Part shown: positions 1 through 34,780 of the stretch, one piece after another
Layout of the letters: each line of letters begins with the position of its first letter
How positions within the stretch are numbered: position 1 is the stretch's first letter
Source: a virus
Reading direction: 5' to 3' (one strand)
IMG/VR virus record: IMGVR_UViG_3300017969_000053
Location: 1-34,780 of that record
DNA length: 34,780 nt
Notes under the pieces: model-generated
What the model saw: only the letters and a program-made list of their open reading frames with translations
Databases searched by the model: none
What the model was told of the DNA's origin: nothing
Made by a program: the position numbers and the translations under genes

Positions 1-40
1 ATCCGTTGGCTAAACACAGTGTGTCGCCTCCTCAATGCTT
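1..40 (-). promoter_or_regulatory. Possible ribosome binding site and GTG start of a next leftward gene
   Basis: Downstream of the leftward GIY-YIG gene the minus strand shows GAGGAGG followed nine bases later by GTG at 17-15, giving five open codons before the window edge. This could be the start of another gene in the leftward operon. Only 17 bases of coding sequence would be visible, so it is very uncertain. Confidence 0.2.
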
Positions 41-481
41 TTATAGAGGGGGTATGTCTAAATTATTTTGGAGAGATTCAGTAAGTGCCTTAGATCCGCC
101 CACTCGGACGTTTATTATGCCATTGTAATATTCATCAGTTAACAGAACTTTTCTGTTAAACTGTTCTTGTGCCTCTAGGTATGACAATTGACCTCGGGTT
201 GTGCAAAAATATAAGATTTCTCTTGTAAAGTTTTCTTCGCCAAGTTCATTTACATCTGCTTGTAGTTTATCTGATGAGCCCCAATATGTACGCCAATCGC
301 TTTCTACAGTACTTCGCCTTTTACGCTTTTTGCCTTTTAATGGTGGTCTAGTTTTTTTAAATTGTGCTAATTTTTTGCCAATATATTTTTTGCCATTAGT
401 CAGATTTGTAATGAGGTATACAAATCCAACAATTCCTTCAGGAATTTCTTTTACAAGTTTTCCTTGGTATGACCAATGCAT
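41..481 (-). CDS. GIY-YIG family endonuclease-like protein (146 aa)
   Basis: Small protein of the GIY-YIG nuclease superfamily, which includes the T4 Seg homing endonucleases. Visible motifs are VYLI (residues 21-24) followed by KYIGKK (32-37), a very basic loop (38-57), a candidate catalytic Glu in SYLEAQEQF (100-108) and Asn in YYNGIIN (118-124). It lacks an obvious separate DNA-binding domain, so it may be a free-standing minimal nuclease rather than an active homing enzyme. It is the last complete gene of the leftward operon, 46 bases after the phosphomannomutase gene. No strong Shine-Dalgarno sequence precedes the ATG at 481. Family membership is fairly clear from the motifs; homing activity and target are unknown. 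Confidence 0.75.
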   Translation of the reverse strand: MHWSYQGKLVKEIPEGIVGFVYLITNLTNGKKYIGKKLAQFKKTRPPLKGKKRKRRSTVESDWRTYWGSSDKLQADVNELGEENFTREILYFCTTRGQLSYLEAQEQFNRKVLLTDEYYNGIINVRVGGSKALTESLQNNLDIPPL

Positions 482-527
482 ACGTTACTATATATCACAT
501 GTCCTCATAAATCTACTGATTATGGTA

Positions 528-1232
528 TTAAAAGTTACTTTTTAAAATTTCATAAGTGTGTTGCCAATTTTTTACTTGATATACTGTGCCATTGTTTAAG
601 TTATTAACTGCAACCGCTAGTGCAAAATCATTGCCACCAGGATTGCATTTGTCGCCAAAAAAGTAAATGTCTTGCTCTTTATCTATGCCATTTAATACTT
701 GTGACTTATCCTTGCCCTTTTCAAAAATATCAATACCAGTTTCTCCACCAATAACAGCATCTAACCTTGAAAACTTTTGGTTAATTTTTGCTGCTAGTGT
801 GTTTCTCGCATTGTGTTTTTCGTCCCAGGGTATAAAGATTTTTCTGTCTTCTACTGTTGCGTTTCTGCCAGGGATACTTACGTTTACTGTGCCTATTCTT
901 TTTTCTATATGTCTGCCAGTTTTATGTGGATAATTAAGTTTTTCAAGTTCGTTAATAAAGTATTGTTCTTCTTGTTCGTTTATTTGCCAGTCTGATTTGT
1001 ATGTTTCTGTGCCTTTAACAAAATGATGATTGCCACTACATGCAAATATAGCTACAAATTTATCACTTAAATCTTTGCCTAATTGTTCTTCTACTTTTGG
1101 ATAGTCACTACCAGTGCAAATATAGCATGAGTTTTTGCCGGCAAAATCATGCATAAATTGCTTAAAATCTGTGTCGATATATTGACGAGCATCTGTTAAT
1201 GTGCCGTCTAAATCAAAAAGGTAGTTCTTCAT
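528..1232 (-). CDS. Eukaryotic-type (HAD superfamily) phosphomannomutase-like enzyme (234 aa)
   Basis: Likely interconverts mannose-6-phosphate and mannose-1-phosphate in the cytoplasm. HAD motif I is LFDLDGTLTDAR (residues 5-16), with nucleophile D7 and acid/base D9. TGSDYPKVEEQLG (40-52) matches the second conserved block of alpha-PMM enzymes. KRIGTVNVSIPGR (111-123) carries R112 and R123, and R130 follows. This 11-then-7 residue spacing is the same as that of the three substrate-binding arginines of human PMM2 (R123, R134, R141). FFGDKCNPGGNDFAL (191-205) is the metal-binding motif IV. The length agrees with the family (about 245 aa). The start overlaps the preceding small gene by 20 bases, suggesting translational coupling. 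A broader sugar-phosphatase role cannot be excluded, but the match is to PMM rather than generic HAD phosphatases. The product could feed GDP-mannose synthesis or glycosylation. Confidence 0.85.
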   Translation of the reverse strand: MKNYLFDLDGTLTDARQYIDTDFKQFMHDFAGKNSCYICTGSDYPKVEEQLGKDLSDKFVAIFACSGNHHFVKGTETYKSDWQINEQEEQYFINELEKLNYPHKTGRHIEKRIGTVNVSIPGRNATVEDRKIFIPWDEKHNARNTLAAKINQKFSRLDAVIGGETGIDIFEKGKDKSQVLNGIDKEQDIYFFGDKCNPGGNDFALAVAVNNLNNGTVYQVKNWQHTYEILKSNF

Positions 1233-1500
1233 CGTCGTCTTCTATAACTCCATTGTTATACAACTTAGCCCAGATGTCAATCGGAATATTTCCGTTATCT
1301 CTCACATCTGTTCTTTTTTTACTAGTAGTTAAAGTAATTCCACTCATGGTTGATGTTATAGACGACAAATCTAGTGTATCTAGTGTTGTGTCTACATAAT
1401 CAGATATAGTAACTGTGAGATCATCAGTACTATGCCAAGTACTATCTGTATCAATATTAATTGTTGAAATTGATGTACCCATGTAATCTTCAGGTTTCAT
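1213..1500 (-). CDS. Small acidic hypothetical protein with C-terminal PIDIW motif (95 aa)
   Basis: Function not recognised. The start was placed at the ATG at 1500 (MKPEDYMG) because GGAGG lies five bases upstream of it. A longer in-frame ATG at 1548 would add 16 residues but has no such site. The protein is rich in Thr, Ser and Asp, ends in DDDEELPF, and contains IPIDIWAKLYNNG near its C-terminus. The upstream neighbour ends with a very similar LLPIDIWYKVYGGG. The ATG overlaps the neighbour's TGA by 11 bases and the gene's 3' end overlaps the phosphomannomutase start by 20 bases, so it is embedded in one operon. The shared motif suggests a common partner or duplicated origin. Confidence 0.65.
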   Translation of the reverse strand: MKPEDYMGTSISTINIDTDSTWHSTDDLTVTISDYVDTTLDTLDLSSITSTMSGITLTTSKKRTDVRDNGNIPIDIWAKLYNNGVIEDDDEELPF

Positions 1501-1690
1501 AACCACCTCCATAAACTTTGTACCATATGTCAATCGGTAACAATCCACGTGTAAGAATGAATATAGGATGATCTGCTGCTACTCGACTTCGAATAGTTTT
1601 ACCGCCATCAGGGCTTTCATGTATCATTGGCCCTTTTACTTTTTCTTGTAGCCAAGTAAAATTTCCTGTTTCAATATTAGGCGGCATCAT
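1490..1690 (-). CDS. Small hypothetical protein with C-terminal PIDIW motif (66 aa)
   Basis: Function not recognised. The reading frame begins with tandem ATG codons (1690 and 1687) inside the last codons of gp46, whose stop is at 1677, so translation is probably coupled. The C-terminus, LLPIDIWYKVYGGGYET, matches the C-terminal motif of the next gene (IPIDIWAKLYNNG). The rest shows no transmembrane segment or signal peptide. Small proteins in this position between recombination genes occur in T4-like phages, but I cannot name this one. Its reality is supported by the tight overlaps on both sides and by the shared motif. Confidence 0.6.
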   Translation of the reverse strand: MMPPNIETGNFTWLQEKVKGPMIHESPDGGKTIRSRVAADHPIFILTRGLLPIDIWYKVYGGGYET

Positions 1691-3452
1691 CTACAAACTC
1701 CGTGTCAGTACTAAACGTGGTAAACCCATTTTCTTTTGTAACTTGCAAGATAGTATTAACACGGCCTTGCAATTCATCTCTGTGTGAGATAAGAAAAATG
1801 TTTTTACCACGTTCACGTTCAATCTTTTTAAGAACGCTAAGTGCAGCATCTACACCATTAGTGTCCATACCGCTATCCACAAGTTCATCAATAGCTAAGA
1901 AGTTAAGTGGTGTATTCATAGTTTCAAATACGTCTCTGAAACTCCAGCTAAGACCAAGAATAAGTCGATTTCGTTCACCACGTGACAAGTTATCAAAATC
2001 TAGTTCACGACCGAGTTCTGTAATTTCTACACTCAAGTCACTTAAAAACTGTACTTCATGTGGCAATCCTAGTTTAGTTAGATAGTAAGCAAGTCTGCTG
2101 TTTAAGTATTGCAAGTTTTGTTCAATAATGCGTTTACGGATAAACGAGTCTTTGTTTGTTAATAGTTTGTACAAGAAATCCTGATGTTCTCTTAACTTAA
2201 CTAGATCGTTCATAGTTTCCCAACTAACTTCTTGGAGTGCAGTTTCCTTTAAACTGTCAATTTGTTCTTGATAAGTGTCACTTTCATTTTCTTTGTTATT
2301 ATATTCTGTGCGTAAATTGTCAACTTGACTCTGATGTTGGTATGCTTCCTGTTCTGTATTATATAGTGTTACAGGCATTGTTCCAAGTTCACCCAACTGT
2401 TCAAGTGCACTTTGATATTCAGTTTTAAATGTAAAATCGTTATTAATTAGGTCTTGTGATTCTTCTACTGCTAACCGCTTTGCTTTGAGTATTTCTTCAT
2501 GCTTATTGTCATGAATTTTCTGCCCACAAGCATAACATTCATGTTGCTCGGTTGCTAACAAATCCTTCTGCGCTTTTTCTAGACGTTTCTTTTCTCTGTT
2601 AATAGCATTATCTAGCTTTGTAATTTCTGCCTCTAATGTGCTTATTTGTGACTTCTTATCGAGGTAATCTGCTAACAGTTTATGATTTGCCAGTTCTTGT
2701 TCAATATCAATTTTTTCTAATACGTTTATTGCATTTTCTAATTCTTGCAGTGACTCTTGTTTTTTGCTTTGCCACATCGCCTGTCTACGTTCAAGATCAC
2801 TGATACTTTTCTCAATTGTGGCATTTGAATCTTCAACTGCTTTAATACGATACTCTTCTTCTTTAATTGCATCTTTAGTCAGCCTTTGCTGTTCTTTCAG
2901 AGCTTCTGCTTTTTCACTAAGCATAGTAATGCCTAGCAGTTGTTCAATAATAGCTCGCTGATCGTTAGCTCGCATACTAAGAAATGGCTCTGTATATGTA
3001 TTTAATGCGACAATGTGTTTGAACATGTCATGCGACATTCCAAACAGTTTTTCTACTGCTTCTTGAGTTTGGCGGTTTTCGCCCTGCGCTTCATTGCCAT
3101 CATCAGTGTTAATATTGTCAACATAAAATTTAAATATATTTGGTCTACGTCCTCGTTCAATACGATATCGTACACCATCCTTTTCAAAATCAAGTGTAAC
3201 CAACATTCCTTTACCATTTGTTTTGTTGATAAGGTTGTCTTTACGTATATTAGTTAGTGCATTTCCATACATTGCGTATGATAATGCATTGATAATTGTT
3301 GTTTTTCCGGTACCGTTACGACTTCCGTCACCTCCTAGGTCCATATTATTGCCTAGTACGAGGGTAAGGCCGTTATCACTAAACCGAACGGCCTGTGTAA
3401 CGTTGCCAACACTCATAAAGTTTTTAATTGTGATGTCTTTAATAATGATCAT
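1677..3452 (-). CDS. 46: gp46-like recombination endonuclease subunit, SbcC/Rad50-type ATPase (591 aa)
   Basis: ATPase subunit of the phage Mre11/Rad50-type complex that processes DNA ends for recombination-dependent replication. The Walker A motif is GDGSRNGTGKTT (residues 41-52). A long coiled-coil region (about 180-440) is interrupted by a zinc hook, CYAC (306-309). The ABC signature LSRGERNRLILGL begins near residue 489, Walker B LNFLAIDEL lies near 518-526, and the H-loop is ISHRDE near 557. The length is close to that of T4 gp46 (560 aa). The ATG overlaps the gp47 stop codon (ATGA), which fits stoichiometric co-translation of the two subunits. All expected catalytic motifs are intact, so the enzyme is probably functional. 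Confidence 0.95.
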   Translation of the reverse strand: MIIIKDITIKNFMSVGNVTQAVRFSDNGLTLVLGNNMDLGGDGSRNGTGKTTIINALSYAMYGNALTNIRKDNLINKTNGKGMLVTLDFEKDGVRYRIERGRRPNIFKFYVDNINTDDGNEAQGENRQTQEAVEKLFGMSHDMFKHIVALNTYTEPFLSMRANDQRAIIEQLLGITMLSEKAEALKEQQRLTKDAIKEEEYRIKAVEDSNATIEKSISDLERRQAMWQSKKQESLQELENAINVLEKIDIEQELANHKLLADYLDKKSQISTLEAEITKLDNAINREKKRLEKAQKDLLATEQHECYACGQKIHDNKHEEILKAKRLAVEESQDLINNDFTFKTEYQSALEQLGELGTMPVTLYNTEQEAYQHQSQVDNLRTEYNNKENESDTYQEQIDSLKETALQEVSWETMNDLVKLREHQDFLYKLLTNKDSFIRKRIIEQNLQYLNSRLAYYLTKLGLPHEVQFLSDLSVEITELGRELDFDNLSRGERNRLILGLSWSFRDVFETMNTPLNFLAIDELVDSGMDTNGVDAALSVLKKIERERGKNIFLISHRDELQGRVNTILQVTKENGFTTFSTDTEFVDDAA

Positions 3453-4456
3453 AGGGTGTTATAGATATCCACTAGCATTTTTTTGTCTATCATTTCGCTG
3501 TCGACAGCGTTAAGACTATTATACACGATTTGGTCCACATTTTCAACTTCTAAATCGTCTACTTGGCGCCAATCTTGCGCATGTTCTTCTTTTTTACTTG
3601 GCATAAGTGTGATGTCACGTAACTTATATTGGTTAGCAAATGTCTCTTTAATAAAGTTTGCTTCTTCATAGGTAATGTTAACATCAAGTACAGCACGACA
3701 GTATGTTTTGTTGTTTAGTACATTATCAGCATCATCTATTAAACGGCTAAGTGGTGTAGTCCTATATCTAGGACCATCAAAATCCATATACTCAGGCTTA
3801 CCGCCCCATTCTAACTTCATCATGCCACGGTCGTCGTCCCATGCATCTGCATAATTGTGTGGAAATGGAGAACCAAGGTAATGAATATTGCCTTTGTGCT
3901 GACGTTTGTGGAAGTGTCCACTGAAAACATATTCAGGACCTGATAGATGCTCTGTATTTAAGCCGCCATGATCTGGCATTTCTACCATAGCATTCATTTT
4001 AAAGTGTGGGAGTTCAAAGTGCCCAAACATATACTTGGCTTTAATTTTATAAATCTTCTTCCACTCGTCGCCAACTAGCCAAGGAATAAGTGCTACATCA
4101 TCTTGTACTAATATATCTTCGATAAGATCTACATTATTAAATAATCCAGCATAAGGCAAACTATTCAAGTCACGCTTTTCTCGATAGTATAAATCATGGT
4201 TGCCCATAATCATATACACACGCTCAAAGTTTTCACTTAATTTGCGAACATTGTTTACACTGTAATTAAGGGTGCTTACATTCACACCTGCTCTATGATG
4301 ATGCCAGTCGCCTAGAAAAATACATGTTTCACAGTCTTTGCTGTTTGATATGAACCAGTCAACAAACTCAGCACAATCATCGTTGTGTTGTCTACTATTA
4401 TTCTTGTTCCCGAAGTGTATATCGGTAAAACAAGCCGCTCGATTAAAAAATGTCAT
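3449..4456 (-). CDS. 47: gp47-like recombination endonuclease subunit, SbcD/Mre11-type nuclease (335 aa)
   Basis: Metallophosphoesterase nuclease that pairs with gp46 to resect DNA ends. The metal-binding motifs appear in order: FTDIHFG (D12, H14), FLGDWHHHR (D50, H52), MGNHD (N86, H87) and SGHFHKR further on. The length matches T4 gp47 (339 aa). The gene follows gp55 with a 35-base gap and overlaps gp46 by four bases (ATGA). No strong Shine-Dalgarno sequence is visible before the ATG at 4456. Gene order and motifs together make the assignment secure. Confidence 0.95.
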   Translation of the reverse strand: MTFFNRAACFTDIHFGNKNNSRQHNDDCAEFVDWFISNSKDCETCIFLGDWHHHRAGVNVSTLNYSVNNVRKLSENFERVYMIMGNHDLYYREKRDLNSLPYAGLFNNVDLIEDILVQDDVALIPWLVGDEWKKIYKIKAKYMFGHFELPHFKMNAMVEMPDHGGLNTEHLSGPEYVFSGHFHKRQHKGNIHYLGSPFPHNYADAWDDDRGMMKLEWGGKPEYMDFDGPRYRTTPLSRLIDDADNVLNNKTYCRAVLDVNITYEEANFIKETFANQYKLRDITLMPSKKEEHAQDWRQVDDLEVENVDQIVYNSLNAVDSEMIDKKMLVDIYNTL

Positions 4457-4491
4457 AAGTCCAGAATATAACTAAGTTGTTGATAAGTCAA

Positions 4492-5370
4492 CTAGAAATT
4501 AGTGCCCGTTGCTTCTTTACGTTCTTTTTCCATTTGATCATCCCACTTCGCTTTTTCAGCTGCTTCGTGATCAAGTTGTCGGCTAAAGCTAGGATTGAAT
4601 CCGTTTTCTTGTAGTAAATCATCACGTATGTTTTGATTCCTTTTTTCCAAGTTTAGTATTCTAGTAAAACTATTAGTTACAACGGCAGTATAGTATGCAA
4701 ATGGATTTTGGCTTTTTGCTTCGTTAAACTTTAAGCCAATTTGACTTAGTTGTAACAATGCATGACTTCGCATTTCGTCTACATATGTATACCCACGCCA
4801 GTTGCTACGCATACTATAACGCTCACATAGTTTTATGTACATCTTGGCAAGTTCATTTGTTGTGGTTCCATGTTGTGTGTTAAATTTACCATTGTCTAAA
4901 CCGCCTTCCCAATGACTGCGAACCACTTCACGTAATTCTCCATTAGATGTGGCATAGTGCTTAAATGGTGGGAAATTTGTTTTTGTATGTAAGTCAGCTT
5001 CGCTTTTGGGGTTAGTTTTTCTCTTGGGTTCATCAGGAACATGTTCATATGTCATTACTCTATAAATTAAACTATTAATGTCTACATCTTCTGGATTAAC
5101 ACGAGTGTCTGCTTGCTTTGGTTTATCCTTAGCACGCCGACCTTCTTCTTGCCATTTTTTGTATGCACGTTCATAACCTTCACTACTTAATTGGTGTGCA
5201 CGGTTTTCCCTAGCTTGTTGTACAACGTTAGGATCAAAAATGTCCTGATAGTCGTCTACAATGATGTCAAAACGTTCATATTCGTTGTCTAGCAAATAAC
5301 AATATGTCATTTTGCTCTTGTGTATTTCTTTTAACATGTCTTTATTATTAAGATAGTTTTGTTTCCTCAT
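4492..5370 (-). CDS. 55: gp55-like sigma factor for late transcription (292 aa)
   Basis: Probable T4-type late sigma factor, which directs host RNA polymerase to TATAAATA late promoters. The C-terminal half holds the sigma region 2-like segment: YIKLCERYSMRSNWRGYTY, then DEMRSHALLQLSQIGL, then NPFAYYTAVVTNSFTRILN and LEKRNQNIRDDLL (about residues 178-254). An N-terminal part of about 150 residues makes it longer than T4 gp55 (185 aa). I start it at ATG 5370 because AAGGA sits seven bases upstream and because the promoter -10 box at 5395-5400 would place the transcript start downstream of the alternative ATG at 5406. It heads the leftward operon with gp47 and gp46. The exact gp55 assignment, as against another phage sigma-like factor, is good but not certain. 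Confidence 0.78.
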   Translation of the reverse strand: MRKQNYLNNKDMLKEIHKSKMTYCYLLDNEYERFDIIVDDYQDIFDPNVVQQARENRAHQLSSEGYERAYKKWQEEGRRAKDKPKQADTRVNPEDVDINSLIYRVMTYEHVPDEPKRKTNPKSEADLHTKTNFPPFKHYATSNGELREVVRSHWEGGLDNGKFNTQHGTTTNELAKMYIKLCERYSMRSNWRGYTYVDEMRSHALLQLSQIGLKFNEAKSQNPFAYYTAVVTNSFTRILNLEKRNQNIRDDLLQENGFNPSFSRQLDHEAAEKAKWDDQMEKERKEATGTNF

Positions 5371-5394
5371 TAAAAAATCCTTTAAATCCTTTAT

Positions 5395-5422
5395 AGTATA
5401 GCACATTCAGAAAAAATGTCAA
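5395..5422 (-). promoter_or_regulatory. Sigma70-like early promoter for the gp55-gp47-gp46 operon
   Basis: On the minus strand TTGACA (5422-5417) is followed after 16 bases by TATACT (5400-5395). This is a near-consensus host-type promoter placed just upstream of the gp55 Shine-Dalgarno sequence (AAGGA, 5382-5378). Transcription would begin near 5388, giving a leader of roughly 18 bases. It supports early expression of the leftward genes by unmodified host RNA polymerase. Confidence 0.7.
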
Positions 5423-5448
5423 TTGGTTAAACTAGTACTTTATAAAAC

Positions 5449-5456
5449 AATAAATA
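5449..5456 (+). promoter_or_regulatory. Late-promoter-like octamer (AATAAATA)
   Basis: AATAAATA differs by one base from the T4 late -10 element TATAAATA. It lies 19 bases before the ATG of the first rightward late gene, in the divergent gap. AGGAG (5464-5468) follows as the ribosome binding site. It would drive the rightward baseplate block. Confidence 0.5.
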
Positions 5457-5475
5457 GTTATATAGGAGACCTACC

Positions 5476-6066
5476 ATGAGATATTCGCAACTAATTGAAG
5501 CAGAAGCAACTGATATTGCAGTTTTTTACGGCGGCAGATTCCAGCCTATGCACAGTGGACATTTTCAAGTTTACATGGACCTTGTTCGTAAGTTTGGCTC
5601 TGATAACGTATTTATCGCTACTACAATTGCCAAGGATGCAACACCTGAAAAAGATCCATTTAGTTATGAAGAAAAAACTGGACTTATGAAAGAAATGTTT
5701 GGCATACCCGCAGATAAAATTATAAGAACTAGTCCGTATCAGCCTGATCTAGCTGCAACAGGTAAAGACCCAAACAACACTGCATTACTGTTGGTGTTTA
5801 GTGAAAAAGATGCAGGACGTCTTAAAACAGGCGGATATCTTAGAATGTACAACGACGGTGAACAGTTGGTGAGTAGTGATGAAGCAGGCTACATTTATAC
5901 TGTTCCTGTTAAAGATGATGGACGTAGTGCTACTACATTTAGAAATACAATGCGAATGGATGGTGTTTCTGAAAATGACAAACAAGAAGCATTTACAGAT
6001 TTCTTTGGTACATTTAATCCTAAAGTATATAATTTTGTTAAGGATAAACTAAATGGCGGTAGCTGA
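5476..6066 (+). CDS. Nucleotidylyltransferase (HxGH family) with a possible capsid-targeting N-terminus (196 aa)
   Basis: Member of the cytidylyltransferase/adenylyltransferase superfamily, which transfers a nucleotidyl group from an NTP to a phosphorylated substrate. GRFQPMHSGH (residues 20-29) contains the HxGH signature and GRSATTFRN (149-157) matches the ISSTxxR-type motif. The substrate (for example nicotinamide mononucleotide or a phospho-sugar or phospho-alcohol) cannot be told. The first residues, MRYSQLIEAEA, closely resemble the T4 capsid-targeting sequence (internal proteins start MKTYQEFIAEA) and include LIE|A, which fits the gp21 protease consensus (L/I)xE|(A/G). The gene sits first in the late block behind a late-type promoter and a good AGGAG site, unusual for a metabolic enzyme. 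It overlaps the next gene by 14 bases. Confidence 0.85.
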   Translation: MRYSQLIEAEATDIAVFYGGRFQPMHSGHFQVYMDLVRKFGSDNVFIATTIAKDATPEKDPFSYEEKTGLMKEMFGIPADKIIRTSPYQPDLAATGKDPNNTALLLVFSEKDAGRLKTGGYLRMYNDGEQLVSSDEAGYIYTVPVKDDGRSATTFRNTMRMDGVSENDKQEAFTDFFGTFNPKVYNFVKDKLNGGS

Positions 6067-6649
6067 TAGCAATAGAGCTAGATTAACAGCACTAAGTGGT
6101 TTGTATTTTGCAGGCCCCGCCGCTGTTCTGCAACGAACAAGTGGTGTTGTTTTTCCTAATCAACCTGATATTGTTTACAACCAGAGTGTAAACTACACTC
6201 CTTATAATTTAACACACACAAACTACACAACTTATGCATATGCGAATACTCCTAGTCCTACACTTCAATTAACAGCGCAATTTAGTAATGTTACTGCTGA
6301 AGAGCACTCATATACACAAGGTGTTATACACTTTTTGCGTAGTGTAACTAAAATGTTTTATGGATTAGGCGATGTAAGTTCTACACCAACTGCTGGCACT
6401 CCGCCACCAGTGTTGAGATTTAGTAGTTTTGGTACAAATCAGTTCAGTATGGTTCCAGTTGTGGTTGGAAACGTGAGTATTCCTTATCAAAGTGATACTG
6501 ACTTAGTTGAACACAATGGTATAGCATTGCCAGCCCTCCAAACCATTGCTTTAGATTTACTAGTAACAGTTAATCCTGCAAAACAAAAAAGACAGTTTAG
6601 TAAAACACAGTTTGTTAGTGGTAGCTTATATGGCGGAGGATTTATTTAA
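6053..6649 (+). CDS. 48: gp48-like baseplate tail tube cap protein (198 aa)
   Basis: Probable baseplate protein at the junction with the tail tube. The visible signature is the segment EEHSYTQGVIHFLRSVTKMF followed by a Pro-rich stretch with PPPVLRFSSFG and then FSMVPVVVGNVSIPY, as seen in gp48/gp54-type proteins of marine T4-like phages. It is shorter than T4 gp48 (364 aa) and gp54 (320 aa), so it may be a minimal version. It starts inside the end of the nucleotidylyltransferase gene (AAGGAT upstream) and its TAA overlaps the gp53 ATG (TAATG). The neighbourhood gp48-gp53-gp5 supports the call. gp54 is the alternative. Confidence 0.7.
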   Translation: MAVADSNRARLTALSGLYFAGPAAVLQRTSGVVFPNQPDIVYNQSVNYTPYNLTHTNYTTYAYANTPSPTLQLTAQFSNVTAEEHSYTQGVIHFLRSVTKMFYGLGDVSSTPTAGTPPPVLRFSSFGTNQFSMVPVVVGNVSIPYQSDTDLVEHNGIALPALQTIALDLLVTVNPAKQKRQFSKTQFVSGSLYGGGFI

Positions 6650-6948
6650 TGGCAACCTATCGTGATGCAAGTAATTATTCAGTAACAAAACTTAATAGAA
6701 AGTATTTAGATGTATACAGTCCAAAACTGACACTGGAAACACTTTCACAAGAAACTAAAAAAATACGTATAGGAAACAGGTATAACAGACGTCCTGACTT
6801 GTTAGCACATGACTTGTATGGCAACAGTAGGTACTGGTGGATATTTGTTCACTATAACAGAGAGGATCTTGTTGACCCTATAAATGATTTTGTTGCGGGG
6901 AAGGTTATTGTTGTTCCTAGCAAGCAAGCCGCAACTGGAGTTAGTTAA
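6649..6948 (+). CDS. 53: gp53-like baseplate wedge protein (99 aa)
   Basis: Baseplate wedge component. RPDLLAHDLYGNSRYWWIF (residues 48-66) is the family hallmark, followed by REDLVDPINDFVAGKVIVVP, which resembles the LysM-like C-terminal end of gp53. It is shorter than T4 gp53 (196 aa), like marine versions. The start codon overlaps the previous stop (TAATG) and its own stop overlaps the next ATG in the same way, so these baseplate genes are translationally coupled. Confidence 0.9.
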   Translation: MATYRDASNYSVTKLNRKYLDVYSPKLTLETLSQETKKIRIGNRYNRRPDLLAHDLYGNSRYWWIFVHYNREDLVDPINDFVAGKVIVVPSKQAATGVS

Positions 6949-9900
6949 TGTCAACACCAACTCCTCCTAGTACAACACCATCACTGGAAACCCAACTAGA
7001 TTTTCTTGTTCACGAAATGGGAACAGGAAATGGTGGTAGTTTAATAACTAACAACAGTTGGAACAGTGGAAATCTTTCTGCAGAAGGTGCAGCAACTTTA
7101 TTTGAAAATAGATTTGAACGATCAGGCGGTAGCAATCTCAATGGTAGGATCAATTATGCAAACCAAGTGTACAATGCTGCACAAAATGGAACGCTAGGAT
7201 CCATCAGTTCTAACGTTAGGTCATCATACAATTATTTGATAAGTCGAGGATTTAATCCTGCTCAAGCCTCTGGTATTGTAGGAAACCTTATGGCAGAAAG
7301 TGGTACTGGTTTAGATCCCGCTGCATTTAATCCAGCAGGCGGCGGTCAAGGGGCTTTTGGTATCGCACAGTGGCGTGCTGACCGTCAGAGTAATTTGTTA
7401 AATTGGGATGGCGAAGCAATAATTCCCAGTGAAGATTTTGTACCAGATGACACAACACCATTAGTTAACAGTCCGGAGGATGCAAGTGAATTAACTGGCA
7501 ATGAGGGGAATTTTAATACTGGTGGTGGACAAAGTTTATACGAAGACAATGTGTTAAACAGTTTTGATAGTTATACGTATAGTTGGGCTATACATATGGT
7601 AAATCCACAAACTGCACAGGATTTTGAAGAAAACTTAAACAGAAATACATACATTACACTTGCTGAAAGTGGTGTTGAAAATGAAATTAGTATCGAGCAT
7701 GTCATACAATCAAACACCCTTAATTTTGTTCATCAAAATAGAAGCAGTGTTGCAAACACATTTGATATCACATTAGTAGAAGCAAAAGGATTTACATTAT
7801 TCAATAGAATAATTTTAGCAGCACAAGATTTGGGTATTGAGAATCATATTGAGGCAGCATATTTGTTAGAATTGAATTTCCGTGGATGGGACGAAAGTGG
7901 TACTCCAGTAAATGAAATTGTAGGACCATACTATTATATGACAACCATTACTGATTTTAAAACTAGACACAGTGACAGTGCTACTACTTACCAAGTTTCT
8001 TTTGCAGAAACACATCAAGAAGCATTTAACCGTCTTGAGTATCATTTAAGATCTGACATTACTGTAACAGCATCTAATTTTGGTGCTTTTTTAACAGACT
8101 TTGAACAAAAAGTCAATAATGAAGCTGTTAAACAAACTGCATTAACACTGAGCAAGTTGTACCCTACACTGTACGTTTTTGGTACAGAGGGAGAAGCTAG
8201 TACTTGGGAAAGTTGGGATTTTGATGCTATTATTGGAAGTGAAATACAAGAATCTAGAAATATTAGTATGACTGCCAGTGGCGGTACAATAACATTTAAT
8301 TTTAAAGCTGGTACTTCTATTACTGCTGGTATAGCAGCCGCAGTACTACAAACTAGAAACTTTAAACAAATACCAGTAGCAAATGGTCAGTTTGCAAAAG
8401 ATAATCCAGATGCTGGAACGGCCAATGCGACTCGACTTGCAGAAATGATAAATTGGTTTTCATTTACTACTGAAGTAGAATACAAAGAATTTGATCCACT
8501 GTCAAGACAATATCAAAAACAAATAACATATAATATACAACCATATATTGCGTTTGAAGGATTACATGATCCGATTAGTTTCTCAGAACTAAACACTAGC
8601 AGAACATTACAAACTACTAGACTTGATAATATTTTAAGAAATGGGTTCTTAAAAAAGCGTTTTGATTATACATACACTGGATTAAACACTGAAGTTTTAA
8701 ACTTGGATTTAACTTTTAATAATACGTTCTTTTCATTACAACCAATTAACGGTGGTGCAATTGAAGGAGCAGGCGGATATTTTGACGGGTTAACTACTAC
8801 AGAAGCTAACGCAGTTAGAGCAAGAAATGAATTTCGAGCAGTGCAAGATCAAATCAGAAGTCTAAATCGTCGACTTGGTGAAATTGATAATGAAAGAGAA
8901 GCTGCGCTGTCTAGACGTGACATGGGTGACTTAGATATTATCACACGTCTAGAGTCAGAAAGAAATATTATTTTAAGTAGGCGCCAAAGCCTTACAACAC
9001 AACTAATTAATAATTCTGAAACAGCATTTGATACAACACAGGAATTAGCAGAACAATCACGCAATGCACAAGGAAATAGTTTAACTCCAACTGCACAACA
9101 GTACATTACCCAAAGTGATGTTTTTGCAGGATCACAATATCAAGATAGCATAGCAAGATCAATGAATTTTGACTACAGAAGTGTTAGAGATAGTTTAGCA
9201 GCAAGTGGTGCTGATTTATCTGATAATGTTGGTACTGCAATGTTGGGCGCACTTGAACTAAATTTAAATGCTGTGGAAAGTATGGTAAACCAACGTATTG
9301 ACATACGTGGTGATCCATACTGGCTAGGAAGGCCCAAAGGAGTTAGTGTATCAAATACAAATCAAGCTAACTATAGCCGAGGTGGGATTGGATACTTTTT
9401 ACATGTTCGTTTCCCAACATATGAAGGTGAAGATGGGTTTATAGATCAAAGTTTTACAAACTTTACTATTACTGCCTTATTCCGTGTATTAACAGTAACA
9501 TCAACATACAGCATGGGTGAATTTAAACAAACACTAACTAGCTTTAGAGATGTGTCAACCAATGTTCCTATGATGATAGAACAATTACTAAGTGGTAAAA
9601 TATCCAATCCTGGTAGAAGGAATTTACAACAACAATACACTGACAATGATGGTGATGGTATTGATGATACAACTGGTGAAGAAATACCAGAAGATAACTC
9701 AACAGAAATTGATCCAAATGCAAGAGGCAATGATAGTGGATCAGTTAGTGGCGACATTAATGGTTTAAGACCTGAACTTATGAATGCACTTGATCAAGCT
9801 GCAACAGAAACAGGAGTAACTGCAGTTGTGACCAGTGGGGTTAGAGGTGGCGGTAGCAACCCAAGTGGTAGACACAATGGCAGTGCAGCAGATGTTGCAC

Positions 9901-10211
9901 TATATTCAGATGGTAGACTTCTAAGTGTGGAAAATCCAGCAGACCTTGCAATTATTCAGAACTATACACAAGCATATTTAGATGCAACAAGAAGTGCAGG
10001 ACTTACACCTAGTGTTGGTATTGCTAACCCTGCATATGGCAGCGGATCATCTTTATATATGAGTGGAACATCATTCCACTACGACATCGCAAGAACACCA
10101 GGGTATTCATCTGCAGCAACAAATCCAGCAGCTGGTCCTTATTGGGGAGGTTCACAAGAAACAGCACACCATTCACCGCCGTCTTGGCTAGTAGATATGT
10201 ATAACAATTAA
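6948..10211 (+). CDS. Baseplate hub-type protein with tail lysozyme and M15 peptidase-like domains (1087 aa)
   Basis: Large structural protein that probably forms the central baseplate hub and carries the wall-penetrating enzymes. Residues 13-78 (from LETQLDFLVHEM to RINYANQVYNAA) and 91-153 (from RSSYNYLISRGF through GIVGNLMAESG to AFGIAQWRADRQ) match the second and first halves of the phage tail lysozyme family, so the domain looks circularly permuted. E117 is the likely catalytic acid. Residues about 210-890 are structural and hub-like. DNDGDGIDD (899-907) is a calcium-loop motif. Residues about 940-1060 resemble an M15 D,D-/L,D-peptidase: SGRHNGSAAD with H976 and D982, then FHYD with H1044 and D1046. 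The H-to-D spacing is one residue shorter than usual, so activity is uncertain. The gene lies between gp53 and the gp5-like spike. Confidence 0.75.
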   Translation: MSTPTPPSTTPSLETQLDFLVHEMGTGNGGSLITNNSWNSGNLSAEGAATLFENRFERSGGSNLNGRINYANQVYNAAQNGTLGSISSNVRSSYNYLISRGFNPAQASGIVGNLMAESGTGLDPAAFNPAGGGQGAFGIAQWRADRQSNLLNWDGEAIIPSEDFVPDDTTPLVNSPEDASELTGNEGNFNTGGGQSLYEDNVLNSFDSYTYSWAIHMVNPQTAQDFEENLNRNTYITLAESGVENEISIEHVIQSNTLNFVHQNRSSVANTFDITLVEAKGFTLFNRIILAAQDLGIENHIEAAYLLELNFRGWDESGTPVNEIVGPYYYMTTITDFKTRHSDSATTYQVSFAETHQEAFNRLEYHLRSDITVTASNFGAFLTDFEQKVNNEAVKQTALTLSKLYPTLYVFGTEGEASTWESWDFDAIIGSEIQESRNISMTASGGTITFNFKAGTSITAGIAAAVLQTRNFKQIPVANGQFAKDNPDAGTANATRLAEMINWFSFTTEVEYKEFDPLSRQYQKQITYNIQPYIAFEGLHDPISFSELNTSRTLQTTRLDNILRNGFLKKRFDYTYTGLNTEVLNLDLTFNNTFFSLQPINGGAIEGAGGYFDGLTTTEANAVRARNEFRAVQDQIRSLNRRLGEIDNEREAALSRRDMGDLDIITRLESERNIILSRRQSLTTQLINNSETAFDTTQELAEQSRNAQGNSLTPTAQQYITQSDVFAGSQYQDSIARSMNFDYRSVRDSLAASGADLSDNVGTAMLGALELNLNAVESMVNQRIDIRGDPYWLGRPKGVSVSNTNQANYSRGGIGYFLHVRFPTYEGEDGFIDQSFTNFTITALFRVLTVTSTYSMGEFKQTLTSFRDVSTNVPMMIEQLLSGKISNPGRRNLQQQYTDNDGDGIDDTTGEEIPEDNSTEIDPNARGNDSGSVSGDINGLRPELMNALDQAATETGVTAVVTSGVRGGGSNPSGRHNGSAADVALYSDGRLLSVENPADLAIIQNYTQAYLDATRSAGLTPSVGIANPAYGSGSSLYMSGTSFHYDIARTPGYSSAATNPAAGPYWGGSQETAHHSPPSWLVDMYNN

Positions 10212-10220
10212 GGAAACGAA

Positions 10221-11684
10221 ATGTCTAAAGAATCAAATAGATTTACAGGTATGAACCAAGGATCAACCGGTATACCAGCAATATACGCAAGTGGTAACCG
10301 TGCTGGATTCACTATGGCTAATGGTGTATTTTTGGCTAAAGTTGTTGATATTGCTGATCCTGACTTTGGCGGGGCTCTTTGGGTTGAGCTAATAGGACAC
10401 CAGACTTTTGGTGAACGTGATACTAGAGAGCAAAGACACCAATTCCAAAAAGTAAGATCAGTTTCGCCATTTGGTGGCAGTATAAGCGGCAGAGATACCA
10501 CAGTGTCATATGGTGCAAATTTCCCTCCGCCTGCGCCAGGAACTGAAGTATTAGTAGCATTTACTGGAGATGATAATGTTGGATATTTGCTAGGATCTTT
10601 ACCTGCAACTGGAAGAAACGGTGCAGTACCAGGACTTCCAGCATCACAAATTGAAGGCGAAGACACTGTTGGATCAAGCGTTGATCCAGGTGCTTCACAA
10701 GATGGAAACGTGAGAAGACGACATCCAGTAGCAAACGCTATTGCAGAACAAGGTATCGGATTAGATCCAGTTCGTGGATTAGGAAGTAGTGGAGCAAGGC
10801 GTGAATCACCATCTAACGTAGCAGGGTTTTTAACACCTGGCGGACACAGTATAGTAATGGATGATGGAACAGTAGCTTATCAAGAAGGCGAAAACTATGT
10901 TCCTGACCAATCAAGAGAAGCTGGAAACAACAATTTATTAAGGTTACGTAGTGCTGGTGGCGCACAAATGCTATTCAATGATACTGCTGGTATTGTTTAT
11001 GTTATAAATCAAAATGGTAGTAGTTGGATACAACTAGATAGTTCAGGAAATATTGACATATATGCAGCAGGTAGTATAAGTTATCATGCAGAACAAGACT
11101 TTAACTTTTATGCTGGCGGAGATATTAATATGGATGCTGACACGTTTAATATTAAAGCACGTGGTGCAGCAGGTATACAAGCAGAAACTGCAACTGGACC
11201 AATACAACTCAAAGCAAACAAAGATATAAGACTGACTACAGATTTAAATTTGCAACTAAAAGCCAGTGGCTATGGAAGAATTAGCACTGATGGCATATTA
11301 GACTTGAACGGCCCAACCGCACTAGGCGCAGTAGGTCCAACAAGTGGAAGTTTAGCAGTAAACAGAACAGTTAAAGAAAGTATTAATCCAAGAGTACCCG
11401 AACATGAACCTTGGGGTGGTCATCTATCACAAGGAAGTACATCTGTTGCAGCACAAGCACCTGCAAGCGGGCAAACTACAGCTAAAGATTATGATGTTTC
11501 TCAGTTAGACAGTTCACTAAGTTCTGGTGTATCAGGAAGAACACTACCACAATTTGGAAAGGCTGGAAGAAGATCAACAGGAGTAGCAGGCGTATCAGGC
11601 GTATCAGGTGTTGCATCAGGAGTAGCAGGCGTATCAGGTGTTGCATCAGGAGTAGCAGGCGTATCAGGAGTAGCAGGTGAATGA
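10221..11684 (+). CDS. 5: gp5-like baseplate hub spike, OB-fold plus beta-helix, no lysozyme domain (487 aa)
   Basis: Central spike protein at the tip of the tail tube. Residues about 30-125 resemble the gp5/VgrG OB-fold (FLAKVVDIADPDFGGALWVE, then PAPGTEVLVAFTGDDNVGYL). Residues about 205-380 contain short repeating segments (FYAGGDINMDADTFNIKARG, then IQLKANKDIRLTTDLNLQLK) typical of the trimeric beta-helix. Unlike T4 gp5 there is no lysozyme domain between them. Wall hydrolase domains are on the preceding protein instead. The C-terminus (454-487) is a low-complexity GVAG/GVSG repeat. AAGGAAACG precedes the ATG, and the stop overlaps the next gene by four bases. The assignment rests on domain order and context. 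Confidence 0.85.
   Translation: MSKESNRFTGMNQGSTGIPAIYASGNRAGFTMANGVFLAKVVDIADPDFGGALWVELIGHQTFGERDTREQRHQFQKVRSVSPFGGSISGRDTTVSYGANFPPPAPGTEVLVAFTGDDNVGYLLGSLPATGRNGAVPGLPASQIEGEDTVGSSVDPGASQDGNVRRRHPVANAIAEQGIGLDPVRGLGSSGARRESPSNVAGFLTPGGHSIVMDDGTVAYQEGENYVPDQSREAGNNNLLRLRSAGGAQMLFNDTAGIVYVINQNGSSWIQLDSSGNIDIYAAGSISYHAEQDFNFYAGGDINMDADTFNIKARGAAGIQAETATGPIQLKANKDIRLTTDLNLQLKASGYGRISTDGILDLNGPTALGAVGPTSGSLAVNRTVKESINPRVPEHEPWGGHLSQGSTSVAAQAPASGQTTAKDYDVSQLDSSLSSGVSGRTLPQFGKAGRRSTGVAGVSGVSGVASGVAGVSGVASGVAGVSGVAGE
11580..11681 (+). repeat. In-frame tandem repeats encoding GVAG/GVSG/GVAS at the spike C-terminus
   Basis: A roughly 100-base tract built of 9- and 12-base subunits (GTAGCAGGC, GTATCAGGC, GTTGCATCA). 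A 30-base higher-order unit coding for GVASGVAGVS occurs twice in nearly identical form. Copy number changes in multiples of three would keep the frame. Near-identity of the units suggests recent slippage or recombination. Confidence 0.9.
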
Positions 11685-12580
11685 TATTAACGAATATTAG
11701 ATCTCGACTTAACACTGATTGGACTGACTTTGTAGTTAAAGACCAAAACAGTGTTGACACAGAAATAAATCTCCAAGATATGAGTGCTACTGATACAATT
11801 AAATTGGTAACACTTAATATGTCACAATATAACGGGTACGATGGGTTTGGTTACGGTGTTGGTGTTGCTAATCGTGGTATTACAGAACAAGAAGCATATG
11901 ATATTTGGATTGAAGATTTTCAAACCAATCAGAGAACCTTTATAAAGCAGTTACAAACACTGGGTATCAAATCTTTATCGCAATGTGTTTTTGATGGCCT
12001 GCTACTCTACTTTATTATTAATGGTAATATATTAACAGTAACAGCACCAGAGGGCACATATGAATTAAGAAATTATGTGGTAGAAAAAGATTGGAGCACA
12101 GTTGCTAGTATGATTAAACGTAGTAATTTTAATCCAGCCTTTTGTATAAGAGCAGCTAGTATTATTAAACTTGCTGATTATGGAAAAACAAAAGACCGTA
12201 CTTGGATGCGTCAAACAGGCATATTTGAAATGCGTGATAAAAATGAACTAAATTCATTAAGTATAGAACAACTAGCTCGTACTAGATTCGCATACTATGC
12301 TGAAACATTAAAGTTTTTACCAAAAACTCCTGAAGGAATCAAACGTGGCATTGCCAAGGAGTATGAAAAAACACTTATTGTAGAAAACTATACATTTGAT
12401 TTGACATCAGTGTTTACACTTTCACAAACTCCTAGCATGGAACCAGTGGAAAAGTTAAAAGTAGAGATTAATGGAACACAGATCCAACACTATTTTGATT
12501 TTACAGTTGTTAATAATGTAGTTACTATAACAAAATCACTGTCACAGGGCGACATTATACGTTTTACCATTAAAATTTAA
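11681..12580 (+). CDS. Baseplate-region protein with a possible degenerate GH24 lysozyme-like domain (299 aa)
   Basis: No confident family. The pattern GFGYGVGVANRGITEQEAYD (residues 55-74), a following helix-like WIEDFQTNQ, then SLSQCVFDGLLLYFIINGN (98-116) resembles the GH24 (T4-type) lysozyme order 'GYGHT...IT..A..LL..D...LS..QFDALVSF.FNVG'. However, there is no glutamate between residues 29 and 68, where the catalytic Glu should lie ahead of the GYG motif, so any such domain would be inactive. The C-terminal 70 residues look like a beta-rich appendage (LKVEINGTQIQHYFDFTVV). It sits between the gp5-like spike (ATGA overlap) and gp25, so a structural role in the hub or baseplate is likely. 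The lysozyme relationship is an inference from pattern only. Confidence 0.6.
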   Translation: MILTNIRSRLNTDWTDFVVKDQNSVDTEINLQDMSATDTIKLVTLNMSQYNGYDGFGYGVGVANRGITEQEAYDIWIEDFQTNQRTFIKQLQTLGIKSLSQCVFDGLLLYFIINGNILTVTAPEGTYELRNYVVEKDWSTVASMIKRSNFNPAFCIRAASIIKLADYGKTKDRTWMRQTGIFEMRDKNELNSLSIEQLARTRFAYYAETLKFLPKTPEGIKRGIAKEYEKTLIVENYTFDLTSVFTLSQTPSMEPVEKLKVEINGTQIQHYFDFTVVNNVVTITKSLSQGDIIRFTIKI

Positions 12581-12600
12581 AAAGTAGCAGTTAATTATGC

Positions 12601-12608
12601 GATAAATA
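12601..12608 (+). promoter_or_regulatory. Late-promoter-like octamer (GATAAATA) immediately before gp25
   Basis: GATAAATA differs by one base from TATAAATA and ends only five bases before the gp25 ATG at 12614, within a 33-base gap. No Shine-Dalgarno sequence lies between them. If it is used as in T4, transcription would start at or next to the ATG. Confidence 0.5.
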
Positions 12609-12613
12609 TTATT

Positions 12614-12979
12614 ATGGTAACATATGTTGGATATAGCACAATTGACAGAAATACAATCAATGCAGTACTCACTGACAAGGATTTAGCCTTGCGTGATCTG
12701 TTAAATCACTTTTACACACGACGAGGTGAAAGAGTGATGAACCCAAACTTTGGATCAATACTTCATGAATTGGTTTTTGACCCACTTGATGCAAGAACAG
12801 AAATCCTTGCAAAAGATGATGTTGAACGTATTATTGATAGCGATCCAAGATGGAGATTTGTAAGTCTTAAATTAACAAAGCCAGTTGAGCATCAACTTGA
12901 TATACGAGTACGTGTGATTTACGATGATACTGGAACAGCAGAAGAACTGTATCTAACCTATACAAGTGAGGCAGAATAA
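12614..12979 (+). CDS. 25: gp25-like baseplate wedge protein (121 aa)
   Basis: Small wedge protein conserved in all contractile injection systems; it joins sheath and wedge. The segment GERVMNPNFGS (residues 38-48) followed by LVFDPLDARTE (53-63) is the family signature, and the size agrees (T4 gp25 132 aa). The family is historically called lysozyme-like, but its role is structural. No ribosome binding site precedes the ATG; an upstream ATG at 12597 is followed directly by TAA. The stop codon overlaps the gp6 start (TAATG). Gene order gp25-gp6 is as in other contractile tails. Confidence 0.92.
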   Translation: MVTYVGYSTIDRNTINAVLTDKDLALRDLLNHFYTRRGERVMNPNFGSILHELVFDPLDARTEILAKDDVERIIDSDPRWRFVSLKLTKPVEHQLDIRVRVIYDDTGTAEELYLTYTSEAE

Positions 12980-15900
12980 TGGCACAGGGCGCAAGACAAA
13001 GTAGCTTATTTGCAGCGGAAGATTTTAGTGTGGTATATGAAAGTTTTGCACAAGCAAACTTTAAAGCATATGACTTTGACACTATCAAAAATGCAATGGT
13101 TGAGTATATTGATACCAACTATCCAGAAAACTTTAATGACTGGATTAGCTCAAGCGAGTTTACAAGTTTATTAGAACTTATGGCATTCCTAGGACATAAC
13201 CTAGCGTTCCGTAATGACCTTAACTCACGTGAAAATTATTTAAGTACAGCAGAACGTAGAGACAGTGCTCTCCGTATTGCAGAATTCTTAGGATATACAC
13301 CAACACGTAACGTAGTTGGCAATGGCTATTTAAAAATAGATAGCATTAAAACAAGTGAAACAATTTACGATGTTGATGGAAACAGTTTGTCAAATGTAGA
13401 TTTACAATTTGAAGATGTAACTGACCCAACAGCATATCAAAACTTCCTTACAGTTATGAATTCAATATTCATGGCTAGTAACCAATTTGGTGCTCCTCAT
13501 TCTAGATTTACCCGTAATAGTGTTACCAATGAAGTTTATAGAACAAAAAGTACAAATGCACCAGTAAATTACGAATTTAATGGTACTATTAGTGGTGCTA
13601 GAGCTACATTTGGTATTCACAGTGTTTATCATAATGAAAAATTGAATCGTTTGCAGGAAAAAACTCCTGATCCGTATGGTGCACTTGACATTTTATATCG
13701 CAACGATAATGGTGGTTTTAGTAGTCCTAATACAGGATTCTTTTTAGGCTTTAAACAAGGGTCGCTTTCATTCAAAGATTTTGATATTACTGAAGGATTA
13801 CCAAATCTTGTAATTGATATTAATGACAACAACATTGCTAATGGTAATGTTTGGGTGCAAACAATTGATGAAGTAGGCAGTGTTATTACTAACTGGGCAC
13901 AAGTTGACAGAATATTCGGCTTGAACTCAATTTATAATAACGTATCAAACAATTTTAGAAACATCTATACTGTTAGCAGTAGAGAAAATGACCAAGTTAG
14001 TATTGTATTTGGCGATGGAAACTTTGGTAATATTCCACGTGGAATTATACGAGTTTGGTACCGTACAGGATTAAATTTAAGTTATGTAATCAATCCTGAA
14101 AGTTTTGGAAGAGTAACATATTCTTTTAGTTATTTGGGATTAGATGGAAACACATACAATGCTAGCTTTACAGCAAGTTTAAAAACCTCAGTAAGCAATG
14201 CTAGTGAACGTGAGAGTTTACAAAGTATTAAAGATAACGCAGGACGTTTCTTTAGTACGCAAGATAGATTAGTAACAGCAGAAGACTACAGTATTTTCCC
14301 ACTAACAGTAAGTGAAAATATTCGTAAAATTAAAAGTATAAACCGTGTACACAGCGGGCATAGCCGCTTTAGAGATTTTAATGATCCAACTGGAAGTTAT
14401 AGCGATGCTATAAACTTTATTGATGATGGATATCTTTATAGAGAAGATATTGCAGCACGTAATATTATTAGTTTGCCAACAACATTAAACAGTGAACAAA
14501 AATTTAGTAGATATATTAAGCCGCTATTAGACAACCCTGAAGTTAAAAACTTCTACTATGATAGACAGTTTTATGGACCAACTGGCAGTGCCAATCTAAC
14601 CACACAGTATTCAGACACAACAAGTAATATTGTATATTATAATACGGATGGATCAGCACTTAATACTTTCCGCTGGAACCAAGTAACAAAAGGATCAAAC
14701 ACTAGTACTGGATACATTACTGACGATACTGCTATTGTTCAACGTGTTGGAACTAGTGGTGTTAGTCCAATGGACAAGATTAAAGTAAACTCAATAATTG
14801 AGTTTATTACTCCTAACTACAAAATTGGTTATATAAAGTCAATACAAATTTTAAATGGCGGAAGTGGATATGCCACTGCGCCAACAGTAACTATCGCAGG
14901 ATCTGGAACAGGTGCCACTGGTATTGCAAATATTGACGGATCTGGAACAGTTATTAGTATTACTATTAGTGATAGTGGCGTTAACTATGATAGCAATACT
15001 AGCATTACGTTTAGTGGTGGCGGCGGAAGCGGTGCAGCCGCATCTCCAGTAATTGGCAATGCAGATACTCAATGGGTAAGAGTAACTGGAATTTATAATG
15101 ATGGTTTAGGAATTGACGACAGTATTGGAGTACCAACAGGTGTTGACTTACTTAATCGTGGTAGCATCAGTTTAAATGGAATTATTCCAAGTGGTGCTCG
15201 TATCAAAAGAATTATACCAAGCTGGAGCAGTGATTTAACAAGCTCAGTAAAAAATGATATGTTCAATCGTCTGGCAAATAACAACAGTTTCGGTCTTCGT
15301 TATGATGCAAGCAGTCAGCAATGGATTATTGTTGATGGCAGCAACCTTGTTACTAGCTCATTAACAAACAATAATCCATCAAGTTGGAGCCGTCAATATG
15401 AAGGCGACACAACCGGAACAGGTTTGGACAACAGTTGGATTATACGAGTAAACTACACATCAACTGCTTGGGAAATTATTACCCGCAAAACTCGTTATAT
15501 ATTCGGTAGTGATGAACAAGTTAAGTTTAGTAACCTAAACTTCCAAGAAACGTTTAGCAGTGAAACACTAAAGCCAAGCATGGATAATATTGAAATACTA
15601 AGCATTAATACCAAATCAGCAACTAATAATATTGCACTTGGTAATAATTATAAAATGAATGCCTTTGGATACTTTACATATCCAGACGGGTATACTGATC
15701 CATATAAGATTAGACTTACATTGGCATCACCTGATAATAATGGATATCCAACGACACCAAGTGCGTTTCATGATATTGTTGGCAGCGATACAATTAATCT
15801 TGGAACCAAAACTGTTGATGGTTTTACATACACTGTTAGAGATAGCGGTGGATCACAAACTGTTACAGGTCGAAGCAGTCTAAAATCAAAGTATACAAGA

Positions 15901-16518
15901 ATTGCAGATGCAAATCAAGTCATTGATCCTGCAACAACAAATATTATTGACACATACGTACTATTAACATCATATGAAAATAACTTTAGAACATGGGCAC
16001 AGTATGATGGAAGAAGTTTTACAAGACCAGCATCACCTACAATATCAGAACTAAATGATTTGTTCAAGAGTTTAGAGACGAAAAAATCAATAAGTGACCA
16101 AATCATTTATAGACCAGTAAAATATAAAATACTATTTGGTAATTTGGCAAATAGTGAATTACAAGCAAGGTTTACAGTAACAAAAACTACTAACAGTTCA
16201 TTTAGTGACACTGAAATAAAACAAGAAGTTATTCGACTAATTGAACAATATTTTAGTATTGATAACTGGGACTTTGGTGAAACATTTTACTTTACTGAAT
16301 TAGCAGCTTACATACACAACAACATGGTTGGGCAAGTGGCGCAAATAACTATTGCGCCAGTAGACACCCAAGCAAGTACTGATGCGCTTTTTGAAATTAT
16401 AAGTGACAGTGATGAATTGTTTTTACCAGTACTTTCAACAAATGATATTACAGTTAATAAAAGCGTAGCATATAATCCAACAACAATTGCAGCCAATACC
16501 GGAGTTAATATTAGATGA
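12979..16518 (+). CDS. 6: gp6-like baseplate wedge protein, enlarged (1179 aa)
   Basis: Wedge protein that forms the ring around the hub (the gpJ-type family). The N-terminal signature ELMAFLGHNLAFRNDLNSRE (residues 66-85) is followed by STAERRDSALRIAEFLGYTP. The C-terminal part (about 1050-1165) contains IKQEVIRLIEQYFSIDNWDF and FTELAAYIHNN, the conserved end of gp6. At 1179 aa it is nearly double T4 gp6 (660 aa). The extra mass is internal, including a Gly-rich pair of beta repeats at about 618-690 (NGGSGYATAPTVTI and a related SDSGVNYDSNTSITF). Start and stop are coupled to gp25 (TAATG) and to the next gene (ATGA). Insert function is unknown; it may decorate the baseplate surface. Confidence 0.88.
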   Translation: MAQGARQSSLFAAEDFSVVYESFAQANFKAYDFDTIKNAMVEYIDTNYPENFNDWISSSEFTSLLELMAFLGHNLAFRNDLNSRENYLSTAERRDSALRIAEFLGYTPTRNVVGNGYLKIDSIKTSETIYDVDGNSLSNVDLQFEDVTDPTAYQNFLTVMNSIFMASNQFGAPHSRFTRNSVTNEVYRTKSTNAPVNYEFNGTISGARATFGIHSVYHNEKLNRLQEKTPDPYGALDILYRNDNGGFSSPNTGFFLGFKQGSLSFKDFDITEGLPNLVIDINDNNIANGNVWVQTIDEVGSVITNWAQVDRIFGLNSIYNNVSNNFRNIYTVSSRENDQVSIVFGDGNFGNIPRGIIRVWYRTGLNLSYVINPESFGRVTYSFSYLGLDGNTYNASFTASLKTSVSNASERESLQSIKDNAGRFFSTQDRLVTAEDYSIFPLTVSENIRKIKSINRVHSGHSRFRDFNDPTGSYSDAINFIDDGYLYREDIAARNIISLPTTLNSEQKFSRYIKPLLDNPEVKNFYYDRQFYGPTGSANLTTQYSDTTSNIVYYNTDGSALNTFRWNQVTKGSNTSTGYITDDTAIVQRVGTSGVSPMDKIKVNSIIEFITPNYKIGYIKSIQILNGGSGYATAPTVTIAGSGTGATGIANIDGSGTVISITISDSGVNYDSNTSITFSGGGGSGAAASPVIGNADTQWVRVTGIYNDGLGIDDSIGVPTGVDLLNRGSISLNGIIPSGARIKRIIPSWSSDLTSSVKNDMFNRLANNNSFGLRYDASSQQWIIVDGSNLVTSSLTNNNPSSWSRQYEGDTTGTGLDNSWIIRVNYTSTAWEIITRKTRYIFGSDEQVKFSNLNFQETFSSETLKPSMDNIEILSINTKSATNNIALGNNYKMNAFGYFTYPDGYTDPYKIRLTLASPDNNGYPTTPSAFHDIVGSDTINLGTKTVDGFTYTVRDSGGSQTVTGRSSLKSKYTRIADANQVIDPATTNIIDTYVLLTSYENNFRTWAQYDGRSFTRPASPTISELNDLFKSLETKKSISDQIIYRPVKYKILFGNLANSELQARFTVTKTTNSSFSDTEIKQEVIRLIEQYFSIDNWDFGETFYFTELAAYIHNNMVGQVAQITIAPVDTQASTDALFEIISDSDELFLPVLSTNDITVNKSVAYNPTTIAANTGVNIR

Positions 16519-19500
16519 GCACACAATATCATGCAAAGCCAGTACTAGCAAAAAAATCAGTTAGACCAGGTGAAAGTTCAGAGCATGTGGGTATTAGAAA
16601 CACCACTGAGTTGCTTCCTGCAATCTTTCAAACTAGTATTAACAAAAGGTTTTTAAACAGTACACTAGAACAATTATTGTCTTCTGGTAGTATGGAGGCT
16701 GTAAATTATTTTGCAGGCAATACGCAAAATAGAACAGTTAATGAAACATTTTTACACGATCAAAGATCAAGTGATAATTATCAATTTGTTCCAGGAAGTG
16801 TTGTTCGTAATAAAGATAACGACATCACACAAGCAATGTCATACGATGATTTTTTAGATATTCTAAAATTTAATGAAGTTGATGTCAAAAACACAAACCG
16901 TATTTTTAATGAGCCTGGATATACACTTGATTTGCCAATTAATTATGATATGTTTATTAACTATCATCATTATTTTTGGCTAGTAGACTATCTACCAGTT
17001 TGTGATATTAACGCAACAGTGTCAGATCCCATTAACATTAGTGATATTGTAGGTGCAGTATATTATACTACTCCTAGTTTGTCAAATGGTAAAGCACTAT
17101 CATTGCAAGACGGAATGCGTATTAGATTTACTGGATCAAACTTCACTGGTTCAGCTGGCTATTCAGTTAATGATATTTTCATTGTTGATGGCGTGGGCAC
17201 TAGTATTGCTCTTACAAAACAATTTGAAGATGCTGGAAATGGAAATTATGGCAAACGAGTGTGGTTCAATGATACGATATATGGCACACAAGAGCCTAGC
17301 CAATGGAATGGTTCAGAAGTAGATTTTATATATCCTGAATATGATTTAACTGATTATCAAGCATACAGTCGTGAATATACTGTAGAGCAAAGACATACAG
17401 TTGACCAAAGTTCATGGAGCAGACGCAATTTATGGATACATGAAGAAGCAGTACTCACAATTGCAGATTTTGTCGACGTTGACGCACATGATTTCTTACT
17501 TGAAAGATTCCGTGGAATACGTCCTATTATTGAATTTCGTGCAAATATTGAAAAATATAATTTTGCTACACAAAGTTTAGGAAGTGTAACACACATTTAT
17601 GACAATGTAGATGATCCAGCCACTGAAATTATTGGTACTGCATTTGATCTTGCAAGCTATGTGGTAACAGAAACTTGGACAAATACTGGATATGAGTATG
17701 GAGACCATGTTAAACTAGATTCTAATGGTGTTATATCATATTGGAACTGTATCAAAACTCACACCGAAGCACGTAACCCAAGCCATTCGGAAAATAACAT
17801 TTACTGGAAATCAATTCAATCACGTGATTTAATAAGTGGTGATAGAATACTATTCTTAAACTCTACAAACGCAACATACAACAACAAAATTTTTGATGTT
17901 ACTGTGAGTGGTGGTGTTGTTACAACACTGACTGAAGTTTACGGGGCATCGTCAACTGCATTAAATGTTGGCGACGGTGTTAATGTACGTATTGGTTATA
18001 ACAATGTTTTTGGTGAAAGTTATCCAAACGACATTTATAGTGGCAGTGAATGGCACTGGGATGGTAGTAAATGGGTATACAGCCAGCAAAAAGATTCACG
18101 AAATGATAGTATACTATTTCAACTGTACGACACTAGTAGTATTAAGTTAGACAACCAAACGTTATACCCTAACAGCAACTTTGCTGGAGACTTTATTTTT
18201 AAATACGGAACTTCGAACAGCACAGAAATTGATTCAGCTCTTGGTATTCAACCACGTTATGTTGATTACGGAAATGAACCAGGTTTGAGCTTTGATATTG
18301 GTCTAGGTAGTGTACGTTATACATTTAATGACAGAAACACTACAGATGATCCTGAAAATACTAATGCAAGTGTACTAAGTGAAGTACTAGGATATTACTA
18401 TTACAAAAAACTAGACAACAATCAATATTATAATGGATGGGTTGAAATCAGAGGCGGGCAACCAGTTAAAAAACATGCACAGAAAGTTGTGGTTGATGCA
18501 AATCAGCCAATTGTAGTTAACTTGGGTACCAGTAATATTAATTCAGATAATATACTAAAGTTTACTAAAAGAAATGGTAAGCTAGAAGTTTACCAAGGCG
18601 GAAATTTACACAACACTCGTATAAATGGATTAAATCCATCGTTGTTTGTTGAAAAAAACAAAACGTATACAATTACGACATATTTTGATAGCACTGATAT
18701 CGAATTCGTAGACACGGATGGATCAGCATTAAGCAATATTACTATTGGTACTGCAACAAACAATACATTTACCTTACAAGTTGATAGTGCATTTGATAAA
18801 AAAGTATTTAGATACCGTTTGGTTAGCGATAACACTGTTACTGGTTTAATTTATGACAATACTGAAACTAGTTCAAACTTAAAAGTAACAAAAAATGGAT
18901 CGGATTTTACTACTTACTCAGTAGCAAATCAAAAATTAACTATTTCCAGCAGCTATGCAAAAGATGATGTATTTGATGTGACTTGGATTAGTGATGACAA
19001 TATCACTGACAGTGATGGTGTTGACTTGCCAGCAGATACGCATATATTAAATCCACAAAACGAGTTTTTAACACAAGTAAGTTTTGGTGATATTTTATCA
19101 CACATGAAAGACCAGATTGTCAATATACCAGGTCTTACTGGAAACTTTTTTGGTGTTAACAACTATAGAAACTTACCAAGAGTACATGAATTTGGCGGAA
19201 CAATTAGACAACAGCCGTATAGCACTGAGCTATTGTCTCAATTAGTTATGCATAATGACACGAACATTTTTAGTAGTTTAAAACATGCGTCAAACAGTTA
19301 TGCAAGTTTTAAAAAGCAGTTTTTACAAAAGTGTATTCAGTTGCACAACACAATGGATAGCTCAAAAGCAGTTTACGAGATTGTTGATGAAGCATTAAAA
19401 AATATCACTATTGGTAAAAATAAAAATGATGTTTTTGCTAATAGTAACATGCTCAAGTTTAATGATTATGAAGAAACAACTGGTTACTGGACAGCCACTA

Positions 19501-22500
19501 TCTCACCAGTGTTTGACTTGCCACAAACAGTAAACACATATAACGATACAAAAAACCATGTACAGGTATTTGTTAGAGATGATGATGGGGCAGGCAATGT
19601 TCGCTGGAGAAGTTTAGTTAAAGATGTTGATTACACACTTAGTGAAACACAAGTTACAATAACAAGTAGTGTTACATTTGACAGTGACGGCCAAGCGTTA
19701 ATAAAAATTCGTTGGTACCCACTTACAAGTAAGAGTTTTGTTCCACCAAGTGCAGTTAAACTTGGTCTAGTTAACGATTTTACACCAGTAACAGATGCAA
19801 CAAACATTTACGGACATGATGGTAGTATTGTTAAACGTAAAGGTACAGAACTATATAATAGAAACCAAGCAGGCTTTAATATTGAAGACGCTGTGTTATG
19901 GGACTTTGAGTCACGCATTTATAACAACCTAATTTCTACAAATGTAGTTGATTATAAACACATTATGCCAAATGCAAATCGTGTCACAGTTTATAACTGG
20001 AGCGACTTGACAAATGCATTACGTTCAGATTTCAACAAATGGAAAGTTAGAAACAACGTTTCTGCAATTCATGATGCCAGTGCATACAGTGCTGGAGATC
20101 CGTTTACTTGGAATTACAGTAGTGTGGGTCCTGGAATTGGCGGATGGAGAGGATTGTATACTTACTACTTTAATACGGATCGTCCGCATACTCATCCGTG
20201 GGAGATGTTTGGGTATAATGAAAAACCAAGTTGGTGGGACGCTAACTATAGCTGGACTGATCCAGGAAAACGTACTGCACTTATTACAGCCCTAAAAGCT
20301 GGTCATTATAACGATCCTGCAAATACAGCAAAATACAGTTTAACATATGCATACACTGCATATGATTGGGATACTGATACTCTAGTAACAAGTGGCGGTG
20401 TTTTAAATAATCCAATTGACGCAAACTTAGTAGCGTCTCCAGCAGATCCAGCAATTGCATTTGTTTTTGGTGATTGGGGAGATATTGAAAACACATGGAG
20501 ATCAAGTTCAGAATACAAAATATCATTGTTTACTGCATTAACTAAACTAAGACCGTTACGAGTAGTTAACGACTATTTTAGAAGTAACAACAGAACAGAG
20601 TTTAACTTTAATACTGTTCAAGTAGCGTTTAGTGACACCAAACAACTAGGCAATAACAAAGATATTACCCTAACTAACGAAAACTTTGAAGATAACATTA
20701 TTGAGTACGTTTCAGTTAGAACCGGTGGAAGTGGATATACAAGTTCTCCAGAATTGTCTGTATACAGTAACTTTGGTACTGGCGCTGAACTATTGGCAAA
20801 AATAAGCGGTGGAAAGGTTGTTGCAGTGTCAGTAACCAATCCAGGCAAAGGATATCAAACAAAACCAAGTATTATTGCAGCGACAGGTTCAGCAACATTT
20901 GATGTAGTATTATTAAGTGGTGCACAAAAGTATGTTGATGGCTTGAGTAATGCTGTTGTTAACTATGCACATAGAAGTGGCACAGATGTAAGTGTTATAG
21001 TTGAGCGTTTAGAAAATTACAGCAACAACCCGATTATTAAAACTGGTGGATTTGTCAATAACAATCAAAGTTTAATTTTAGAAAGTAGTCAAGACAAAGG
21101 GCGTGTTGTAATTCCAGAAGAAAACATTAACACCATAGTTTATACAAGTCAACCCAAAGAAGAACTTTTCTTTGGCGCAGTAAAAGTAACAAAAACTGCT
21201 ACTGGTTATAAAGTGAATGGTTATGACAATACATTACAATACTTTACATATTATAAACCAAATGAAACTGCAGGCAAGATAATTGTTAATATCGGCAACA
21301 AGCGAGTATACAAATATAAACAAAACCAGCTTTCTACATCTACCCTAGACTATAATACAACGTTAGCTGGCGACCAAGAGCTATATGAATTCTTAATTGG
21401 TTATGGTGAATACTTAAACTCAGTGGGCTGGACTGCAACCTGGAGTTCAACAGCAGGAAATACTATCTTGTGGACAGAAACTGCGAGCAATGATGATGTA
21501 TACTATGCAATTCCAAGTACTGAAAAGATAGAAATACGTGAAACAAAGCCTGGATATTTCAGCAATATTGCTAACAAGTTTGATGGCGAATTTAACGTTA
21601 TCAATCAAAATGGATATCAAATATTAAACAATAAATTGCTGATAACTCGCAACGTAATTAATGACATAGACGGTGTTACAACTGTTGAGTCAAGAGACGG
21701 GGCAAGCATTTATGGATTAAGACTTTATAGAGTTGAAGTAGAACACGCATTTATTGTTGATAATACAACAAATTTTGATGATTTAATTTATGATCCAGTA
21801 TTGGGCACAAAACATAATCGTATTATTTGGAGAGGTAACAGAACAAAAGATTGGAATGGTAAGTTCTACGCACCAGGATTTATTATTAATGGAGAAACGC
21901 TACTTCCAAACTTTGACACGGTTGCAAGTGAAATAAGCAAGTACTACGGACCAGGAAATACATTAAGTAATCAACAACAAGTAGACACTGCACGTTTTAA
22001 TATTGGTTATAACAAACCAAGTTGGAACGAAGTTATTGGCTTAGACGATGACACACTGTTTAACTTCATTAAAGGTACTCGTAAATATAAAGGCACACGC
22101 CATGCTTTAAACGCATTTATGAGAAATACAGCATTGTTTGGAACCCTTGCAACTGCTAAGGTACATGAAGAATGGGCAATACGCACAGCAGACTATGGTG
22201 ACACTCGTAGTAGAGATACACTTGAATTTGCAATCAATAAAGAACTACTAAAGACAAATCCACAGCCTGTACGATTTAGTGCAGATGAGCTAAATGATGT
22301 TCTAAGTGATATTGTTATCGATGTTGACTTTAATAGTGATTTGCTAGTTACAGGTTCTCCTGGAAACAACTTTACAACTAGATGGCCTAAAACATTTAAT
22401 TATACTACAATATCACAAGAATCATTATATGCTAATGATTTAATAACAGCAGGACTTCCGCTGTTGACAGAAGCTGACTATCGTGTTTTAAATAGAGATG

Positions 22501-25500
22501 ATTTTGAATTATTCCCACAAGAAGTCAAAACTGAGTATAGTTTTGATGGAGAGTGGAGAAATATTCAACACTGGGATAACAAGACAGCATACAAGTACAA
22601 GGATCGTGTGATTTACAAAGGGCGTGTTTGGGAAATGCTTGACCCAGACGGAACAAGTGGATTGACTAGACCAAATGATCCTGTTACTACTACAGGAACT
22701 GTTACGCTTCCAGTTATTCCAAGTTCTAGTACTGGTGAAACTTTAGTTATTGACGGAAATACAATTACACTACAACGTACAACTACAACTAGTACATATG
22801 GATCTATTGTAGTTGAAGGAACAAACGACATTCTTTCAAGTAATGTAGTATTAGACGGAACTACTATTGTGCTTGGAACAACCTCAAATAATGCAAGAAC
22901 AATTACATTTGACACAACAACATCAACAATAGTTTACAATAATGCACAAATTGTTGGAAGTGTAATCAGTCCACAAATTCTAGGCAGTGCCACAAAAGAA
23001 TTAATTATTGAAAACACAAGTGTTTTGTTTGATGAAACAGAAACATTGTCACAAAACATTACTGCACAAACAGCATTTGAACAGATGTTCTTTGATGCAT
23101 TTGAGTCAGGAGTAAACACGTCTGTTATACGCTCAAGTGTTGCAACACAAAGAATTCAAAGACTAGAAGCGTTTAGAACAGCATACAGTGCTGCAACAAG
23201 TAACGCATCATACTCTAGTTTCTTAACTCAATACTTTGCTAATAGTCCAGTTGGATTAGAGATTAGTTTACTACTTTCTCTTAATGCAGGATCTCCATCA
23301 TATCAGACTGAGTTAGAAAACTTGATTTCTAATGATATTGACTTAATTAACAATTCATTAGGAACAACATATGATGCTCCAAGTGTTATTGCTGGCACGG
23401 AAACTGTTACACCTGCAAATATTGCAAGTGCACAAGCAGATCTAGATGATAGCAGTTTCCCAACTGACATCAAGAACTATTTAATTGCAAACCCAACAAC
23501 GCCGTTTACTACAACTACAGTAGTATCCACAACAACAGGAACAGTATTTAAAACATACAACCTGACAGAAATTATTGATAAAATTAATGGCACTGGTATT
23601 GCTAATGTGACAGCAAGCAACAGCAATAATCGTCTGCTAATTACAAAAACAACTAATACTCCAAGTATTGAATTTACATTAACAGTAAGTGTCGCAAGTG
23701 CAAACACTGAAGTTGGTATTGCTTCAAGTGGTCCTACAATTGTAACAAGTACTGGTAGTGTTGTAACTACAAGTCCAAATCTTACATTACAGCAAGTAAT
23801 TGATCAAATTAATGCAGCTAGTATTACTGGAATTGTAGCTGGAACTGGCGGAACAAACAGTAACTTGTTAAAAATTACCAGCACAAACCAAACACTATAT
23901 ATTGGCAATGGTACTGCTAATTCAACAATTGGGTTATCAGTAGGCGCAACATCAGCACCAACGACTATCACAAACATTAATACAAATGTAGACTTGGCTT
24001 CTATGATTGACATTATCAATAGTGCTGCAATTGCTGGTGTTTCAGCAAGTAACAGTAACAACCGCTTAAGATTGACAAGTACAAATGCTACACTTGTAAT
24101 TGGTGCTGGTACAGCTAACACCACAGTTGGATTAACTGCACAAACATTAAGTGCTACACAAAACGTGATATCAAATATGTTTAACGCATTTGTTGGTAGC
24201 GATGGAAATCAAGTATTCCAAGAGATGGAACACGACCCTAATATTTTCAGCATTTGGGTTGCAGACAACAAAGATGCAGAAGTTAGCACATCAAGTGGAT
24301 ATAGTGTTTACCAGACTATGGATTTTGGTATGTATATTACTAGAGCATGTGCTGGTGTTAATGATGCAGATGATGCACAAATTACTATAGCAGTAGCAGA
24401 CAGTAATACACAAGCACACAATTTAGTTAAGGGCGATTATGTATTCATTTCAGGTAGTAATACCGTCCCTAGTATTGACGGAATACACAAAGTTACTGAG
24501 GTAGACTCAAACAAAGTAACCTTCTACATTGACGAATACATTGATGAAGAAGGAAATGTTGGTAATGTTTATCCAATGCGTAATGTTAGATTCCCTAGTT
24601 TTGCATCTCTAAACAACAGTTATAATTCACAAGTGAATGGAATGTTTGTTTATAATTTCTCAGGACTTAGACAAAACAATCAACAAACTCCTAAATTTGC
24701 ATTTGTTGATGACGACGGTACTGGTTCACCAGCAGTTTACAAGTTCTTGGGTTCTTATACAAACAATACAGGACACACTGGCGATGGTTGGTTTAAAGTT
24801 CGCACAAGTGCAAGTCAAGCAAGAAATGACTTGATGGAAAGTGTAAAAATTTATGACGCTACAACTAGAAGTCTAATTACGCAGTTGGAAGTATTTGATC
24901 CAGCTAAAGGAATTATTCCTGGATTTATTGATGAAGAGATTGATTTTATACTTACATCTGATCTAGCCAGTTATAATTACAACACACTTGATGGCTTTAC
25001 AGAAAATACAAAGGCATGGACTAGCGACATGGTTGGATTACGCTGGTGGGATATCAATAATGCAATCTATGTTGACTATGAACAAGACAGTATTGATTAT
25101 AAACAAGCGTATTGGGGAAGATTGTTTGACGGTGCCACTATTGACATATATGAATGGACTCGCAGTAGCGTATTGCCAGAGGAGTGGGAAAACCTAGTAG
25201 CTCGTAATGGATATGTTGATGGTAGACAAGCAACTGGTGAACCACTGAGTGTAATAGTTGACGGTGAAACAGTTTATCAATGGGTTGAAGAAAACTATTA
25301 TAATCCAAGAAACAAACGCACAGAAACAAGTTATTACTTCTGGGTTAAAAATAAATTAAGTAGTGTTGGTAAAAGAAATTACAACACTTATCAACTAGCT
25401 AGAATATTGAAAAACCCAACAGCATTTGATGTTTCTTGGTTTGCTGCGGCTGGAAACCAAGAACTTATTCTTGCTAATATTGAACAATATGTTACTGCAA

Positions 25501-27467
25501 ACAGTGTTGTACAAATAAATCAAAAGTACGACAGTAATGCACTTCCAATGAGCGAATGGACACTACTTGCTGAAAACGATCCAGTAAGTGTAATTCCAGA
25601 GCAACTGCATATTAAAATGCGTGATAGCCTAGTGGGTTACAATAGAAATACAGATGTATACTCTTATAGCACTTGGTCAAATAGCACAGTGTATCAGGCA
25701 AATCAAGTTGTAGAAGTTAGTGGTAATTTTTACATAAGTAGAAATGAAAATACCAATGTCAATCCAACAACAGACACACAAATGGCTAAGTGGGAAAGAA
25801 TCTATGACTATACATTACCAGACGGAACACCAGAAAGTGACATTTCAGTAGATCGTCCACATGCATTGCCAGATTTAGATTTGCACCCATACAATCGTTA
25901 CGGACACTTAATTAGACCAAGACAAAGTTTAGTAAGAGAAATTCCAATTGCAAGACACAATTTTGTAGAAACAGCAAACAAATTACTTGCTGAAATGAAC
26001 TTAATAGAAGAAGTCAGTAACTGGGATCGTGTGTTATCTTCGACATTTGTTGAAGGAACAGTTACATACAATATGAAAAATTATTGGAACTATGTTGATT
26101 ACGTGAGAAATTCATATGACATAAGTATACCTACAAAGTATAGAGTCAAAACAAAAGAGCAAATTAGTGGTCAACTTGGACTTCCATTCCCATATGTAAA
26201 CGGCGACACTGTGCTAGTTACAGATGTTATGCATAACGATGGTATAAACAGACCAGAAATTTACACTAGAATTAACGATGAATGGATATTAGAGTATAAA
26301 GAAAAATCTACTATAGAGATTAGTGAAGAAATTTGGAACAATGAAAAATTTGGTCTAGGTTTTGATTTATCTGGCTTTGATACTGACGGATTTGATAATA
26401 GTGTTGATGGTATTTTGACTAGAATAATTGACGAGTTGCGTTACACAATCTTTATTGGATCACACCAAGTAAAATATAACCAGCTTTGGTTTAAACTATT
26501 GTATCAGGCAGTTGCAGACAATGCAGTTGATGATTTTGCATTTAAAACAACATTTGTTAAGCTAAATGTAGAACACCCACTGCAAACTGCTAGAGAAAAG
26601 TATATGGGATACAACATTGATGTTGTTACAGAATTCTTTAATAGTATTAAGCCATTCCATACAAAATTACATAGCATTGTAGACAGTAATACACATACTG
26701 ATTCTGTAAGTACAAATATAACTGAACAAAATCGTCAAACGTTTATTACAATGCGCTACAATGATCACAGTGAGCGTGAATGGGAAGGTGATACAATACT
26801 AACAGGTGGCACATTTACAACCGAACCAGATAACACAGATACAATCACATTTACTACAGTGGATGGAGACATTGAATTTGTGTATAATGGCAATGTTTTC
26901 CAACAAGCGCCAACTGAAGGTTGGGGTACTGAGCTTGTTCCAATGGATGTGTTGGAAAACATTCGTATTCGTGTACAAACCAACACAAGTGGAAGTACAG
27001 TTGATCCTACTAATACTCGCACATTCCAGATGAATATATTTGAACCATATAACATTGAGGAAAATATTGTGATAGCACAAGCAAACGTTGCGGTGGTTCA
27101 AACAACTGTTACTGCTGATGCAACAACAATACCACTAGTTGATGCTAGTATGATGACTGTTCCAACTGATGGCATATTGGGTGTAGCTTGGATTGGAACA
27201 GAGCGTGTAACATATGGTGCTGTTGATGGAAACAACTTAGTATATGTAACCAGAGGCACATACGCTACAACAGCACAAGAACACGTAGGTGGAACAATAG
27301 TTAATGACGGAAGCAAGCAATTAAGAATTCTTCCAGCATTGGCTAATTTTGGACACTACGGTGATAATTTGAGACTTGCATACAATGATAACGGTGTAAG
27401 TCTAGCGACAAGCGGTACTACTCCTGAACATGAGTTCATAAGAAATGCCGGTTTTGGAACGTTATAA
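16515..27467 (+). CDS. 7: Giant gp7-position baseplate wedge protein (3650 aa)
   Basis: Very large structural protein directly after gp6, where T4 has gp7 (1032 aa). The N-terminus (INKRFLNSTLEQLLSSGSME, about residues 42-61) and the C-terminal segment GILGVAWIGTERVTYGA with YVTRGTYATTAQEH (about 3553-3593) are features I associate with the giant wedge proteins of marine T4-like phages. Recognisable inserts are a Gly-Ser-Gly-Tyr beta repeat near 1404-1460 similar to that in gp6, a Thr/Val/Ser-rich stretch near 2059-2140, and three repeats near 2346, 2421 and 2491 that resemble the flagellin/hook IN motif. The frame is open for 10.9 kb with no sign of frameshift. The gp7 name rests on position and should be treated as provisional. 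Confidence 0.75.
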   Translation: MSTQYHAKPVLAKKSVRPGESSEHVGIRNTTELLPAIFQTSINKRFLNSTLEQLLSSGSMEAVNYFAGNTQNRTVNETFLHDQRSSDNYQFVPGSVVRNKDNDITQAMSYDDFLDILKFNEVDVKNTNRIFNEPGYTLDLPINYDMFINYHHYFWLVDYLPVCDINATVSDPINISDIVGAVYYTTPSLSNGKALSLQDGMRIRFTGSNFTGSAGYSVNDIFIVDGVGTSIALTKQFEDAGNGNYGKRVWFNDTIYGTQEPSQWNGSEVDFIYPEYDLTDYQAYSREYTVEQRHTVDQSSWSRRNLWIHEEAVLTIADFVDVDAHDFLLERFRGIRPIIEFRANIEKYNFATQSLGSVTHIYDNVDDPATEIIGTAFDLASYVVTETWTNTGYEYGDHVKLDSNGVISYWNCIKTHTEARNPSHSENNIYWKSIQSRDLISGDRILFLNSTNATYNNKIFDVTVSGGVVTTLTEVYGASSTALNVGDGVNVRIGYNNVFGESYPNDIYSGSEWHWDGSKWVYSQQKDSRNDSILFQLYDTSSIKLDNQTLYPNSNFAGDFIFKYGTSNSTEIDSALGIQPRYVDYGNEPGLSFDIGLGSVRYTFNDRNTTDDPENTNASVLSEVLGYYYYKKLDNNQYYNGWVEIRGGQPVKKHAQKVVVDANQPIVVNLGTSNINSDNILKFTKRNGKLEVYQGGNLHNTRINGLNPSLFVEKNKTYTITTYFDSTDIEFVDTDGSALSNITIGTATNNTFTLQVDSAFDKKVFRYRLVSDNTVTGLIYDNTETSSNLKVTKNGSDFTTYSVANQKLTISSSYAKDDVFDVTWISDDNITDSDGVDLPADTHILNPQNEFLTQVSFGDILSHMKDQIVNIPGLTGNFFGVNNYRNLPRVHEFGGTIRQQPYSTELLSQLVMHNDTNIFSSLKHASNSYASFKKQFLQKCIQLHNTMDSSKAVYEIVDEALKNITIGKNKNDVFANSNMLKFNDYEETTGYWTATISPVFDLPQTVNTYNDTKNHVQVFVRDDDGAGNVRWRSLVKDVDYTLSETQVTITSSVTFDSDGQALIKIRWYPLTSKSFVPPSAVKLGLVNDFTPVTDATNIYGHDGSIVKRKGTELYNRNQAGFNIEDAVLWDFESRIYNNLISTNVVDYKHIMPNANRVTVYNWSDLTNALRSDFNKWKVRNNVSAIHDASAYSAGDPFTWNYSSVGPGIGGWRGLYTYYFNTDRPHTHPWEMFGYNEKPSWWDANYSWTDPGKRTALITALKAGHYNDPANTAKYSLTYAYTAYDWDTDTLVTSGGVLNNPIDANLVASPADPAIAFVFGDWGDIENTWRSSSEYKISLFTALTKLRPLRVVNDYFRSNNRTEFNFNTVQVAFSDTKQLGNNKDITLTNENFEDNIIEYVSVRTGGSGYTSSPELSVYSNFGTGAELLAKISGGKVVAVSVTNPGKGYQTKPSIIAATGSATFDVVLLSGAQKYVDGLSNAVVNYAHRSGTDVSVIVERLENYSNNPIIKTGGFVNNNQSLILESSQDKGRVVIPEENINTIVYTSQPKEELFFGAVKVTKTATGYKVNGYDNTLQYFTYYKPNETAGKIIVNIGNKRVYKYKQNQLSTSTLDYNTTLAGDQELYEFLIGYGEYLNSVGWTATWSSTAGNTILWTETASNDDVYYAIPSTEKIEIRETKPGYFSNIANKFDGEFNVINQNGYQILNNKLLITRNVINDIDGVTTVESRDGASIYGLRLYRVEVEHAFIVDNTTNFDDLIYDPVLGTKHNRIIWRGNRTKDWNGKFYAPGFIINGETLLPNFDTVASEISKYYGPGNTLSNQQQVDTARFNIGYNKPSWNEVIGLDDDTLFNFIKGTRKYKGTRHALNAFMRNTALFGTLATAKVHEEWAIRTADYGDTRSRDTLEFAINKELLKTNPQPVRFSADELNDVLSDIVIDVDFNSDLLVTGSPGNNFTTRWPKTFNYTTISQESLYANDLITAGLPLLTEADYRVLNRDDFELFPQEVKTEYSFDGEWRNIQHWDNKTAYKYKDRVIYKGRVWEMLDPDGTSGLTRPNDPVTTTGTVTLPVIPSSSTGETLVIDGNTITLQRTTTTSTYGSIVVEGTNDILSSNVVLDGTTIVLGTTSNNARTITFDTTTSTIVYNNAQIVGSVISPQILGSATKELIIENTSVLFDETETLSQNITAQTAFEQMFFDAFESGVNTSVIRSSVATQRIQRLEAFRTAYSAATSNASYSSFLTQYFANSPVGLEISLLLSLNAGSPSYQTELENLISNDIDLINNSLGTTYDAPSVIAGTETVTPANIASAQADLDDSSFPTDIKNYLIANPTTPFTTTTVVSTTTGTVFKTYNLTEIIDKINGTGIANVTASNSNNRLLITKTTNTPSIEFTLTVSVASANTEVGIASSGPTIVTSTGSVVTTSPNLTLQQVIDQINAASITGIVAGTGGTNSNLLKITSTNQTLYIGNGTANSTIGLSVGATSAPTTITNINTNVDLASMIDIINSAAIAGVSASNSNNRLRLTSTNATLVIGAGTANTTVGLTAQTLSATQNVISNMFNAFVGSDGNQVFQEMEHDPNIFSIWVADNKDAEVSTSSGYSVYQTMDFGMYITRACAGVNDADDAQITIAVADSNTQAHNLVKGDYVFISGSNTVPSIDGIHKVTEVDSNKVTFYIDEYIDEEGNVGNVYPMRNVRFPSFASLNNSYNSQVNGMFVYNFSGLRQNNQQTPKFAFVDDDGTGSPAVYKFLGSYTNNTGHTGDGWFKVRTSASQARNDLMESVKIYDATTRSLITQLEVFDPAKGIIPGFIDEEIDFILTSDLASYNYNTLDGFTENTKAWTSDMVGLRWWDINNAIYVDYEQDSIDYKQAYWGRLFDGATIDIYEWTRSSVLPEEWENLVARNGYVDGRQATGEPLSVIVDGETVYQWVEENYYNPRNKRTETSYYFWVKNKLSSVGKRNYNTYQLARILKNPTAFDVSWFAAAGNQELILANIEQYVTANSVVQINQKYDSNALPMSEWTLLAENDPVSVIPEQLHIKMRDSLVGYNRNTDVYSYSTWSNSTVYQANQVVEVSGNFYISRNENTNVNPTTDTQMAKWERIYDYTLPDGTPESDISVDRPHALPDLDLHPYNRYGHLIRPRQSLVREIPIARHNFVETANKLLAEMNLIEEVSNWDRVLSSTFVEGTVTYNMKNYWNYVDYVRNSYDISIPTKYRVKTKEQISGQLGLPFPYVNGDTVLVTDVMHNDGINRPEIYTRINDEWILEYKEKSTIEISEEIWNNEKFGLGFDLSGFDTDGFDNSVDGILTRIIDELRYTIFIGSHQVKYNQLWFKLLYQAVADNAVDDFAFKTTFVKLNVEHPLQTAREKYMGYNIDVVTEFFNSIKPFHTKLHSIVDSNTHTDSVSTNITEQNRQTFITMRYNDHSEREWEGDTILTGGTFTTEPDNTDTITFTTVDGDIEFVYNGNVFQQAPTEGWGTELVPMDVLENIRIRVQTNTSGSTVDPTNTRTFQMNIFEPYNIEENIVIAQANVAVVQTTVTADATTIPLVDASMMTVPTDGILGVAWIGTERVTYGAVDGNNLVYVTRGTYATTAQEHVGGTIVNDGSKQLRILPALANFGHYGDNLRLAYNDNGVSLATSGTTPEHEFIRNAGFGTL
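23551..24150 (+). repeat. Three diverged flagellin IN-like repeats within the giant wedge protein
   Basis: Protein-level repeats spaced about 70-75 residues apart: LTEIIDKINGTGIANVTASN, LQQVIDQINAASITGIVAG and LASMIDIINSAAIAGVSASN, each followed by N-R/L-L-x-ITxT and then IGNGTAN/IGAGTAN in the last two. The pattern (helix with INxxxI.GV.A, then a beta strand LxLTST) resembles the flagellin hook IN motif. Codons differ between copies, so the duplication is old. Confidence 0.65.
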
Positions 27468-27470
27468 ATA
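27463..27470 (+). promoter_or_regulatory. T4-type late promoter (exact TATAAATA) overlapping a stop codon
   Basis: An exact TATAAATA octamer overlaps the TAA stop (27465-27467) of the giant wedge gene and lies 19 bases before the ATG at 27490. Transcription would begin near 27475-27477. This position favours the 27490 start for the next gene over the in-frame ATG at 27445. Confidence 0.75.
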
Positions 27471-27489
27471 TTATAAATGGAATAAGAAA

Positions 27490-28089
27490 ATGAGTGTATC
27501 TAAAATTGAAAAATCATTGATAGGAGTAGAAGGTCACATTACAATATGGGATCCTGAAAGCGGTGAAGTATTGGTTCGTCGCCGAAATGCTATCAACTTT
27601 GAAAACATGAGTATTGCATTAGCAAAATTACTAGCAAACGAAACTGGAGCAGTAGGATCATATCACATTGGAACAATGAGATTTGGTAATTCTGGAACTA
27701 CTATTGATGCAATTGGTGCAGTAACATACAAAGCGCCAAATACAACATTAACAAGTGGTTCACTTTACAACGAAACATTTAGTAAAGTAGTTGATGAGGC
27801 TGTGTCTGGAAGTGCTGACAACAGTGTTGAAGTTTCGCACACCACTACATTACTCTACAGTGATGTTATCACTACCTGCACACTTGATTATGGTGAACCA
27901 GTTGGACAAGACACATTAGACACTGCTACTACTATGGATGGAGATTATGTTTTTGACGAGCTAGCGTTATATACTGCAAATAATGATTTGTTAACACATG
28001 TTATTTTCCATCCAGTACAAAAAAGTGCAAACAGAAAAATTCAAGTGATTTATACAATTAGATTGCGTACATCATATAGTGACGTTTAA
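27490..28089 (+). CDS. Predicted virion structural protein of the tail module (199 aa)
   Basis: Function not firmly recognised. The N-terminus (IGVEGHITIWDPESGEVLVR) followed by RRNAINFENMSIALAKLL resembles small tail or fibre-associated proteins that begin with a short beta domain and a helix. The segment GTMRFGNSGTTIDAIG with YKAPNTTL follows. The end, FHPVQKSANRKIQVIYTIRL, is a beta strand typical of tail-tip or fibre proteins. The start at 27490 is chosen because the late promoter at 27463 would place the longer ATG (27445) outside the transcript; the ribosome binding site is weak. It is the first of three tail genes behind this promoter. Role as a baseplate-to-fibre connector is inferred from position. 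Confidence 0.65.
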   Translation: MSVSKIEKSLIGVEGHITIWDPESGEVLVRRRNAINFENMSIALAKLLANETGAVGSYHIGTMRFGNSGTTIDAIGAVTYKAPNTTLTSGSLYNETFSKVVDEAVSGSADNSVEVSHTTTLLYSDVITTCTLDYGEPVGQDTLDTATTMDGDYVFDELALYTANNDLLTHVIFHPVQKSANRKIQVIYTIRLRTSYSDV

Positions 28090-28100
28090 TAGGAAAAAAG

Positions 28101-29018
28101 ATGCCATATACAGTAGATTATTCAGAAAGCGGAAAAACGCCAATAGTTGTAAACGACGGTACAGTAAACACTAGTACCAGTTTAAAACTTATCGGCAAAA
28201 ATTATAACAGATTTGGCGAATATTTTAATGAAAATATGTTGCACTTGTTAGAAAATTTTGCAGCAACTACGGCGCCTGACAATCCTTCAGAGGGGCAGCT
28301 TTGGTACGATACAAGTGAAAGTCAACTTTATTTGTACGATAATGGAAAATGGTACCCAATTGGGTTTCCAGCTGGAAATACAAGAATTGAAGCTAGAAGA
28401 AGACTTGACACAAATGGTGTAACACACTATACTTTGGAAAGTATTGTAGATGGTAATATTATTACCATCACAGTTGATGACACTGTAGCATGGACACCAG
28501 CAGCAAGTGAATTCTTGGAAGATGGCGTTACTGTACTAACAACACAATTTCCAGTTATACAGTCTGGCATCAACATGAACACTACTGTAAATTATAAATT
28601 TAGAGGTACAGCTACTAGTGCTGAATATGCTGACCTTGCAGAACGTTATGCAGCAGACAAAGAATATGAGCCAGGTACATTAGTGAAAATAGGCGGATCA
28701 CACGAAATTACACAAACTTTACAAGTAGCTGACGACGAAGTTTTTGGCGTGATATCAACAGCGCCAGGATTTGAAATGAATAGTGCAGCAGGAACAGACG
28801 TCACACACCCTTATGTAGCATTAGCTGGGCGTGTTCCGTGCAAAGTTGTAGGAAAAATTAGAAAAGGTCAACGTTTGATATCAAGTAATACCCCAGGCCA
28901 TGCACAAGTAGACACTGGTGCAGGTGTGCTGGACTATAGATTAGTTGTTGGTAGAGCTCTTGCAGACAAAATGGACAACGGTATAGGTGTTGTTGAAATA
29001 ATTGTAGGAGCAAAGTAA
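28101..29018 (+). CDS. Tail fibre-like structural protein (305 aa)
   Basis: Likely fibre or baseplate appendage protein. The N-terminal part contains STSLKLIGKNYNRFGEYFNE (residues 25-44) and PSEGQLWYDTSESQLYLYDN (62-81), the latter being the common phage fibre motif 'G.LWYDT..G.L..Y'. The C-terminal part (about 173-305) starts SAEYADLAERYAADKEYEPG and continues with FGVISTAP, LAGRVPCKVVGKIRKG and VVGRALADK. This domain type recurs at the ends of marine phage virion proteins. AGGAAAAAAG precedes the ATG. The neighbours on both sides are tail-type proteins. Receptor specificity cannot be read from the sequence. Confidence 0.75.
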   Translation: MPYTVDYSESGKTPIVVNDGTVNTSTSLKLIGKNYNRFGEYFNENMLHLLENFAATTAPDNPSEGQLWYDTSESQLYLYDNGKWYPIGFPAGNTRIEARRRLDTNGVTHYTLESIVDGNIITITVDDTVAWTPAASEFLEDGVTVLTTQFPVIQSGINMNTTVNYKFRGTATSAEYADLAERYAADKEYEPGTLVKIGGSHEITQTLQVADDEVFGVISTAPGFEMNSAAGTDVTHPYVALAGRVPCKVVGKIRKGQRLISSNTPGHAQVDTGAGVLDYRLVVGRALADKMDNGIGVVEIIVGAK

Positions 29019-29019
29019 T

Positions 29020-30162
29020 ATGCCGGTATCAGCAGGTACATTAGTACTAGCCTCAGAATACAACACAGTAGCTGAACTAGTCAACAAAATTTTTGGTGAC
29101 AAGTATAGTACTGTTCTGGTGACAGATGCTGATAGATCTAATCATAAATTTGGATGGGGTGCAGTACATGTTGATGATGCCCTTGTTGAAGGAACATTAA
29201 TTACTGCAGAACGTTTACAAGGTTTGGTTGACCGTACAAATATTATGGTTGACCATGTCAATATTAATGATACAATATTGGTGTTTAACGTTCCTGCTAA
29301 CCGTACTGATATACTTATAAGAACACCCATTCGTGCTGAAGATTTAAATGTAGTTGAATCAAAAGTTAACACTAGCATTTTAACAAACAACACACATTTA
29401 ACTATTGACCCAACAAATGCTAGTTCTTATATCGTAACGCCATCAAGTCCATATCAACGCAGTATTCCATGGATGGACCAATTGATAGGTGAACATAGAT
29501 GGACATTCAATGACTATAATCATGCTCGTTATTTTTTCAATAGTGGCGGACAACTTCGCCTAAACATGGAAATGTCTGGTGGTTCAACTGCTGGATATAA
29601 CAACTGGGCGGACATTATTAATGAAATTGGTGTCTTAAGTTTAACATGGAACAACGTTATACAAAGTAGTAGTAGAACACTTGGTACTAGCGAAGGTAAA
29701 GGGTTTTATGACTTAACTGATCAATATCAGCTGTTGTTTACTAGTAGTGGCGTTACAATACCTGAAGACTGGGATTCAGCATATGGATACGGATATGGAT
29801 ACGGATATACAGGATCATATGTGTATGGAGACCCACTTTCATTTTGGGACAGCCCGCAGCCATCAGGATACGGATACGGTTATGGTTACGGCTATGGCTA
29901 TGGGTATAGTGGTTATAGTAGTTACGCAAACCGCTATATGAAACTTTATGGAAAATGGGCAAATAATGGACGTGATGTAGATCTAAAAATAACACTTGAT
30001 GATACAGCATATAATCAAGTGTCCGACGGTACTTTTGAAGTAACACCTAGCTATCTTATGCCTGATGTTATTGAAAGAGGTCTTGAGCCTGCTAGATTTG
30101 ACGTGAGTCCAGATCCTATTTTTTCTATCATTAATGATTTTATGACCGGCGATGATGGCTAA
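29020..30162 (+). CDS. Tail structural protein with Gly-Tyr repeats (380 aa)
   Basis: Probable tail or fibre protein. The N-terminal 100 residues (MPVSAGTLVLASEYNTVAEL and following) and the segment HARYFFNSGGQLRLNMEMSG (about 168-187) resemble structural proteins of marine T4-like phages. The unusual part is two Gly-Tyr tracts: YGYGYGYGY (255-263) and seven GY pairs (283-296) followed by SGYSSY, separated by 19 residues with further aromatic residues. A beta-rich C-terminus follows (YMKLYGKWANNGRDVDLKIT). It starts one base after the previous stop, with GTAGGAG inside the preceding gene as the likely ribosome binding site. The GY segment may be a flexible or adhesive surface loop. This is the last gene before a 66-base promoter gap. 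Confidence 0.7.
   Translation: MPVSAGTLVLASEYNTVAELVNKIFGDKYSTVLVTDADRSNHKFGWGAVHVDDALVEGTLITAERLQGLVDRTNIMVDHVNINDTILVFNVPANRTDILIRTPIRAEDLNVVESKVNTSILTNNTHLTIDPTNASSYIVTPSSPYQRSIPWMDQLIGEHRWTFNDYNHARYFFNSGGQLRLNMEMSGGSTAGYNNWADIINEIGVLSLTWNNVIQSSSRTLGTSEGKGFYDLTDQYQLLFTSSGVTIPEDWDSAYGYGYGYGYTGSYVYGDPLSFWDSPQPSGYGYGYGYGYGYGYSGYSSYANRYMKLYGKWANNGRDVDLKITLDDTAYNQVSDGTFEVTPSYLMPDVIERGLEPARFDVSPDPIFSIINDFMTGDDG
29778..29922 (+). repeat. Two Gly-Tyr-coding hexamer repeat tracts
   Basis: The first tract (29782-29808) alternates GGATAC and GGATAT. The second (29866-29907) encodes seven GY pairs using all four glycine codons and both tyrosine codons. The codon mixing in the second tract suggests selection on the protein, while the regular first tract could still be slippage-prone. 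Confidence 0.85.
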
Positions 30163-30170
30163 AAAATAGC

Positions 30171-30200
30171 TTGACAAATCTCATATAAATAAGTTATATT
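30171..30200 (+). promoter_or_regulatory. Overlapping sigma70-like and T4-type late promoters
   Basis: TTGACA (30171-30176) and TATATT (30195-30200) are separated by 18 bases and form a plausible host-type promoter. Within the spacer lies an exact late octamer, TATAAATA (30184-30191). AAGGAGA (30214-30220) then gives a strong ribosome binding site for the gene at 30229. The arrangement allows both early and late transcription of the downstream block. Confidence 0.65.
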
Positions 30201-30228
30201 AGTAGTTAATTATAAGGAGAAACTCACC

Positions 30229-30576
30229 ATGGATGAGAGACTCGAGAAAGCCCTAGAATTTGGCAACTATCGAACTACATTAGCAAACCAAAAACGCAAC
30301 GTTATTTCTAGAATGCAAAATCTTCAGAAGGTGCATTATAACGGTGGGTCTTTTAATGCTAGTCCACAAACAATTGCATTTGTGCAAGCACTTATTTCAG
30401 TTAAAAAGAAATCAAGTGTAATACTTGACGTTAAAGAAAATCCAATTGAAATTGAAGACTTACAAGATTTTTTAGATACACTTATTAGTGCTTACACTGA
30501 AGGTGTGAATGAATATAAAGTTCAAATGGATAAACTTAAAAAAGCAAGAAATATTAAAAAAATTATGGACTGGTAA
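30229..30576 (+). CDS. Small helical hypothetical protein (115 aa)
   Basis: Function not recognised. It looks mostly alpha-helical (MDERLEKALEFGNYRTTLAN, then KRNVISRMQNLQ), with a short central beta segment (YNGGSFNASPQTIAFVQAL) and a charged helical end (KVQMDKLKKARNIKKIMDW). The pattern resembles small conserved proteins found among structural genes in marine T4-like phages, but I cannot name it. It has the best ribosome binding site in the window and is the first gene behind the dual promoter, so it is probably well expressed. Its stop overlaps the next ATG (TAATG). It might be a chaperone or a regulatory protein. Confidence 0.65.
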   Translation: MDERLEKALEFGNYRTTLANQKRNVISRMQNLQKVHYNGGSFNASPQTIAFVQALISVKKKSSVILDVKENPIEIEDLQDFLDTLISAYTEGVNEYKVQMDKLKKARNIKKIMDW

Positions 30577-31481
30577 TGAGCGAAGAAGAGCGTGGCGTAT
30601 GCATGTTTGCATACAACAATGATAAAATGGACTATATTCAATTTGCCCATTTAGCGGCGGCATATGTTAAAAGAAATATGCCAAATTTGAACACATGTCT
30701 TATTACTGATAATGGTACATACTCGTATCTTAAAGACAGTATACCTGATAAACTACATAACAAAGTCTTTGATACTGTAGTCATACAGGATGTAACACAT
30801 CCTAGTAATCCACGTAGACACTATGACAGTCCGTGGACTGAATTCAGTGCGCAATTTAGTAATAGTAACAAGCATGAAATTTTTGAACTTACTCCTTTTG
30901 AAAGAACTATGTTAATTGATACTGACTACTTTATTATGAACAATGACTACGCATATGTGTTTGATAGTGATATTCCTATTGCAATGCACAAATATGCTAG
31001 ATATTTAGAACACCAACCCCCGTACATGAATGAACAACAACTAAGTGATGCTGGCATTCACCATTGGTGGAGTACAGTTGTTTACTTTGATCAAAGTGAA
31101 GAAAGTCGTGTGTTTTTTGATACATGGGCTCATGTAAAAGACAACTGGGACTATTATCATTTATTATATCAGTTTCCGCCTGGACTATTTCGTACTGACT
31201 TTTGTGTTAGTATTGCAGCACATATTCTAAATGGGTTTAATGAAAACACTTTTGTACATACCTTTGACGGAATGAAAATGGTTAATATGGACCAAAAAGA
31301 TGATATTGTTGAAATTAAAAGCGCAAATGATATTATTTTGTTAAGTCATAACCGTCAAGAACAATGGAAAAATATATTAACTCGTTACGAAAATACTAAT
31401 ATGCATCTTATGAACAAACTTGCTATTTCTAGAAATGCACAAAGTATGTTAGAAAAAGTCACTGAAGGATGGGATGTATTA
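30576..31481 (+). CDS. GT-A-like glycosyltransferase-related protein 1 (302 aa; stop codon ends at 31484)
   Basis: Probable nucleotide-sugar-dependent glycosyltransferase fold. The N-terminus VCMFAYNNDKMDYIQFAHLA (residues 8-27) is a Rossmann-like opening, followed by TCLITDNGTY. The motif ERTMLIDTDYFIM (109-121) carries the DxD-type metal and nucleotide site (D115, D117). IHHWWSTVVYFDQSEESRVF resembles the acceptor-side region of GT-A enzymes such as GT8/glycogenin-like proteins. It is followed, with a four-base overlap (ATGA), by a related protein of similar size. No signal peptide or membrane segment is seen, so it should act in the cytoplasm. The acceptor (virion protein, DNA base or glycan) is unknown. 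Confidence 0.6.
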
Positions 31482-32359
31482 TGAGCAAAAAAGGATTTGT
31501 GATATTAGCAATTAATACTGAGCAAAGTATGTTGAACTATGCCTATGCTACGGCTGCAAGTATTAAGTTATCAGATCCAGAATCTAGTATATGTATTGTA
31601 CTTGATAAAGGGGCTGAACTACCAAAAATTTATGCTAATGTGTTTGATTATGTGACTGAATTGCCCTTTGGTAACAGTGCATACAAAGATGGTTTTCATG
31701 GCATGAACGTTTGGCAAATGATACATGCTACTCCATATGATGAAACTATATATGTAGACTTTGATACAATATTTCTCAACGTTGATGTTGAGTTGTTATG
31801 GGAAACAATGTCCAAAAATGACATTTCTATTCCTTCGGCTGCCAGAACGTATAGAAACCAACCTTTAAGGTTGGGTAGTAGTCTTTTTGAATATGAATCA
31901 CATTATGAACTTCCCAAGTTATACAATAGTATGATATATTTTAAACGAGATAGCCAGTCTGCAATTGAATGGTTTAAAATGGCTGATGCAGTGTTGCAAA
32001 ACTGGAGAGAAATTTATAGTAGTTTAATGCCAGATAAAAAGCCTCCACGTTTTAGTAAAAATATTTTGTGTAATATTGTAACACATTTGTTAGATGTCGA
32101 ATCAAACTTGAAAGTTGTTAATAACGACTTTTATGATTTGCATACTACAAGCCAATGGCTATGGAATAATGATGTTCCAGATGAATGGACTGAAGTGTTA
32201 AACTATTGGTTTCCAGAAAACAAAAAACTCATCATTGAAAACAGTATAATTTCATCAGGAATTGTGCACTATCGAGATTTAAATTTTATAACAGAAGAAA
32301 TATTGAATGAATACCGAACCCAGATTGATATCAGTAGTAGGAGAAAAGCCGCTTCCTAA
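31481..32359 (+). CDS. GT-A-like glycosyltransferase-related protein 2 (292 aa)
   Basis: Related in layout to the preceding gene. KGFVILAINTEQSMLNYAYA (residues 4-23) opens the fold, ICIVLDKG follows, and TIYVDFDTIFLN (89-100) holds the DxD-type motif (D93, D95). LPKLYNSMIYFKRDSQSAIE resembles the 'N.G....' acceptor-loop region, and GIVHYRDLN lies near the end. The ATG at 31481 overlaps the previous stop (ATGA). A longer in-frame start at 31469 would overlap the neighbour more and lacks support. Two adjacent diverged copies suggest duplication with different donor or acceptor specificity, or a heteromeric enzyme. The substrates are unknown. Confidence 0.6.
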   Translation: MSKKGFVILAINTEQSMLNYAYATAASIKLSDPESSICIVLDKGAELPKIYANVFDYVTELPFGNSAYKDGFHGMNVWQMIHATPYDETIYVDFDTIFLNVDVELLWETMSKNDISIPSAARTYRNQPLRLGSSLFEYESHYELPKLYNSMIYFKRDSQSAIEWFKMADAVLQNWREIYSSLMPDKKPPRFSKNILCNIVTHLLDVESNLKVVNNDFYDLHTTSQWLWNNDVPDEWTEVLNYWFPENKKLIIENSIISSGIVHYRDLNFITEEILNEYRTQIDISSRRKAAS

Positions 32360-33311
32360 GTACTATGTTTATTATGATGAATGGACTGGTGAAATCATCA
32401 ATATAACAAACAAGTACAAAGCGTCTAAGAATCCACATCTGGTAACAGAAGACAACACTGCAGCAGAACTTATTTTGGGACACCTAAATCCCAAAAAATT
32501 TATTGTGATGGAAACACCAGATGGGATTTTCTTAATGCCTAAACAGCATCAATTGCGACTTAAAGAAGAAGAAAATCATCTTAGTAAAGTTGCTGAAATT
32601 CCGTTGACCACTGACAGAGAAATTAACATTATCAAATACACTAATAGTTGGATGTTGGAAGTTAATATCAGTACTGATGCTGTGTATAAGATGACTGGTA
32701 GACGCAACAACAAAAAGTTTTCTAAAAAAGAGAATGTAAACAACAGTACTATATACTTTTACATTATTGAAAAAAATAATCCACTGAATCTAATCAAAAC
32801 TATCAAGATTGATCCTATTGATTTGATTAACAAAGGATTTGAACTCTTTAACTTGGAGGATCTACAGAACGTTATCGGACTCAATAATATTGATATCCTA
32901 ACTCGTAGAATTTTTAAAAGTTATGGCTTGAAATCTAAAGAAAACTATGTTAGTGTAGAGTATCTCAAAAGGAAAAACTCTAGGCGTAATCATTATAATA
33001 TTACGGATGTAAATAAAGAAGCAGCATTTTATATTAGTAAAAGTACAGAAGGTTGGATTTTTAGAAGCAATTTTAATAGTCCTGATGAATTTAAAATCTT
33101 TAGCAATCTAAAAATTTACATCACTGGAGATACTCCATTTGACCTTAAAGATACAATAGTGTTGCCATTAACAGAACTAGGCAACCATGGAGAGTTATAT
33201 GTTAAAACTGACGCCGATCTTTTAACATCTAAGTTATTAATCGGTGAAGAAGGCAAGCATTTGTCATTTAATTATGAGGAACTAGAATATGTCAAACCTG
33301 GTAAGTATTAA
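32307..33311 (+). CDS. Hypothetical protein (334 aa)
   Basis: Not recognised. The N-terminus contains KYYVYYDEWTGEIINITNKY, a motif also reminiscent of small marine phage structural proteins, followed by ELILGHLNPKKFIVM. The middle is lysine- and asparagine-rich (RRNNKKFSKKENVNNSTIYF), and the end contains beta-like segments (TIVLPLTELGNHGELYVKTD). It overlaps the preceding gene by 53 bases in a different frame, the longest overlap among the plus-strand genes. A later non-ATG start (TTG at 32325) would shorten the overlap but has no visible ribosome binding site. It lies between glycosyltransferase-like genes and may act with them or be a virion protein. Confidence 0.6.
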   Translation: MNTEPRLISVVGEKPLPKYYVYYDEWTGEIINITNKYKASKNPHLVTEDNTAAELILGHLNPKKFIVMETPDGIFLMPKQHQLRLKEEENHLSKVAEIPLTTDREINIIKYTNSWMLEVNISTDAVYKMTGRRNNKKFSKKENVNNSTIYFYIIEKNNPLNLIKTIKIDPIDLINKGFELFNLEDLQNVIGLNNIDILTRRIFKSYGLKSKENYVSVEYLKRKNSRRNHYNITDVNKEAAFYISKSTEGWIFRSNFNSPDEFKIFSNLKIYITGDTPFDLKDTIVLPLTELGNHGELYVKTDADLLTSKLLIGEEGKHLSFNYEELEYVKPGKY

Positions 33312-34272
33312 TGAATTTGACATAGTTTATATCAGCTACGACGAACCCAATGCTGATGAAAACTATGCAGACTTATTAGATAAATGTCCATGGGCCAAGA
33401 GGAGCCATGGAGTATGGGGAAGTGATGCTGCACACAAGGCTGCCGCAGCACTAAGTGAAACTGAACGTTTTATTACAATTGATGCTGATAACATCGTTAA
33501 TGAAGATTTTTTTAATGTTGAATTAGACATGGATAGAATTGGAGATAACCATGTTATTAGTTTTGCAGCAAAAAACAAAATTAATGGTTTAGTGTATGGT
33601 AATGGCGGCATTAAAATGTGGCCGGTTGATGTTGTAAACCGTATGCGTACACACGAAGCTGCACCAGTAACTGATAAACGTGCACAGGTTGATTTTTGTT
33701 GGAATATCCACTATGTGCAAATGAACAATTGGTATTCATGGGTACACAACAACGGAAGTCCATTACAAGCATGGCGTGCTGGTTTCCGTGAAGGTGTTAA
33801 AATGGGCTTAGAAAATGGTGATGTGGTTGCGCCAGATAAACTAAAGCGTATCCACAGAGAAAACTATCGTAGACTCTTAGTTTGGATGACAATTGGCGAA
33901 GATGCAACCAATGGGCTGTGGGCAATGTATGGTGCAAGATTAGGTGCATATATGACCAATGTCAAGCGGCATGATTGGGATTGGAGAAATGTGCGAGATT
34001 TTGACTGGCTAACCAAGTTTTTTAATGAAGAACTTGCGCCACAATTTGCTGATGGAACAGAGTTGTGTCCAAGAACTGGATACAGTTGGGATCCAACAAA
34101 ACTAAAAGCAGAAACTGTGAGATTGGGAACTGAACTACGTAGCGAACTAGATTTAGAAATCGCAGATATTGGTCTTGAGGGTTCACGTTTTTGGAAAACT
34201 GTATATCGCAATCCAAGTAGACTTGGTCCACAAGTACGTGAAGACCAAGTAGACAATAACATAGAGGATTAA
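33289..34272 (+). CDS. GT-A-like glycosyltransferase-related protein 3 (327 aa)
   Basis: Probable glycosyltransferase fold of a different subgroup. FDIVYISYDEPNADENYADL (residues 10-29) is the opening Rossmann-like strand and loop. CPWAKRSHGVWGSDAAHKAA continues it, and FITIDADNIVNEDFF (61-75) holds the DxD motif (D65, D67). FAAKNKINGLVYGNGGIKMW follows. The second half is tryptophan- and arginine-rich (RLLVWMTIGEDATNGLWAMY). It overlaps the previous gene by 23 bases and is followed one base later by the radical SAM gene, so the two are likely co-translated. The acceptor is unknown. The DxD assignment is by motif only. Confidence 0.6.
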   Translation: MSNLVSINEFDIVYISYDEPNADENYADLLDKCPWAKRSHGVWGSDAAHKAAAALSETERFITIDADNIVNEDFFNVELDMDRIGDNHVISFAAKNKINGLVYGNGGIKMWPVDVVNRMRTHEAAPVTDKRAQVDFCWNIHYVQMNNWYSWVHNNGSPLQAWRAGFREGVKMGLENGDVVAPDKLKRIHRENYRRLLVWMTIGEDATNGLWAMYGARLGAYMTNVKRHDWDWRNVRDFDWLTKFFNEELAPQFADGTELCPRTGYSWDPTKLKAETVRLGTELRSELDLEIADIGLEGSRFWKTVYRNPSRLGPQVREDQVDNNIED

Positions 34273-34273
34273 T

Positions 34274-34780
34274 ATGTCTAACGAAGAAAAACCAAAGTTT
34301 CCAGATGATTTGTCTATCGATCCGCAAGAAGCCGCTGAACAAATACGTCCAGTTTTAGACAAAATCAGTCCTAGTATGTGTATGGCTAAGTGGCTTTGGT
34401 CAAGTATTCATTTGACAAATGGGTTGACTAACAGTTGTTTTCTTCCTCCTGTGCATAAGATTGAAGCAGGTGCTGTTAAAGAAAATCCAAAAGCACTTCA
34501 CAATACTCCAGAGAAAAAAGAACAACGTGCTATGATGCTCAAAGGCGAACAACCTGATGGATGTAGCTACTGTTGGAATATTGAAAACATGGATAGGTCT
34601 TTTCTTAGTGATAGACATTATCGTAGTAGCGAACCATGGGCAGCCGCAGGTTGGGAAGATGTACTAGAAGCTGGTGCTGATGGTGATGTTGAACCACGTT
34701 ACTTGGAAATTAATTTTAACCATGCTTGTAATTTAGCATGTAGTTATTGTAGTCCACATTTGAGTTCAAAGTGGGCAGAA
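34274..34780 (+). CDS. Radical SAM enzyme, N-terminal 169 residues, cut by window end
   Basis: The gene starts at ATG 34274, one base after the previous stop, and remains open to the window edge. FNHACNLACSYCSPHLSSKW (residues 148-167) carries the radical SAM CxxxCxxC motif (C152, C156, C159) that binds the 4Fe-4S cluster. The roughly 150 residues ahead of it include C55 and a CSYCW pair (C97, C100) that could bind an auxiliary metal or cluster. This architecture resembles the twitch-type radical SAM proteins seen in marine phages. The reaction is unknown. Its partner genes upstream are glycosyltransferase-like, suggesting modification of a peptide, protein or sugar. Confidence 0.85.
   Translation, partial: MSNEEKPKFPDDLSIDPQEAAEQIRPVLDKISPSMCMAKWLWSSIHLTNGLTNSCFLPPVHKIEAGAVKENPKALHNTPEKKEQRAMMLKGEQPDGCSYCWNIENMDRSFLSDRHYRSSEPWAAAGWEDVLEAGADGDVEPRYLEINFNHACNLACSYCSPHLSSKWAE

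Follow-up and report, generated by a model that had tools for sequence, protein, structure and literature searches.

Residues 10-154 of the hub-like baseplate protein that a T4-like phage encodes in the window, i.e. the whole 34,780-nucleotide stretch of viral DNA analysed here (IMG/VR record IMGVR_UViG_3300017969_000053), very probably constitute a phage tail lysozyme domain (PF18013, phi29 gp13-N type) in circularly permuted form, whose two halves should pack natively, with Glu117 as the predicted acid and a likely role in cutting peptidoglycan under the tail tip, a reading whose probability we put at about 0.88. By the order of its halves the domain is classed as a permuted variant of PF18013, rather than as an ordinary member.

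Exchanged order of the lysozyme halves

The PF18013 profile (Phage_lysozyme2, phage tail lysozyme) comprises 140 positions with a curated cut-off of 28.2 bits, and the whole hub-like protein scored 85.9 bits against it, above that cut-off. Searched separately, the fragment from residue 13 alone aligned with PF18013 positions 75-138 (E 1.1e-7, 32.5 bits) and that from residue 84 alone with positions 2-65 (E 4.2e-17), and a six-frame search returned the same two sites (6975-7175 with positions 72-138 and 7212-7409 with positions 2-65). Both halves of the profile are present in the protein, but in exchanged rather than native order, and the match in this order is far beyond chance. In one open frame, 6984-7406 encodes LETQLDFLVHEMG...FENRFERSGG...RINYANQVYN first and then YNYLISRGFNPAQASGIVGNLMAESG...GQGAFGIAQWRADR; the profile gap at about positions 66-74 is the place where the native chain connects the halves. 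The features concerned, hereafter half A for the normally first and half B for the normally second half, are as follows.

6649-6948, + strand: gp53-like baseplate wedge gene, directly upstream (PF11246, E 1.3e-4; phrog_7145, E 1.5e-22)
6948-10211, + strand: hub-like baseplate protein, 1087 aa (open reading frame; PF18013; phrog_11190)
6984-7175, + strand: half B, residues 13-76, PF18013 positions 75-138, standing first (profile; helices 13-25, 45-56 and 64-79)
7176-7211, + strand: new junction, residues 77-88, linking the former C-terminus with the former N-terminus (gap between the PF18013 matches; junctions tabulated for 28 swapped domains)
7212-7409, + strand: half A, residues 89-154, PF18013 positions 2-65 (profile; helices 88-99 and 104-118, two short strands, helix 144-151)
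7296-7298, + strand: codon of Glu117, the predicted catalytic acid (phmmer alignment to 3csr, opposite Glu45 of the phi29 gp13 chain)
7359-7373, + strand: GIAQW motif, residues 138-142 (invariant in the 16 sequences of alignment A1)
7410-7532, + strand: linker between lysozyme domain and body, residues 155-195 (from the end of the PF18013 match to the body start)
7539-8735, + strand: body, residues 198-596 (phrog_11190)
10221-11684, + strand: gp5-like spike gene, directly downstream (phrog_13211, E 9.4e-18)

The original prediction had held that the usual family order is reversed here and had proposed a profile search in both orders. A native-order profile was built from the 15 native domains of alignment A2, together with a second version carrying the halves exchanged. 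The exchanged profile covered the window's domain in one piece (residues 12-153, 132.4 bits), whereas the native profile broke into two pieces (94.6 + 28.0 bits), so this fit and the two PF18013 matches, second half first, bear the prediction out. Among 118 protein rows 112 were matched, of which 42, including the window, favoured the exchanged and 70 the native profile, with two of the latter (L044 and L134) cut and not informative and three contigs present twice (L022/L094, L023/L111, L024/L120).

The hub-like protein is laid out as the swapped lysozyme domain (residues ~10-154), the linker (155-195), the body and a C-terminal domain of the H...D...HxD pattern, and the start of its gene overlaps the stop of the preceding gp53-like gene. 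The linker end was set from the body start, which is residue 197 in the identical L152. A PHROGs profile search matched the body to phrog_11190 ('virion structural protein', residues 198-596, E 3.6e-42), and the body is common to the lysozyme-less relatives L048-L053 at 36-37% identity. Gene order, between the gp53-like and gp5-like genes, points to the putative 'hub' identity; in a comparison aimed at T4-type gp27, profile A3 retrieved nothing among PDB chains at E <= 0.1. T4-like neighbours include a late sigma factor (phrog_12791), SbcC/SbcD, gp53, gp25 and a wedge subunit (phrog_10646), and the gp5-like gene product yielded no lysozyme match in Pfam, just DUF2345 below the cut-off and weaker matches, so that the cell-wall-cutting domain of the tail is most likely carried by the hub-like protein.

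Two further features of these genes were observed. A low-complexity GVSGVASGVAGVSG tail closes the gp5-like protein, and 16515-27467 is one open reading frame of 3650 aa, the first 495 residues of which match phrog_10938 (a virion structural protein profile of 3324 positions). At the far end of the hub-like gene, 9795-10208 (residues 950-1087) encodes the C-terminal domain with its conserved RHNGSAAD...FHYD pattern, which presumably resembles that of a zinc M15-type peptidase. The window's copy had no Pfam or PHROGs match, and a PDB sequence search returned ribosomal S3 alone (E 0.016 and above), which was taken as chance. Domains of this type occurred in 12 of the 17 proteins examined, including the lysozyme-less L048 and L053, and were absent from L010, L014, L076, L029 and L110.

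Predicted fold and conserved residues

AlphaFold2, run on 16 swapped sequences, predicted that both halves form one compact domain (pLDDT 88.5, pTM 0.87), comprising helices 13-25, 45-56, 64-79, 88-99 and 104-118, two short strands and helix 144-151. The single compact fold, rather than two separate domains, expected of the structure prediction that had been proposed for the region was thereby obtained. A native control model (L029 residues 1-145, 15 sequences, AlphaFold2) reached pLDDT 94.2 and pTM 0.89 with helices 5-16 and 21-35, two short strands and helices 60-69, 78-90, 95-102, 107-119 and 126-137; the helix list of the permuted model is this list rotated, save that native helix 95-102 is reduced to a turn.

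The native control found phi29 gp13 both with Foldseek (E 2.3e-4) and with VIA-align (Z 15.3 over 136 residues, model 1-139 on 12-157). With the permuted model, Foldseek gave no significant match in PDB and BFVD, an absence that is not counted as evidence; a permuted chain would be expected to escape aligners that work sequentially. VIA-align gave the permuted model three rows, in which an unrelated histone chain (7dlx, Z 3.8) ranked above two weak phi29 gp13 rows lying in exchanged places (model 83-159 on 11-86, Z 2.9; model 2-80 on 55-160, Z 2.4); these weakly suggest, half by half, that the modelled domain shares the fold of phi29 gp13. The different outcomes of the permuted model and its native control caution that Foldseek-type searches can overlook permuted domains.

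Conservation was compared between 60 native and 28 swapped distinct domains. At the Glu117 column every native domain (60/60) and every swapped one (28/28) has E; its counterpart in phi29 gp13, Glu45, we take to be the catalytic acid. Each of the six native-invariant columns (E, S, G and W in half A; Q and E in half B) is kept in 28/28 of the swapped set, and 22 of the 29 columns that are at least 80% conserved in native domains hold that level in swapped ones (15/18 in half A, 7/11 in half B). The losses in half B include an Ala (0/28) and a Leu (2/28) around the native helix 95-102 that shrinks in the model. A second alignment (56 native rows, 35 swapped) showed five of the native-invariant columns kept in 35/35 swapped rows and the Trp in 33/35.

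We propose that the chain was opened in the loop between the halves and that the old ends were joined by about 12 residues. According to the model, the halves would pack natively into one active site with Glu117 as its acid. The domain would hang from the N-terminus of the hub-like protein on the linker of about 40 residues and, judging from its position, may during infection cut peptidoglycan beneath the tail tip, doing the work of the lysozyme that is built into gp5 in T4.

The same order might also arise from a pair of degenerate half-domains sharing no fold, in which the leading one would be what remains of a deleted lysozyme upstream and the following one a truncated copy. Exactly B-A would remain after a deletion running through A(1)-B(1)-A(2)-B(2), the score of half B on its own is low (32.5 bits), and the lost Ala and Leu columns speak for it; yet half B retains Q, E, E, R and R in 27-28 of the 28 swapped domains, AlphaFold2 packs both halves into one confident domain and the arrangement persists in 97 records, the window included, which together render this origin very improbable. 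Hardly better are the chances of domain swapping in a trimer, whereby half B of one subunit would complete half A of the next. T4 hubs are trimers and the 12-residue junction is compatible with pairing in trans, but the monomer by itself is modelled as a compact, confident domain, and the swapped order recurs in a second protein class that is unrelated.

Distribution and origin of the swapped order

The swapped order was found in 96 IMG/VR records besides the window (97 with it), a count that includes near copies and records cut at a contig end, and misassembly is ruled out by this recurrence. The 96 comprise 21 hub-type records and 75 of another virion protein class, with identities to the window from 100% (L001, L002) down to 36% (L022). 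PF18013 scanning of 45 records gave 22 swapped, 15 native, one fragment and seven without a match, and that of 50 more (out of 55) gave 18 swapped and 32 native, so that the 95 records retrieved by swapped queries included 40 swapped and 47 native ones. A scan of second-class relatives (80 loci) added two more swapped records, and 54 were added by a later 80-record scan, in which 76/80 were swapped (22 of them previously counted), three native and one cut; as the scans began from swapped queries and several were limited to the best 80, the swapped share is uninformative on abundance. As a side observation, one swapped-domain gene (L123/L470) is broken within half A, and the match goes on in another, stop-containing frame after a first frame of 112 aa.

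The window's domain shares with the PF18013 family both profile halves, the catalytic-type Glu, the GIAQW motif and the conserved Q/E/R of half B, and differs in the exchange of the halves: the Pfam profile, the GTDB genomes found by a swapped query (15/15) and the isolate-phage regions (5/5; Staphylococcus phage MR003, Bacillus phage P59, phage f2b1, Twort and Cellulophaga phi17:2_18) are all of native order. In 200 genomes from the phylum of one GTDB match, nine carried a PF18013-type match, none an exchanged pair, with two of the nine partial (5-65 and 5-100) and uninformative on order. The swapped order had been suspected in MR003, P59 and f2b1 from long or two-piece tblastn matches to two second-class queries (15 of 363 and 15 of 294 matches listed), and these regions proved native. 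Within these five isolate regions, cultured phages yielded no swapped domain, and none of the seven isolate-phage records matching the window's domain (162 aa) covered 80% of it.

Complete frames of the second class measure 412-567 aa, likewise with the swapped domain at the N-terminus, and the class has no similarity to the hub body. It is termed podovirus-type because in L018, the one record in which neighbours were profiled, its gene precedes a portal gene (phrog_1216, E 4.6e-134) by two genes. In ten records of the other class (L441, L447, L449, L454-L458, L460 and L469), of which six are 5'-cut, the swapped domain begins at residue 496-839 in frames of 1107-1453 aa; being deep inside such long chains, the swapped order is no start-codon artefact and does not require a free N-terminus. 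No native-order relative was found in the best 80 of 422 second-class loci (6 swapped, 67 without PF18013, 7 without it but 5'-cut). The 159 hub loci (best 80 of 389 plus best 80 of 547) comprised 19 swapped, 6 native, 121 without the domain, 12 without it but 5'-cut and one ambiguous. The original prediction would have fallen if the swapped order were the common one in homologues; this is so among these close relatives (19 versus 6), and not in the wider family, where both orders occur and the Pfam profile is native.

A body tree was computed from 120 of the 159 hub loci, excluding cut, ambiguous, short and duplicate rows. Swapped and native rows lay on opposite sides of a branch with support 100, and the rows without PF18013 were divided into 42 on the swapped and 59 on the native side. 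The swapped L178 and L191 stood apart from the other 12 swapped rows, among which the domain-less L164, L166, L167 and L169 were placed, so that losses or several gains are required. A single gain in the hub-like proteins was accordingly unsupported by the body tree, though the hub domains are one clade on the domain tree. Permutation in situ from the native lysozyme of other hub-like proteins was likewise unsupported, given the split in the body tree and the grouping of native hub domains with other natives (98 in a quick tree).

The domain sequences make it likely that the permuted domain arose once, and an independent permutation in each of the two classes, at the same structurally permissive loop, appears unlikely, though far less so than either degenerate halves or trimer swapping. 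In a first domain tree (94 rows, seven partial ones dropped) support was strong for the hub clade (100/100) and for the other one (100/97) and weak for their union (46/75), and some residues shared near the new junction could be convergent. With better sampling (91 rows thinned from 170) a single branch, short of full support (90/78; 92% of 200 bootstrap trees), set every swapped domain apart from the native ones, and residues rare in native domains are common to both swapped clades, i.e. a half-B Phe (28/35 versus 0/56) and a Val at another column (30/35 versus 3/56), which argues against separate events. The proposed route is duplication or fusion, probably in a single origin with transfer between hub-like proteins and the second virion class. 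Tandem duplication and loss is plausible; no intermediate (A-B-A-B or B-A-B) appeared among the proteins searched with half-profiles, where the sole double match, L149, was a weak fragment. On balance we lean slightly towards one natural permutation having founded an active lineage that moved as a module between contractile-phage hub-like baseplate proteins and podovirus-type virion proteins, so far in uncultured viruses only and missed whole by sequential structure searches.

Known systems and the N-terminal slot

T4 gp5 is the baseplate hub and tail lysozyme, with the lysozyme inside gp5 itself. Both systems have a lysozyme on the central tail device in a contractile phage, and the window differs in placing it on the neighbouring protein, beside a gp5-like gene without a lysozyme match. 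The N-terminal lysozyme domain of phi29 gp13 (3csr, 3csq) aligns with half A by sequence (phmmer, E 4.9e-4), but is of native order and belongs to a different protein. Closer are the native-order hub relatives (L029, L110/L233, L231, L237, L238 and L253), which have their domain in the same slot before a homologous body, followed in L029 also by a gp5-like gene; they differ in lying across the fully supported body-tree branch and in a domain that falls within the native clade.

Engineered circular permutation of T4 lysozyme is known. Natural permutation occurs in other enzymes, e.g. GH70 and MalS in excerpts of PMC9732880 and PMC10223318, where chain segments are likewise exchanged with the fold kept, and the folds are different ones; in the excerpt from PMC7824862 'permuted' refers to DNA methylases. 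In excerpts from the open-access full-text literature, outside which most subscription journals lie, no report of a natural permuted lysozyme-fold enzyme was found. With 97 natural records and native counterparts in the same slot, the effect of chain order on folding and activity of a lysozyme family becomes directly testable.

The slot is also filled by other domains. GH24 (PF00959, E 1e-16) occupies it in the hub-like L183 and an endolysin-type domain (phrog_873, E 3.6e-43) in L186, with L230 alike by eye, and second-class relatives also carry other N-terminal domains by eye; the slot thus looks like a plug-in site for differing cell-wall hydrolases. That the permutation orients the active site in the tail tip, as had been suggested, finds no support in view of the native PF18013, GH24 and endolysin-type domains in the same slot, the linker of about 40 residues and the ten swapped domains far inside their chains, and such aiming is unlikely because native or unrelated lysozyme domains fill the slot and the tether is long. 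The N-terminal slot of L291 and L312 appeared transglycosylase-like by eye, with no Pfam match for L291. In L169, a lysozyme-less relative of the swapped clade, and also in L168, near-perfect tandem repeats ASPLAAGQAGANRHRSVI stand at the N-terminus (residues ~35-95 in L169).
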